Shown: positions 1 to 64,000, counted from the first letter of the stretch. The stretch: DNA of 64,000 nucleotides from Saprospiraceae bacterium (GCA_020630955.1 JAHDIE010000001.1:35911-99910), one strand, 5' to 3'. Notes: generated by a model not told the origin, from the sequence alone. Numbers and translations: made by a program.

Positions 1-675
1 AAAGATGAAGTATTTACCATGAGTGAAGTGATCCGGCAGGAAACAGGCTTGGTTAGAGTTGGATGTTTGGCTGGTCCAAATCTGTCCAAAGAGATTTTAA
101 TGAACAAACCAGCCGCCACTGTAATTGCTTCGCCATTTAATGAAGTGATCCAAATGGGTACAGAGGCATTAAAATCGAATAAGTTTTACATTTTTAGTTC
201 TTTTGAACTACAAGGGACTGAATTGGTGGGAGCATTCAAAAACATTTTCGCGATTGTTGCAGGAATTATTGAAGGTTCTCAATTGGGAAAAAACGTATTT
301 GGATTGTTAATCACAAGGGCAATGAGAGAAATGATTAATTTCCTGGAGCTTCTTGATTCGGATAAGACACCTGCCTTAGGTACTGCAGGATTGGGTGATC
401 TTGTAGCTACTTCAGCAAGTGGAGATAGTCGTAATTTTTCGTTTGGCAAGAAACTTTCGACGGGACTAAGTCTTGATGAAATCATGAAAACTCAGAACGA
501 GTTGGCAGAAGGGGTTAGAACATTAAAGGCTGCATATCTATTGTCAAAGGAATACAATATTGATGCACCGATTACCAATATGCTACATCAAGTTGTTTAT
601 GAAGGATTAGACTTTAATCGTGCCTTAAGTTTTATGATGTCTTATCCATTTTCAGAAGATGTTGATTACATGTAA
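1..675 (+). CDS. gpsA: NAD(P)H-dependent glycerol-3-phosphate dehydrogenase, C-terminal part (5' truncated by window edge)
   Basis: Frame is open from base 1 (KDEVFT before the track Met). Motifs AGPNLSKEI, GTELVGAFKNIFAIVAGI, ALGTAGLGDLVATSASGDSRNFSFG and EGVRTLKA are typical of GpsA. Confidence 0.93.
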   Translation, partial: KDEVFTMSEVIRQETGLVRVGCLAGPNLSKEILMNKPAATVIASPFNEVIQMGTEALKSNKFYIFSSFELQGTELVGAFKNIFAIVAGIIEGSQLGKNVFGLLITRAMREMINFLELLDSDKTPALGTAGLGDLVATSASGDSRNFSFGKKLSTGLSLDEIMKTQNELAEGVRTLKAAYLLSKEYNIDAPITNMLHQVVYEGLDFNRALSFMMSYPFSEDVDYM

Positions 676-717
676 CCAATGCATTGTTTTTTTGTTACTT
701 TTAGAAAAAGAAGCATA

Positions 718-1269
718 ATGAATATAGACCTTAATGAGTTATTTAATCCAAACAAGGATTTAGATGAAAAATCCACTATGGCTTTGTTGAGAGCATTGGT
801 TGGTTCTCACAACTCTGGATTCGATTATTTAAAATTTAAAAAATCCGTCAAATCCTTGGGGTCAATGAACATGGATGAAGGCACAAGTTACAAATCAGCC
901 TTTACCACTGCCAGTACCATGGGTCTTACTAAAAAGAAGCTGCTCGCAAGTGCAAATCGATATTTGAATGTATTAAAAACTGAAAGTGAATCCTTTACTG
1001 ATGCGCTCAGATCTCAAATAGATAAAAATGTCAATAGCAGAGAGTCAATGATTGCTCAATTGGAGCAAAGAATCGCAGAAAACAAAGCAAAAATTGCAGA
1101 TTTGGAAAAGGAAATACTACTTTTTCAAAATAAAATAGACAATGTAGATAGTGATATAGAGGCAGCACAATTAAAAATAGATACAACAAAAGAGCGTTTT
1201 CGGAACGCTTATGTCACAATATCAGATATAATTAAGAAGGATATTGAACTCATAGACTTATATTTGTAA
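718..1269 (+). CDS. hypothetical coiled-coil protein, partner of the downstream PspA-like gene
   Basis: ATG at 718 is the likely start (MNIDLNELFNPNKD). C-terminal half is a strong heptad-like coiled coil (MIAQLEQRIAENKAKIADLEKEILLFQNKI). 15-nt gap to the next gene. Confidence 0.7.
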   Translation: MNIDLNELFNPNKDLDEKSTMALLRALVGSHNSGFDYLKFKKSVKSLGSMNMDEGTSYKSAFTTASTMGLTKKKLLASANRYLNVLKTESESFTDALRSQIDKNVNSRESMIAQLEQRIAENKAKIADLEKEILLFQNKIDNVDSDIEAAQLKIDTTKERFRNAYVTISDIIKKDIELIDLYL

Positions 1270-1284
1270 AAAACCCACAACTAC

Positions 1285-2283
1285 ATGGCGACAAATAAAC
1301 GTAAATCATTTTGGAGTAAACCTGAAGGGGTAACTGGTATGATCTTTCTGGTTGGGATCATTGGAGTTCTGGCCTATCTTGGGATGGGATTATTCGAATT
1401 TTTCGCAGGCGGAGGAATTGGGACTATTGTTGGACTAGGGATTTTAGGCGTTGTTGCATTTATGGCCATCGATAAGAAGACAAGAACATTGATCTCTTAT
1501 ATGTATCAAAATGTAATGCGAAAAATCACTGGTATTTTCATAACCATTGATCCAATTGGCATTTTGAAAAATTATATTTCAGATTTAGAAAATAATCTGA
1601 AGAAAATGGGCAAACAAATTGGGGGACTAAAAGGTCAAATGAGAAAAATCAAAACCATGGTTGAAGAAAACAACCGTGAGATTGAAAACAATATGATCAT
1701 TGCCAAAAAAGCAAAACAGATTGGACAAGAAAGCCAATTGGTGCTTGCAACAAGAAAGGCCGCAAGACTAAAAGAATCCAATAGTAAGTATGTAGCCTTA
1801 CATAAAAAAATGGCAGTACTTTATAAGGTACTCACCAAAATGTATTCTAATTCAGAAATACTTTTAGAAGATACCAAAGATCAAGTAAAGGTAAAAGAAC
1901 AAGAATACAAAGCCATTAAAGCTTCAAATTCAGCCATGAAATCTGCAATGAGTATTATCAAAGGAGATCCAGATAGAAGAGCAATGTTTGATCAAGCCAT
2001 GGAACACATTGCTGACGATGTCTCCAACAAAGTTGGTGAAATGGAACAATTTATGGAAATGTCATCAGACTTCATGAATTCAATTGACGTTCAGAATGGG
2101 GTGTTTGAAGAAAAAGGATTGAGAATGTTAGAAGAATACGAAAAGAAAAGCACGCTACTTTTAATGGGAGGGCTTGAAAAAACAGATGAAGATATATTGG
2201 ATTTGAATGAAGCAAGACCAGATATTGAGTACAGAGGACGTGCAGATGGTGCAGACAATGACTATGAAGGTTTGTTTGACTAA
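1285..2283 (+). CDS. membrane-anchored coiled-coil protein, PspA/Vipp1 (ESCRT-III-like) architecture
   Basis: N-terminal hydrophobic segments, then DPIGILKNYISDLENNLKKMGKQI, a long charged helical region with Ala-rich RKAARLKESN, then KVGEMEQFMEMSSDF. Layout resembles PspA/IM30; no search done. Confidence 0.5.
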   Translation: MATNKRKSFWSKPEGVTGMIFLVGIIGVLAYLGMGLFEFFAGGGIGTIVGLGILGVVAFMAIDKKTRTLISYMYQNVMRKITGIFITIDPIGILKNYISDLENNLKKMGKQIGGLKGQMRKIKTMVEENNREIENNMIIAKKAKQIGQESQLVLATRKAARLKESNSKYVALHKKMAVLYKVLTKMYSNSEILLEDTKDQVKVKEQEYKAIKASNSAMKSAMSIIKGDPDRRAMFDQAMEHIADDVSNKVGEMEQFMEMSSDFMNSIDVQNGVFEEKGLRMLEEYEKKSTLLLMGGLEKTDEDILDLNEARPDIEYRGRADGADNDYEGLFD

Positions 2284-2299
2284 CAATAAAATAATAAAA

Positions 2300-3400
2300 A
2301 TGATCAAGCCACTCAATTATGTTTTAATAATTGTAGTGGCTTTTTCATGTCAAGAAAACAATAATTCAATCAAGACAAGTACTTCCCCACCCAATTCTGA
2401 AAACATAGAATCATGGGAAACGATCCGTGGACAAACCATGGGTACCACCTACAATATTAAATTTAACACCAAGGGTAAAGCATTTAATAATTTAAAAAGA
2501 ACCATTGACTCTACATTGGTAAGCATCAATGCTGCCGTATCAACTTATGAACCGGAGTCCATCATTTCAAACTTTAATAAGACCACAGTTCAAGAAGTTA
2601 CACTTAGTGGAAAATCCTTACTCGATCGGCATTTTATTAATAATTATATGAGCTCCAAACTTGTATATTCAGACACTGATGGAGCATTTGATGCAACGGT
2701 TATGCCTCTGGTTAATTATTGGGGCTTTGGTTATACATCCAAAAAACCTGTTACAAAAATTGATAGTAATCATGTGTCGCAACTTCAACAGCTTGTGGGA
2801 ATGAATAAGATAATGGACCACAATGATGCAGAAGATAAGAGCATCAACAATTTCACACTTAGAAAACTACAATCAACTATTAGCCTTGACTTCAGTGGTA
2901 TTGCTAAAGGTTATGGAGTAGATATCATTGCTCAATTACTAGATGATCATGATATAGAAACATACATGGTAGAAATTGGAGGTGAAGTAAAGGTTGCCAC
3001 TGGGAATAACAGTTCGAAAATATGGAAAGTAGGTATCAATGAACCGCTAAAGGAATCATCCCTTTATTCAATGAACTCAATTGTCAATCCAAAAAATATG
3101 GCAATGGCAACATCTGGAAATTACAGAAACTATTACGAAACAAATGATCTAGAGTATGGTCATGAAATAAACCCCGTCACTGGATTTCCGATTCAAACAG
3201 ACATTTTTTCTGCTTCGGTAATCCATGAAAGTTGCCAATTTGCTGATGCCTATGCTACAGCATTTATGATTATGGGGCTACAAAAATCTTTAGCCTTAGT
3301 TAATGCAAGGCCAGATCTTGAAGCTTGTTTTATCATTAAAAAAAACGACGAATTGGTTAATGTTTATAGTTATGGCTTTGAACAATATGTTATAGAATAA
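2300..3400 (+). CDS. apbE: FAD:protein FMN transferase (ApbE-like lipoprotein)
   Basis: Lipoprotein signal MIKPLNYVLIIVVAFSC; ETIRGQTMGTTYNIKF, LDFSGIAKGYGVDIIAQ, MVEIGGEVKV, EINPVTGFPIQTD are ApbE motifs. Track start at 2207 is upstream of the likely ATG (2300). Confidence 0.9.
   Translation: MIKPLNYVLIIVVAFSCQENNNSIKTSTSPPNSENIESWETIRGQTMGTTYNIKFNTKGKAFNNLKRTIDSTLVSINAAVSTYEPESIISNFNKTTVQEVTLSGKSLLDRHFINNYMSSKLVYSDTDGAFDATVMPLVNYWGFGYTSKKPVTKIDSNHVSQLQQLVGMNKIMDHNDAEDKSINNFTLRKLQSTISLDFSGIAKGYGVDIIAQLLDDHDIETYMVEIGGEVKVATGNNSSKIWKVGINEPLKESSLYSMNSIVNPKNMAMATSGNYRNYYETNDLEYGHEINPVTGFPIQTDIFSASVIHESCQFADAYATAFMIMGLQKSLALVNARPDLEACFIIKKNDELVNVYSYGFEQYVIE
2306..2345 (+). terminator. terminator-like hairpin overlapping the 5' end of apbE
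   Basis: AAGCCACT-CAATT ... AATTG-t-AGTGGCTT followed by TTT; 13 paired bases with a 1-nt bulge, just after the stop of 1285-2283. Confidence 0.5.
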
Positions 3401-3404
3401 GCCA

Positions 3405-4085
3405 TCACTCTGATATACTTCTTCTTATTCCTAGTTCTCCTCCATATGACCATAAGTGCTCTTTAAAGTCAGTGTTCACAAGATTGGTCAAATGATGTTT
3501 ATAATTGAATTGGAAAAACAAACAGGTTTCCTCAGATAAATAATAATTTAAACCAACAGCCACATTTCCCGTAAGGTGAAAAGTTTTAAAACCAGTATTT
3601 GATGGATTCCTTTCATAAGTTGTTTCCTCTTCCTCGTCTTGTATTTTAACAACTCGATTGGTTGCATAATAAGTTGGAGAAATACCCATCTCAACAAATG
3701 GTTTCAGAGTATTATCATTGGAAAACTCATAACGCAAAGTGACCGGTATTTCGAGAAATAAATAATCATAAAAAAATTGAATCCTGGTCATTTCTCCAGT
3801 AGAAAAAGTCAATACTCTTTCTTGGGTTTTATATCCAAGACTTGCTAATCTTAGGCCGGTTTTTAAATTCACTTTTGATGCTATTCGTAAATTAAAATTA
3901 AAACCTAAATGATAATTAGACTTTGGAGTCTCCGTTTCGTTTCGAACCATCTCAACAGCGCTTCCATTATCATCGATGATTCTAAAAGAGACATTGATCC
4001 CTCCTAAAACATCAACAGATGATTTAATCTGGCCAAAACTTATATTCCCTACGAAAAGAAAAAGTACGATTACAATTCTACACAT
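3405..4085 (-). CDS. outer membrane beta-barrel (porin/PorT-like) family protein
   Basis: Signal peptide; alternating beta-strand pattern (HLGFNFNLRIASKVNLKTGLRLASLGY..., GNVAVGLNYYLSEETCLFFQFNYKH). Confidence 0.7.
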   Translation of the reverse strand: MCRIVIVLFLFVGNISFGQIKSSVDVLGGINVSFRIIDDNGSAVEMVRNETETPKSNYHLGFNFNLRIASKVNLKTGLRLASLGYKTQERVLTFSTGEMTRIQFFYDYLFLEIPVTLRYEFSNDNTLKPFVEMGISPTYYATNRVVKIQDEEEETTYERNPSNTGFKTFHLTGNVAVGLNYYLSEETCLFFQFNYKHHLTNLVNTDFKEHLWSYGGELGIRRSISE

Positions 4086-4272
4086 GATGCAAAATAAATA
4101 AGATGAAGCGAAATTTTAGAATTCTACAAACTTATTTGAGTTAAATACCAAATAACTTTGTTCTATAGGATCTTTGCATTGCAAATGAGAAATTTAGTAA
4201 CTTATGGTTTAATCAGACTCATTGTAAACAAACAAGAACCTTCAATTATTAACAAAATTTCGACAACAAACC

Positions 4273-5070
4273 ATGCGAATACTACCCTTGATTTTAATAT
4301 TGTGCCTTTCTGCTTGCATTGGTTCAGAAGAACTGAAAGAATCAAATAGTGATTCTGAAAAACAAAATCAAATGAGAAAACTTGGTCTGATAGGTGGAAC
4401 TTCGTGGCATTCGACAATAGAATACTACCAATACATTAACGAATCGGTCAATAATCATTTCGGAAATAACACCAATCCTCCATTGATGGTTTATACAATG
4501 AATCAAGCCATGGTTCACAAGTTCCAGGTAGAGAATAATTGGGAAGGCATTGCCAACATGCTGATAGAGGCCGGTAGTAATCTACAAAAAGCAGGAGCAG
4601 AAAAAGTCATGTTTTGTGCCAATACACCTCACAAAGTCTATGATGATGTTCAACGAAAATTAGAAATTCCGATCATACATATTGCAGATGCCACAGCAGA
4701 AATCATTAAAAAACAAAATGTTCATAAAGTTGGCTTTCTCGGGACCAAATATACGATGACAGAAAACTTCATTACAGAGCGTATTACCGATCAAGGAGTT
4801 GAAGTAATAAAACCAATCCAACCAGAGGAAATTGAAGAATTACATCGAATTATAATAGAAGAATTAACTTATGGAAAAATTCTGCCTTCTTCAAAAGAAT
4901 ATGTTCTCAGTATCATTCAAGAATTTATTGATCAAGGAGCAAGCGGAGTTGTATTAGCTTGCACTGAGTTTCCGTTAATGATCGATGAAGAAGATGTACC
5001 CATCTCTATATTTAATACTACAAAGATTCATGCCGACGCTGGTGTAAAATTTATTTTGAAAGATATTTAA
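4273..5070 (+). CDS. aspartate/glutamate racemase family protein with putative lipoprotein signal
   Basis: RKLGLIGGTSWHSTIEYYQYIN; both catalytic-type cysteines present (MFCANTPHKV and VLACTEFPLM). N-terminus MRILPLILILCLSAC has a lipobox. Alternative internal ATG at 4372. Confidence 0.85.
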   Translation: MRILPLILILCLSACIGSEELKESNSDSEKQNQMRKLGLIGGTSWHSTIEYYQYINESVNNHFGNNTNPPLMVYTMNQAMVHKFQVENNWEGIANMLIEAGSNLQKAGAEKVMFCANTPHKVYDDVQRKLEIPIIHIADATAEIIKKQNVHKVGFLGTKYTMTENFITERITDQGVEVIKPIQPEEIEELHRIIIEELTYGKILPSSKEYVLSIIQEFIDQGASGVVLACTEFPLMIDEEDVPISIFNTTKIHADAGVKFILKDI

Positions 5071-5110
5071 TTATAAAAAAGTTTTATCTTTTATCACAGA
5101 CAGTCATGAT

Positions 5111-6721
5111 ATGAAAAGTTTTAAGCTTCAAAACGAACCAATTTCAAATAAATGCATTTTAATTTTATTGACAATTCCATTCTTGGTTTCAATTCTTTCT
5201 TGCTCGAATCAAACTGAAGTACAAAATAATAAACACAATGTTTTATTTATTTCTATAGATGACTTAAGAACAAGTTTAGGCGTTTATGGAGACAGCATTG
5301 TTATTTCTCCTAATATAGACCAACTTGCATCCGAGGGATTTACATTTAGAGAAAGCTTTTGTCAATCTGCAGTATGTGCACCATCAAGAGCAAGTTTGAT
5401 GACTGGACTTAGACCGGATTCTACACGAGTTTGGCATCTTGGTGATCAATTCAGAAAAATCAATCCATCTACAGTAACCATGCCGCAGCATTTTTCAAAG
5501 TTTGGGTATCACACGGTCAACATTGGTAAAATTTTTCATAACTATATGCCAGATTCTATTTCTTGGGATGAACCTGATCTCAGGCCTTCACGCTATCTAA
5601 AACAAGATTGGCTAAAGCGAGATGGTGAAACTTTTTACATAAGTCCTGAAGTAAATAAATCACAAGAAATAAAAAGGGATTCGTTGTTAAAGCTTAAGCC
5701 AATTAGATACGCTGATGGTTGGAACACGGGTCCCGCTTGGGAGGCAGCAGATGTCCATGATACCATGTATTATGATGGAGCACAAACAAAGTTGGCAAAA
5801 CAAACAATATCAAGATTAGCGCAAATTGAACAGCCATTCTATATGGGCTTGGGTTTCTTTAGACCTCATCTTCCGTTTACTGTTCCTAAAAAATATTGGG
5901 ACCTATACAATCCAAATCAAATCCCTCTTCCTATCAATCCACAGATTCCAAATAAGGCCCCAATTCAGGCTATGAATTCAATGTATGAACTTAGGCACTA
6001 CGATGATTTTGGGCACATTACTCACCCTACAGGAAATTATAAACTAAGCGAAGATACAATTCGAACATTGCGGCATGGCTATTATGCTAGCATTAGTTAC
6101 GTAGATGCGCTAATTGGAGAATTGGTTGAACACTTGAAAGATTTAGACATTTATGAAAATACCATTATTGTACTTTGGGGTGATCATGGCTATAAACTTG
6201 GAGATCACAACAGTTGGGGAAAAATGACAAATTATAATATCGATCTTAAAGTACCAATTATCATCCGATACCCGAATCAACCCAATCGAGGAGGAGAAAC
6301 TTTTGGTATAACAGAACTTGTAGACTTATTCCCTACTCTTTGCGATATCGCCAAGATTGACAGTCCCGAGTATATGCAAGGGCAAAGCATGCTTCCGTTA
6401 ATGAAAAATCCGAAGCAAGAATGGAAAACTGCAGCATTTAGTCAGTTTCACAGAAGACCTAAAGTTTCTGCAGATGGGAAAAGATATATGGGATATTCCA
6501 TGAATACAAAAACAGATCACTATATAGAATGGTATACTTGGGATCATACGACTGGAACCAAAGGTGAACTCCAAAATATAGAATTATATGACAGATTATC
6601 TGACCCCCACGAAGTTATAAATATTGCCTACCAAAAAAACATGTTCGAAAAGGTTGAAGAGTTATCCAACCAATTGAAAAAAGGATGGATTGAAGCAAAA
6701 GCCAAAGTAAAAAATGAATAA
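5111..6721 (+). CDS. sulfatase, iduronate-2-sulfatase-like
   Basis: NVLFISIDDLRTSLGVYGD, formylglycine-type motif CAPSRASLMTGLRPDSTRVW, LWGDHGYKLGDHNSWGKMTNY. Confidence 0.92.
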   Translation: MKSFKLQNEPISNKCILILLTIPFLVSILSCSNQTEVQNNKHNVLFISIDDLRTSLGVYGDSIVISPNIDQLASEGFTFRESFCQSAVCAPSRASLMTGLRPDSTRVWHLGDQFRKINPSTVTMPQHFSKFGYHTVNIGKIFHNYMPDSISWDEPDLRPSRYLKQDWLKRDGETFYISPEVNKSQEIKRDSLLKLKPIRYADGWNTGPAWEAADVHDTMYYDGAQTKLAKQTISRLAQIEQPFYMGLGFFRPHLPFTVPKKYWDLYNPNQIPLPINPQIPNKAPIQAMNSMYELRHYDDFGHITHPTGNYKLSEDTIRTLRHGYYASISYVDALIGELVEHLKDLDIYENTIIVLWGDHGYKLGDHNSWGKMTNYNIDLKVPIIIRYPNQPNRGGETFGITELVDLFPTLCDIAKIDSPEYMQGQSMLPLMKNPKQEWKTAAFSQFHRRPKVSADGKRYMGYSMNTKTDHYIEWYTWDHTTGTKGELQNIELYDRLSDPHEVINIAYQKNMFEKVEELSNQLKKGWIEAKAKVKNE

Positions 6722-6845
6722 TCGGAATTATAGCTTTGTATTTCTGTCCTAGCCTACACTATATGACTCAAATAAAAGTCCCCTTTCTCAGCAAATGAAA
6801 AGCATGAGAAAGAGGACAAAAGCACATATTAATCAAAAAAAATAT

Positions 6846-7514
6846 CTATCGTATTTTCCTGAGCACAACCGGGCTACCTCCTTGTTTAGGATACCATACC
6901 AATTCTCTTCCAGATCTCATTACATACCTATTCCCTCTGTTATCAAAATATTCCTTTCGATCATAACTATCTTGTCGATAATAAGTCCATTCTCGATTAC
7001 TACCGATTAGTTTGGCTCTTAATCCTTCATTGGTTCGCTCTATTACAACATCTCTGTCATATTTATTTGTTCCCCAAACACCTTCCAAGCTGGTGCTCGA
7101 TGAAAAGTCTTCACGATATCCACGATCATGATTTCCGTGATGAATGCGACAGTCCGCTCCACAATTTCCATTACAAGAATCACCTAATATTTCATGTTCA
7201 ATTCGAGCCCCCCATCTATCTCTATGAAATACTATTACCCTATTTCTATGCCGAGCTCTAAATTCAAAGGCATTGTGACCTATGACTCTTATACTATTTC
7301 CTCTTCTGTCAATATATTCTCCATGGCCACAATTTCTAAATCTTGTCCAATCATAATTGACCAATCCCTTGGCTTTTATCGAATTCCCGGTACAGTTAAT
7401 TTTCACCTTTTTATTTAATTGGTGATTAAAATACTTTCCATCGTCTAATGAAAAATTGGCGCTCAGGATTAATGGTGTGAAAATTAAAGTAAGAAGTGCA
7501 ATTGTATTTTTCAT
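6846..7514 (-). CDS. hypothetical secreted protein
   Basis: Signal peptide MKNTIALLTLIFTPLILSANFS; His/Arg/Tyr-rich; no recognised family. Confidence 0.6.
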   Translation of the reverse strand: MKNTIALLTLIFTPLILSANFSLDDGKYFNHQLNKKVKINCTGNSIKAKGLVNYDWTRFRNCGHGEYIDRRGNSIRVIGHNAFEFRARHRNRVIVFHRDRWGARIEHEILGDSCNGNCGADCRIHHGNHDRGYREDFSSSTSLEGVWGTNKYDRDVVIERTNEGLRAKLIGSNREWTYYRQDSYDRKEYFDNRGNRYVMRSGRELVWYPKQGGSPVVLRKIR

Positions 7515-7739
7515 ATCAAATGATTTTAGTTACTCTAAGATCGAATGACAGTGTGTTAATTTGTCTTTTCAGGACGTTAAGAGAATGATAAAGTATAAAA
7601 TATTTAGTAATTCAAGACACGAGTAAGTATGTATGTAGAATTATGCGCTTTTTTCTTGCTTATTATATATAATATTCGTGCTTTTGTACAACTAATAGAG
7701 GACAGTTAAGTTTAGTAAGTATTAATCGGGCGTAACGGA

Positions 7740-10082
7740 ATGAAATCAACAATTAGCACCATCATATTATTCATGTTTTCAAATGCGATAGCCTTTGGAC
7801 AAGCATATTTTCAAAATGTCAGAGGAACCATACTAGACGCCCAGACATTAACACCCATTCCTGAAGTTTATATTGAACTGAGAAACAGCTATCAAGAATT
7901 GATTTCAAGTGGCATAAGTGACCAAGCAGGTACTTATTACTTCGAAAACGTACCGGTCGGCCAGATTTATATATTTTTTAATGGGAGTGAACATAGAGCT
8001 GTGATTAAAGAGGACGTTTGGGTTTATTCTGCCAAAGAATGTATAGCAGATATTTTTCTAGAGCCTAATCAAATTAAGCTTAATACGGTTGAAATCACTG
8101 GGAATGTATTTAGAGGAGAATCCATGAATCTTTTGGCTGTTAATAGTGCAAATACCATCACCCCTGAGCAATCAGGGAAGTTTGCAGGTAGTTGGGATGA
8201 TCCCATGAGAGTGGTTACAGCTTACCCTTCAGCTGTTCAACAAAGCAGTGGATTTAATAATTTTTCAATAAGAGGAAATTCTCCGGTAGGCATGTTGTAC
8301 AGAATAGAAGGTGCAACTGTTCATAATCCCAATCATTTTGCAATCATTGGTAGTTCTGGAGGTTTTGTAACACAGTTTAGTAGTTCAGTACTTAGCAACA
8401 GTGATTTTTTCTCAAGCGCTTTTCCTGCGGAATTTGGTAATGCAAGTTCTGGGGTTTTTGATTTTAGATTTAGAAATGGAAACAACAAAAAAAGGGAACA
8501 TACATTTAAAGCTGGATTCTTGGGATTGGATATTGCTACAGAGGGCCCATTTAAAGAAAATAGCAGAGCAAGTTATTTGGTCAACTACAGGTACTCTACC
8601 CTTGGATTGCTTTCCAAGGTCATCCATATTGGAGTAGAACCCCAATACCAAGACCTTTCCTTTAATGCTAACATTCCAATTGGAGACAAAGGTGGCCTTA
8701 TAAAAATATTTGGAATTGGCGGATTGAGCGACTACTTGTTGGAAGCAGAAAGAGACTCTACACAATGGGATGAAGATTCAAGAAGAATAGAAAGAGCATT
8801 TGGAAGTAATTCTGGTGCATTGGGAATATCTTATTATCAGCCTGTCAATGCAAAAGGATATTGTCACTCGGTCCTGAGTGCTTCAAGAGGTCAATACTAC
8901 GATAACTCCTTAAACATAGAAGACGACCTTTCAGTTTCTACAAGACAAATTTCCGAATTTGACGAAATCAAATTCAATTTTACAACTGATTACAATTATC
9001 AAATCAGTAAAAATCACTTTAATAAAACTGGGGTTGGAATTACCCAGCAAGATCATGATTATTCAGGAGCTTTGTATGATCAATCAATACTTGGACTCGA
9101 TACCTTGGCCTTCACGCAAGGAAAATCTTACTTCTTTCAAGCGTTTAGTCAATCGAAATTTGATATCGGTGAAAAACTGAGTTTAATAGCAGGAATACAT
9201 TATCTCCATTTTTTACTTAACGATGCTAGTAGTATTGACCCAAGACTAGGATTCAATTACTATATTAATCAAAGTTCTAAAATTGGATTATCCTATGGTC
9301 ATCATTCGAGAATTGAAAATCAAAGTTATTATTTCTTGCAAAACAGTGAAGGCTTTTTGAATCGAGATCTTGGACTATATAAAAGTCATCATGCGGTCAT
9401 TAATTATGCAAACATGCTTTCTCCAAATTTGAAGTTTACAACTGAAATTTATTATCAGCAACACTATAATGTTCCTGCTGAATTGAATGGATCATTTTCA
9501 ACTCAAAATCTATTCAATACTTTGCCACTAGGTGAATTGAGTAATGTAGGTACTGGGAGAAACTACGGGATTGAGGTATTGTTGCAAAGAGGTAGCAAAA
9601 AAGGAATTTACTACCTTTTCTCAGGAACCATTTTTGATACCCAATATAAAGCCGGAGATGGCGTTTGGAGAAGTGCAGAATTTAACCAGCAATATTCATA
9701 TAACATTTTAATTGGAAAAGAATTTCAATTAAAACCTAAAAAGACAAAATCCAGACAACTTGGACTGAATGCAAACTTTAGACATTCTGGAGGAACCTGG
9801 TACACGCCAATAGATTTAGATGCCTCTAGAGCTTATGGCTGGACTAGACTCAACGAATCGGAAGCATACACCTTACAAAGATCACCATTGTACAATTTAG
9901 ACTTTTCACTAACACACACTATCAATAAAGCAAACACTTCTTCTGAGTTCTCTATTAAAATTAAAAATTTGGTTAGTTCAGAATCTGTTATTAGTGAATA
10001 TTATGACATCAGGATTGATGATATCAAACAAGTGACTGATTATGGTGTTATTCCAGTCATCAGTTATGAATTGAATTTCTAA
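7740..10082 (+). CDS. TonB-dependent receptor with N-terminal carboxypeptidase-regulatory-like domain
   Basis: VRGTILDAQTLTPIPEVYIELRN... GTYYFENVPVGQIYIFF; plug-like FNNFSIRGNSPVGMLYRIEGATVHNPNHFA; long beta-barrel. Confidence 0.9.
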   Translation: MKSTISTIILFMFSNAIAFGQAYFQNVRGTILDAQTLTPIPEVYIELRNSYQELISSGISDQAGTYYFENVPVGQIYIFFNGSEHRAVIKEDVWVYSAKECIADIFLEPNQIKLNTVEITGNVFRGESMNLLAVNSANTITPEQSGKFAGSWDDPMRVVTAYPSAVQQSSGFNNFSIRGNSPVGMLYRIEGATVHNPNHFAIIGSSGGFVTQFSSSVLSNSDFFSSAFPAEFGNASSGVFDFRFRNGNNKKREHTFKAGFLGLDIATEGPFKENSRASYLVNYRYSTLGLLSKVIHIGVEPQYQDLSFNANIPIGDKGGLIKIFGIGGLSDYLLEAERDSTQWDEDSRRIERAFGSNSGALGISYYQPVNAKGYCHSVLSASRGQYYDNSLNIEDDLSVSTRQISEFDEIKFNFTTDYNYQISKNHFNKTGVGITQQDHDYSGALYDQSILGLDTLAFTQGKSYFFQAFSQSKFDIGEKLSLIAGIHYLHFLLNDASSIDPRLGFNYYINQSSKIGLSYGHHSRIENQSYYFLQNSEGFLNRDLGLYKSHHAVINYANMLSPNLKFTTEIYYQQHYNVPAELNGSFSTQNLFNTLPLGELSNVGTGRNYGIEVLLQRGSKKGIYYLFSGTIFDTQYKAGDGVWRSAEFNQQYSYNILIGKEFQLKPKKTKSRQLGLNANFRHSGGTWYTPIDLDASRAYGWTRLNESEAYTLQRSPLYNLDFSLTHTINKANTSSEFSIKIKNLVSSESVISEYYDIRIDDIKQVTDYGVIPVISYELNF

Positions 10083-10099
10083 TTGAAATAGAATTGAGA

Positions 10100-10477
10100 T
10101 TAGTTTTTCATTCTGTAATTACCATGGTAAGCTGAGCCTTTTACATTTTTATAAATGTAAATTGCAATATTTTTAAGATCGTTTAGGACTTGCTCATCAC
10201 ATTTGCGGAAGCGAATGCAGGACTTCCCACAATTATACCGCTCTGTAATAGATTTGAATTCTTCTAATAGATCATAATGACATGCATAAAATGAAAAGTG
10301 ATGTTTTTGGGAAGCAAAAGCAAAAAGGACTTCTCCATTTTTGCCATAAGTTGGCAGGGAGTTCTGCATATTTTCATGAAGCCCTGGACAAGAAACAAGG
10401 AGCATTGTTCGTAATTTGTACAACGCTTCTTGTTTCTCTTCCGGAAACTTTTCAATGTATTCTTCGACGCTAGACAT
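10100..10477 (-). CDS. DUF1801 domain-containing protein
   Basis: VEEYIEKFPEEKQEALYKLRTMLL..LHENMQNSLPTYGKNGEVLFAFASQKHHFSFY is typical of the DUF1801/YdhG fold. Confidence 0.8.
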   Translation of the reverse strand: MSSVEEYIEKFPEEKQEALYKLRTMLLVSCPGLHENMQNSLPTYGKNGEVLFAFASQKHHFSFYACHYDLLEEFKSITERYNCGKSCIRFRKCDEQVLNDLKNIAIYIYKNVKGSAYHGNYRMKN

Positions 10478-12330
10478 TAAGGTTCCAATCGTGGAAATAC
10501 ATTATTTTCATAATTGACATCTACCAATCTAGAAGTCGGATCAATGACAATACCTTTTATTTTTGCCATTGGTATATCTATATCCAAAGTGTAATTGGTG
10601 TGTGTCCAAGGCCAATCTTTTGAAACCTTATATGCATCATAGAAACCTTCATTCGGCTTTTCGCCTCTCATCATCCTTAATGGTATGTGATATAATTCTT
10701 CCTTTCCATTCTCTTTAACGATGAGAACATCTATTGGCATAGGCATCATACCTACTTTTTTAAGGGTTATACTCGCTTTCCCATCTACATCTTCTACTTT
10801 TTCTACGGCATAATCTACAGTATGGGTTGTGTTGATGAAGTATTCTTTAAACCAATCCAATTCCAGTCCGCTGGTTTTTTCCATGATTCTAATAAAATCA
10901 TTTGGATTTGGATGTTTAAACTTCCATTCATTGTAATAACGAATCATTCCTTTTTTGAAATTTTTCTTACCCATTATGTATTCCAGTTGTTGTAAGAATA
11001 CTGAACCTTTGGTATAAGAACCAGCACCATATGCAGTATTGGTAGTATAATGATCTGAATGAGTACTAAGTGGTTCCTCCATACCTGATTGGGTGTAACC
11101 TGCAAAGCTTCTAACATTATTATACATTGGATCTCTTGAAGCTTCTCCTTCTAAAACACCTTGTTGCCTAAGATAATTCATTACCTGACTAGAGGCATAG
11201 GTTGTGAATCCTTCGTCCATCCAAGGATACAAGGCTTCATTGGTTCCTAGAACCATCTGATACCAACTATGCATTAATTCGTGTATAGAAACTCCGACCA
11301 AACTTTCAAATGAACGCTCACCAGTAATCAAAGTACACATTGCATATTCCATTCCTCCATCGCCTCCTTGTAGGATATAATAAACTGGGTATGGATACTC
11401 CCCAAAGTTTTCATTGATAAATGGAAGAGCTGTTGCCATAGCGTGATGCAACTTCATCCAATTTTCTTCTGTGTTTTGATTTTTCTGAAACATGTAGTGA
11501 AAAGTTACTCCTTCTGCCTCTTCTGTCAGATGGGTATATTCCGGATCAGCTGCCCAAGCAAAATCATGCACATTTTCTGCAATAAAATGCCAAGTTCTTT
11601 TTTTCTTAAGACTCATCTTCCCCCCTTGTTTATCTGTATAGCCCATGCCTATTTTCTTCGCATTTTGAAGCTCCCCACTTGCTCCTACCAAATACTTTTT
11701 ATCAATAGAAATTTTTACATCAAAATCTCCCCAAACACCATAAAATTCTCTTCCAACATATGGATGAGCATGCCATCCTTGATAATCATATTCACATAAT
11801 TTTGGAAACCACTGGGTCATAGAATAACGAATACCTTCTTTGTTATCTCGTCCAGTTCTTCTTATTTGAATAGGCACCTGCGCTTCAAAAGTCATAGCTA
11901 ATTTTACCGTCTTCCCAGGCATAATTGGCGTAGGCAACTTTACTTCCAAAATCGTACCTTCTGTATAATACTTGCAATCCTTTCCATTCATTTGCAGAGA
12001 CTTTACTCTTTGGTAACCAATCTCAGACTCACTCAATTTGCTAATCCTATCTCCTACTCTTTTATCTGGGTCAGAAATATTTTTTGATTTTTCATCCATC
12101 ATACTTCCAGGTTGGAATGCATTATAAAATAAATGATAGAAAATCATATCCAAAGTATCGGGAGAATTGTTGGTGTAATTGATGGTCTGAGTGCCTGTAA
12201 ATTGATTGGTTTCGACATCCATGTCTATTTCCATTTCATATTCTGCTCTCTGTTGCCATCTGTCGGTTTGAGCAAAAGCAAATTCAGAAAAGAAAATGCT
12301 TCCTAAAAGAATAATAATAAATTTTTCCAT
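10477..12330 (-). CDS. M1 family metallopeptidase
   Basis: Signal peptide; GGMEYAMCTLI and zinc motif VSIHELMHSWYQMVLGTNEALYPWMDEGFTTY (HExxH-x18-E). Confidence 0.92.
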   Translation of the reverse strand: MEKFIIILLGSIFFSEFAFAQTDRWQQRAEYEMEIDMDVETNQFTGTQTINYTNNSPDTLDMIFYHLFYNAFQPGSMMDEKSKNISDPDKRVGDRISKLSESEIGYQRVKSLQMNGKDCKYYTEGTILEVKLPTPIMPGKTVKLAMTFEAQVPIQIRRTGRDNKEGIRYSMTQWFPKLCEYDYQGWHAHPYVGREFYGVWGDFDVKISIDKKYLVGASGELQNAKKIGMGYTDKQGGKMSLKKKRTWHFIAENVHDFAWAADPEYTHLTEEAEGVTFHYMFQKNQNTEENWMKLHHAMATALPFINENFGEYPYPVYYILQGGDGGMEYAMCTLITGERSFESLVGVSIHELMHSWYQMVLGTNEALYPWMDEGFTTYASSQVMNYLRQQGVLEGEASRDPMYNNVRSFAGYTQSGMEEPLSTHSDHYTTNTAYGAGSYTKGSVFLQQLEYIMGKKNFKKGMIRYYNEWKFKHPNPNDFIRIMEKTSGLELDWFKEYFINTTHTVDYAVEKVEDVDGKASITLKKVGMMPMPIDVLIVKENGKEELYHIPLRMMRGEKPNEGFYDAYKVSKDWPWTHTNYTLDIDIPMAKIKGIVIDPTSRLVDVNYENNVFPRLEP

Positions 12331-12396
12331 AACTAAATTTTTAAAAGACCATTGTCTCTTCTTTGTAATTGTTGTATTTGATTAGATCGCTTATGT

Positions 12397-14097
12397 TTAG
12401 CTTCTTGTATATTTTTTCTTTCTCCAGAAATAAAAAATAAATGCAAATATCCATAATAAAACCAAAGGCATAATTAAGTTAATAATCTGCCACTTTGTTT
12501 TTTCTGTTTTGGTTTTAACTTTATCTAATAATCTTAACTTAAAATCTTTTGATCGTGCTTCTAAAAGGCCAAAATCATCTACCATGTATTCGATGGCGTT
12601 AACGATTAAAGATTTGTTTCCTTCATAGACTTTTTGTTCCATCTGATTTAAACCTATGGGACCAATTCGATTAGAATTCGGATCATATTTATTTTTTAAA
12701 AAATCGACATCTGAAATCACAATTTGCTTGGTCACTACACTTTTATCCTGAAAGCTGGTTCCCATTTCTTTTAGAATTGCCTCATTCTCTGCTGTGACTC
12801 TATTTTTAAAGAAAGACTCAAATTCCCCTTCCAAAAGCACTGCAATTGGTTGGGGGCCTTTATTGAATGATTTTTCTTCAGGTTCCACTCTTAATATCTC
12901 AAAGGTCAATCTCATCGGATAAATTTGAAACCGACTATACTCTGAACTTGACATGAGTATTTCCTTTTTAATATTATCTTCTCTTTTTAGAATTTCTATG
13001 GTAGATGGAAATTTGAAATTTACCGGATTAATATTTTTTACAATGGGATGATCAGAGGATGAAGCTGAAACCACATGGTAATACCACGGCAACAATACAG
13101 TCTGAGCTTTGCCCCCAGATTGACCAATTACTTGAGGTATCGGAGAACACTTAAGGTCCATGATTAAATTCTTTGACAATCTCACACCATACTTGTAAAG
13201 CATATCCTCTAAACCATGTTCTACAACTTCAGGAACATATAAGTTATTACGATCGATGCTATCTAAATTAACTTTAAAGTTCTCAATAAGCCATAAAACT
13301 TTTCCACCATTCATGATATATTGATCGATCACAAATTGTGTTTTTACAGGTATTTCTGTTTGTGGTGCTGGCACAATAAGTAGTTGAACATCTTCAGGTC
13401 TCAATTGCACCAAACTATCGAGATTCAATCTCCCAGTATCAAAGAATGCTTTCAAATCTGACTCAAGCCTAGCAGTTTGAAAATCTGGAACTTCCCCATG
13501 CCCTGTCGAAAAAACAATGTTTGGCAATTCTTTTGCTGTCAACTTCTGAATTGCATTGGCTATTTTAAATTCCAATAAATTGATAGAATTATTGAGTGCC
13601 GTTTCTTGATCTAAATTTCCTTGAGGCTCCAAAAGATTAACAATCGTTTGTCGAGAACCATAATTGATAATCGCATAAGGATAGATAAACTTCTCTGTTC
13701 GCTCATCCCCATCAGCGATCATGAGATTGGTCGGAGCCATTCCCATTTCTTTAAATTGTTGCTGCCTTTGCCGAATCATTTCCGAGGATCCCTCCATTGG
13801 ATTTTCGAAACTATACTCCAAAAGAGGATTCACGGATTCAAACTGTTCTAATCGATCCAATGTAGCGGCCCTCAACCTTTTAAACCCAGCAGGAAAATCT
13901 CCCTCTAGCAAAACTTTTACAAAGATGATGTCATCAACATCTTCAATAAAATTAATAGTACTATCAGATAAGGTAAACCTCTTGTCCTCTGTCAAATCAA
14001 TAAAACCATTAAAAATCCCTGCTACAATGTTGACAACGATGATTAATCCAAAGATTAATAGAGTTCTGAATAGGTATGTATTTCTTTCACTGCTCAT
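12397..14097 (-). CDS. gldG: gliding motility-associated ABC transporter substrate-binding protein
   Basis: GldG-like: ERNTYLFRTLLIFGLIIVVNIVAGIF..DLTEDKRFTLSDSTINFI; C-terminal TM; adjacent to gldF and gldA. Start taken at MSSERN, giving a 4-nt overlap with gldF. Confidence 0.9.
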   Translation of the reverse strand: MSSERNTYLFRTLLIFGLIIVVNIVAGIFNGFIDLTEDKRFTLSDSTINFIEDVDDIIFVKVLLEGDFPAGFKRLRAATLDRLEQFESVNPLLEYSFENPMEGSSEMIRQRQQQFKEMGMAPTNLMIADGDERTEKFIYPYAIINYGSRQTIVNLLEPQGNLDQETALNNSINLLEFKIANAIQKLTAKELPNIVFSTGHGEVPDFQTARLESDLKAFFDTGRLNLDSLVQLRPEDVQLLIVPAPQTEIPVKTQFVIDQYIMNGGKVLWLIENFKVNLDSIDRNNLYVPEVVEHGLEDMLYKYGVRLSKNLIMDLKCSPIPQVIGQSGGKAQTVLLPWYYHVVSASSSDHPIVKNINPVNFKFPSTIEILKREDNIKKEILMSSSEYSRFQIYPMRLTFEILRVEPEEKSFNKGPQPIAVLLEGEFESFFKNRVTAENEAILKEMGTSFQDKSVVTKQIVISDVDFLKNKYDPNSNRIGPIGLNQMEQKVYEGNKSLIVNAIEYMVDDFGLLEARSKDFKLRLLDKVKTKTEKTKWQIINLIMPLVLLWIFAFIFYFWRKKKYTRS

Positions 14098-14828
14098 GCC
14101 CACTTTCTTTTTGCCAATGATACATGTGTAAGCCAAATAAAGCCACACACAACAGAAACGAAATACACTAAATTCTGCGTTTCTATCTTTCCTTTACTCA
14201 TTGCATTGTAATGATAATTAATACCTATCTTCTGAACCAAATCATCCCATGTTCCAAAGAAAATAGAAAGGTTACTTAAGTATGAAAAAGCCCAGTGCAT
14301 CACAAAACACAAAAATGCCGCAAGTATGAAAGAAATTATTTGATTAGAAGAAGTACTGGAAGCCCAAATGCCTATTGCAATAAATATTGCAGCAAGAAAT
14401 ATAAGACCGATATAAGAACCTACAACTGCACCAGTGTCAATATTTCCTTTTGGTGATCCCAATTGATACACTGAATAATAATAAATAATAGTGGGTAGTA
14501 TGGCAAGCAGAACCAATATTAAATTTGCGAAATATTTTCCTAAAATGATTTGAGTATCCGTAAGTGGCTTTGTAGCCAAAAGCTCAATCGTTCCTTGTTG
14601 ATGTTCTTCTGAAAAACTTTTCATGGTTATTGCTGGAATCAAAAAAGTAAAAACCAAAGGTCCAATAGAAAATAACTGTTCCAAACCAGCATAATTATAT
14701 TCCAATAAGCTAGTATCTTTAAATACCCACATAAACAAACCCGTCATTACCAGGAAAACAGAGATTACCAAATAGGCAATCAAAGAGCTTAAAAAACTCC
14801 GTAACTCTTTCCACATTACTGCTTTCAT
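14094..14828 (-). CDS. gldF: gliding motility-associated ABC transporter permease
   Basis: MKAVMWKELRSFLSSLIAYLVI...AITMKSFSEEHQQGTIELLATKPLTDTQIILGKY; multiple TMs. Confidence 0.92.
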   Translation of the reverse strand: MKAVMWKELRSFLSSLIAYLVISVFLVMTGLFMWVFKDTSLLEYNYAGLEQLFSIGPLVFTFLIPAITMKSFSEEHQQGTIELLATKPLTDTQIILGKYFANLILVLLAILPTIIYYYSVYQLGSPKGNIDTGAVVGSYIGLIFLAAIFIAIGIWASSTSSNQIISFILAAFLCFVMHWAFSYLSNLSIFFGTWDDLVQKIGINYHYNAMSKGKIETQNLVYFVSVVCGFIWLTHVSLAKRKWA

Positions 14829-15745
14829 GATTCTTTCTTTTTAGAAGTAATCTTTTGAAATACAGATTCAATGGATTCATCTTCTTGTACCATTCTTAAT
14901 AACTTATTCCCTTCCTTCACTGCTAGATCAAAAATTGATTCTGATATTTCATTATTTTCCTTATACCATATAGAGTTTATTCTGCCTTTATCTTTTTCAA
15001 CACGTTCTACTCCTGATAAAGCCAATATTTTCTGCTCACTGATCTCATGCTTAAAGCTTACGCTTAATTTCTTTAATCCATATTCTCTTCCTACCAAAGT
15101 AGATATTGGATCGTCAGCTACTAGTTTACCATTGTTCAAGATGATTACTCTGTTACAAAGTGCTTGAACTTCTTGCATGATGTGTGAAGAAAACAAAACA
15201 AGTTTTTCTTTCCCAAGTTCTTTGATCAATGATCTAATTTCTAATAGCTGGTTTGGATCAAGTCCCGAAGTTGGTTCGTCCAAAATTAAGACTTCGGGAT
15301 CGTGCATCATGGCTTGTGCTAAACCCACTCTTTGTCTATATCCTTTTGATAAATATTGTATTTTCTTTGATTGCTCTTTGGTAAGTCCAGTCATTGAGAT
15401 TAGCTCATCGATTCTCGCGGAAGGTTTACTGATCTTAAAAATCTTTGCAATCAATTCCAAATATTCTTTCACATACATTTCTTTGTATAGAGGATTATGC
15501 TCAGGGAGGTAACCAATGTGTCTTCTTACTTCAAGGTCGTCCTTTTTGACATCATAACCACAAACTTTGGCCTCGCCTTCGGTTGCCGGAATAAAGCAGG
15601 TTAAGATTTTCATCGTGGTAGTCTTACCAGCACCATTGGGGCCAAGCAGGCCGATTATTTCTCCTGGTTTGGCGGAGAAACTTACATCATCCAAAGCCTT
15701 TTGGTTTCCGTATAATTTTGATATGCCTGTTAATTCTAAGGACAT
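14825..15745 (-). CDS. gldA: gliding motility-associated ABC transporter ATP-binding subunit
   Basis: Walker A GPNGAGKTT, signature LSKGYRQRVGLAQAM, Walker B VLILDEPTSGLDPNQ. Confidence 0.92.
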   Translation of the reverse strand: MSLELTGISKLYGNQKALDDVSFSAKPGEIIGLLGPNGAGKTTTMKILTCFIPATEGEAKVCGYDVKKDDLEVRRHIGYLPEHNPLYKEMYVKEYLELIAKIFKISKPSARIDELISMTGLTKEQSKKIQYLSKGYRQRVGLAQAMMHDPEVLILDEPTSGLDPNQLLEIRSLIKELGKEKLVLFSSHIMQEVQALCNRVIILNNGKLVADDPISTLVGREYGLKKLSVSFKHEISEQKILALSGVERVEKDKGRINSIWYKENNEISESIFDLAVKEGNKLLRMVQEDESIESVFQKITSKKKES

Positions 15746-16473
15746 TATTCTGCTAGTTCTTTTTTAAAATTCTGTAACCAATTTTCAAGGTCATTGGCAT
15801 CACTTAATTTATATTCCCCAATGGCTGTTCTTCTCAATTCATGAAGATACCCTCCAACTCCTAGTTTCTCGCCAACATCGTTTGCAAAGGAACGAATGTA
15901 GGTTCCTTTGCTGCAATCAACACAAAAGTAAATAAATGGTAATTTTATTTTTAAAAGCTCAATGTTATAAAATGTTATTTTCCTTGACTTTATTTCTTTT
16001 TTCACACCTTTTCTTGCCCATTTATACAACGCTTGACCATCTACTTTTAATGCGGAAAAATGCGGAGGGAATTGTTCTTGCTCCCCTACAAAAGAATTTA
16101 ATGTTTCTATAACAACTTTTTCAGTGATATGATCTACTGTTTTGATATTTTCTTCTGGTTCTTCAGCATCAAAGGATGCTGTTGTAGCTCCTAATTTGAT
16201 AGTACCTGTGTATTGTTTTGGCATACCTTGTAAACTTTCAGCTCGTTTGGTCCCTTTTCCAGTACAAATTAACAACAAACCTGTAGCAAGAGGATCCAAG
16301 GTCCCTGCATGCCCTACCTTTATTTTTTTTACTTGGTAATGATGTTTTAAAGCATAGCGCATTTTATTGACCACATCAAAAGAAGTCCATTCAAGTGGTT
16401 TATCAATGAGTATGATGCTCTCATCGTTGTATGCTATTTCGTCAAGCTTGCTTTTGTTTGTTACAATGTTCAT
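15745..16473 (-). CDS. truB: tRNA pseudouridine(55) synthase
   Basis: LIDKPLEWTSFDVVNKMR, KVGHAGTLDPLATGLLLICTGKGTK, CSKGTYIRSFANDVGEKLG. Confidence 0.95.
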   Translation of the reverse strand: MNIVTNKSKLDEIAYNDESIILIDKPLEWTSFDVVNKMRYALKHHYQVKKIKVGHAGTLDPLATGLLLICTGKGTKRAESLQGMPKQYTGTIKLGATTASFDAEEPEENIKTVDHITEKVVIETLNSFVGEQEQFPPHFSALKVDGQALYKWARKGVKKEIKSRKITFYNIELLKIKLPFIYFCVDCSKGTYIRSFANDVGEKLGVGGYLHELRRTAIGEYKLSDANDLENWLQNFKKELAE

Positions 16474-17267
16474 CCAGAAAATTGATATAATAAAATGAAG
16501 ACTGCAATAATTATGCAATACAATCCGAAATATTTTAATCCAGCCTTTTTAACCAGGGCAATCATCCATGTACAAGCCAGCAGACCAGAAATAAAAGCGG
16601 CGAAAAAACCAACTGTAGCATAGCCCAAAGAAGGCATGTTTTCCAAAAAGGACCCATCTAAAATATCTTTAGCCATCTTTCCAAATATTAGAGGAATGAC
16701 CATTAAAAAACTAAAGCTTGCGGCTTCTTCTCTATTCAGGCCCAACATTAAAGCTGTAGAAATGGTTGCTCCTGATCTAGAAATTCCTGGTAAAATTGCA
16801 ATTGCCTGAGCCAAACCAATACCAAAGGCTGATTTTCCATCTAGTTTCCGGTGCGCCCCAAAATTTCGGTCCGATAAAAAAAGTAAAGCCGAGGTAATCA
16901 ACAACATCAAACCTACTAAAATTAAATTTCTACTGAACAATGACTCAATCATATCATCCCATATAAGGCCCACTAAGGCAGCAGGAATCATCGATAATAA
17001 TATTAGGAAACTAAACTTTTTCTCTTCATTGAATTGAACTGAGAATAAACCATGGATAATTCTGCCAATTTCTTTTCGAAAGATCACGATGGTACTTAAG
17101 GCAGTAGCAAAATGCAACAGGACTGTCGTAAAGAGGCTTTGCTTTGCAAGACTATCATCATTAAGCAAAACCTTAAATATCTCAAGATGACCACTACTAC
17201 TAACTGGTAAAAATTCTGTTAAGCCCTGAACTATTCCTAATATCAGTGCTTCAATTAATTCGGACAT
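16470..17267 (-). CDS. uppP: undecaprenyl-diphosphatase
   Basis: EALILGIVQGLTEFLPVSSSGHLEI, ILPGISRSGATISTALMLGLNREEAASFSFLM. Confidence 0.96.
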   Translation of the reverse strand: MSELIEALILGIVQGLTEFLPVSSSGHLEIFKVLLNDDSLAKQSLFTTVLLHFATALSTIVIFRKEIGRIIHGLFSVQFNEEKKFSFLILLSMIPAALVGLIWDDMIESLFSRNLILVGLMLLITSALLFLSDRNFGAHRKLDGKSAFGIGLAQAIAILPGISRSGATISTALMLGLNREEAASFSFLMVIPLIFGKMAKDILDGSFLENMPSLGYATVGFFAAFISGLLACTWMIALVKKAGLKYFGLYCIIIAVFILLYQFSG

Positions 17268-17269
17268 TA

Positions 17270-17665
17270 TTAGTCTCTGAAAATAGAATAAACTCCAACA
17301 ACAAGACCTACAAGTATAACTATTGGGGCCAATAAGGTCCTTCTGGTAGAATAGATAATGGATTCATCCCAGGTATTACTATCTGGCATATCTCCTCCCA
17401 TCATCAATAACATTCCTAGCATTATAATGCCAAATGCTGCAGCAATGAAGAGGTAATTATTTCTATTAAAAAGTAACTCTTGAGTTGCAACATTTGTCCG
17501 GCTTGACCGATTTGTCTCAAAATTTCCTACGTTCGGTTTTGATTTAACTACAACCTTTTTCTTCGAACTAGCTACTCCTGTATCAACAATCTTTTTGTTT
17601 GAGTTTTTTTTAGACGAGTCTCCTTGATTGGTGGAAATGATTTTTTTGGATTTATCCTTTGCCAT
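17270..17665 (-). CDS. DUF3098 domain-containing membrane protein
   Basis: Basic linker then FNRNNYLFIAAAFGIIMLGMLLMMGG...LLAPIVILVGLVVGVYSIF; standard DUF3098 position upstream of uppP. Confidence 0.85.
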   Translation of the reverse strand: MAKDKSKKIISTNQGDSSKKNSNKKIVDTGVASSKKKVVVKSKPNVGNFETNRSSRTNVATQELLFNRNNYLFIAAAFGIIMLGMLLMMGGDMPDSNTWDESIIYSTRRTLLAPIVILVGLVVGVYSIFRD

Positions 17666-17863
17666 CTTGCTGTTTGTTACGATACAAAAATAACAAATCA
17701 TCATGATTCCTTATTCTATATTGCTTTTTTTCTACCAAATCCATTGATAATCAGGACGTTTGACATCTTTAGTTCGATATCAATACTAATTAATTGTTAA
17801 GCGCATAGCGGATTATTGGCAATTTTGGTGTGCTAGTATATCTTTACTCAACAAATAACAGCT

Positions 17864-18442
17864 ATGGTCAATAGAATATTAATATTTGGATTTTTGGCGC
17901 TTACCGCAAATGTCTCCCTTGCTCAACAACAACTTAGGAATTCTTCATTTGAAGATGAACCTGCGGATGCAACCATGCCAATGGGATGGTTTGCCTGCGA
18001 AGATGCAACGACTCCAGATATTTTACCTGGTTATTGGGGTGTATATGCAGAGGCGAATGATGGTGATACTTATGTAGGATTGATCACAAGAGGCAATGGA
18101 ACTTTTGAGGCCATTGGCCAAAGACTACCTGAAAAATTAGAAAAAGGAGGATGCTACGAATTCTCCTTAGATCTTGCGCATTCAGATAACTATTCTGGAT
18201 ACAATAAACCCGTAAAACTTAGAATTTGGTTGGGGGATAAAAAATGTCAACGAGATCAAATGATTTTTGAAAGCAAAACTATTGATAATGCAGACTGGGA
18301 ATCATTTAAAGTTGACTTTAAACCTACTTCAAACAGCAAGTATATTTTTTTAGAAGCATACTATCAATATGAACAGTTTAATCACAAAGGAAATATATTG
18401 ATAGACAATATTTCGGTGATTGCTGATTGTTCAAGGGTTTGA
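17864..18442 (+). CDS. secreted protein with probable carbohydrate-binding-like beta-sandwich domain
   Basis: Signal peptide; NSSFEDEPADATMPMGWFAC... resembles DUF642/CBM-type galactose-binding-like folds. Confidence 0.55.
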   Translation: MVNRILIFGFLALTANVSLAQQQLRNSSFEDEPADATMPMGWFACEDATTPDILPGYWGVYAEANDGDTYVGLITRGNGTFEAIGQRLPEKLEKGGCYEFSLDLAHSDNYSGYNKPVKLRIWLGDKKCQRDQMIFESKTIDNADWESFKVDFKPTSNSKYIFLEAYYQYEQFNHKGNILIDNISVIADCSRV

Positions 18443-18463
18443 TAAATATTCCAAAATTAAGTA

Positions 18464-19294
18464 ATGACAAAAGTCTTCCCCATTGATATTCAAGGACACA
18501 GAGGTTGCCGGGGATTGCTACCTGAAAATACCATTCCTGCTTTTCTTCAGGCATTAGCATTAGGCGTTACAACCTTAGAATTGGATGTTGTAATTACTAG
18601 AGACAAAGTGGTGGTGGTGTCCCACGAAGCTTTTCTAAATCATGAAATTTGTAGTGACCTTTCGGGAAATAGGATTCTTGAAGCAGAGGAAAGAAACTTT
18701 AATATTTACAATATGGATTTTCAGGAATTGATTCAATTTGATTGTGGATTACTAAATCACCCTCGATTTCCTAATCAAAAAAATATTCCTGTCTCAAAAC
18801 CTTCCCTTCAAGAAATGATTACTGAATGCGAACAATATGCATTCAAAGAAAATCGTATTGCACCAAATTACAATATAGAAATAAAAAGAACCAAGGATGG
18901 CGATCATGATTATCATCCTGATTATATTGAGTTTACGGATCTTGTAGTTGAACAGATTCGACAATCTGCAATTGAAAACAGAACTACCATTCAATGCTTC
19001 GATCTTGAAGTCTTACAATATTTAAAAGAAAATTATCCCAATCAAAAACAGGTTCTTTTAATTCACAATGATAAATCAATCGATGAAAATATTGATGAGT
19101 TGAGGCATCTTCCCCATGCTTATTCTCCTTATTTTGAATTGATTAATAATCATACCGTTAAATTTTGTAAACAAAACAACATTAAACTTATACCTTGGAC
19201 AGTCAATGAAACCACTGATATGAAAAGACTAATCAGTATGGAAGTTGATGGAATCATTACTGATTACCCTGATCGTTTAATCCAATTATTTTGA
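18464..19294 (+). CDS. glycerophosphodiester phosphodiesterase family protein
   Basis: IQGHRGCRGLLPENTIPAFLQALALGVTTLELDVVITRDKVVVVSHE; C-terminal WTVNETTDMKRLISMEVDGIITDYPD. Confidence 0.93.
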   Translation: MTKVFPIDIQGHRGCRGLLPENTIPAFLQALALGVTTLELDVVITRDKVVVVSHEAFLNHEICSDLSGNRILEAEERNFNIYNMDFQELIQFDCGLLNHPRFPNQKNIPVSKPSLQEMITECEQYAFKENRIAPNYNIEIKRTKDGDHDYHPDYIEFTDLVVEQIRQSAIENRTTIQCFDLEVLQYLKENYPNQKQVLLIHNDKSIDENIDELRHLPHAYSPYFELINNHTVKFCKQNNIKLIPWTVNETTDMKRLISMEVDGIITDYPDRLIQLF

Positions 19295-19453
19295 AATTTA
19301 TTCTTTGATGGATAAGTATTACTAATCTGTAAGATTTGTATCAATAAAGGATTCAATGATAACCGTAAATCACATTTTCAATAATAAATTATTAATTTGT
19401 CTTACGCAATAGCCATTCTCGATTTATTTGGCTTCACATAACCTCAAAATTTA

Positions 19454-21991
19454 ATGTCAATGAAACAAATTTTTCTTCTTTTCGTAGCCTTATTATTTTC
19501 TTTACCTCTATTTTCTCAAGCTAACTCTATTTTTGAAACAGCCACTAGTATAAGTGCTTCAGGCTCAGCTCCTGATGAGAGTGCATTACTTGATATCCAA
19601 TCCACTGAAAAGGGCATATTGATTCCCCGTATGAACTTAAGTCAACGTGATTTAATAGTCAATCCGACACAGGGTCTTTTGGTTTACCTCACAGACAACA
19701 ATCAATTTTCCTTTTGGGATGGCACTGAATGGCAAATAGTTGGACATGATGATTTAGGCGATCATCTAGCTTCTCAAACCTTAAATCTTGCTGGTCAAGA
19801 TATTACTAATGCAAACACGGTTATTGCAAACTCTTTTGTTGGAGATGGCTCAGGTCTAACCAATGTTCCTGGTGATGTAGATTTTCTAAGAACTGATGGA
19901 CAACCAGCCACGAATATCAATGACAATATTTACACAAATGGAAACATTGGTGTGGGAACAAATGGTCCTTCATTTCCTTTAGACATTCAGGGAATGCATG
20001 GAGAAAGGATTCGCACATATGCTTTAGATAATTATTTTGCGGGTCTCTTAGCGAAAAACAACTCTAGGGAATTTTTTATAGGCATACAAGGTGGTTGGGA
20101 AACCAATGATCTTACTTCAGGGTTTCATATTTATGACAATACCGCTGGTCAAAGGCGTTTTGTAATTGACGAAGATGGGGATGTAGGTATCGGAGCATCA
20201 AACCCCAATGCAAAGTTACATATCAATGGAGATTTTCGTTTGGTTGATGGCTCTGAAGGTTCGGGCAAAGTATTAACCTCGGACATAAATGGGTTTGGAT
20301 CATGGCAAACATTGGTAGATAATGTCAACGATGCAGATGCAGATCCTACCAATGAGTCCATCACCAGCGCGATACTTAATGGCACTGATTTAGAAATAAC
20401 AGAAACAGGTAATTTAACCACAGTTGATATGAGTGGGCTGTTGGATGAAGATTGGAGTTATTCTTCAGGAAGTGGGAATACAGGTGCTGTTCATCATCTC
20501 GGAACTGTTAGTACAGGTATAAATTCTCCTACAGTCAACGGAGCCACCTACCGTTTTTTATCGGATCGTCAAACTGACGATGCTGCATCTATAATGGGAC
20601 TAAATGAAACATCAAGCGGAATATTAGGACTCTGGGATGATTCTTTTCCTGACCTGGACTTACCGCAGGTCCAATCTGCCGGCGTTTTTGGATATTGTCC
20701 AGATGTGAATAATACTAATCGAGCAGCAATATATGGCTACACAGGAAACAGTGAAGGCGATGCCTATGCAGGTATTTTTCAATCGGTAGGCACAAATGCT
20801 CAGAATAATTACGGTATTTATGTAAATGCAGCTAATAGCACAAACGAAAATTATGTTGGTTACTTTGAAGGAGAAAAAAGTTACTTTGAAGGCAAAATAG
20901 GTATAGCTAATCTTTCACCAGCTACTGCATTAGATGTAAGCGGAACCATACTTGCTGGGGCACAAAGTGCAACCATGAATAACCCAAGCCCAAATGGAAA
21001 TGAAGGTATAATTATGCCTGGATTAGACTCTGATTATATAGTCAGTGTTCAAGATGGAAATGGCAGAGTGCAACACAAATGGAATGCTTCTTATGGAACC
21101 AATGAAACCTTTTTAGTTGGAGGAGAAGATGCTTTTTTTATTGATTTAACAGGTAATGTATTATCTGATAACAGTCCATGGATCGAATTTAAATTTGCAG
21201 ACGGAGAATTGGCTACGGAAGGGTCAGCAATATCTTGGGATACCCAAATGATAATTAACCAAATGGGAGAAGTTGGAATCAACGAGACTAGTCCTGATGA
21301 TCGCCTACATGTAACGGATGGCGGAAATGGCACAAGAGTTCGCTCGGAGAATTCAGGCAACGGCTGGGCTGGTTTTCTTTCCAAAAATACCATTGGTGAA
21401 ATTTTTATGGGCCTTCAAGGATCTTTCGATGCAAACCCAGGTGAATTTCATATTTACGACAATGTAGCAGGAGCAAGAAGGATGGTGATAGATGATTCAG
21501 GAAACATTGGAATTGGCATAAATAACCCATCTGTAAAACTTGACGTAAATGGTTCAGTAAATTGTACAGGCGGTACCTGTAGTTCTGACCAAAGATGGAA
21601 GAAGGATATCCAAACATTGACAAATACACTTGACAATATTGAGAAACTTAGAGGAGTTTCTTATCAATGGCGGAAAGAAGAATTTCCAAATAGAAACTTT
21701 AATAACAAACCCCAATTAGGTCTAATCGCTCAAGAGGTAGAAAAAGTCTATCCTGAACTAATTATGGTTGACAATGAGGGATTTAAATCCATGGATTATA
21801 TGTCTTTTACTGCAGTTCTTTTAGAAGCAGTTAAAGAACTTAAATCTCAGAATGAAGATTTAAATAAACAAGTTGAATTCTTAAAAGAAAATAATGATGT
21901 ACTTGAATCCAAGATTTCTGAAATTGGTCAAATGAAAGCCCAATTGGATAATCTTGAAAAACTTATTGAAAATACTCAAAGCAACAACTAA
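19454..21991 (+). CDS. secreted tail-fiber-like protein with C-terminal S74 intramolecular chaperone domain
   Basis: Signal peptide; two similar internal modules with GIG repeats; C-terminal SDQRWKKDIQTL..GVSYQWRKEEFP..LGLIAQEVEKVYPELI..MSFTAVLLEAVKEL. Confidence 0.85.
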   Translation: MSMKQIFLLFVALLFSLPLFSQANSIFETATSISASGSAPDESALLDIQSTEKGILIPRMNLSQRDLIVNPTQGLLVYLTDNNQFSFWDGTEWQIVGHDDLGDHLASQTLNLAGQDITNANTVIANSFVGDGSGLTNVPGDVDFLRTDGQPATNINDNIYTNGNIGVGTNGPSFPLDIQGMHGERIRTYALDNYFAGLLAKNNSREFFIGIQGGWETNDLTSGFHIYDNTAGQRRFVIDEDGDVGIGASNPNAKLHINGDFRLVDGSEGSGKVLTSDINGFGSWQTLVDNVNDADADPTNESITSAILNGTDLEITETGNLTTVDMSGLLDEDWSYSSGSGNTGAVHHLGTVSTGINSPTVNGATYRFLSDRQTDDAASIMGLNETSSGILGLWDDSFPDLDLPQVQSAGVFGYCPDVNNTNRAAIYGYTGNSEGDAYAGIFQSVGTNAQNNYGIYVNAANSTNENYVGYFEGEKSYFEGKIGIANLSPATALDVSGTILAGAQSATMNNPSPNGNEGIIMPGLDSDYIVSVQDGNGRVQHKWNASYGTNETFLVGGEDAFFIDLTGNVLSDNSPWIEFKFADGELATEGSAISWDTQMIINQMGEVGINETSPDDRLHVTDGGNGTRVRSENSGNGWAGFLSKNTIGEIFMGLQGSFDANPGEFHIYDNVAGARRMVIDDSGNIGIGINNPSVKLDVNGSVNCTGGTCSSDQRWKKDIQTLTNTLDNIEKLRGVSYQWRKEEFPNRNFNNKPQLGLIAQEVEKVYPELIMVDNEGFKSMDYMSFTAVLLEAVKELKSQNEDLNKQVEFLKENNDVLESKISEIGQMKAQLDNLEKLIENTQSNN

Positions 21992-21997
21992 AATATC

Positions 21998-22057
21998 AAA
22001 CACAATGACTGAGAGTCAACCGATTAATTTATTAGTTGATACTTAGTCATTGTGTTT
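21998..22057 (+). terminator. imperfect 23-bp hairpin downstream of the S74 protein
   Basis: AAACACAATGACTGAGAGTCAAC / GTTGATACTTAGTCATTGTGTTT with 14-nt loop. Confidence 0.6.
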
Positions 22058-22187
22058 ACTATCCTATCTAAAAAACTAATAACTTACGCCCAATTGCAAA
22101 AAATGGTATTGTAAAATTATTATCCGGATTCCTTACAAATCATTTATGTGAACCTTGATTATTTTGCTATATTAAAAATAACCAACA

Positions 22188-23135
22188 ATGCCCGTTATTA
22201 GTGACACCAAATACTTCCCACCATTGGTTTTCAGAAATGGACATTTTAATACAATCTATCCACCATTTTTTCGAAAACAAGAAAAACTAGGATTTACCCG
22301 AAGAAGAATAGAAACTCCAGATGAAGACTTCCTCGATATTGATCTCTTTCTTAAGAACAATAAGAAGGCCGTTTTTCTTTTCCACGGATTGGAAGGAAGT
22401 TCAGAATCACAGTATATCCAGGCGGCATCAATAGCACTCAGCAAAATAGGGTTTGATATCATTGCGATAAACTTTAGGGGATGCAGTGGAGAAGCAAATA
22501 ATCAATTGATCAGTTACCATAGTGGCTTTACTCAAGACATGAAATTGGTCATTGATACCTTTTCTGATAAATATGACTCAGTATCATTAATAGGTTATAG
22601 TCTTGGCGGAAATATGGCATTAAAATATGTGGGCGAAGATCCTGCAAAGGTTCATCCAAAGGTGCAGAAAGTTATTGCGGTTTCAGCTCCGGTTCACCTA
22701 TCTGACGGATCCAAACAATTGCAAAAACCCATGAATTATTTTTATACAAAAAATTTCCTTAAAACCTTAGGAAAAAAAATTGTAGAAAAGAACAGAAAAT
22801 TTCCAAATCAGATCGACATAGAAAAACTTCCAACCGTGAGATCTATCTGGGATTTTGATGAATTTTTTACTGGACCCATCAATGGATTTGATGGGGCTGA
22901 AGATTACTATGCCCAATCTATGTCTTTGCAATTTATTCCAGATATAAAAACAGAAACTCACTTAATCAGTGCATTGGACGATCCATTTTTATCAACCAGC
23001 TGCTACCCATTTGCAGAAGCTCAACAATCCAAATTCTTTCACTTCTATCCCACCAAGTATGGTGGTCATGTAGGATTCTATCAAAAGGGAAATAAATATT
23101 GGTTAGAAAGTAAGCTAGTTGACATTTTAAACTAA
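22188..23135 (+). CDS. YheT-family alpha/beta hydrolase
   Basis: FRNGHFNTIYPPFFR, VFLFHGLEGSSESQYIQ, NFRGCSGE, LIGYSLGGNMALKYVGE, YGGHVGFY. Confidence 0.92.
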   Translation: MPVISDTKYFPPLVFRNGHFNTIYPPFFRKQEKLGFTRRRIETPDEDFLDIDLFLKNNKKAVFLFHGLEGSSESQYIQAASIALSKIGFDIIAINFRGCSGEANNQLISYHSGFTQDMKLVIDTFSDKYDSVSLIGYSLGGNMALKYVGEDPAKVHPKVQKVIAVSAPVHLSDGSKQLQKPMNYFYTKNFLKTLGKKIVEKNRKFPNQIDIEKLPTVRSIWDFDEFFTGPINGFDGAEDYYAQSMSLQFIPDIKTETHLISALDDPFLSTSCYPFAEAQQSKFFHFYPTKYGGHVGFYQKGNKYWLESKLVDILN

Positions 23136-23255
23136 TATTCAAGGCATCCCTCACAAAAACTCATCTTCTTCATTGTATAAGTATTATTGAGCTTAACTTT
23201 GATCTAGGTACAGTTGATTGGCTTTAAACTCGTCGTCACTTAAGAGGACTAAATT

Positions 23256-24563
23256 ATGGCGTACAAAAAGGAATATGTTGAATCCAAATATCCATTGCAA
23301 AACAACGGATTATACTCCCATCTCCAAAATCAACTAGAAATACAAAATGCTATACTTCAGTTTGCAAAAAAACTGCTTCAGTTAGAAACTACCGAAGATA
23401 TTGTTTGGGCCATCACTGAAGATATTTTTCAAAAAATAAACTTTCATGATTGTATTATTTATCTAAAAGATGAAGACAGCCAAAAATTTGTTCAAAGAGC
23501 GGCACATGGACCAAAAAATCCAAGTCCAAAGCAAATAAAAAATCAACTATCGCTTAATATTGGTGACGGTATTGTAGGACATGTTGCTAAAACAGGAGAG
23601 CCAGAAATAATTGGTGACACCAGGAAAGACCCTAGATATATTGCAGATGATCAAATCAGGCTATCTGAAATAACAGTTCCCATATTATCAAATGAAGAAG
23701 TCATAGGTATCATTGATGCAGAACATCCCGAACCAAACTATTTTAATGAACAGGATCTGGAGTACTTAAAGCTCGTCGCCTCCTTGTCAGCCGTCACTTT
23801 AAAAAACGCTTTGGTGAAGGAGAATTTAGAAAAAGAGATCACAAAAAGAACATTCAAATTAAAAAGTGCACTAGAGAGCCTGCAAAAATCCAATGAGGAC
23901 TTAAAAAACTTTGCTCATGTAATTTCGCATGATCTAAAGCAACCTTTGAGAACAATCAACGCTTTTATTACCCTAATACAAAGAAAAGAGATCGAATTGA
24001 GTGAAAAATCAAAAGAATATTTTCTTTTTATTTCTGAAGCATCAATAAGAATGCAAAATGTAATAAATGGATTGTTGCATTTTTCTAAAGTTTCCAACTT
24101 GGATAATGATCAACAATTATTCGATCTTAATATTACAATTAAGAGTATTATTGAAGATTTAAAATATCATATAGAGGAAACAAACACACAAATAAAATAT
24201 AAAGCATTTCCGAAAATTTTTGGGTTTGAAATTCTTATCAAACAAGTTTTCCAGAATATCATTGCAAACGCCATCAAATTTAGAAAGCAAAATGTCGCTC
24301 CTGAGATTATTATTAATCATAAGGAAAATGAATCACATCATATCTTCACCATTACGGATAATGGAATCGGAATTAAAAAAACTTATCACAAAAAAGTTTT
24401 TGACATGTTTGAACGATTGCACTCTGATAAGGAGTACGAAGGAACCGGCATGGGATTAAGCTTTTGTAAAAAAATTGTAGAAAGACACCAGGGCACCATA
24501 ACAATAAACTCAAAGGGTCTAAATACAGGGACTTCTGTACAATTTTCAATTTCAAAAGACTAA
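23256..24563 (+). CDS. GAF domain-containing sensor histidine kinase (soluble)
   Basis: GAF region (IGDGIVGHVAKTGEPEIIGDTRKDPRY), H-box FAHVISHDLKQPLRTINAF, HATPase DNGIGIKKTYHKKVFDMFERLHSDKEYEGTGMGLSFCKKIVERHQG. Confidence 0.93.
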   Translation: MAYKKEYVESKYPLQNNGLYSHLQNQLEIQNAILQFAKKLLQLETTEDIVWAITEDIFQKINFHDCIIYLKDEDSQKFVQRAAHGPKNPSPKQIKNQLSLNIGDGIVGHVAKTGEPEIIGDTRKDPRYIADDQIRLSEITVPILSNEEVIGIIDAEHPEPNYFNEQDLEYLKLVASLSAVTLKNALVKENLEKEITKRTFKLKSALESLQKSNEDLKNFAHVISHDLKQPLRTINAFITLIQRKEIELSEKSKEYFLFISEASIRMQNVINGLLHFSKVSNLDNDQQLFDLNITIKSIIEDLKYHIEETNTQIKYKAFPKIFGFEILIKQVFQNIIANAIKFRKQNVAPEIIINHKENESHHIFTITDNGIGIKKTYHKKVFDMFERLHSDKEYEGTGMGLSFCKKIVERHQGTITINSKGLNTGTSVQFSISKD

Positions 24564-24622
24564 CTATAAAAACTTCAAATATCAGCTAGAATAGGTTAAG
24601 AAATACAAAACAAAACTTAATT

Positions 24623-25327
24623 TTGTCAAAATTTCTTATGAAGCCATATCACATTCTATGTTGTCTGAGTATCGTTTTGGTAATTTTTTCTTGCAAAAAT
24701 GATTCTAGCCCAGAATATTGGACCATGGAACTTATTGAGGTCCATAGTGTCATCAATAAAAATAATGAAGGAACCAAAGGTAATCTCACATTTAAAGAAA
24801 CCATAGTAACTGATGCTGATGGTAATAAAAAAGAACATTGGTATTACAATCGAGACAAACAACTAACCACCTTCGAAAGATATATTTACCAAGATGGAGA
24901 TGGCATGCCTTATAAATCAAACTTTTATGATTACAAAGATTCTCTTTTGAGTTACTACATATTTAGCTACGATGATCTTGGCAATAAAATTCAAACCAAT
25001 TCTTATGATGCATCCACCAAAGATTTATTAAGGGTTGAAACATTCGAATATGATAAAAACAATAACAGAATAGGCAGAGAAATTAAAACTGCGGCAGGGC
25101 AATTGGTCAGGCAGTATGAGTTTCGATTTGATAAAAATGGAAATGAAAGCACCTACAAAGTTTATGATGGAGATGAAAAATTATTGCTTGCTGAATCCTT
25201 CAGCATAGTCAAAAGTGATAAAAATGGATGGACAGAACAATGGAGTTTTAGAAACGATAAACCAAACACAATAAAGACAAGAAAATTTGTCAATTTTTTA
25301 CCAAAGGAAATTACAGAAGTTAGATGA
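24623..25327 (+). CDS. hypothetical lipoprotein with YD-like short repeats
   Basis: Signal CLSIVLVIFSC; repeats such as YDYKDSLLSYYIFSYDDLGNKIQTNSYD / EFRFDKNGNESTYKVYD. Stop overlaps the leuS start by 4 nt. Confidence 0.65.
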   Translation: MSKFLMKPYHILCCLSIVLVIFSCKNDSSPEYWTMELIEVHSVINKNNEGTKGNLTFKETIVTDADGNKKEHWYYNRDKQLTTFERYIYQDGDGMPYKSNFYDYKDSLLSYYIFSYDDLGNKIQTNSYDASTKDLLRVETFEYDKNNNRIGREIKTAAGQLVRQYEFRFDKNGNESTYKVYDGDEKLLLAESFSIVKSDKNGWTEQWSFRNDKPNTIKTRKFVNFLPKEITEVR

Positions 25328-28194
25328 GTGCAATAAATTACAATGAGATAGACAAGAAGTGGAAAGACTTCTGGGACAAAAATCAAACATACAAAGTTGA
25401 AGACATTTCAGACAAACCCAAGTATTATGTGCTTGACATGTTTCCATATCCTTCAGGTTCTGGATTACATGTTGGGCATCCACTAGGTTACATCGCTTCC
25501 GATATATTTTCTAGATATAAAAGGATGAAAGGATTTAATGTTTTACATCCCATGGGCTTTGATGCATTTGGCCTACCCGCAGAAGAATATGCAATTCAAA
25601 AAGGAGTTCATCCGGCAGATTCTACCGCCATTAATGTTAAAAGATATCGCGAACAATTAGATAGTCTTGGATTTTCTTTTGATTGGACTCGGCAAGTAAA
25701 TACTAGTGATCCCAAATATTACAAGTGGACTCAATGGATATTTACAGAACTCTACAATCATTATTTTGATACACAAATACAAAAAGCAAGGCCTATTGAG
25801 GAATTGGCTCAACAATTTGCCTTAAGCGGAAACGAATCCGTAACTGCTGCCAATAGCCAGGAAGAAAATTTTAGCGCTGACCAATGGAGGTCAATGTCCG
25901 AAGTTGAACAATCTGAGATATTGATGAATTACAGATTGGCATATCGTAAAACAGGTTATGTCAACTGGTGCGAAGCCTTAGGCACTGTATTAGCTAATGA
26001 TCAAATAAAAGAAGGGCTATCGGTAAGAGGGGGACACCCGGTTACGCAAAAGGCCATGAATCAATGGTACCTTAGAATCACAGCATACGCCGAAAGAATG
26101 CTCAATGATCTCGACGGAATTGCATGGAGTGACGCCTTAAAGACCATCCAAAAAAATTGGATTGGACGATCCGAAGGTGCCAGTATCGAATTTGTAGTAG
26201 AAGGTTCAGAAGAAAAAATTGAAGTATTTACAACCAGACCAGATACAATCTTTGGTGCCACTTACATGGTTTTGGCTCCATTGCACGAATTGGTTGAAAA
26301 ACTGACAACAAGCGATCAAAAAGAAGAGGTCGATGAGTATGTTAAATATGTAAAGGCCAAATCCGAAATTCAACGAATGGCGGAAAAAGAATCAACCGGT
26401 AAGTTTATCGGATCCTATGCTATCAATCCTTTCACCAATGAAAAGATACCAATCTGGATAGGTGAATATGTCTTAAAGGATTATGGAACAGGAGCTATCA
26501 TGGCCGTACCCTCTGATGACGAAAGAGACAATGCTTTTGCTAAGAAATTTGGGCTACCAATTATACAAGTAATTGATAAAAGTGAATACCCTGAAGCTGA
26601 TATGTCTGACAAGGTAGGAAAGATGATCAATTCAGGATTTATGAATGGCATGGAAGCAAAAGATGCCATAAAAGCTGCTTGCAAAAAAGTTGAAGAACTT
26701 GGTATTGGGCAAGCGCGTGTAAATTACAAAATGAGAGATGCCAACTTTAGTAGACAAAGATATTGGGGTGAACCATTTCCAATAGAATACAATAGCAATG
26801 GAATTCCTTTGGCATTGAGCTTAGAAGAACTCCCACTAGAACTTCCTCATACTGAAGATTTCAAACCTGGTGCAGCTGGCAAATCTCCATTGGCCAGAAT
26901 CGAAAACTGGATGAATACTCCTGAAGGAAAAACAAGGGAGACAGATGTTATGCCTGGAGTTGCAGGTTCCTCTTGGTATTACCTGAGATACATGGACCCA
27001 CACAATGAAGATGCATTTGTCAGTCCTGAAAAGGTTAATTATTGGAGAGATGTAGATCTCTATGTAGGTGGTTCAGAGCATGCCGTAGCACATTTGATGT
27101 ATGCTCGATTTTGGCATAAATTCTTATTCGATAAAGGACGAGTTCCAACAAATGAACCTTTCAAAAAATTGATCAACCAAGGAATGATACAAGGGGTAAT
27201 AGAATTTGTATACCTCTTGAAAGAAAAAGAAAATGGTCATTCAAAATTTATTTGTACCAAGCTTGCTAAGGAAATGAATATTAGCATGGACGAGCTTGCA
27301 AAGATTCCAATTCTTATAGATTATGTAAAAGATTATGGTTCTGAAAAATCATATCTAAATATGGAAAGTATTAAGAATTTCATCAACTACTACCCTTCTT
27401 ACAAAGATGCCATTTTTGAATGTGGAGCTGGAACCTTTCATCAAGGCAATTTTACGCCCAAAGGAGATGGAACCGAAACTCATCTATTCACACATTCAGA
27501 GGTAGGAAAAATGTCTAAATCCAAATTGAATGTAATCAATCCTGACGATATTATTGGGCAATATGGAACCGATTGTTTTAGGATGTATGAAATGTTCTTA
27601 GGACCCATCGAACAATCAAAACCTTGGGACACCAATGGGATAGAAGGCGTTTCAAAATTCCTTAAGAAATTTAGCTCATTGTATGTAGGAGAAAATGGAG
27701 AATGGCTAATTAATGATGAAACTGCACCAAAAGAGGCTCATAAAATCCTGAATAAAACCATTCAAAAAATAGAGAAAGACATACTTGCCTTTTCTATGAA
27801 TACAGCAATAAGTGCCTTCATGATTTGTGTCAATGATTTGAAGAAATTAAAAGTACACAATAGAGAAATCCTTCAACCATTATTGCATTTAATGGCTCCT
27901 TTTGCACCTTTTATTACAGACGAATTGAACGAAAGAATGGGTGGCAAAGGATCGATACACCATGAAGCTTTTCCAGTTGTTAATGAGGAACATCTTAAAG
28001 AAGACAGCTTTACTTATCCAATATGCGTGATGGGAAAAAAACGAGCAACACTTGAGATGCCTTCAGATGCTTCTAAAGAGGAAATAGAGACTGCCGCCAA
28101 AAATCTTCCTGCAATGGAAAAGTGGTTTGAAGACAAAGAGATTATAAAAACGATTGTTGTACCACAAAAGATGGTAAATTTCGTTGTTAAATAA
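25324..28194 (+). CDS. leuS: leucine--tRNA ligase
   Basis: MFPYPSGSGLHVGHPLGY (HIGH), TRPDTIFGATYMVLAP, SEVGKMSKSKLNVINPDDI (KMSKS). Confidence 0.97.
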   Translation: MSAINYNEIDKKWKDFWDKNQTYKVEDISDKPKYYVLDMFPYPSGSGLHVGHPLGYIASDIFSRYKRMKGFNVLHPMGFDAFGLPAEEYAIQKGVHPADSTAINVKRYREQLDSLGFSFDWTRQVNTSDPKYYKWTQWIFTELYNHYFDTQIQKARPIEELAQQFALSGNESVTAANSQEENFSADQWRSMSEVEQSEILMNYRLAYRKTGYVNWCEALGTVLANDQIKEGLSVRGGHPVTQKAMNQWYLRITAYAERMLNDLDGIAWSDALKTIQKNWIGRSEGASIEFVVEGSEEKIEVFTTRPDTIFGATYMVLAPLHELVEKLTTSDQKEEVDEYVKYVKAKSEIQRMAEKESTGKFIGSYAINPFTNEKIPIWIGEYVLKDYGTGAIMAVPSDDERDNAFAKKFGLPIIQVIDKSEYPEADMSDKVGKMINSGFMNGMEAKDAIKAACKKVEELGIGQARVNYKMRDANFSRQRYWGEPFPIEYNSNGIPLALSLEELPLELPHTEDFKPGAAGKSPLARIENWMNTPEGKTRETDVMPGVAGSSWYYLRYMDPHNEDAFVSPEKVNYWRDVDLYVGGSEHAVAHLMYARFWHKFLFDKGRVPTNEPFKKLINQGMIQGVIEFVYLLKEKENGHSKFICTKLAKEMNISMDELAKIPILIDYVKDYGSEKSYLNMESIKNFINYYPSYKDAIFECGAGTFHQGNFTPKGDGTETHLFTHSEVGKMSKSKLNVINPDDIIGQYGTDCFRMYEMFLGPIEQSKPWDTNGIEGVSKFLKKFSSLYVGENGEWLINDETAPKEAHKILNKTIQKIEKDILAFSMNTAISAFMICVNDLKKLKVHNREILQPLLHLMAPFAPFITDELNERMGGKGSIHHEAFPVVNEEHLKEDSFTYPICVMGKKRATLEMPSDASKEEIETAAKNLPAMEKWFEDKEIIKTIVVPQKMVNFVVK

Positions 28195-28205
28195 AAAGGA
28201 CATTG

Positions 28206-31200
28206 ATGAAAGCTCATAAGGGTTTGATTTTGCTCATTCTTTGTACAATCTGGTATAAAGGCTGGGCTTTTCAATCTTGTGAGATACCAATCGTGATCGA
28301 TCTTGGCGAAACTAGCTCTGCTTCAATTCAAATTGAATGGATAGACTTCAATACTAATTCGGAGAGCTTCGAGTTTGAAGTAATTCTATCTACTGAATCA
28401 CAAACAGGCACACCAAATATCATTGGCATTATCGGTGACAGCCATCTGATTGATAATCTTGAAGCAGGCAACAGTTATGAATTGTTTATTAGAGCGCAAT
28501 GCCCCAATGGCACAAGCGATTGGAATGGTCCTTATCAATTCAATACAAGTTTAACAGCTGATGCCAATTGCGATTTTCAATTTCAAATTTCCGACGATCA
28601 ATGTCCGATTCCAGATGTTTTTCTATTTGAAAATGAAATATCTGGTTTGTTAGGTGAAAATCTTTTTATCGAAAGTGTTGATATTGCAGTGGAACACAAC
28701 TGGCCACCTGACTTAAAACTTGTATTAGTTTCACCCAATGGACAAAAAATAGACCTATTAAGTCATTTAGGCATCAACTCACAAAATCTAGGAGACCCTC
28801 TTTCTCCATGTGAGCAAAGTTTGACATTTTCAGATAGAGCTTGTGAGTTTGTTCGTGACGCAAGTTTTCCAATTATGGGACATTACCAACCTGAAATGTC
28901 AATTGCAACATTGTATGATGGAAGTGAAGGAGCTGGTAATTGGGCATTAGAAGTCTGCGACAGAGCAGAGGGAGACATTGGAATACTTAAACAATTTAAT
29001 ATAAACTTTAGCCAAGGTACTTGTTATCCTCCTGGTGAAATTTTTATTTCAAAAATTGCAGGAAGCTTTGTTGAGATTACATGGAATAGTCCTTCATGTG
29101 ATGAATTAGAAATTATTTATGGCATTGAACCCTTTGATCCAGCAACTGCGAGTGTTAGCTATGTCAGTTGTCCTGACCAATTTATTAAAATCGAAAATCT
29201 GGAAGAAGATGCTGATTACATTTTTTTTATCAATACCATCTGTTCATTAGAAACTTTCGAAAACGAGTGTCCTGTTTATCTTCACACAGAATGTGCCAAT
29301 CCCAGTTTAGATTTGAATTTTGATAATTTCGAAATTTGCGAAGAATCTTGCAATGCACCGTGTGATTTAGACAACGATTTTTGGAACAATGTACATGATG
29401 ATGACTTGGATTGGCTGATTAATACAGACAGGACCCCAACAGCGTTTACAGGTCCTGAAGGAGATCTAAAAGGAACAGGAAATTATATTTATGTAGATGC
29501 AGCATCCAGTACTTGCGGAGATTTTCTTTTTACAGCCATCGAATCCGCTTGTATCAATATTCAAAGCAACTCCAATGCTTGCGACCTATCTTTTTATTAT
29601 TATATGTATGGAGTTGATATTGGCACCTTAGGCATTGACATAAGTCTAAACAATGGACAAGAATGGATTAATCTTTGGTCAGCTACAGGAGATCAAGGAG
29701 AGGCGTGGCAACAAGCCGCAATAGATCTTTCAGCTTACGATAATCAAGTTGGAATTTTTAGAATCTTTGCAGAAACAAAAGATGGGAACTTTGGAGATAT
29801 TGCAGTTGATGAAATAAAACTATACGCAAGTCTCATAGCTGAACCTTTAGATATCTTTTATGAAGATCTAGACGGCGATGGGTTTGGTAATCCAGACAAA
29901 CCCTATCAATTTTGCGCCCTAACCACTCCTACTGGATTTGCAGACAATAACGATGATTGTAATGACGACAACCCCTTGATCAATCCATCGATCAATGAAA
30001 GTCCATGTAATCTGATTGATGATAACTGTGATTTACAGATAGATGAACCCAATAGCAATAACATGAGCTATGAAGGTGCCGAAGTGATCAAAGCTTCTTG
30101 TAGTGGGAATAAGGATGCAAGTATTGAAATTTCAATAGAAGGAGGAATTCCACCATATACTTATCAATGGAATGATGGAAGGACCGAAAATCCAAATATA
30201 AATGTCAATCCAGGAATCTTCCAGTGCACCATCACTGATCAAGGGGGTTGTGTACTAATTAGTGACTTTATTATTGTCGGTGCAGAAAAAGAATTAGTCT
30301 TTGATGTTTTAGAAATTGAAAACAATGAATGTGAAGGAAGTATTACAGGTGCAATCCATATAAATATTGAAGGAGGAACAGCACCCTATCAGTTTGGTTG
30401 GAGCAATGGTTTTACCCAACAGAATCCAATTAATTTAGGTGCTGGCGAGTATGTTGTTACTATTACTGATGAGAATAATTGTGCTTTTATTTCTACACCA
30501 ATCGAGATCATTAATGAATTAGAACTCAATACGGAAGTCATCATTAATAAAAGTACATCCTGTTTAGGTGTAGAAGATGGCGAACTTTTCGTATCCACAA
30601 CCGGAGGCACGGCACCCTACAACTATACTTGGTCCCATGGTGCATCAGGTAATCAAGTTCAAAATTTAGCAAGCAATTACTATAGTTATACCGTAACAGA
30701 TAATCATGGCTGCATTCAGACCAAAGATTCCATATTGGTAACAACGCCAGAAGAATTGCATATTCGCATCGATGCTATTGAGGCCAATTTGTGTAATTCA
30801 GAAAATGAAGGCATAATTTTAACAACACCGATCGGAGGCACCCCTCCGTATAACTATTTTTGGTCCAATGGTGAGATTTCAGATGATATTAAATCATTAG
30901 AAAATGGAACTTATCACCTTACGGTAAATGATAGTAATGGATGTTCAGCTACTTTGCAAGATATAATAATACTTAGTCCACCAGAAATAGAAGCAACAAT
31001 TACAGAAATTAATAATGAAACTTGCAGATCAGGGCAAGATGGATTCATTAGCATTGTTGGTTCGGGAGGAAGTGGAAATTATAATTACAACTGGAGTAAT
31101 GGTGTAACCAATGAAAATTCTATTTCCAATTTAGTTTCAGGCATATACAGTGTTACCGTTATTGATGATTTTGGCTGCAAAAAAACAGTGAGTAATATTG

Positions 31201-32177
31201 AAATTTTTGAAGAAAATAATGACCTCCCAGTATTTATCAATCTGCTAGAAAGCATTGATTGTTTTGGTGAAAATGATGCTGTGTTATCTGCAAGTGCTTC
31301 TCAAGGAACCTTTCCTTATGACTTCAATTGGTCCAATGGCAATCAAAATATTGGCAACTTTTCCAATGACACAATTCTTAACAACAGTGCAGGTTTATAC
31401 AATCTTACGGTCACTGATGGGTTGGGTTGTACTGGTATTTCTGAATTTATAGAAGTTATTGAACCCGAAATGTTAATATTTAATGCCAATGTGACAAATG
31501 CTATTTGTGAAGGAGTCCAATTAGGGTCCATTGATTTGGACATTGATGGTGGTATTGGACCATACCATATTGAATGGAATAATGGTATGAATGGAGCAAG
31601 TCTAGACAATCTTCCAGCTGGAATCTATCAAGCAACGATCATAGATGGTAACAACTGTATGATACAAACCAATGAAATTAATATACTCAATGAAATAACA
31701 ATTAACCCCAATATAGATATCACCAATGCAACATCTAGCACTTTAGGAATGATAGAAATCAATCCTAATGGTGGGAATGGGCCATACACCGCTATATTAG
31801 ATAATGTCATTCTAGGTACTGGCGAAAATTTTATAATTGATAGCCTATCGATTGGTAATCATACATTGTTAATTGTCGATGCTCAAGGATGTGAACTTAG
31901 CTTGATGTTTAGCATAGAAATGATTGATACAATAGAAGAAATTGATGAAGATAAAAATTTTGTGATTTATCCAAACCCAAGCAATGATATTATAAATATA
32001 AAAGGCCCGCAAATTGTAGATGCTAGCATGAAGTTAATAAGTATCCACGGAGAAAGTATACTACAAAGTGACAAAATAGATCAGGCTATTGATATAAGTA
32101 AAATTTCACCAGGCATTTATTTTATACAGATTAAAATAAAAGATAAAATTTTCACTAGGAAAATTGTAGTTCATTAG
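28206..32177 (+). CDS. large secreted multidomain adhesin-like protein (FN3, P-domain, MAM-like, MopE-type motif, SprB-like repeats, T9SS C-terminal sorting domain)
   Basis: P-domain-like VEHNWPPDLKLVLVSPNGQKIDLL..WALEVCDRAEGDIG; DLDGDGFGNPDKP..DNNDDCNDDNPLINP; repeats GGTAPYxFxWSNG; C-terminus NFVIYPNPSNDIINIKG..ISPGIYFIQIKIKDKIFTRKIVVH. Confidence 0.88.
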   Translation: MKAHKGLILLILCTIWYKGWAFQSCEIPIVIDLGETSSASIQIEWIDFNTNSESFEFEVILSTESQTGTPNIIGIIGDSHLIDNLEAGNSYELFIRAQCPNGTSDWNGPYQFNTSLTADANCDFQFQISDDQCPIPDVFLFENEISGLLGENLFIESVDIAVEHNWPPDLKLVLVSPNGQKIDLLSHLGINSQNLGDPLSPCEQSLTFSDRACEFVRDASFPIMGHYQPEMSIATLYDGSEGAGNWALEVCDRAEGDIGILKQFNINFSQGTCYPPGEIFISKIAGSFVEITWNSPSCDELEIIYGIEPFDPATASVSYVSCPDQFIKIENLEEDADYIFFINTICSLETFENECPVYLHTECANPSLDLNFDNFEICEESCNAPCDLDNDFWNNVHDDDLDWLINTDRTPTAFTGPEGDLKGTGNYIYVDAASSTCGDFLFTAIESACINIQSNSNACDLSFYYYMYGVDIGTLGIDISLNNGQEWINLWSATGDQGEAWQQAAIDLSAYDNQVGIFRIFAETKDGNFGDIAVDEIKLYASLIAEPLDIFYEDLDGDGFGNPDKPYQFCALTTPTGFADNNDDCNDDNPLINPSINESPCNLIDDNCDLQIDEPNSNNMSYEGAEVIKASCSGNKDASIEISIEGGIPPYTYQWNDGRTENPNINVNPGIFQCTITDQGGCVLISDFIIVGAEKELVFDVLEIENNECEGSITGAIHINIEGGTAPYQFGWSNGFTQQNPINLGAGEYVVTITDENNCAFISTPIEIINELELNTEVIINKSTSCLGVEDGELFVSTTGGTAPYNYTWSHGASGNQVQNLASNYYSYTVTDNHGCIQTKDSILVTTPEELHIRIDAIEANLCNSENEGIILTTPIGGTPPYNYFWSNGEISDDIKSLENGTYHLTVNDSNGCSATLQDIIILSPPEIEATITEINNETCRSGQDGFISIVGSGGSGNYNYNWSNGVTNENSISNLVSGIYSVTVIDDFGCKKTVSNIEIFEENNDLPVFINLLESIDCFGENDAVLSASASQGTFPYDFNWSNGNQNIGNFSNDTILNNSAGLYNLTVTDGLGCTGISEFIEVIEPEMLIFNANVTNAICEGVQLGSIDLDIDGGIGPYHIEWNNGMNGASLDNLPAGIYQATIIDGNNCMIQTNEINILNEITINPNIDITNATSSTLGMIEINPNGGNGPYTAILDNVILGTGENFIIDSLSIGNHTLLIVDAQGCELSLMFSIEMIDTIEEIDEDKNFVIYPNPSNDIINIKGPQIVDASMKLISIHGESILQSDKIDQAIDISKISPGIYFIQIKIKDKIFTRKIVVH
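30075..31680 (+). repeat. tandem SprB-like repeats within the adhesin CDS (about 7 plus one degenerate)
   Basis: Recurring C-x(n)-GGIPPYTYQWNDG / GGTAPYQFGWSNG / GGTAPYNYTWSHG / GGTPPYNYFWSNG / GGSGNYNYNWSNG / GTFPYDFNWSNG / GGIGPYHIEWNNG. Confidence 0.8.
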
Positions 32178-32916
32178 CACTTATTTTTGGGTGTACAGCT
32201 AAGGTAGCCGTAATTGCCGATAAGATAGGAGCTAAAAATGCACCCAGCAAGGGTATTGCAAGTAACCCCAAAAAGATGGATCCAATCACTAAGGCCAAAC
32301 CTTTATTTCGCCTCACAAAAAATACACTTTCTTTTACTGAAAAATGTCTTTCCATATAAAAGTCCATACTCCCAAAACCAGCATAATAAGCTTGAACCAA
32401 AAAAATTAAAACCGCTGAAACCAATCCAAAAATCGGAAATAATCCTAACACAAAAAAAATGATTGTAAGGAAAATTTCCCAGCTTAGATTCCTAATTGCA
32501 ATTCTTAATCCTCTAATCATGCTTTTCACTGCCTCAGAAAAACTAAATTTTGGAGAAGATTGAGCCGATTCAAACAATTCAATCTTTTCTGACATCAAAC
32601 TCATAATTGGCGCACTTAAAATAAGAATGATGTATTTATAGATCATAAAACAAACAACAAATAAAAGCGACAGAATTATCCAATCGGATGCACTAGAAAC
32701 AAAATCACTACCCCATTCCCATCTATAAAAAGAAGACAACCAATCTCCAATCGAATTAGACTGAGTCCAAATTAATTTGTAGATCCCATAAGCAACAGCT
32801 ATTCCTAAAATGCCTGTTGAAAGTGCATAGGTCCATAGACCATATTTAGAAATTGCACTCAAGGATTTAAAGAAACTTTTGATACCTAGAAATATCCCTT
32901 CTATCATTTTTTCCAA
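32155..32916 (-). CDS. EI24 domain-containing (CysZ-like) membrane protein
   Basis: IKSFFKSLSAISKYGLWTYALS; SAPIMSLMSEKIE; GFGSMDFYMERHFSVKESVFFVRRNKGLALVIGSIFLGLLAIPLLGAFLAPILSAITATLA. Confidence 0.8.
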   Translation of the reverse strand: MEKMIEGIFLGIKSFFKSLSAISKYGLWTYALSTGILGIAVAYGIYKLIWTQSNSIGDWLSSFYRWEWGSDFVSSASDWIILSLLFVVCFMIYKYIILILSAPIMSLMSEKIELFESAQSSPKFSFSEAVKSMIRGLRIAIRNLSWEIFLTIIFFVLGLFPIFGLVSAVLIFLVQAYYAGFGSMDFYMERHFSVKESVFFVRRNKGLALVIGSIFLGLLAIPLLGAFLAPILSAITATLAVHPKISANELQFS

Positions 32917-33036
32917 TTATTATAAATATTAACTAAAAATACAACAGAATAATTCATTCCTGAGACATTTTTTCTGCTAGACAGAGGTATTCAATAACAA
33001 ACATTTAATTAGATTTACAAGCAAATAAAAATTGAA

Positions 33037-33582
33037 ATGAAAAAATATATTATACTTACAATAGGACTTGTCTTATTCGGATTTGGAACTCAAGCACAAA
33101 GCCTTCAAAACTTTGATCAAGCTGATAATAAAATTGCCTTATTAGAAAAAATGATTGCTTCGATAGAACTTGGAGATGATCACTGTGAGGTCCCCTGCGG
33201 TATATATGGAGATTCACTAAGAATTTCATTGTTGTATGAGCATGTGTCAACCATAGAGAAGGGAATGAATAAAATCACTGAAATCTCTGGTTCAGATGAA
33301 CCGAATTACAACCAACTTGTAAGATGGGTGATGAACAAAGAGCATCATGCTGAAGAAATTCAAGACATCGTTAGCCAATACTTTCTACACCAAAGAATTA
33401 AACTTCCTGCAGCAACTGCTGATGGTAAGTCAAGAGCCATCTACACCAATAAATTAAGCAACTTACATACCATCTTAGTCAATGCCATGAAAGCAAAGCA
33501 AACCACTGATCTCACTTATGTAAATAATTTGAGAGATGCCATTCATGACTTTGAACATGCATACTTTGGAGATCATAAATAA
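33037..33582 (+). CDS. sodN: putative exported nickel superoxide dismutase (Sod_Ni family)
   Basis: Ni-hook HCEVPCGIY (cf. HCDLPCGVY) at residues 49-57 (codons from 33181). Downstream IVSQYF..LSNLHTILVNAMKA..IHDFEHAYF follows the NiSOD helical core. Preceded by Sec signal MKKYIILTIGLVLFGFGTQAQS. Confidence 0.8.
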   Translation: MKKYIILTIGLVLFGFGTQAQSLQNFDQADNKIALLEKMIASIELGDDHCEVPCGIYGDSLRISLLYEHVSTIEKGMNKITEISGSDEPNYNQLVRWVMNKEHHAEEIQDIVSQYFLHQRIKLPAATADGKSRAIYTNKLSNLHTILVNAMKAKQTTDLTYVNNLRDAIHDFEHAYFGDHK

Positions 33583-33589
33583 ATATTTA

Positions 33590-33624
33590 AAAAAAGAGCA
33601 ATGACAAAAACGTTGCTCTTTTTT
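33590..33624 (+). terminator. intrinsic terminator after the NiSOD-like gene
   Basis: AAAAAAGAGCAA-tgacaaaaacg-TTGCTCTTTTTT. Confidence 0.85.
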
Positions 33625-33638
33625 ATAAATTACCACAA

Positions 33639-33854
33639 ATGATGCACCTAGACCCAAACCAAAGGAATAATGTAAGGCTTGGTCAATATGTTGAAATTGT
33701 CATGAAAAAGGACCAACAAACAGGAGAACTTACAGATGGACTTGTGAAAAGAATTCTTACAAAGAGTAAGTTACATCCCCACGGAATAAAAGTAATGTTA
33801 GACACAGGCGAAGTGGGGAGAATTAAAAACATCGTTGAAGACGTCGAAGAATAA
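33639..33854 (+). CDS. YwbE family protein
   Basis: NVRLGQYVEIVMKKDQQTGELTDGLVKRILTKSKLHPHGIKVMLDTGEVGRIKNIV matches the YwbE pattern. Confidence 0.88.
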   Translation: MMHLDPNQRNNVRLGQYVEIVMKKDQQTGELTDGLVKRILTKSKLHPHGIKVMLDTGEVGRIKNIVEDVEE

Positions 33855-33906
33855 CCACTTTACTCCAATTGATTAACTTTCTTGTTAACTGAACAAACAA
33901 ATCACT

Positions 33907-34419
33907 ATGAAACATTCCATTGTAGCTTTATTTCTACTTTTAGCTATCTCAATAACAGCGCAAGATTTTGGTAATTTTAAAACCAAGATTGGCAATCAGG
34001 TCCCAAATTTTGAATTCACCTCTATTGATGGAGTTAAAATGACAAACAAGGACTTAGAAGGCAAAGTTGTTCTTTTGAATTTTTGGGCGACATGGTGTGG
34101 TCCTTGTATCAAGGAAATGCCATCATTAAATAAATTTGCAAAAACTCAAGATCCAGAAAAGTTTGTAGTTGTTGCCTTGGCACGAGGACAAGATGAGTCC
34201 GCCATTCAAGGATTTATTGACAACAATGGTTATGACTTTGTTTTTGCTGCTGATATGGACAAAGCGGTTTACACCAAATTTGCAGAAAAAAGTATACCCA
34301 GAAATGTTGTTTTAAATGCACAAGGAAAGATCATCTATCAATTGATGGGATACTATCCCGAAAAAATGATTGAGATGGAAAAACTAATTGAAAGGGAAAT
34401 TAGCAAATTGCCAAAATAA
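33907..34419 (+). CDS. secreted TlpA-like thioredoxin family protein
   Basis: Signal peptide; VVLLNFWATWCGPCIKEMPSLNKF (WCGPC). Confidence 0.93.
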   Translation: MKHSIVALFLLLAISITAQDFGNFKTKIGNQVPNFEFTSIDGVKMTNKDLEGKVVLLNFWATWCGPCIKEMPSLNKFAKTQDPEKFVVVALARGQDESAIQGFIDNNGYDFVFAADMDKAVYTKFAEKSIPRNVVLNAQGKIIYQLMGYYPEKMIEMEKLIEREISKLPK

Positions 34420-34495
34420 TGAAACATCAAATAGCTTAATTTGCAGAAACAACTATACCTTCCATAAACATCAATTTAGAAATTACATTAAAGCA

Positions 34496-36040
34496 ATGAT
34501 CTTTTATTCTTTTGAATCATCCATATACATCTTGATCATTGGTATTTTTATAATTGCAAGCATCTATTTTCATTTCATAAAAAAAAATCAAGTTAAGGCA
34601 ATTATTTTCTTGATAATAGCAGGTTTTTTTCTGAGAATATTATTCGCATTTATTGATCCATTTCTTCAAGACTGGGATGAAAGATTTCACGCTTTAGTAG
34701 CAAAAAATTTGATCACCAATCCATTCCAACCGATGTTAAGGATAGACCCTATCATGCCTTACAAAATGGAAGATTGGTGTTGCAACCACATTTGGGTTCA
34801 CAAACAACCATTATTTTTATGGCAAATGGCAATTTCCATGAAATTATTTGGCATCAATGAAATTGCAATTCGCATTCCATCCGTGATAATGGGATCAATC
34901 TCAATATTTTTTATCTATGATATTGGAAAAAATTGGATTAAACATATCGACGTAGCATATTTAGCAGCTCTCTTTTTTACTGTCTCCTATTACCAACTAG
35001 AGCTCACCTCAGGCAGATTTCCACTAGATCAAAATGATGTTGCTTTTGCATTCTATGTCACAGCTAGTATTTGGGCTTATGTAAAATATCTGAGTTCCGA
35101 AGAAAAATTAAAATGGTCTCTAATAATCGGCACTTTTGTAGGCTGCTCTATTTTGGTTAAATGGCTCACTGGATTACTGATCTTTGGTGGCTGGGGACTT
35201 TATCTTTTATTGGAAAGTCGCAATAGTTTTGATTTGAAACAGTGGAGATATTTAATGACCGCTGCATTGATGAGTATGATGATTTTTGTTCCTTGGCAAT
35301 TGTACATTGCTAATGCATTTCCGATTGAGACATCATTGATGCATCAAAGTAACAGAGATCACATATTTGAAGATTTAGGCCATCCAGGATCAATTTGGTT
35401 TCATCTAAATCATATGAGAACTGCTTATGGACAATTTCTATTATTATTTATTCCAATTGGATTTTATGAAATATTGAAGGCAAAAGAAATTAATAAAAAT
35501 TTATCCATTGCCTTCATAAGTATGATTCTTGTCATATATTTTTTCTTTTCAATAATTGTTAAAACCAAAATGCCAGCGTTTGCTTTTCCTGTCAATTCCT
35601 TAATATGGATAATTCTTGCAGCTGGAGTAGTAACATCCTTAAAAAAAATACCTATGATTAATAATATCTATTGGACCTTTATTAGCGTAATTTTACTTTC
35701 GTTTTACACCTTAAAACCGTGGCAAATCTCAAAACATAGATCAAAGAGCAATGTTGAGAGAAATAATAAAATTGAAAACACTATTATATACAAGGAATTG
35801 AATTTTGAAGATAAGCTAAAAAATCGTGTTGTGTTAAATTGTAAAAGTTTCGAAGATGTAGAATTAATGTTTTATAAAGATGTAAATGCATATCATTGGT
35901 ATCCAAAGAAAGATATTTTAGATAGTTTAATTGATAATGGATATAAATTCGCTGCTTTTAAAAATCATAACAACCAATTACTTCCTGAATACATCTATAA
36001 TCAAGAGAATATCATAATAATTGACAAATTGATCAAGTAA
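34496..36040 (+). CDS. ArnT/PMT-like membrane glycosyltransferase
   Basis: Multiple TMs; FIDPFLQDWDERFHALVAKNL; HKQPLFLWQMAISMKLFGINEIAIRIPSVIMGSISIFFIYDIGK. ATG at 34496 preferred over the track start. Confidence 0.8.
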   Translation: MIFYSFESSIYILIIGIFIIASIYFHFIKKNQVKAIIFLIIAGFFLRILFAFIDPFLQDWDERFHALVAKNLITNPFQPMLRIDPIMPYKMEDWCCNHIWVHKQPLFLWQMAISMKLFGINEIAIRIPSVIMGSISIFFIYDIGKNWIKHIDVAYLAALFFTVSYYQLELTSGRFPLDQNDVAFAFYVTASIWAYVKYLSSEEKLKWSLIIGTFVGCSILVKWLTGLLIFGGWGLYLLLESRNSFDLKQWRYLMTAALMSMMIFVPWQLYIANAFPIETSLMHQSNRDHIFEDLGHPGSIWFHLNHMRTAYGQFLLLFIPIGFYEILKAKEINKNLSIAFISMILVIYFFFSIIVKTKMPAFAFPVNSLIWIILAAGVVTSLKKIPMINNIYWTFISVILLSFYTLKPWQISKHRSKSNVERNNKIENTIIYKELNFEDKLKNRVVLNCKSFEDVELMFYKDVNAYHWYPKKDILDSLIDNGYKFAAFKNHNNQLLPEYIYNQENIIIIDKLIK

Positions 36041-36360
36041 ATTAATTTCTAGGTTCAATAATATGTTTTGACCAAATCATCGCAGGTACTAAATAAGACA
36101 TATTGTCATAAATCTTCTGCACGTAAATTTAATTCCTTTTAACAGTTGACTAATACAATGTTATCTTTATCACAATCAGCAGGTAAAATGGGTTATCAAA
36201 TCCAATAATTTTCAAAATTACTTTTTTCAAAGCATCACTAAGTGCTAAGCATTCGAGAATGGTTAAAAACAAAAAGTCTCAGAAGATATAAATTTGTAAT
36301 TAATTATTTAAATACAAAATTTTTAGCTTCACAGTTAAGTAGATAATTACCAATTACAAA

Positions 36361-37542
36361 ATGACCAAAAATAAAATAAGTACAATTTTCTCCATTATTA
36401 AATATATCTCCAGTCTTTCATTATTAATCATTTTGGCAAGTTGTAATCGATTCCCCAAATGGAATGAGGTTAATCAAATTGTCCTAAACCAAGATGATCA
36501 AATTACCATAATTGGCACAAGAAATGGAATTTCTAAGAACAATGGGATTAAGTCGCCATATGTGATCACCTTTGATGAAGATTTTCGAAAAACATATGAG
36601 GCACAGTTTCCTACCCCAACAAGCTCACTAAATCCAAGACTTTTAATGGGCAATGGAAAAAATAGCATTCTAAGCTATTATCGAGCACTGTCCTTATACC
36701 ATCAGGTTGAACATTCTTACTTATTGTTTCTAGATCAAAAATTAAATATTCAAAAAGAAACAAAGTATGGCCATAGGACTCGAATTAATTCCTTAATTTA
36801 TTTCAATAAAGATTCCTTACTGGCATACAATTACGAAAGACATAAGCTAAATACAAGCCTTTCAAAATTTCAAGATTCAATTGTAGGGAAAACAGAAAAC
36901 TTTGCTATAAGCGTTAAAACCAACATACCAACAGACATAGAAGCTCACAATCAAAATATTTTTATTAGTGGGATTGCTGACGGCTATGAATATCGAGATG
37001 GTCATGAATACAAGGCATTTAAAACCAGAGGATATATTATTTTAGCGGATTATGAATTGAAAGAACAAAAGAGATTTGTAGATACTATTAAACAAAATAG
37101 CATCATCCAAGACATCTTTTTTCATGAGGATGAATTAATTAGCACTGGAAGTTCACAACATCAATCAACCGGAATTGACATCAACATTAAATCTTTCGAC
37201 AACGACTTGGGAATAAACTGGAATTATATCCATAGAAAGAAGAATCCTCAGAAAGGAATCAAAACCATCGACCATAAAGGAATCCTTTACGTTTTGGCAG
37301 AAGACATCAATCAACAAACAGGAAAAACCAATCTACTATTATTGAAGCTTAGTAAAGAAGGAAGACTCATTGAAGAGATTTCAATAAAAGAAGAAGGCTC
37401 AATCCGAGCAAAGGATTTTATAATCCACAATGATTATCTTATAGTAGTTTCTAACAAATTTATAAACAGGATGAGTAGTCCGATGGCTCGTATTCAGAAA
37501 TTTTCTTTAGAAGGGCAACTCATTACTCAACGAATTATATAG
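36361..37542 (+). CDS. hypothetical lipoprotein
   Basis: Signal with lipobox SLSLLIILASC; beta-propeller-like strand pattern; no family recognised. Confidence 0.6.
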   Translation: MTKNKISTIFSIIKYISSLSLLIILASCNRFPKWNEVNQIVLNQDDQITIIGTRNGISKNNGIKSPYVITFDEDFRKTYEAQFPTPTSSLNPRLLMGNGKNSILSYYRALSLYHQVEHSYLLFLDQKLNIQKETKYGHRTRINSLIYFNKDSLLAYNYERHKLNTSLSKFQDSIVGKTENFAISVKTNIPTDIEAHNQNIFISGIADGYEYRDGHEYKAFKTRGYIILADYELKEQKRFVDTIKQNSIIQDIFFHEDELISTGSSQHQSTGIDINIKSFDNDLGINWNYIHRKKNPQKGIKTIDHKGILYVLAEDINQQTGKTNLLLLKLSKEGRLIEEISIKEEGSIRAKDFIIHNDYLIVVSNKFINRMSSPMARIQKFSLEGQLITQRII

Positions 37543-37588
37543 TTAGAAAAAAATTTACATTTTAGTCGAAAATTTGTTTCTTAAAATT

Positions 37589-38518
37589 TCATTCAGTAAG
37601 GTTTTCTGAACTTTTGAACCATTCGTTAAAATTAACGTCCGAAAGCTCATTAAGTTCAACATATTTATAGTCTAATATCCTTTCCTTAGGATACAAGGTA
37701 AAAATAATTACTTTATCCTTTTTTAAATCTTTTGCTTTGACATCTTTACCAATGTAATAAGAGTTGTTAATACCAGAAGCCAAAAATCTAACACCCTCAA
37801 CACTTTCTTTTTCTGAACCTTTATCCCAACCAGTATCACCAACCACTATTATTACCTCAACTCCCCTCTCTTTTAAATCTACTAGTTTTGGATAGATCGT
37901 AAATTCAAAATATGAATCTACTGAATCACAATTCATTGCATAGTGATCACAAATACCATTGCTTTTGAAGTTTTGGATTCCGTCAATATTTTTAAAAATT
38001 TGGTGATGCATTAATAAAACATAATGAGAGGCATTTGTTATTGTATCACAGGCCTCAACAATCATTTTATATTGGGCATCTAGATTCTCACAATCACTTG
38101 GATTCAAGTTGGTATTTAATACAGAAATCACCAAGTTTTTGAAGCTATAGGTGTAATAATCGGGTCGACCAGTTGCTTTGAAATAAAAATCCAAATTGTT
38201 ATCCCTATAATCGTGATTACCTAAAACAAAATGCGTATTTGGATTTCTCAAATCAAATAAATCATCCAAATAACTCATTGTCTTTGGTTGCAGCGTTGTA
38301 CTTGCACAAATATCTCCACCTAACCAAAATCCGTCATAATCATCAAGATTAACTAATTCTAAGCGTTTATCAACTTTATCTCCTCTTCCGTAAGACCAAT
38401 CATAAGTGTGTCCAACAAATAAAAAATTATATTCATCCTTCTCAGATTGACATCCTTGCAAAGCAAAAGCCAACAGACAGATAATCCATCCTAAATTTTT
38501 AATTTGTAACTTAAGCAT
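37589..38518 (-). CDS. lipoprotein metallophosphoesterase (calcineurin-like, atypical motifs)
   Basis: Lipobox ALQGC; WLGGDICAS, FVLGNHDYRDN, YVLLMHHQIFK, IIVVGDTGWDKG. Confidence 0.75.
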   Translation of the reverse strand: MLKLQIKNLGWIICLLAFALQGCQSEKDEYNFLFVGHTYDWSYGRGDKVDKRLELVNLDDYDGFWLGGDICASTTLQPKTMSYLDDLFDLRNPNTHFVLGNHDYRDNNLDFYFKATGRPDYYTYSFKNLVISVLNTNLNPSDCENLDAQYKMIVEACDTITNASHYVLLMHHQIFKNIDGIQNFKSNGICDHYAMNCDSVDSYFEFTIYPKLVDLKERGVEVIIVVGDTGWDKGSEKESVEGVRFLASGINNSYYIGKDVKAKDLKKDKVIIFTLYPKERILDYKYVELNELSDVNFNEWFKSSENLTE

Positions 38519-39138
38519 TAGTGTAAATAAAATTTCATACCAGAAACATATTTAGAATTTTTTGTCATTCGATAAGGTAAGCCTTGCATACACTCATTGG
38601 CTAAGGTCTCATTTCCTTGATCATATTTTATTTCTAAAATAATCGCTTCATCTGTATTTGACACCGATGTTACTTTACCATTCATCATATGGATATACTG
38701 CAAATCTTGATCAATCGTTGCACGAATGAGTTCATCTGAAGAAACAAGATAACTTCGATTGTATCTAACAATGATGTATGGAAACAAATGATTGGAAACT
38801 AGATGACTAAGTTCAGGTGCTCCACAACTGAGATTAAAATTTTGAAGAGGAGTATTTACTTTGCGTCCTAACTGACTTTGCTTTATCTTCTTCTCTAAAA
38901 TAGGTTGCTTAATCTGCTCCAGACTTTTTCCATACCATCTCACCCTATATTTTGTTCTATCTCCTATGCCTAAAAGATTATCATTGTAAGAGGTAAAATT
39001 GACATCATCATAATAAATACTATTTACAAATCTATTTGGAAATGCTTCTTTAAAGCCAAGTGAATTACTCATTAATTCATGATAAACTTGATCATAAACA
39101 TTATTCTCAATGCGGTATTTTCTTTCATATCTCATCAC
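38518..39138 (-). CDS. VTC domain polyphosphate polymerase
   Basis: RYERKYRIENNVY, RFVNSIYYDDVNFTSYNDNLLGIGDRTKYRVRWYG, ILEKKIKQSQLGRKV, AIILEIKYD. Confidence 0.88.
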   Translation of the reverse strand: MMRYERKYRIENNVYDQVYHELMSNSLGFKEAFPNRFVNSIYYDDVNFTSYNDNLLGIGDRTKYRVRWYGKSLEQIKQPILEKKIKQSQLGRKVNTPLQNFNLSCGAPELSHLVSNHLFPYIIVRYNRSYLVSSDELIRATIDQDLQYIHMMNGKVTSVSNTDEAIILEIKYDQGNETLANECMQGLPYRMTKNSKYVSGMKFYLH

Positions 39139-41591
39139 CCTCTTTCCGTTTTGCCATTGACTGAGATAGATATACCTTGTTCAATTAGATACAGTTGATC
39201 AATATTTTTATAATTAAATTGATCCAAATCTAGGATGGTTGGACCTTCATCATTGCTCCTCACTTCAATTCCTCTTTTAACATTTTCGTTCCAAAATTTG
39301 ATGAATTTCGCCTTAGACTCATCAGATATGTGAATGCTATGAAAGGAGTCAAAAACATTAACATCCCAAGCATAAACCTCCGCACCATTGCTAAAATTAA
39401 AAACACGGTTCAAAACATTTCGAAAAACTGAGGAAGTTACTTGTAAGGCACCAGACTCTATTGAAACAGCATTCCTACCTGCAGACAACAATTCAATCCT
39501 ATCCAATTTTAAATTTGAATATTTTGACTTTATCGCTGTACCAGAAATTTTATCAAATTTTGAATTTATAAGCTCTACCTCTCCATAATTGATAGCCAAA
39601 CAAATTTGTGACTTAAGATTAATAAAATGACAGTTATCCATCACCACTTTGCTTCGATGAATATTGATTCCTGCTTTTGTAGTGATTCGATTAGATTTAA
39701 AATTTGAAAGACCAACAAATCGACAATTCATAAATTGGCTTAGATCTTTGGTTTTAGAAATAAAAAGCCCTGCATGATTTTGACTTTCACTATAAAAAAC
39801 CACAGGGTGTTGCTTACTACCCAATGCTTTTATGGGTGAATATGAAATTAAACTGGAATTATTGATAAATTCAATTGTGGTACCTGCTGAGATTTTAAGA
39901 ATCCTACCTTCGGGAATTACTACTGGGAAAGCCAATTTATGATGGCCTGCTGAAACAATAATTTCGTCAGCCAAATTTTGAACATAAGGTAAGGATAAAA
40001 ATCGATCTAAGTTTCCCCCTAAAGGTTTTGGATTATCAATTGACAAATTGCTATTAAGCAATTTTGTTTTATGCAATTGATTTAATCCCAAAGTCCGATA
40101 ATAGATGTAATCAATATCTGTACTTTGCTTATGCAAATATGTTCTTACTGGTACATTTTTATTATATGATTCTAATACAATGGCTGTATCTAGTTTGTTT
40201 GTTATTTCTGTTTCATTTCCGAATCCTATTATTTCTAACGGAAAATAATGGAAAGAATGTAAAGCAATACTTTGTTTAGAATCCTCGACCCTGTATGCTT
40301 TCAAAGATAGATTTGATTTTCCTTGAATTTTTTTATGAGTAAAAAATGCTTTACCAAAAATTGTTTCCCAATTGGGCTTAAAATCTTTGTACAATGGATC
40401 TGATTGAATAAATGCTACTCTACTGGCCAAGGCAGTAGCATATTCATTTCTAAATTGATTCAGATAATTAGGATTTGTAAATTTCTCCAAATAAGTCATG
40501 TACAAACCATATAATGATTCATCTTGAAACATATGATAACGATAAACATCACTTTTTGCATAGGCGGCTTCTTTTGATGTTCTATTATTAAATGCTTCAC
40601 CATACGCTTCCCAATCAGCATTAACATTTGGCAAATGATCTCCAAAACAATCAAAGGCAATGGGTTCCAATTTACCAGTAAGAACATTGTAATAAAAACG
40701 AATATTGGTAAACTGCGCTGCATGCCATGCATGTGATAAATCAAGGAGTGCAAAATATTTGGCCATTAGATCCAAGTCAAAGACTTCAGAAGCTGAACTT
40801 TTGTCATGGATAAAATCATTAAGTAAAGTTTGTGCAACTTTGAATGTTTCCAAAAAATCTTGATCATCTCGATTTTCTTTATTAAACAACTCAATGTGCG
40901 AAGACTCTATCCATGGAAATGGCTGTAATTTTTTATGAACATTTTCCCAATACCCGTCATCGCTATGTTTTAATATTGGACCAAGTTCTCGACCATTTTC
41001 TTTGAGCAATTGATTTTCAAAATGGTGTTCGAAGGCATAAACACCCAGGTTCTTACCATTGAGTTGGACATTGATAAAATCATAATTTGGTACAACAATT
41101 CCTTCTTTGCGGAACAGCTCATGCATTAACCATTCTGCTGTATGTGACCTTGCCTTGCTGTTATGAATAGAGAAAGTGTTCATTCCTTTCCATTCATCAT
41201 TATCTTTAAGTATAATGCGGAATGACCACCTTTCTCCTGACAAATGATCCAAAAGATCACCTTTAAGTCTTAACTTACAAGCAAACTCTTTTCCATCAAT
41301 CTTAATATCTGCATCAACCAGATCATCTTTTGATGAAAAAAGCAATCCTTTTTCTAATGCTTCATTTCTTTTTTGAATAAGTTTTTTAAACGCATCACTA
41401 TTTACAGCAATATTTAGATTTGATCCTTTAAACTTACTCACACTGAGATCAGTCTCAGCACTTTCCTTTTGATCAAGTATTTTATTTTTAGTCTTCAATG
41501 AAAATGCAAAAAATCCTAATAGCATCAAGGCTATCAATAAGGTAATCCATTTGCCGAAAGGCTGCCTATATTCTTTCCTGCTAATCTTCAC
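39135..41591 (-). CDS. CotH-like kinase with N-terminal TM and C-terminal right-handed beta-helix region
   Basis: CotH-type segments ADIKIDGKEFACKLRLKGDLLDHL..WSFRIILKD, MNTFSIHNSKARSHTAEWLMHELFRKEGI, FINVQLNGKNLGVYAFEHHFENQLL, PIAFDCFGDHLP. GTG start at 41591 gives a GTGA overlap with the upstream stop; the track start at 41654 would overlap by 67 nt. Confidence 0.82.
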   Translation of the reverse strand: MKISRKEYRQPFGKWITLLIALMLLGFFAFSLKTKNKILDQKESAETDLSVSKFKGSNLNIAVNSDAFKKLIQKRNEALEKGLLFSSKDDLVDADIKIDGKEFACKLRLKGDLLDHLSGERWSFRIILKDNDEWKGMNTFSIHNSKARSHTAEWLMHELFRKEGIVVPNYDFINVQLNGKNLGVYAFEHHFENQLLKENGRELGPILKHSDDGYWENVHKKLQPFPWIESSHIELFNKENRDDQDFLETFKVAQTLLNDFIHDKSSASEVFDLDLMAKYFALLDLSHAWHAAQFTNIRFYYNVLTGKLEPIAFDCFGDHLPNVNADWEAYGEAFNNRTSKEAAYAKSDVYRYHMFQDESLYGLYMTYLEKFTNPNYLNQFRNEYATALASRVAFIQSDPLYKDFKPNWETIFGKAFFTHKKIQGKSNLSLKAYRVEDSKQSIALHSFHYFPLEIIGFGNETEITNKLDTAIVLESYNKNVPVRTYLHKQSTDIDYIYYRTLGLNQLHKTKLLNSNLSIDNPKPLGGNLDRFLSLPYVQNLADEIIVSAGHHKLAFPVVIPEGRILKISAGTTIEFINNSSLISYSPIKALGSKQHPVVFYSESQNHAGLFISKTKDLSQFMNCRFVGLSNFKSNRITTKAGINIHRSKVVMDNCHFINLKSQICLAINYGEVELINSKFDKISGTAIKSKYSNLKLDRIELLSAGRNAVSIESGALQVTSSVFRNVLNRVFNFSNGAEVYAWDVNVFDSFHSIHISDESKAKFIKFWNENVKRGIEVRSNDEGPTILDLDQFNYKNIDQLYLIEQGISISVNGKTERG

Positions 41592-42490
41592 AACAGATGA
41601 TCTTTGATAAAAAATAATGAGGAAAAACAAACAATACAACCAAAGCAAATCCACATCATATTGTTGTAGACTTTTGATAGAAAACTTTCATCTACCATTG
41701 CCTTCATTTTTCTATATTTTGACCGCTGATCTACTGAGAGGTTTGGGAAATTCTTTGAAAGGTTGGTTTTTATATTGTCATTCAATTCAGTCATCAGTAT
41801 TCTTTCTTCATCGCTTGCCTCCGTAAATTTAATTTCATTCAATTCTAATTCCAGCTCCGCGTATTCTTGAAAAGGAAATGAATTATGATTCACCTCATCC
41901 AAGGTGATGGTTGCGATGCTTTCTCCTTTGTTATCAGAAATATAAATTCTACTTCGTCTTTGTTTCAACTTAACACTCTCTTGAATCTCTTCTGGACGGA
42001 GGCCAAAATCGGCTAAATGGTAGCGCATTCTTTCAGTATCAGAACCATTCAGCAAGCGTAACAAAGGGTGCCGGATAAACAGGTCATCAAAATTCTTTTT
42101 TCGATCAACATCAAATTTGATCTCATTTCTTATCACTTTGTCTTTTGAATATGGCGTTTTCAATTGAACCAACTCTTTGAGTAAAATATCATCTTTAAAT
42201 CTTTTACGATAGCGAAGACTTATCTCTGCTTCTGCAAATGACAGATTAGGCTCATCAAAATATTGGTCAATAAAAAGCTCAACTGACTCTTGACCTCGCA
42301 AGTTCATATCATTAAATGTAAAATGCTCAAGTGCGTAATTAGATTTAATAAAACTCCAAAGGGCTGAAACTTCAGATAGCGGAATATCCAACTTGTACTC
42401 ACTTTCCAATCGCCCACTTTGACCTGAAGTAACACTAATTTGAAAATATAATGAGCACACCAATGAAAATATGGATAGCGCTTTATTCAA
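41588..42490 (-). CDS. CYTH-like triphosphate tunnel protein with N-terminal signal peptide and C-terminal TM
   Basis: ExExK-type LESEYKLDI; ISLRYRKRF; NEIKFDVD; KLKQRRSRIYI; ATITLDEVN; YAELELELNE. C-terminal TM MMWICFGCIVCFSSLFFI. TTG start in the track. Confidence 0.65.
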   Translation of the reverse strand: MNKALSIFSLVCSLYFQISVTSGQSGRLESEYKLDIPLSEVSALWSFIKSNYALEHFTFNDMNLRGQESVELFIDQYFDEPNLSFAEAEISLRYRKRFKDDILLKELVQLKTPYSKDKVIRNEIKFDVDRKKNFDDLFIRHPLLRLLNGSDTERMRYHLADFGLRPEEIQESVKLKQRRSRIYISDNKGESIATITLDEVNHNSFPFQEYAELELELNEIKFTEASDEERILMTELNDNIKTNLSKNFPNLSVDQRSKYRKMKAMVDESFLSKVYNNMMWICFGCIVCFSSLFFIKDHLL

Positions 42491-43164
42491 CCTATCATGT
42501 TCTTATTATCAACAAAAGAGAACTCTAAGGCTGGATCTTCCCCCAACAAGGTATTTTTTGTTTGACTAAGTTGATCAAATTTGGTTGCGTTGACGACATA
42601 GGTCATAAATAACTTCCCGTTATCCTGACTCATTCTTCTCAATTCAACGTGATCAAAATTATTAGACATCGCGATGTTTACTTTTTCTTCAGATATTAAA
42701 TTCGAAGCAATATTGACAACCATCTGATTGTTCAAGTCGAAAGATTTTTTATTTCGGAGCCTCGCTTGTAAGTACAAAAGTGAAAGAATCAAAACAAAAG
42801 CAATCAATGTAATTGCTGGTTGATTGGCTCCCATCCCTAAACCTATACCTATGACAAGAAAAAGAAAGGTTAATTCTTCTGGCTCTTTAATTGCTGCACG
42901 AAATCTGACAATGGATAAAGCTCCAACCAATCCCAAAGATAAGGCAATACTAGATTTAACAATGTAGATGATCAACATTGTACTGAGTGCTAATAGCATG
43001 AAATTATTTGAAAACTGTAATCTATTGCTTACCGACTGTCCAAAGCGACGATAGTATATGGACAAAATCCAAGACAAAAGTGCAGCGAGCAAGGCATTTA
43101 GAATGAAATTGCTGAGATCAAGCACTTGCAAGTTGTAATCGAGTAGTAGGTCTTGAATATTCAT
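42487..43164 (-). CDS. DUF4956 domain-containing membrane protein
   Basis: LSLGLVGALSIVRFRAAIKEPEELTFLFLVIGIGLGMGANQPAITLIAFVLIL is the DUF4956 signature region. Confidence 0.9.
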   Translation of the reverse strand: MNIQDLLLDYNLQVLDLSNFILNALLAALLSWILSIYYRRFGQSVSNRLQFSNNFMLLALSTMLIIYIVKSSIALSLGLVGALSIVRFRAAIKEPEELTFLFLVIGIGLGMGANQPAITLIAFVLILSLLYLQARLRNKKSFDLNNQMVVNIASNLISEEKVNIAMSNNFDHVELRRMSQDNGKLFMTYVVNATKFDQLSQTKNTLLGEDPALEFSFVDNKNMIG

Positions 43165-43369
43165 AAAATAGCTTTACTTAAGGCCATAAAGATATTCAAT
43201 AATTTACCGTATGCTGTCTAAATTGAGGATCTTAATTGAGCTAAATGCAAAAATTTAGGCTTGAGAAAGATGAATAAAAAGGCGATAAGTTTTGCAACTC
43301 ACCGCCCTAAGCTTTCCAATCAAATTTTGCTATGCAATAAATGATTGCTCTCATTAAAACTCAAACCAA

Positions 43370-44278
43370 TTATTTTCTTGAATATACCACTTGTTGCTTG
43401 TGTACTTTATCTCCTTGTTCTATAATAAACCAATAGATGCCAGCCGCTTCGTCCACAAAAGTGTATTGAACTTGCGCCAAATCTTTAAATTCTATTAATT
43501 GCTCTTTATGAATTATTGAACCATTGGTATCCATAACATAAAAGAAAACTTCTTCTTCAGTACTGGATGAATAGGTTAAATTGGCAACACCATTTGTTGG
43601 ATTTGGATAAACAGACAATTGGTTTGGTGCCTCAGACTCATAAGTTAAATCGAGTTTCGGCTTTTCACAAACTTCATAACTAAGCGTGTTATTAATTTGT
43701 CCACCAATTGTTACAAGCTCTTTGTATAATTGACCATTTCTTTCAAATTCCATCTCAACTTGCTGTCCTACTTGACATGCAGAGATTTCAGCTTGAAGGT
43801 CACAAAATGTACCAACTGCTACAGTATTAAAATTTATAATAACATCTCCGAGCATTAGACTTGAAGCTTGAGCTGGACTGGTTCTTACAATTTTCTCTAC
43901 AGTAACCCCAGTCATATCATCAACAGAATAAACACCTACTCCAAAGTAAGGCTTCATGGTGGTCTCTATTTTTTCGCAAAAGAATTCTGCCTCATGAAAA
44001 TTTGAAATATTGTTAGAATCGAAATAGACTCTGGTTACTTCCATTCCCTTGTAAAATGTCGCATGAACATTGATGCGTTTTTTATCCTGGTGATTTAGTA
44101 AAAGCTGTTGAATATCAATATTCATGGCCTGACTACCTTCATAAAGTCTGTCTGTTAAAATTTCATTTTTTTCGTTATAAACTTTTACTGTGACTTTTTC
44201 ATATTTTGATGATTCTTGTCCAGTACCTACATTAACCATGAACAATAACATCATGGCACACACAATCATGTTTCTCAT
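43370..44278 (-). CDS. secreted PDZ-domain protein with T9SS C-terminal sorting domain
   Basis: Signal peptide; PDZ YFGVGVYSVDDMTGVTVEKIVRTSPAQASSLMLGDVIINFN; C-terminal QLSVYPNPTNGVANLTY..AGIYWFIIEQGDKVHKQQVVYSRK. Confidence 0.85.
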   Translation of the reverse strand: MRNMIVCAMMLLFMVNVGTGQESSKYEKVTVKVYNEKNEILTDRLYEGSQAMNIDIQQLLLNHQDKKRINVHATFYKGMEVTRVYFDSNNISNFHEAEFFCEKIETTMKPYFGVGVYSVDDMTGVTVEKIVRTSPAQASSLMLGDVIINFNTVAVGTFCDLQAEISACQVGQQVEMEFERNGQLYKELVTIGGQINNTLSYEVCEKPKLDLTYESEAPNQLSVYPNPTNGVANLTYSSSTEEEVFFYVMDTNGSIIHKEQLIEFKDLAQVQYTFVDEAAGIYWFIIEQGDKVHKQQVVYSRK

Positions 44279-44598
44279 AAAATAATTAGCTATTAAAATA
44301 GTTTGTTAGAGCCTGCAACCTGCAGGTATTGTTAAAAAACTGTTTTCAAAAGGGGATGATATTCTTTAGGAAGATCAGACAATACTTATAAGACCGTCTG
44401 CATGTAAGACGCAAAACTAAGCCTGAAGGTTCTTACTTTTCAAGACAATTATCAATATGACGTAAACTGGCAATTGGGTCTTAATTTATTATTTAACGCT
44501 TAAACCTTAGCCGTCAATGAGTTAGCAAAGAAGTTCGGAAACTTTAAGATTTTGGATTAACATTTTGTTTAGATTTATTGGGAATTCAAATATTCAAA

Positions 44599-45063
44599 AT
44601 GAATGAAACTGTTTTGAAATTAAATTGTTTAAATTTCATCAAGACCATTGAACAAAAAAAATTAGCTACGAAATCAACAAATAACATCATCTTTTTCGAC
44701 GGTGAGTGCATTTTATGTAATGCTTTCATTGATTATATGATCAGACATGATAAGCAAGATCGATTGAAGTTTGCCTCATTACAAGGGGATACAGCACAAT
44801 CCCAGTTAAGTGCAGAAGTGCTTAGGGAATTGAAAACCATCATTTTCCTATCGGATAATCAGGTTTTTCAAGAATCCACAGCAGCGATTCGCTCCTTTGC
44901 AACTATCGGAGGGATACATAAGCTTGTTTTGGTATTTCTTATCATTCCTTCATTTATTAGAAATATTTTCTATCGTATAATTTCAAAAAATAGATATAGC
45001 TGGTTTGGCAAGCAATCTTGTCGGGTTCCAACTGTTGAAGAAAGAGAAAAAATCCTTCCTTAA
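44599..45063 (+). CDS. DCC family thiol-disulfide oxidoreductase (DUF393)
   Basis: NIIFFDGECILCNAFIDYMIRHDKQDRLKFASLQGDTAQ. Confidence 0.9.
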   Translation: MNETVLKLNCLNFIKTIEQKKLATKSTNNIIFFDGECILCNAFIDYMIRHDKQDRLKFASLQGDTAQSQLSAEVLRELKTIIFLSDNQVFQESTAAIRSFATIGGIHKLVLVFLIIPSFIRNIFYRIISKNRYSWFGKQSCRVPTVEEREKILP

Positions 45064-45088
45064 AGTTTACTCGAAAATAATTCTATAA

Positions 45089-46155
45089 TTAATTAAAGTG
45101 TGCAACAACCATCTTTCCAATTTCATCTACTATTTCATTATGAACAGGACGACCTTTAAATCCATTCGAAAGAAAAATAATTGAAAAATCATTATCTAAA
45201 TATTTTCTATAAGCACAAACCCCACTACCAGAAAATCCTACAGAATTCAAATCATTTGTTTTATAGGTCCCCCACCCATATAAAAACTGATCTTTCTTAT
45301 TAGCATATGGATACCTGCTCCACATTAATGATCTATTGGTTTTATTCAATAACTCATTTCTATCAAGACGTCTATTCCAATTAATAAAGGACATTAAATT
45401 TACATTTATTCCATTCCCCGAATATGCTCTTTTTCCTGCATCATGTATTGCGACTTCATAAGCATGATCACGCTCATTAAACAAGTGAAAGTCAACTCTA
45501 TTTTTTAATTTATCGGTATGATTTGAATTAAAATAAATTATTTCATTCTCTTCAAATTGAGTTGTTCTGATAAAATCTTCATAACTCATATTGCTTACTT
45601 GTTCGATTATTAAAGTAAGCATCCAAAAGTTGGTTTGATTATAGCTGAATTTTTCTCCAGCTTTAAAATCCAGTGGAATTTTATAAAGCTGTGACCAAAT
45701 TTCCTTATCGCTAAGACTTAGGTCAAGGTGAAAGTAATCAGGCAATCCTGAAGAATGTGAAAGGAGGTTGTGAATTTTGATATGGTTCCAAGAGTTTGGT
45801 AAACCTTTGATCCATTTTGATAAATCATCATCAATATTAATTCTATTTTTCTTCTTGCAATTTAAATATAGCAAGAGAGCTCATCACTTTAGATATTGAG
45901 TATAATCTAAATACTGTATTTTGGTCAACTTTAGAATTAGTCCTTATCGATTCTATGCCAAAATATTTTTCATATATAATTTCTCCTTTTCTTTCAATTG
46001 CAAGAGCTAAACCTGGAATTTGATTTTCCTGCATTTTTATACCTACATAATTATCTATTGATACGCTTAGTCTAGAATTATTTCTTGGGGAAGCAGCACA
46101 ATTTAAGAATATGGCTATGCAAGAAATTCAAAAGCAAAGATGGAAATTTATTCAT
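45089..46155 (-). pseudogene. beta-lactamase-related serine hydrolase (lipoprotein) interrupted by two frameshifts
   Basis: Fragment 46034-45843 has SxxK (LYSISKVMS); fragment 45874-45089 continues NRINIDDDLSKWIKGLP..IHNLLSHSSGLPDYF. Joining needs a 1-nt shift at the A-run near 45850. Upstream, ATG at 46155 reads MNKFPSLLL and needs another 1-nt shift to continue as ISCIAIFLNCAASPRNNS..MQENQIPGLALAIERKG. Confidence 0.75.
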
Positions 46156-46163
46156 ATTAATAA

Positions 46164-47477
46164 TTAAAATTCAAGCTCTTCTGTAAGTAGGCCAGCCAAT
46201 TGCATCAATTCAACTTCTCTTTGTCTTACATCAATTCTGGCTCGTGTCAAACTAATCTGAGCGTTAAGCAAATTTAGTTGTGCTTGTCTAAACTCTATTG
46301 AACTAAGTTGACCTGCCTGCACCCTATCAGAGGTTCTTTCAAAATTTTCCTGATTTAAATCCAAAGCATTTTTTTCTACTTCAAGAATATTAATTGCATT
46401 TTGGTAGTTGGACCAAGCATTCCTGATATCTCTATCTAATTGTTGTCGTAGATTTTCGATTTGCAATTTTTGATTTGCTAAATCAAGCAGCACATTTTGT
46501 GATCTTAGATCCCTGCTTCCATCATAGAGTGTCCAAGATAGACCGAGGTTACCATTTAGACCTCTAGAATTGGATTGATCAATGAATGATCCCGAAGCAT
46601 TATCTGAATAATTAATTCCATAAGATGCTCCAGCAAAAATATTTGGTTTCTTTTCAGCGTCAATGATGTCAAGATTCATTTCATTGACTGCGAGGAGCTG
46701 TTTATTTATAAGTAAGCTCGTATTCGTTGATCTTGCATTTTCCAGAAGATCTTCCAAAACCAAATTTGAATTATTCGGGTCAATGGCTGCCAACTGGTAT
46801 TCAAATTCTGAATCTCTTCCCATGGCAACATTTAAATTTCGCTTTGCATTATCGAGGTTCATTAATGCATTGAGTAAATTGACACTATCTCGTTGGATAT
46901 CCACTTCCACATTTAATACATCCAAACCGTTTCCTTTTCCAAAATCGAGTTGAATCTGAGCTCTTCTTTTCCGTTCACGAGAAATCACAATCGCTTCTTT
47001 CAAAAACTGGATATTTTCTTCTAATTGTGCAACTTGGAAATAACCATTATATACGATCAATAGATTTTGTTCTATGGATTGTTTGAGTTGCAAGTTGGAA
47101 AGTTCATAATTTTTTTGAGATTGCTCTAACCTTAAATCTCTTCCTTTGTCCAGAATTGTATAATTGGCTCCTACTGAGGCATTGGCTCCCCAATTGAATG
47201 CATTACTTGTAGAGGCTTCAAGGCCATTGCTGAAGGTTTGGCTTGCGCTTCCGAGATTGCCATTTAAACCAACATCAGCTCCTACAATAGGTAGATAACC
47301 ATTGACTCTTTTGTCTGTCAAATTTCTTGCTTGTTTCAAGTCATTCTTTGCAATCTGGATTCCAAAGTTATTTTCCAATGTAATTGATTTCGCTGAAGAC
47401 AAGGTCAATGGATTCTGTGCAAAAATCGAAGTAAATAAACTTCCAATTAAGACTACTACTAATATTATGTTTTTCAT
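46164..47477 (-). CDS. TolC family outer membrane efflux protein
   Basis: NPLTLSSAKSITLENNFGIQIAKNDLKQARN..; paired helical repeats; LSSIEFRQAQLNLLNAQISLTRARIDVRQREVELMQLAG. Confidence 0.92.
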   Translation of the reverse strand: MKNIILVVVLIGSLFTSIFAQNPLTLSSAKSITLENNFGIQIAKNDLKQARNLTDKRVNGYLPIVGADVGLNGNLGSASQTFSNGLEASTSNAFNWGANASVGANYTILDKGRDLRLEQSQKNYELSNLQLKQSIEQNLLIVYNGYFQVAQLEENIQFLKEAIVISRERKRRAQIQLDFGKGNGLDVLNVEVDIQRDSVNLLNALMNLDNAKRNLNVAMGRDSEFEYQLAAIDPNNSNLVLEDLLENARSTNTSLLINKQLLAVNEMNLDIIDAEKKPNIFAGASYGINYSDNASGSFIDQSNSRGLNGNLGLSWTLYDGSRDLRSQNVLLDLANQKLQIENLRQQLDRDIRNAWSNYQNAINILEVEKNALDLNQENFERTSDRVQAGQLSSIEFRQAQLNLLNAQISLTRARIDVRQREVELMQLAGLLTEELEF

Positions 47478-47497
47478 ACTCTAATAAGTATTTTTTC

Positions 47498-50400
47498 TTA
47501 ATGATTCATTTCTGAAATGGCCCTTTCCACTTCTTCTCTTTCTGGTTTTTGACCATTCCAAAGCCAGCTCAACCCAACCTTAAAGCTATTTTTCATTGCT
47601 AATAGCAAAGGCAAAAGGAATAAGGTCATAAAAGTTGCATAAGCAATACCGTATGCAACAGAAATGGCCATTGGAATGAGAAATTGTGCAGAGAAACTCT
47701 TTTCTAAAATCAAAGGTGCTAATCCTGCAACGGTGGTTAATGAGGTAAGAAAGATAGCTCTAAAACGAGATCGGCCGGCTTCTACCATAGCTGTTCGGTA
47801 AGGAACACCTTCCCTCAAAAGAAGATTAAACTTTTCGATCAACACGAGTCCATCATTTACTAAAATACCGATCAATGCTACAATGCCTAAGCCAGATAAG
47901 ACATTGATATTTTGACCATGAAACCAATGTCCCCAAGCCACTCCTACAAAACTGAAAGGAATCAAAATAAATAAGAGCAATGGCTGACCATAAGATCTAA
48001 AGACAAAGGCTATTACGGCATACATCAAAATCAAAACTATCGGTAAAATTTTCTTCATCGCTTCCCCTATTCTTGCAAAACCTCTGTTCTGCCCTTCATA
48101 CAAAGGAGTTACTGTTGGATATTGCGCAATAATTCCAGGAATGATGGATTCTTTGATCTGTGCGAGTACTTCAGGTGCGGAATCTTTGGCATTACTTAAG
48201 TCTGCCTCTACCCTAATTTCTCTTCTTCCATCCAAGTGATTGATCACTACATCACCTCGTTCTATGGTATAGCTTGCAATTTCTGAGAGCGGAACACGTT
48301 TGCCGGAAGGTGTAACAATTCTCATTTTGTCAAGGTTGGAAATGCTGCTTCTGTTATCCTTTTCATAACGAACCCAAACTCTTATTTCATCTCTCCCTCT
48401 TTGAAATCTTTGTACGGAGGCGCCGAAAAATCCAGCCCGAACTTGAGCCATTACTGTACTCAGATTCAATCCTAACAGGTAAGCATTTTCTTTCAGTTTT
48501 ATATTCAATTCTTTGATTCCCGCTGGGTCATTGTCAATGACATCAGCCAACCTATTATTTTGACGCAAAGCAACCTTCAATTCTTGTTTCGCTCCTTTTA
48601 ACTCTGGAATATTATTACCAACAAGCGAAACAGAAACCGGTTTACCACCAAATGCGTTGCCTGATCCATAGACCAAACTTTCGGCTTCATAAATTGGTCC
48701 AACTTGTTCTCTGATTCTTTGAGAAATTACAGATGCTTGAAAATCTCTACTTTCACCAGGAAGCAACCTCAAGTTTAAACTTGCATTTGAAGACCCAGGC
48801 CCCAAACGTCTCACCGTATTTTCAATGACAGATAAATTTCCCGTCTGTTCTTCCGTTAGACTTTTGTTGGCTTCCCAAGCTGCATTTTCAATTAAAGTGA
48901 TTAACGAATCCGTAATGTTTTCATTTGTTCCTTGTGGCATTTTCAGCGTTATGCTAATATTGTCAGAGGCTACATTTGGGAAAAAAGTAAAACGGATAAT
49001 TCCTCCTTGCATCGCACCTATGGTCAGTAACAAAAGCGCAATAGGAATTGCAAAACCAAAGATTTTAAAGTTTAAAACAAAACGTAAACAGGGAACATAA
49101 ATTTTATCCCTTACCCAAGAAATACCTCTGTCTGCCCAAACATTCAAAATAAAAGGTTTTGCATCCCTTCTTAAGGCTCTTGAGTGAGAAAGATGAGAAG
49201 GCAAAATCAAAAAAGCTTCGATCAAGGAAATTAATAAAATGATCCCAACCACTTTCGCAATCTGACCAAAAAAGGAACCGATCCTATCAGGTAAAAAGAT
49301 AAATGTTGAAAAGGCAATTATAGTAGTTAAAATCGCAGCGATAATCGGAGGAAATACTTGCATAGTCCCATCTATTGCTGCTTGTACTTTTGATTTACCT
49401 TTTTGAAATTGGTCATAAATATTTTCCGCAATAACAATTCCATCATCAACCAATATCCCAATGACTATGATCATTCCAAACAATGAAATTACGTTGATCG
49501 TCATAAAACTTGGTGCAAAAATAAAAAGACCTAAAAATGAAAAAGGCAAGCCTACCGCAACCCAAAAAGCAATACTTGGTTTTAAAAAAATTGACAAAAA
49601 GATTAAAACTAAAATGATTCCAATAATCCCATTGTCCACCAAAAGCTGCTGACGATTGTTCAATGCAATCGAAGAATCACGACTCACTTGGAGCACCAAT
49701 ACATCATTTTCCTTATTGAATTTTTCAATGTATTCTTTCACTTTGTCAGTGGCATACAACAAATCTTCATTGTTTGTTGTAGAGATACTTATTTGCACTG
49801 CATCATCTCCATTAAAACTTAATCGATCAGGTACTTCTGACCATTTATCTTGAACAGTAGCCACATCTTTTAATCTTACGATTTGCCCTGAAGGAGATGC
49901 TTTAACCACAATAAAATCCAATTCATCTCCATAATAAGATCTATTGTTCGCCCTAATTAAATATTCTTCAGAATCGGTTTTGATATTTCCTCCTGTTGTA
50001 ATAATATTTGCACTTCTCACTGCAGCGGCCACTTCAGCAAAACTTAAATTATAGGCCATCAAATCACTTTCACGTACCGCGATTTCAATCTCCTCTGTTG
50101 GAAATCCCGAAAGTTCGATTTGAGATATTTTTGGAATTGCACGAATATCATTTTCGACTTTCCTCGCAAACTCTTTCAAAGTTTTCAATGGCACACCATT
50201 GCCGCTTAAGGTAAAGCTAATGGCTTGATTGATATTTTCCTGTTTGGAAATAACGGGAGGTTCCATATCAACTGGAAAAGATGGAACCCTATCTACTGCA
50301 TTTTTAACATTGGCTAAAACGATATCAATATCAGCGCCTTCTTCAATTTCTACGGTAATAGAAGCAGAATTCTCTCTAGAAGCAGAGGTTACTCGATCTA

Positions 50401-50632
50401 TATTGACCAATCCTCTTAAATTATCCTCAATCTTAAGAACAACCCCTTCTTCTATTTCAGCAGGTGATGCTCCTGGGTAAACGATATTAATAAATATCAA
50501 TTTAGAATCATCAAGTGGAAAAAATGAAGACTTGGTTTGTTGTAAACCTAAATATCCAAATATGGCTACAGAAAACATGATGACATTTACTGCAACAGGA
50601 TATTTTATAAAAAAGGTAAGAAAGTTTTTCAT
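47498..50632 (-). CDS. RND efflux transporter permease (AcrB/MdtB-like)
   Basis: FFPLDDSKLIFINIVYPGASPAEIEEGVVLKIEDNLRGL; GIIVVIGILVDDGIVIAENIY; GIVALIGILVNDGLVLIEKFN. Confidence 0.95.
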   Translation of the reverse strand: MKNFLTFFIKYPVAVNVIMFSVAIFGYLGLQQTKSSFFPLDDSKLIFINIVYPGASPAEIEEGVVLKIEDNLRGLVNIDRVTSASRENSASITVEIEEGADIDIVLANVKNAVDRVPSFPVDMEPPVISKQENINQAISFTLSGNGVPLKTLKEFARKVENDIRAIPKISQIELSGFPTEEIEIAVRESDLMAYNLSFAEVAAAVRSANIITTGGNIKTDSEEYLIRANNRSYYGDELDFIVVKASPSGQIVRLKDVATVQDKWSEVPDRLSFNGDDAVQISISTTNNEDLLYATDKVKEYIEKFNKENDVLVLQVSRDSSIALNNRQQLLVDNGIIGIILVLIFLSIFLKPSIAFWVAVGLPFSFLGLFIFAPSFMTINVISLFGMIIVIGILVDDGIVIAENIYDQFQKGKSKVQAAIDGTMQVFPPIIAAILTTIIAFSTFIFLPDRIGSFFGQIAKVVGIILLISLIEAFLILPSHLSHSRALRRDAKPFILNVWADRGISWVRDKIYVPCLRFVLNFKIFGFAIPIALLLLTIGAMQGGIIRFTFFPNVASDNISITLKMPQGTNENITDSLITLIENAAWEANKSLTEEQTGNLSVIENTVRRLGPGSSNASLNLRLLPGESRDFQASVISQRIREQVGPIYEAESLVYGSGNAFGGKPVSVSLVGNNIPELKGAKQELKVALRQNNRLADVIDNDPAGIKELNIKLKENAYLLGLNLSTVMAQVRAGFFGASVQRFQRGRDEIRVWVRYEKDNRSSISNLDKMRIVTPSGKRVPLSEIASYTIERGDVVINHLDGRREIRVEADLSNAKDSAPEVLAQIKESIIPGIIAQYPTVTPLYEGQNRGFARIGEAMKKILPIVLILMYAVIAFVFRSYGQPLLLFILIPFSFVGVAWGHWFHGQNINVLSGLGIVALIGILVNDGLVLIEKFNLLLREGVPYRTAMVEAGRSRFRAIFLTSLTTVAGLAPLILEKSFSAQFLIPMAISVAYGIAYATFMTLFLLPLLLAMKNSFKVGLSWLWNGQKPEREEVERAISEMNH

Positions 50633-50667
50633 GGTCTAATGTAGGCTTATTAAAAAATTTGGAAGTT

Positions 50668-51795
50668 TTACTTACTTCCGGTTTCTGAAAATCTTTTGAC
50701 CTTCATTCCATCATAGGCACCAGGTAACATTTTCTCTAAGATTTCAGTACCATTAGACAAGCCTTTCACTATGGCAGATTTTTCAGTAAAATGAACTGGG
50801 GTAACTTTTTGAAGCACCAAGAAGCTGTCTTTCAAAACAAAAACCTTATCATTTTCCACTATATTTTTTCTTGCAATTTCGAAAGTATTTTCTTCATCTC
50901 TCCCCTGTAAATTTGCTTCGAGGTACATTCCTTCTTTTAAACCTTTACCATACACTCTAATAAATGCTTGTATCGTTTGGGTTCCAGGATCGATTAGACT
51001 ATTTACTCTAGTCACTTTACCATTCCAGCTTGATGTTTTTTCAACATTTTGAAGAGTGACGGTGTTTCCCACTTTCAGTAAATCAGCATAAGCGGAATTA
51101 ACGGCTACTTCTAATTCGTAATTGCTAGTATTAATAAATTCACCTATTTTCAATCCAGGCCTTACGAGTGCCCCCTTGTCCAAGTTGGCTTCAATCAAAA
51201 TACCATCATAGGGTGCATAAATATTATACTTGGTTAATCTCTCCTCAATATTTTTGACATTGTACCAGCTTGAGTTAATGTTTCTACCTACTATGAATAG
51301 TTTTTCTTTTTCAGATGTTGTTTGGGGTAAAGGTGCCAAATTACTTTCTACATCAAAAGAGTTGGCATAATCTTGCCATTTCTGATAGGCATCAGGATAA
51401 TCAAAACGCAAATCTGGAAGTAATGAAACCACTTGATTGTAAAGATTACTTTTCTGAGATCTCAAGTTTGCTCTTGCTTCATCGCTGTTTAAGCTCAACA
51501 ATAGTTCTCCTGCTCTATACCATACTCCAGGTTTAAATAAATGAGCACTATTTTCAAAAATTCCTTGCACCTCAGAATAAATTTCAATTCTATCCCGCGC
51601 TGCTAAATTGCCACTAGCCGTAACATTCACTGCATTATTGGTATTTTCCACAAATTGTGTAAAAACTGCTGGAATCACCTTTTGTTCTTTTTTTGGCCTT
51701 TTTCTTTCGTTAGAGGCCATTTTTTCTTTTCCAAAGTAACCTAGTGCGATAATTGCAAAACCAACTAAGCTAATAATGATTTTCCGAATGTTCAT
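50668..51795 (-). CDS. RND efflux periplasmic adaptor subunit (HlyD/MFP)
   Basis: NVTASGNLAARDRIEIYSEVQGIFE; YNIYAPYDGILIEANLDKGALVRPGLKIGEFI. Confidence 0.92.
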   Translation of the reverse strand: MNIRKIIISLVGFAIIALGYFGKEKMASNERKRPKKEQKVIPAVFTQFVENTNNAVNVTASGNLAARDRIEIYSEVQGIFENSAHLFKPGVWYRAGELLLSLNSDEARANLRSQKSNLYNQVVSLLPDLRFDYPDAYQKWQDYANSFDVESNLAPLPQTTSEKEKLFIVGRNINSSWYNVKNIEERLTKYNIYAPYDGILIEANLDKGALVRPGLKIGEFINTSNYELEVAVNSAYADLLKVGNTVTLQNVEKTSSWNGKVTRVNSLIDPGTQTIQAFIRVYGKGLKEGMYLEANLQGRDEENTFEIARKNIVENDKVFVLKDSFLVLQKVTPVHFTEKSAIVKGLSNGTEILEKMLPGAYDGMKVKRFSETGSK

Positions 51796-51966
51796 ATTGT
51801 AGTATTTGTATATACGCTAAGTTACTACAATAAATCAGGCTAAAAGTTTCCGAATATCTAACAACAGTGTGTATTCATCCAATTTTCATATGGATTCTCA
51901 TTAAGATTGGTGAGGATATACCAACTTATGTTGGTAAAAAATTCATCAATAAATACCTGAGCTATA

Positions 51967-51998
51967 TTGCAATTATAATCAACTACTTTTTATATTTG
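51967..51998 (+). promoter_or_regulatory. candidate Bacteroidota sigma promoter for tRNA-His
   Basis: TTG (51967-51969), 21-nt spacer, TATATTTG (51991-51998) fits TTG..TAnnTTTG; about 34 nt upstream of the tRNA. Confidence 0.5.
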
Positions 51999-52031
51999 CA
52001 GGCTATTCAAATCTTCAGATTTGATTCAGAC

Positions 52032-52106
52032 GGTGGTTGTAGCTCAGTTGGTTAGAGCATCGGATTGTGGTTCCGAGGGCCGTGGGTTCGAATCCCATCT
52101 TCCACC
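52032..52106 (+). tRNA. tRNA-His (anticodon GTG)
   Basis: D-arm TAGCTCAGTTGGTTAGAGC; anticodon arm TCGGA-TTGTGGT-TCCGA; T-arm GTGGG-TTCGAAT-CCCAT; extra 5' G(-1) opposite C73, as expected for tRNA-His. Confidence 0.93.
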
Positions 52107-52124
52107 CACATTGATAGACATTAG

Positions 52125-52154
52125 GTCTCGCCTGGAAAAGGCGAGACTTTTTTG
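52125..52154 (+). terminator. intrinsic terminator after tRNA-His
   Basis: GTCTCGCC-tggaaaa-GGCGAGAC followed by TTTTTTG. Confidence 0.9.
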
Positions 52155-52430
52155 TTTAATGAAGGGATATTCATTCTTAGCCCTCGCCCTCCTATATTAA
52201 ATATCAATTGGAAATCGATTTAAATATTTCCCTACATGGCAAATGGATGTAAGAATCTTCTCCCACATTATTATTAGAATAATTGATATAGGAATTCACT
52301 ACCGAGTTTTATAATGCTTGAAATATCTTTCTTTAGAAAATGGAGGGAAAATTCTCCTCGAAGAATACACTCCTGCAAGTGAAAAATGTGGAGCGCAACG
52401 CAGACTTTTAGAACAAAATATGACTTATAA

Positions 52431-52465
52431 AAAAAAGGAAGCAAATGGTGTCTGCTTCCTTTTTT
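52431..52465 (-). terminator. (bidirectional) intrinsic terminator for the DUF2911 gene
   Basis: AAAAAAGGAAGCA-aatggtgtc-TGCTTCCTTTTTT, directly 3' of the minus-strand stop at 52487. Confidence 0.85.
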
Positions 52466-52486
52466 CAATATTGAACTTTTTAAAGA

Positions 52487-53584
52487 TTAAAAATCTATGG
52501 TCATGGTAGCTCTGGTTGTATCCCATCCAAACAAAACATTTACTTTGTTGGCTTCAAGTTCTTCAAAACGGATTGATAATGCCTCTAAAACTTCTGAATC
52601 TTGTGTAACAGGAATAACAAATTTGTAAGCATCTTTTTCTTCATCTCTGTTTGCTGCTCCCCATGCTGGCATGTCTGTATTGAAAATGATTGTCCAGTTT
52701 TCTGCTGTTGGAATTGCATAAAGATTATATCTTCCTGACTTAACTGATTCTCCACCAATTTTCACATCTTGATATAAAGATATCTCTGTTGATTCATTGG
52801 CACCTAATCTCCAAACTTTATCATAAGCAACCAATGCACCAAAAATATCTCTGCCATTTTTCTGTGGTCTTCCATAAGTGATTTTTACTTTTGCTTGTGC
52901 TGCCTCTAACTCTTCTGGTTTTAGATAATTTCTAAATCTGGAATTGTCTGGATATTGCACCAAATCAGCAGGACTCACATCTTCATCGGGAAAGCTAACG
53001 ACATTAAAAGCAATGGGCACATTTACAGAAGTGTCATACCAAGAAATTACCATATGCACCAAATGATCATCAATCTCTCTAAATCCAATTGCTAAATGCT
53101 CTCTTAAGGAATTAGAGACAATAGTAGGAACTTCTATTCTTGCAACATCTTTAGAAAGATCTCTATTTTCTCCCCCCCAAATGCCTCTTTCAGATGAAAA
53201 ATGAATGGTCCAAGATTTTTCATTGACTGTAGCAAACATTGTGTATGTACCTCTGCCAATAGTTTTACCATTAATCTCAGCATCTTGATAAAAAATAACT
53301 TCAGTTGCTTCATTGGCACCAAGTCGCCACTCCTTACCATATGGAATCAAATCTCCGAAAATCTCCCTTCCCTTAACCGCTGGAGCAGAATAAGAAACTT
53401 TGATTTTTGGTCTTTTCGTTCGATCTTCGCCTTGCAAATAGTTTCGCCAAGCAGCATTGGCTGGGTAATAAGAAAATTGCAGAGGACTTTTGTCTAGTTT
53501 AGGCCATTTTGATTCTTCTTGAGCATTGAGGTCTTGATAACCTACACATGAAAGAAGTAGTAAAAAAGGAAAAATATATTTCAT
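52487..53584 (-). CDS. protein with two tandem DUF2911 domains
   Basis: KVSYSAPAVKGREIFGDLIPYGKEWRLGANEATEVIFYQD and KITYGRPQKNGRDIFGALVAYDKVWRLGANESTEISLYQD. Start MKYIFPF. Confidence 0.9.
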   Translation of the reverse strand: MKYIFPFLLLLSCVGYQDLNAQEESKWPKLDKSPLQFSYYPANAAWRNYLQGEDRTKRPKIKVSYSAPAVKGREIFGDLIPYGKEWRLGANEATEVIFYQDAEINGKTIGRGTYTMFATVNEKSWTIHFSSERGIWGGENRDLSKDVARIEVPTIVSNSLREHLAIGFREIDDHLVHMVISWYDTSVNVPIAFNVVSFPDEDVSPADLVQYPDNSRFRNYLKPEELEAAQAKVKITYGRPQKNGRDIFGALVAYDKVWRLGANESTEISLYQDVKIGGESVKSGRYNLYAIPTAENWTIIFNTDMPAWGAANRDEEKDAYKFVIPVTQDSEVLEALSIRFEELEANKVNVLFGWDTTRATMTIDF

Positions 53585-53819
53585 TGTATTTATTGGTTTA
53601 ATGTACTGCAAAGTTAAAAAGAAATAGTTCTATGAATATATAACCACGGACAGTTGATAAACTTAAATACTTCTGACAATTACTATTTCTTGACCCTAGC
53701 GTTGCTAAGTTGATTCTTCACTTTATCCTTATTGCAGGCTCAAATGCCTCAATTGTCATAAGCAAACAAGATCATCTATTTCTAGTTAGCTATATTTGTG
53801 CATCAAACACATACTTAAT

Positions 53820-56213
53820 ATGCATAAATATCTTTTGACACTCAGCATTCTTATGATTTCTAATTTTGCAATAGCACAAGCAACTCAAAAATATTCTAAA
53901 GTTAGAATCAACATGATCGGTCATGAACATAGTGAACTATCGAGCCTTGGCATCGAATGCGACCATGGCGAAATTGCACCAAAAAAATATATCATCAATG
54001 TTTATGATCAAGAAGAACTTAAACTTATTGAGGAAGCTGGATTTGAATATGAATTAATCATTGAAGATGTTGCATCATATTATAATTTGCATGGCACTGA
54101 TGACCATAAACACGTGGAGGCTAGTGCTAGAGAGGTTGAATGTTCTTTGGGTGAAAAAGAATATAATTTCGAGACTCCTGAAAATTATACTTTTGGGCCA
54201 ATGGGAGGCTACCTACCTTATGAACAAGCATTGGCAGAACTCGATAGAATGCATGAATTGTATCCAAACTTAATTACTGAGAGAAAAGTTATTGGAGATA
54301 TTGTCACCCATGAAGGACACAATCTATACTATTTGGTAATCTCTGATGACCCAGATAATATTATTGAAGAAGAACCACAAATATATTATACAGCATTGCA
54401 TCATGCAAGAGAACCAAACTCTCTCTCTCAATTAATTTTCTACATGTGGTACCTCTTGGAAAATTACGAGACCAATTCTGAGGTTAAATATCTTGTAGAC
54501 AATGTAGCCATGTTTTTTCAACCCATCGTAAATCCTGATGGCTACATATTTAATGAGATCACCAATCCCAATGGTGGCGGATTTTGGAGAAAAAATAGAT
54601 ATGCAAATCAAAACGGAGAAAAAGTCGGCGTAGACTTAAATAGAAATTATGGTTTTGAATGGGGATTCGATAATCAAGGGTCATCACCTAATGAAGATTC
54701 TCAAACTTACAGAGGTGAATCTGCTTTTTCTGAACCAGAAACTCAAGCGACAAGAAAACTTTGCATGGATAATAATTTTCAAATATCCTTAAACTATCAC
54801 ACCTTTGGCAACTTATTAATACACCCTTGGGGATATTCTGATCAACCAACCGATGAGGATTCAGTGTTTAAGTCGTTGGGTAGAACCATGATTGAGGATA
54901 ATGATTTTGTATTGGGAACTGGAACAGAGACTGTTGGATACATTGTCAATGGCGATAGCGATGATTATATGTACGGAGAACAAATTGAAAAAAATAAGAG
55001 TTACACTTTTACCCCCGAAGTGGGTCCTTCATTCTGGCCAAGCCAAGACAGAATTGATTATTTTAATAAATCAACGATGAGGATGAACTTAAATGCCGCT
55101 CATCAACTTTTAAGCTTTGCCTACGCCAAAGAAATTGCAGCTGTAAATATACTTACTACCCAACAAGGAACATTGATGTTTGAATTGGAAAAGAGTGGTC
55201 TAAAAGATGGCTTAATCGGTTTTTCAGTAATGAGTGATACACCAGGGGTTAGCCTTTCGGCAAATGAATACCCTAACCTCAGTATGACCATTGGTGAAAC
55301 AAGAGAATTTGAAATTACTTATAACATAGATCCTGATTTTACAGGAACACAAATTGATTTCAAAATTCTTATTGACAATGGCAATTATGTCCATGAGAAA
55401 ACAATTACGAAAGATTTTGATAACAACATCGGTGTCCCTAATGAAGTCTTTTCGGACCCCATTGAATCGCTAGATAATTTTACTTTCTTTGGTGAATGGG
55501 GTTTGTCTCAGAATGAATATGTTTCTGCACCTTATTCGGTAACAGATTCTCCAAACGGCCCCTATCAAAATGCAAGTTATAGCGAAATTATTATCAACGA
55601 TAATTTTGATCTAAGCAATACCACTAATGCAAACTTGAAGTTTCATACAAAATTTGAAATTGAAAATGATTATGATTTTGTACAACTTCAGATATCCACT
55701 GACGGTATTGATTTCAATCCGATCTGTGGACAATACACCAACCCTGGATCCAATGATCAAGTAGAGAACGGGGACCCCGTTTATGATAACACCCAAAACG
55801 ATTGGGTTCTAGAGACCATTTGTCTTGATGAATATGTTGGAAATGAAGCAATCGTTATAAAGTTTGTTTTCCAATCAGATAATTTTGTTACCGGTGATGG
55901 ATTTTATTTTGACAACCTTGTTCTTGAAACTTTTGATGGAGAAGAAGTTGCTATTACAGAAATTCCTGCAAATGTCATATCTATTATGCCAAACCCAACG
56001 AATGACTTCATACAACTTATGATGGACCCACAATATTTCAAAGACAACATGAGCTTTGAATTGTTTGATATGGTAGGTAAAAAATTAATTGGTGGTCAAG
56101 TTATGCACCCAAATCAAAAAATCGACATCTCTCAGTTTAATCCAGGGACTTATAGTATATTATTTAAAGTTGAGAATACAATATTCACCACTGCTAAAAT
56201 AATCAAGAAATAA
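53820..56213 (+). CDS. M14 family zinc carboxypeptidase with T9SS C-terminal sorting domain
   Basis: YYTALHHAREPNSLSQLIFYMWYLLENY (HxxRE), VDLNRNYGFEWG, LNYHTFGNLLIHPWG; C-term ISIMPNPTNDFIQLMM..GTYSILFKVENTIFTTAKIIKK. Confidence 0.92.
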   Translation: MHKYLLTLSILMISNFAIAQATQKYSKVRINMIGHEHSELSSLGIECDHGEIAPKKYIINVYDQEELKLIEEAGFEYELIIEDVASYYNLHGTDDHKHVEASAREVECSLGEKEYNFETPENYTFGPMGGYLPYEQALAELDRMHELYPNLITERKVIGDIVTHEGHNLYYLVISDDPDNIIEEEPQIYYTALHHAREPNSLSQLIFYMWYLLENYETNSEVKYLVDNVAMFFQPIVNPDGYIFNEITNPNGGGFWRKNRYANQNGEKVGVDLNRNYGFEWGFDNQGSSPNEDSQTYRGESAFSEPETQATRKLCMDNNFQISLNYHTFGNLLIHPWGYSDQPTDEDSVFKSLGRTMIEDNDFVLGTGTETVGYIVNGDSDDYMYGEQIEKNKSYTFTPEVGPSFWPSQDRIDYFNKSTMRMNLNAAHQLLSFAYAKEIAAVNILTTQQGTLMFELEKSGLKDGLIGFSVMSDTPGVSLSANEYPNLSMTIGETREFEITYNIDPDFTGTQIDFKILIDNGNYVHEKTITKDFDNNIGVPNEVFSDPIESLDNFTFFGEWGLSQNEYVSAPYSVTDSPNGPYQNASYSEIIINDNFDLSNTTNANLKFHTKFEIENDYDFVQLQISTDGIDFNPICGQYTNPGSNDQVENGDPVYDNTQNDWVLETICLDEYVGNEAIVIKFVFQSDNFVTGDGFYFDNLVLETFDGEEVAITEIPANVISIMPNPTNDFIQLMMDPQYFKDNMSFELFDMVGKKLIGGQVMHPNQKIDISQFNPGTYSILFKVENTIFTTAKIIKK

Positions 56214-56223
56214 ATAACAAATT

Positions 56224-56279
56224 CTATTTTAAATAATAAGTCTCGCAAGTAATCTTGCGAGACTTATTATTTAAAATAG
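56224..56279. terminator. perfect 26-bp palindromic bidirectional terminator between convergent genes
   Basis: CTATTTTAAATAATAAGTCTCGCAAG-TAAT-CTTGCGAGACTTATTATTTAAAATAG. Confidence 0.85.
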
Positions 56280-56297
56280 GTTTATATAATTGTCGAA

Positions 56298-57422
56298 CTA
56301 TTTATTCTCTGCAACAGAAGCATTTTGATTCAAATTACCAGTGCTCGAAATCATTGCCTCAAGTGCATCTAGGCGAGCACTTAATTGATCATATTCTTTT
56401 AGATTATCAGCTATAACTGCATCCTTCTTTTCAATTTTGTCATTGAGCTCATGAATTGCAGAAATTAGGAATGGAATAATTTCAACATAATTGACTGCTT
56501 TCAAATTAGTATCACTCCCATCCATTGACTCAAACTTGCCATTATTACTAACCAAGCCTGGTATGATATCCTCAACTTCTTGTGCAATAAGGCCAAATTG
56601 AGTGTCAGTACTCAACTTTAATGCTGGATATTCCTCAGTTTTAAATTTATAGGAAACTGGACTCATTTCCAAGACTTTCTCTAAAGCATCAGAAATATCT
56701 TCGATATCTTTCTTTACTCTTTGGTCAGATAGACCTAAATGTTGGCCAGAAACATATATATCTCCAGATACACCGATATCACCAACAACTTCTAGCTTAT
56801 AATCCGGAGATGTTGTACCCAAGCCTAGATCTCCATCGTTTTGAAGTGTAAATATATTAGAAGATCCTGCCTCTGTACTTGTATTTGTATAAGAGTTCAT
56901 GATCAAAACTGTACCTCCACCTGTGGTTGCATACCCAAATCCATTCCCTGTCGGAAACCCAAACTTAAGGTTTCCAACATTTGAGTTAAAGAGCGCATCC
57001 CCATTAACATGAAGTGGATTCAATGGATCATTTGTACCAATTCCTACTTCGCCTGATTGCTTAATGGACATTGCCACACCATCTGTATAATCGTCATTGT
57101 TATCAAAAAATAACTTGTCTTGACCATAATTGTATAACATGTAATACCTAAGTGAATCTAATCCACCTCCAGTTTGTCCAGGTGTTTGCCATCTAATACC
57201 ATTTTTGTCTATTGTATTACTTAGACCTCCAGTCCAAGTATTATTAAAATATAAATATCTAGTTCCCGAATTATTAATTGATGTGTTTCCATTTATGGTC
57301 AATGCTTCTTCTGGACTGCTATTTTTTACTCCAACATTCCCATTGTTTGTATCTACTGTAAGTTGTGCATTTAAGTTTATTGAAAAAAATATTACAGATG
57401 TAATAAATATGATATTTTTCAT
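56298..57422 (-). CDS. tail-fiber-like secreted protein with S74 chaperone domain
   Basis: Signal peptide; GNVGVKNSSPEEALTING; GEVGIGTNDPLNPLHVNGDA; SDQRVKKDIEDISDAL..VSYKFKTEEYPAL..FGLIAQEVEDIIPGLV. Confidence 0.85.
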   Translation of the reverse strand: MKNIIFITSVIFFSINLNAQLTVDTNNGNVGVKNSSPEEALTINGNTSINNSGTRYLYFNNTWTGGLSNTIDKNGIRWQTPGQTGGGLDSLRYYMLYNYGQDKLFFDNNDDYTDGVAMSIKQSGEVGIGTNDPLNPLHVNGDALFNSNVGNLKFGFPTGNGFGYATTGGGTVLIMNSYTNTSTEAGSSNIFTLQNDGDLGLGTTSPDYKLEVVGDIGVSGDIYVSGQHLGLSDQRVKKDIEDISDALEKVLEMSPVSYKFKTEEYPALKLSTDTQFGLIAQEVEDIIPGLVSNNGKFESMDGSDTNLKAVNYVEIIPFLISAIHELNDKIEKKDAVIADNLKEYDQLSARLDALEAMISSTGNLNQNASVAENK

Positions 57423-57439
57423 GATTGTTTTTTTAGGGT

Positions 57440-58966
57440 TTAATTAATTGATCTATCTCGTTTCACCATTTCATTAAATTCCAATTTTTCTTTTGGAGAC
57501 ATTGCTCTTTGTTTGTTATTCTGACTAGACTGGTAAAGTTGAGTATTTCGATCTCGTTTCACCATTTCATTTATTTCTTTTATTTCTTCAGGGGTAAATG
57601 ATCTCCTTTGTGGCAAATGTATCTGCTCGGATTCAGGTCTTCTATCTTTTTCAATCATTTGAGACTCAAAAGATCTCTGTTGATCATCATCTTCACTTGT
57701 GAAAGTATCCGGACATAATCCAAAAGCTACAAATAAAGCCCCTCCATAAAAAACGTCAAATCCATAATTTAAAGTCACCTTGCTGCCTGCCCTTAATTCA
57801 ACATTGCTGGCAGAAGAAACAGTAGTAGTCGCGCTAGTTGTAAGTGTCACATCTGCATAGTAATTCCCATCAAGCGCTCCTGATATCACCACATCATCTT
57901 GACATGGTGTCCCACAGGTTGCTGTCAATAAGCCAGATCGGCTTCCATTCAGGGTTGCGATCATTCTGTCTTTTTGTCCAAGGGTGAATAGATTCATACA
58001 TTCATCATCAGAATAATCCATATAATTCATAAACATATCCGGTAAATCTCCAGCTCCATCATCACATGAATCTGGGCCTGGGTAAGTACATGGAGAACCT
58101 GTATAATTTGGTCCATCATGTGTTGGAGTATCGGCAACAAGATCAGAACCACAACCTGCACCTGCAAAAACATGATAGACATCCAAATAATGTCCAACCT
58201 CATGAGTTCCGGTTCTACCAATTGCAAAATCACCTCCAGCCGGATTAGGCATATCAATTGATCCTACAGTTGTTGAAAGCAAAACAACACCATCTGTGTT
58301 CGCGGCCATCCCAGGAAACTGTGCATAACCAAGAATACCACCTTGACAATCTGGATCTAATTTTTCAATTTTTTTAGTGGTCCAAATGTTTAAGATGTCA
58401 ATATCATCCCAAATGGTTGGAATCTTAATATTATTATCAATATAACTTTGGGTCCAACAGTCTGATTCGCTGACACCACTCAATGTTGAAATATTGATCC
58501 TATTTATGCCCGAATGGGCATTTCCGGATTCGTCTACTGCGGTTAGACAAAATTCGATTTCACAATCCGCAGCAACAGAGGTGAAATCACTAGGGGTATT
58601 CCCAGCATCGCTGTTCATTCTTCTGAAGTCATCCGTCATTTGATCTAATTGAGCATACAACAAATCATCCGAAATATTCTCACCAGAACCAACAGGATCT
58701 CCATTGTGTATTACATGATACACTACAGGAATAATTATTATACCATCAACGACATCTCGATTGGCAATAATTTCCTGCATTTTCTTTTCGATTTCCTCCC
58801 TCTTAAGTTTGTATTCGGGATTGTCTCGAAGCATTTGTTCATAATGTTCATCTGAGTTGCAGCGAATGATTTGGTCTTCCTCAAAGTTTGGTTGTTCTTT
58901 TTGATTTTGTCCATAACATGAGCCGCCCAGAAAAATCACAAAACAAATAATTTGAATTGTTTTCAT
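57440..58966 (-). CDS. M43-like (pappalysin/cytophagalysin) zinc metalloprotease
   Basis: GTHEVGHYLDVYHVFAGAGC (HExxHxxxxxH); VADTPTHDGPNYTGSPCTYPGPDSCDDGAGDLPDMFMNYMDYSDDECMNLFTLGQKDRM (Met-turn). Confidence 0.92.
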   Translation of the reverse strand: MKTIQIICFVIFLGGSCYGQNQKEQPNFEEDQIIRCNSDEHYEQMLRDNPEYKLKREEIEKKMQEIIANRDVVDGIIIIPVVYHVIHNGDPVGSGENISDDLLYAQLDQMTDDFRRMNSDAGNTPSDFTSVAADCEIEFCLTAVDESGNAHSGINRINISTLSGVSESDCWTQSYIDNNIKIPTIWDDIDILNIWTTKKIEKLDPDCQGGILGYAQFPGMAANTDGVVLLSTTVGSIDMPNPAGGDFAIGRTGTHEVGHYLDVYHVFAGAGCGSDLVADTPTHDGPNYTGSPCTYPGPDSCDDGAGDLPDMFMNYMDYSDDECMNLFTLGQKDRMIATLNGSRSGLLTATCGTPCQDDVVISGALDGNYYADVTLTTSATTTVSSASNVELRAGSKVTLNYGFDVFYGGALFVAFGLCPDTFTSEDDDQQRSFESQMIEKDRRPESEQIHLPQRRSFTPEEIKEINEMVKRDRNTQLYQSSQNNKQRAMSPKEKLEFNEMVKRDRSIN

Positions 58967-59252
58967 AAGATTTTTTTAGGTTACAAATAATACAAAGCCC
59001 TAATGGTCTGAATAGATACCATCGGATATTATTATCTAGTATGTATGATTAGTAAAGTAAATCTATAGAAGCGGATTGGAATTAGATTTACGTTTTAAAG
59101 ATAAAAAAAATAATATAATGTAGAAAACAGAAAACAATTAATGAATCTTCAATAATTTCTATTTGTTCAATAATTTAACGACCATTTAAACATTTGTTCA
59201 ACTTATTTTAGTTTTCAATCAATCGCTTAAATATCAGTTTCGAGCTTGGGTA

Positions 59253-59281
59253 TAAAAAAAGCCCACCATTTCTGATGGGCT
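59253..59281 (-). terminator. intrinsic terminator for the cold-shock gene
   Basis: On the minus strand AGCCCATC...GGTGGGCT followed by TTTTTTT. Confidence 0.8.
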
Positions 59282-59306
59282 GTACAATTTTATATTAAAA
59301 GAGTAA

Positions 59307-59498
59307 TTAAATTCTCTTAACATTTACTGCGTTTAATCCTTTTTGTCCTTCTTCAACATCATAGCTTACTTTATCACCTTCAGCTATTTCATCAATTAAT
59401 CCATTTACATGGACAAAAATATCTTTCGTCGAATCATCTGGAACTATGAATCCATATCCTTTTGATTCATTGAAAAATTTTACTGTACCGTTACTCAT
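59307..59498 (-). CDS. cold-shock (CspA-family) protein
   Basis: MSNGTVKFFNESKGYGFIVPDDSTKDIFVHVNGL; start at the internal Met of the track ORF. Confidence 0.96.
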   Translation of the reverse strand: MSNGTVKFFNESKGYGFIVPDDSTKDIFVHVNGLIDEIAEGDKVSYDVEEGQKGLNAVNVKRI

Positions 59499-59660
59499 TT
59501 GTATTATATAAAAATTTAAAAAAAACAAATATATGCTTTTATTATTTGTGATGTTCAAAAGAACAGCAAGAATGAGCATAAGAATGCAAATTGCTTTATT
59601 CTTTATTAAGAATTTAACGTTTAGCCCTTATTTTTTCCAATAAATAGACAAAATATCCTT

Positions 59661-62018
59661 CTAATAACACCCGATTGGCGATCCAGGAGGCAGTATTGGT
59701 AATTCTGGTAATTTATAGCTGTCTGGCGAATCCTTAAACTTTTTGGCAATATCTTGCAAATACATCACATGAGCTTTCTGCTTTACACTGCCCAAAAGTC
59801 TCATAGAAGTATCCAATTGATTTAGTTGATAATAAGCGGCTGCAGCGACATTTTTACTCGCCTTTGGATTGGTTGTCAACTTTAACAAGTGTATATAAAC
59901 TAACTTTTCCATCATTAGTCTATAATCTTCATCTACACTGGTTTGAGAAGATATATGATTGACAATGATAGAAAGATATGCCCCTAAGGTCCAGTTATCC
60001 TTTTCTTGCATTTCAATTCTAGCTAACCTTTGTGGATCTAACAAGAACTTCAAACTATTGTTTGCAGATGCTTCTGCTGCAGCCAAAGGATCGAAAAGCG
60101 GTCCTGTATTCCCATTGAATGTTTCACGATCCCTAGGATATCCAAAAGCAGGAGGTGGAATTAATGCTAGTATGTGTTCAGGGATTTGCAAAAACTCAAT
60201 ATCCAATGTAGTCAATATGGCATCCAGTGCCTTTCTTTGTTCATTCAAATTTACGGGAGTGATAGAATTTATTTTTCTTCCTGTATTAATAGAATATGAA
60301 TAATTTGCTCCTCCAATCATTTTTGAAGTTGCATCTACTTGATAGCGGTGCATCAAATAGACTGGAACTAAAACTTTTTCTAATTCAGAATCAGGTGTTC
60401 CTTTTTTTATAGAATTTGCGCCTAGGTTCTGAAGTGACTTTTTTCTAAGTTCATTCAATCTAAGTAATTCTTCGTAAGGTTTCTTCCCATTATCCCAAAG
60501 GTGAGCAGATGGATGCAATCCACCGATTGGTCTGGCATCTTGATCAGTAACAAAAAGCATCCCTTCTTGATGATTTTTTTGAATCAAACTTTCAAGGAAT
60601 TCAGATTCATTTTTATCAGAATAAGCATAGCCATAGGTAATAGATCGTTTGTCCCATTCTCCTATTCCAATATCATAGGTTTCATCAAAAATTAATTCAC
60701 CATCTGTGTTGACAGAAATCAAGGGATGTGGATAATCCATCACTGAGGCTCGATCATTATATGAGGATGCAAAGTTGTGAGCTAGTCCAATAGTATGCCC
60801 TACTTCATGTGCAGAAAGCTGTCTTAATCTTGCCAATGCCATATCAAGCATCCTAGGATCGTCTACCCCATCCTTGTAATTAGAAATTATACCTTGAGCT
60901 ATCATATAATCTTGCCTAACCCTTAGCGATCCCAAAGAAACATGTCCCTTAATAATCTCACCCGTTCGAGGATCCGTTACAGACGAACCATAAGACCATC
61001 CCCTTGTAGATCTGTGCACCCATTGTATCATATTGTATCGTACGTCTAAGGGATGAGCACCTTTCGGCAAATCTTTTACCTGAAAAGCATTGACAAATCC
61101 TGCAGCTTCAAATGCTTCGTTCCACCAACTTGCACCTTCGATCAGTGCTGAACGAACAGGCTCGGGACAACCAGGATCAATATAATATATTATAGGTTCT
61201 ACAGCTTCGCTTGCAGCAATTCCGGGATTCTTCTTTTCTAGGCGATGTCTGGTAATCCATCTCTGCATCATGTCATCGCCAATTGGGTTTGCATAATCAT
61301 AAAAACCAATAAAATTAAATCCAGATTCAGGATGAAACATTCTCGGCTTATAATTATTATCTGGAAGCTCAACAAAAGAATGATGCATCCTTACCGTTAC
61401 CAAGGAAGCTGTAGGGGTTACGCTTCTTATCTCACTTGCTTTACCATCCCCTTCAAAAGTAATAATGGCTTCAAACTCTGTATTCTTTGGAAAATTAAGA
61501 AGACCTTCTTTATAAATAGCGGATTTGGTTTTGTCTAACTTATAATTGCCTTGCTTGGTTTGTGCAAGTCTTTTGCTCACACCATGGGCATCTCTAATCA
61601 GAAACTTCTCCATGTTGACTTTATAAACAGACCCATTTTTTTCTTTGATATCAAACCCCCAAATTACTGATTTGGCGAAAGCCTCCTCAATAGACTGTAC
61701 TTCCGCTTCATTTTCACTAAGACCTCTGTATTTGGTATTGGCTTGCACCAATAGCAACTTTTTCCCTGACTGATAAAAGTAAACCAGTTTTTCATCAGAC
61801 AACTGACCTCTGTCTAAGCCAATATCATTGGAACCCACCCCAGCAGCAAGACTGGAGACATATAGAAACTCTTCACCCAATCTGTTTTCTGGTATTTCAA
61901 GTATGAGTTCTCCAGCTTCATCAGACCAACTAAAATTATAGAATCCATTTTGGCTTTGCGCGTTTGCAAAACCAATAGCAGAAAATAAAAGGAAAAAGAT
62001 TAACATTGGGTGCTTCAT
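59661..62018 (-). CDS. zinc-dependent metalloprotease (DUF5117/DUF5118 type)
   Basis: IPENRLGEEFLYVSSLAAGVGSNDIGLDRGQLSDEKLV; LSAHEVGHTIGLAHNFASSYNDRASVMDYPHP (HExxHxxGxxH with Met-turn). Confidence 0.92.
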   Translation of the reverse strand: MKHPMLIFFLLFSAIGFANAQSQNGFYNFSWSDEAGELILEIPENRLGEEFLYVSSLAAGVGSNDIGLDRGQLSDEKLVYFYQSGKKLLLVQANTKYRGLSENEAEVQSIEEAFAKSVIWGFDIKEKNGSVYKVNMEKFLIRDAHGVSKRLAQTKQGNYKLDKTKSAIYKEGLLNFPKNTEFEAIITFEGDGKASEIRSVTPTASLVTVRMHHSFVELPDNNYKPRMFHPESGFNFIGFYDYANPIGDDMMQRWITRHRLEKKNPGIAASEAVEPIIYYIDPGCPEPVRSALIEGASWWNEAFEAAGFVNAFQVKDLPKGAHPLDVRYNMIQWVHRSTRGWSYGSSVTDPRTGEIIKGHVSLGSLRVRQDYMIAQGIISNYKDGVDDPRMLDMALARLRQLSAHEVGHTIGLAHNFASSYNDRASVMDYPHPLISVNTDGELIFDETYDIGIGEWDKRSITYGYAYSDKNESEFLESLIQKNHQEGMLFVTDQDARPIGGLHPSAHLWDNGKKPYEELLRLNELRKKSLQNLGANSIKKGTPDSELEKVLVPVYLMHRYQVDATSKMIGGANYSYSINTGRKINSITPVNLNEQRKALDAILTTLDIEFLQIPEHILALIPPPAFGYPRDRETFNGNTGPLFDPLAAAEASANNSLKFLLDPQRLARIEMQEKDNWTLGAYLSIIVNHISSQTSVDEDYRLMMEKLVYIHLLKLTTNPKASKNVAAAAYYQLNQLDTSMRLLGSVKQKAHVMYLQDIAKKFKDSPDSYKLPELPILPPGSPIGCY

Positions 62019-62267
62019 GGCTGTTTTAGACTGTTTGATTTGTAAAGGTAAAATAATTTTGAAATGATAATTATAGAATCATACAGGCTTTCTCAGCAAA
62101 TTTCTGGGCAACCAAAAAAATGGCAAATAAGAATCTAGTCGCCTAAACTATACCATTAAATATCCTAATAGATCCTTGGAGACTAAAATAAAAAATCGCA
62201 ATTCAGATCATTAAGTACTTTAAGCTACTGAGCCATCTATACAGTAATAAATCAAACTTAAAGAACT

Positions 62268-64000
62268 ATGAAAAATCTAATCTACTTTTTCGCTATCATT
62301 TTTATGATCAAGACAATTCCAAACTACGCCCAAAATTCAAAGGGATCACAAACACAATTTTGTATTAGTGGTATTGTGAATGATCAAGCAACAGGAAATC
62401 CAATATTATTTGGCAGTGTGGCTCTGATCCAAAATGACAAAGTTGTAAAAGGAGTTGAAACCGATCTTGAAGGGCGCTACAATGTTTGTACTGATTCTCA
62501 AGGTATCTACCGCATTGAGGTTGGTTATGTAGGATATCAAAAATTTACCTCCAAAGACATACAAGTAAACAAACTTTCAACAACTTTAGACATAAGCCTA
62601 AACAAAGGAATAACATTAGACGAATGTATCATTGTTGATTACAAGCAACCTTTGGTCTCCTCTAATCTTTGCTCCTCAGGAAATATAGTTACTGCTAAAA
62701 AAATAAAAAAACTACCAGTAAAAAATATCAATGCTGGTATGAATTTAACAAGTAGATTCAATAAGAATAGGAAAAAGAAAAGTAATCATAAACACCAGTT
62801 CAACAGCCATGAAGAATATGGGCACATTGAAGAAAATGAATTCATCAATCCAAAAGATGAAGCCCTTAGCACCTTCTCCATCGATGTGGATCGCGCAGCT
62901 TACAGCAATATCAGACGGATCCTAAATCAAAACAACCTGCCTCCGATTGATGCGGTTAGAATTGAAGAGATGATCAATTATTTTCCCTACAACTATGCGT
63001 CACCAAATAATGAAGTACCCTTTAGCATAGCACACAATCTAACAACATGTCCTTGGAATCCTGACCATCAAATTTTACATATTGGCATTCAGGGCGTCGA
63101 CCTTGACGTTGAAGATCTTCCTGCAAACAACTTGGTCTTTCTCATCGATGTAAGTGGAAGCATGAATGCTCCAAATAAACTTGATTTGGTAAAAGCTTCA
63201 CTAAATCTTTTGGTCGATAAAATGCGAAAACAAGACAAAATCGCAATTGTCACGTATGCAGGAGCAGCAGGACTCGTTTTAAAATCAACTTCTGGAAATA
63301 AAAAAGCGATCATCAAGGAAGCAATCCAAAATTTATCAGCAGGGGGATCTACAGCTGGGGGTCAAGGAATAGAATTAGCATATAGGATTGCAAAAGAAAA
63401 CCTATTGATAAATGGAAACAATCGCGTCATTCTTTCAACAGATGGTGATTTCAATGTCGGCATACGAGATGATGGAGCATTGCTAAGATTGATTGAAGAG
63501 AAAAGAGAAGATAATATCTTCCTTTCAGTTCTAGGTTTTGGCACTGGCAATTACAAAGACAATAAAATGCAAATTCTAGCAAATTCTGGTAATGGCAATC
63601 ATGCCTACATAGACCATCTAAGTGAAGCTAAAAAAACTTTGATCACAGAATTTGGCTCTACCCTTTTCACCATTGCAAAAGATGTCAAAATCCAAATAGA
63701 ATTTAACCCAGAATTTGTAAAAAAATACAAATTGATTGGATATGAAAATAGGATTTTAGACAAACAAGATTTTAATAATGACAAAAAAGATGCAGGTGAT
63801 CTAGGAGCAGGCCATAGTGTAACAGCATTTTATGAGATCATTCCTCAAACAAAAATAGCTAGATCCAAAAAAGAAGTTGATCGGCTCAAATATCAAACAC
63901 TTAGCTCTACTGAAAATCAATCTGATTTTGCAACCATAAAGTTGAGATACAAGAAACCAAAAAAAACAAAGAGTCAATTGATTGAAGAAATCATCTCTCC
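62268..64000 (+). CDS. vWA domain-containing protein (YfbK-like) with N-terminal carboxypeptidase-like domain, truncated at right edge
   Basis: Translated by hand from ATG 62268: MKNLIYFFAIIFMIKTIPNYAQ..; FSIDVDRAAYSNIRRILNQNNLPPIDAVRIEEMINYFPYNY; MIDAS LVFLIDVSGSMNAPNKLDLVK. Frame open to the window end. Confidence 0.9.
   Translation, partial: MKNLIYFFAIIFMIKTIPNYAQNSKGSQTQFCISGIVNDQATGNPILFGSVALIQNDKVVKGVETDLEGRYNVCTDSQGIYRIEVGYVGYQKFTSKDIQVNKLSTTLDISLNKGITLDECIIVDYKQPLVSSNLCSSGNIVTAKKIKKLPVKNINAGMNLTSRFNKNRKKKSNHKHQFNSHEEYGHIEENEFINPKDEALSTFSIDVDRAAYSNIRRILNQNNLPPIDAVRIEEMINYFPYNYASPNNEVPFSIAHNLTTCPWNPDHQILHIGIQGVDLDVEDLPANNLVFLIDVSGSMNAPNKLDLVKASLNLLVDKMRKQDKIAIVTYAGAAGLVLKSTSGNKKAIIKEAIQNLSAGGSTAGGQGIELAYRIAKENLLINGNNRVILSTDGDFNVGIRDDGALLRLIEEKREDNIFLSVLGFGTGNYKDNKMQILANSGNGNHAYIDHLSEAKKTLITEFGSTLFTIAKDVKIQIEFNPEFVKKYKLIGYENRILDKQDFNNDKKDAGDLGAGHSVTAFYEIIPQTKIARSKKEVDRLKYQTLSSTENQSDFATIKLRYKKPKKTKSQLIEEIIS

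Follow-up and report, generated by a model that had tools for sequence, protein, structure and literature searches.

What does an operon do that encodes a VTC polyphosphate-polymerase domain together with a membrane protein and three partners predicted to face the envelope? In the 64,000-nucleotide stretch of Saprospirales bacterium DNA analyzed here (the window), we observe such an operon at 37589-43164 on the minus strand, with five ORFs, all on that strand, in the order DUF4956, CYTH, CotH, VTC, and metallophosphoesterase (Table 1). The initial annotation had described a five-gene operon whose junctions overlap by 1-4 nt, and both the ORFs and the junction sequences bear this out. The DUF4956 stop and the CYTH start share TTGA (42490-42487, 4 nt), the CYTH/CotH and CotH/VTC junctions are GTGA at 41591-41588 and 39138-39135 (4 nt each), and the VTC/metallophosphoesterase junction is TAATG at 38518 (1 nt). 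Three of the genes use GTG or TTG as start codon. CotH has an alternative in-frame GTG upstream at 41654; the start at 41591 is preferred, as it fits the overlap and the relatives. Relatives keep the stop/start overlaps, as in L069 and L109 (in L109, DUF4956 1016-1693, CYTH 1690-2589, CotH 2586-5051, and VTC 5048-5674). Pfam agrees with the family labels first given to the five genes, all of which exceed the curated cut-offs; the beta-helix match of the window CotH (Beta_helix E 0.0038) falls below its cut-off, which several relatives exceed. The gene directly upstream (43370-44278, minus strand) encodes a PDZ domain and a T9SS sorting tail without a protease domain. A phage or defence origin of the operon was rejected, with no match to PHROGs or PADLOC at E 1e-3.

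Table 1. Features of the operon and of its upstream boundary, in window coordinates
Feature	Position	Strand	Details	Pfam match
DUF4956 protein	42487..43164	-	225 aa	PF16316 3.5e-14, 53.3 vs cut-off 30.6 bits
CYTH / triphosphate-tunnel protein	41588..42490	-	300 aa, TTG start	PF01928 4.1e-7
CotH-type kinase-fold protein	39135..41591	-	818 aa	PF08757 3.4e-8, 33.8 vs cut-off 23.8 bits
His290 codon of CotH	40722..40724	-	column of catalytic Asp (B. subtilis CotH D228)	
Asn296 codon of CotH	40704..40706	-	conserved catalytic-loop Asn	
Asp314 codon of CotH	40650..40652	-	kept; equivalent of CotH D251, DFG-like Asp	
VTC polyphosphate-polymerase domain	38518..39138	-	206 aa, GTG start	PF09359 6e-26, 91.8 vs cut-off 23 bits
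Metallophosphoesterase lipoprotein	37589..38518	-	309 aa, lipobox LQGC, Cys23	PF00149 1.1e-4, 23.2 vs cut-off 21.5 bits
Terminator-like hairpin of gene upstream	43279..43308	-	marks operon 5' boundary	

The gene set recurs well beyond the window. Of 248 genomes of the Saprospirales order, 116 carry DUF4956 and 94 carry VTC, with 92 carrying the two together, an association that far exceeds chance (Fisher p = 2.5e-42, kinship ignored). A DUF4956 gene lies within 1 kb of 78 of the order's 101 VTC genes and within 5 kb of 12 more (90/101), always on the same strand. Of 14 control genomes, three have DUF4956, and these same three have VTC. In 12 spaced VTC/DUF4956 cases, including the window, the intervening gene is a CotH with a beta-helix, which we term type B, and 4 of the 12 add CYTH. 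The order DUF4956-CotH-VTC is kept in 12/12 contiguous operons of the order (the window and 11 other sampled genomes). Besides the window's own genome, type-B CotH is found in 2 of 345 genomes of the phylum, both times inside DUF4956-CotH-VTC operons. Outside Bacteroidota, the triad occurs with other gene orders in Bacillota and Actinomycetota: GT2-CotH-VTC-DUF4956-GT4 in Pseudobutyrivibrio, and VTC-DUF4956-CotH in Planococcus (plasmid locus L187) and Nonomuraea. The Corynebacterium glutamicum genome gives matches to all three families, DUF4956, VTC, and CotH. A tblastn search for VTC on plasmids returned none. The constant core is DUF4956 and VTC, usually with CotH. The neighborhood survey upholds the recurrence on which the initial annotation had made its reading depend; of its five-gene unit this core stands, and both the phosphatase and CYTH, the latter present in 4/12 of the order's contiguous operons, are add-ons.

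The remaining VTC genes of the order mostly lie at contig ends or are orphans adjoining glycosyltransferases and RibBA. In all six orphan-VTC genomes examined (L141, L142, L144-L147), DUF4956-CotH is located elsewhere, and in five of these the same phosphoesterase family divergently adjoins it. In such split-type genomes a conserved protein of ~225 aa with weak Pfam matches only lies beside DUF4956-CotH, mostly adjoining the phosphoesterase (L142-L147, e.g. L144 5817-6494). The neighbors of orphan VTC genes are themselves conserved in size and order (L082-L087, L100), with RibBA and two glycosyltransferases in L082. At L120 (3485-12415), one DUF4956-CYTH pair is flanked by two CotH-VTC pairs on opposite strands, an arrangement that suggests duplication of part of the module.

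The VTC protein has neither a signal peptide nor a TM segment by hydropathy and inspection, and is predicted to be a stand-alone cytosolic catalytic domain. Its profile matches yeast Vtc2/3/4 (Vtc4 3g3q, 8.7e-10), and the full set of tunnel residues is present, with R3, E5, K7, R61, K63, R65, R67, E82, K84, K93, R128, E169, K171, R190, K193, and K196 invariant in 15 relatives (alignment A4). The yeast VTC complex (Vtc4/Vtc1) is alike in its tunnel domain, its catalytic residues, and its coupling to a membrane domain. Here, however, the parts are separate proteins and there is no SPX domain, and DUF4956 is likened to Vtc1 by membrane coupling alone. PPK1 is also encoded in the genome of the window, so that VTC would be a second polyphosphate enzyme, which counts against reading the operon as a polyphosphate module.

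The CYTH protein carries the second tunnel. A signal peptide, an extracytoplasmic domain, and a C-terminal TM helix with a positive tail are common to 30 relatives, and from this arrangement the domain should face outside. Residues invariant in 30/30 relatives (alignment A6) are E29xE31xK33, R93/R95/R97, K111, R121-E123-K125, R179/R181, D198, E212/E214/E216, and K258. No PDB relative was found by sequence, and a fold search was used instead: the AF2 model (pLDDT 91.5) finds TTM enzymes at E values as low as 3e-8, including E. coli YgiF with tripolyphosphate (VIA Z 18.0, 3.5 Å over 199 residues). With the ExExK motif, the tunnel Arg/Lys/Glu residues, and the TTM barrel all present, the protein is predicted to be a secreted, membrane-anchored triphosphate-tunnel enzyme. 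The tunnel residues, whose absence from VTC or CYTH would have told against the original reading, are complete in both proteins. The inorganic triphosphatases YgiF, AtTTM3, and SaTTM share the fold and the active-site residues; they are cytosolic as far as described, and the window CYTH is set apart from them by its signal peptide and C-terminal TM anchor. An alignment scan of 84,980 species gave 32 CYTH loci, 31 in Bacteroidota records and one in a bin labelled Parcubacteria. Among the 22 loci of close relatives, readable neighbors include CotH in 21/21, DUF4956 in 19/21, and VTC in 19/20; the exceptions include L127, which is CYTH-CotH only, and L125, without DUF4956 upstream. Nine distant relatives (L129-L134, L136-L138) have neither VTC nor DUF4956 adjoining. 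At L138 (4740-8386) the gene after a distant secreted CYTH encodes a purple-acid-phosphatase-like protein, again pairing a tunnel enzyme with a metallophosphatase.

The metallophosphoesterase of the window operon keeps GGD69, GN101H102D103, H171, and D228 (alignment A5), and its DxH and GHxH metal-ligand motifs are replaced by GHTYD and GDTG. The family has 19 strong matches in the order (E < 1e-40), 11 of which are linked to the module, 10 within about 4 kb of DUF4956 and one beside CotH-VTC-CotH. Hydropathy and inspection support the topology proposed at the outset, with a cytosolic VTC, a polytopic DUF4956, and CYTH, CotH, and the lipoprotein phosphatase outside.

The CotH-type protein has an N-terminal signal anchor, a CotH domain at about 108-373, and a C-terminal right-handed beta-helix, and its profile matches Bacillus CotH 5jd9 at 2.1e-5. 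In all 45 type-B proteins the first Asp column holds His and the second Asp, and the distant type-B proteins at L164 and L165 also have His in the catalytic column. N296 and D314 are invariant in alignment A1, and the distant relative at L165 is without the Asn. The catalytic Asp is kept in other CotH proteins of the same genomes and in the triads of Bacillota and Actinomycetota; as far as sampled, His in its place appears specific to the type-B subfamily. Residues 224 and 247 of the 5jd9 chain fall on the two Asp columns with an offset of 4 inferred from the numbering, and the alignment of His to the Asp of neighboring CotH proteins stands independently of this offset. The CotH at L075/L113 is broken by a run of N and was omitted from length comparisons. 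Compared with the Bacillus spore-coat kinase (5jd9/5jda), type-B proteins share the kinase fold, the Asn, and the DFG-like Asp, and differ in the His for Asp228 in all, the membrane anchor, and the beta-helix C-terminus. In B. subtilis CotH, D228Q and D251A are both inactive (PMC7821199). The His might act as an altered general base, might itself be phosphorylated, or might mark a dead enzyme, and the window protein may be inactive. Because the catalytic Asp is replaced, we call it a CotH-fold protein rather than a CotH kinase, and the phosphorylation in the envelope first suggested for this operon is not to be assumed.

The DUF4956 protein is predicted to have ~5 TM helices by hydropathy and, in its AF2 model (pLDDT 78, pTM 0.54), a C-terminal beta-alpha-beta-beta-alpha-beta domain of the ACT/ferredoxin-like type, with a conserved GLVGALSIVRFRAAIKEPEEL stretch (alignment A7). 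It has no PDB relative by sequence. In a fold search against the PDB, the C-terminal domain hit widespread folds of the ferredoxin-like type, EF-G among them, at Z about 10, and the TM part had no match among solved structures. MgtC is not among these matches, which excludes nothing; by sequence, the MgtC family PF02308 scores E 0.025 and 15.4 bits, below its cut-off of 31.4.

Clues to the role of DUF4956 come mainly from its neighbors. Twenty DUF4956 loci have no VTC close by, and in 17 of these DUF4956 is followed by a HlyD-like adaptor plus an OEP-like protein; CotH is nearby in 4 of the 17. Six further loci, outside the 20, served as seeds (L088, L148, L150, L151, L153, and L155). The same two genes follow at L182, where DUF4956 is called by Pfam only. 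An adaptor-like gene also precedes VTC in five VTC-DUF4956 loci. One of them, L093, is HlyD-VTC-DUF4956-TolC, with TolC identified by PF02321 (2.7e-29), and Hymenobacter has the order MFP (adaptor)-DUF4956-TolC. The adaptors preceding VTC-DUF4956 are above the Pfam HlyD cut-off in L093, weak in L094, and collectively recognized as HlyD when profiles are compared (85.8 %). The OEP-like label is tentative, with a Pfam E of 0.011 for one protein and none for the others, and by profile these proteins do not match the TolC protein of L093. The HlyD- and OEP-like neighbors are the main argument, by association, for a translocation role, and the operons without VTC suggest that DUF4956 functions in export; since it also occurs without VTC, its cargo may differ from the VTC product. 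A second DUF4956 in the genome of the window (L088, contig C5, 8682-11699) heads a row of three, with a HlyD-like adaptor next and an OEP-like protein last, without VTC, and is preceded by a lamin-tail/T9SS-type protein.

The anatomy, conserved residues, predicted topology, and genomic association are well supported, and the operon is a real, recurrent, uncharacterized module of the envelope that presents a known yet unexplained gene set in a new form. From family membership, residues, and neighborhoods we infer polyphosphate synthesis, its export, and a role for CotH. We tentatively favor a module of the envelope in which polyphosphate is synthesized on the inner membrane's inner face, moved across, and then put to use or trimmed on the outside. 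VTC would polymerize phosphate from ATP in the cytosol, as its family and residues suggest. DUF4956 would then serve as conduit or docking partner in moving the chain through the membrane, a role suggested by the gene neighborhoods and comparable to that of the transmembrane part of yeast VTC; in the sister operons it may pass its cargo on to a HlyD/TolC-like path. On the outer side, the anchored CotH/beta-helix protein, with His replacing the catalytic Asp, might act on a surface polymer or protein, CYTH might bind, shorten, or hydrolyze tri- or polyphosphate, and the lipoprotein phosphoesterase might remove phosphate. The lost motifs of the phosphoesterase and the unmatched TM part of the DUF4956 model weigh against this reading. 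A bolder version, which we consider quite unlikely, is that polyphosphate is sent across as an extracytoplasmic phosphate and energy source where ATP is absent, with VTC and DUF4956 making and translocating it, CYTH processing it, and the His-type CotH transferring phosphate from it to a polymer or protein of the surface, possibly via phospho-His. The operon offers candidate parts for a phosphate donor to extracytoplasmic kinase-fold proteins and for bacterial polyphosphate transport across membranes; the export partners of DUF4956 and the conserved Asp-to-His change in CotH are new clues.

The set could instead be accessory to a surface polysaccharide, with DUF4956, VTC, and CotH tuning how an exopolysaccharide is assembled or retained (Pel in Gram-positives, here a different polymer) and phosphate chemistry serving as decoration or regulation. 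Streptococci, clostridia, and bifidobacteria have the CotH-PPP(VTC)-DUF4956 triad next to pel (PMC7112168). Deleting the DUF4956-like SIR_1592 of S. intermedius raises Pel and lowers aggregation, and loss of the CotH gene SIR_1594 lowers both (PMC12345266). The Pseudobutyrivibrio and Planococcus triads are surrounded by glycosyltransferases. Type-B CotH carries a beta-helix, a domain common in carbohydrate-active proteins. However, PelG is found in 0/18 genomes with the Bacteroidota form (type-B or split-type) and was matched in one control genome, and no glycosyltransferase lies inside the window operon or most relatives' operons, so we regard this explanation as somewhat unlikely. The S. intermedius VTC mutant still aggregated, with no aggregation or Pel phenotype reported (PMC12345266), which counts against the polyphosphate-making module that we favor. 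The 2025 authors report having seen this arrangement nowhere but at Pel loci (PMC12345266), a statement contradicted by the triad being widespread outside them. The initial annotation knew of no assigned function for the set; the pel clusters of streptococci, with deletion phenotypes for the DUF4956 and CotH genes, give it a published context. The families are known and recur together, as that annotation said.

An unlikely alternative on the present evidence is a phosphate-homeostasis or signaling module without export, in which DUF4956 is an MgtC-like regulator (4-5 TM helices and ACT), the polyphosphate made by VTC stays in the cytosol, and type-B CotH serves as a pseudokinase scaffold. The weak MgtC similarity, the report of MgtC and ACT domains in the homologue from S. 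intermedius (PMC12345266), the TM helices and beta-alpha-beta-beta-alpha-beta domain of the model, and the replaced CotH Asp all point this way, but three secreted partners, including a tunnel enzyme with an intact active site, are ill-suited to a purely cytosolic role, and the DUF4956-HlyD-OEP-like operons indicate transport. VTC and CYTH might also act on another triphosphate, such as a nucleotide, thiamine, or an RNA 5' end. CYTH substrates are varied, E. coli YgiF being specific for tripolyphosphate and inactive on long polyphosphate (PMC3440374), and a bacterial VTC assay was not found in the open-access literature searched. Against this, the VTC residues match those of yeast Vtc4 and DUF4956 is the constant membrane partner of VTC, making a substrate other than polyphosphate very improbable.

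Comparison with the known loci shows what is particular to the Bacteroidota form. The pel clusters of Gram-positive bacteria (PMC7112168), among them that of S. intermedius with SIR_1592-1594 (PMC12345266), likewise have the three families adjoining, with a secreted CotH, a cytosolic VTC, and a membrane protein with an ACT-type cytosolic domain. Here, in contrast, there are no pel genes, the order DUF4956-(CYTH)-CotH-VTC is fixed, CotH is fused to a beta-helix and has His for Asp, and a secreted CYTH and a lipoprotein phosphoesterase are added. VTC and CotH genes also occur together in C. perfringens NELoc-2, whose VTC-DUF4956('tubulin')-CotH is apparently the same triad, with 'tubulin' taken as DUF4956 by size and position alone (PMC2879425). 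NELoc-2 differs from the window operon in its gene order, the absence of CYTH, and its glycosyltransferase neighbors, and its layout is that of the Planococcus locus.
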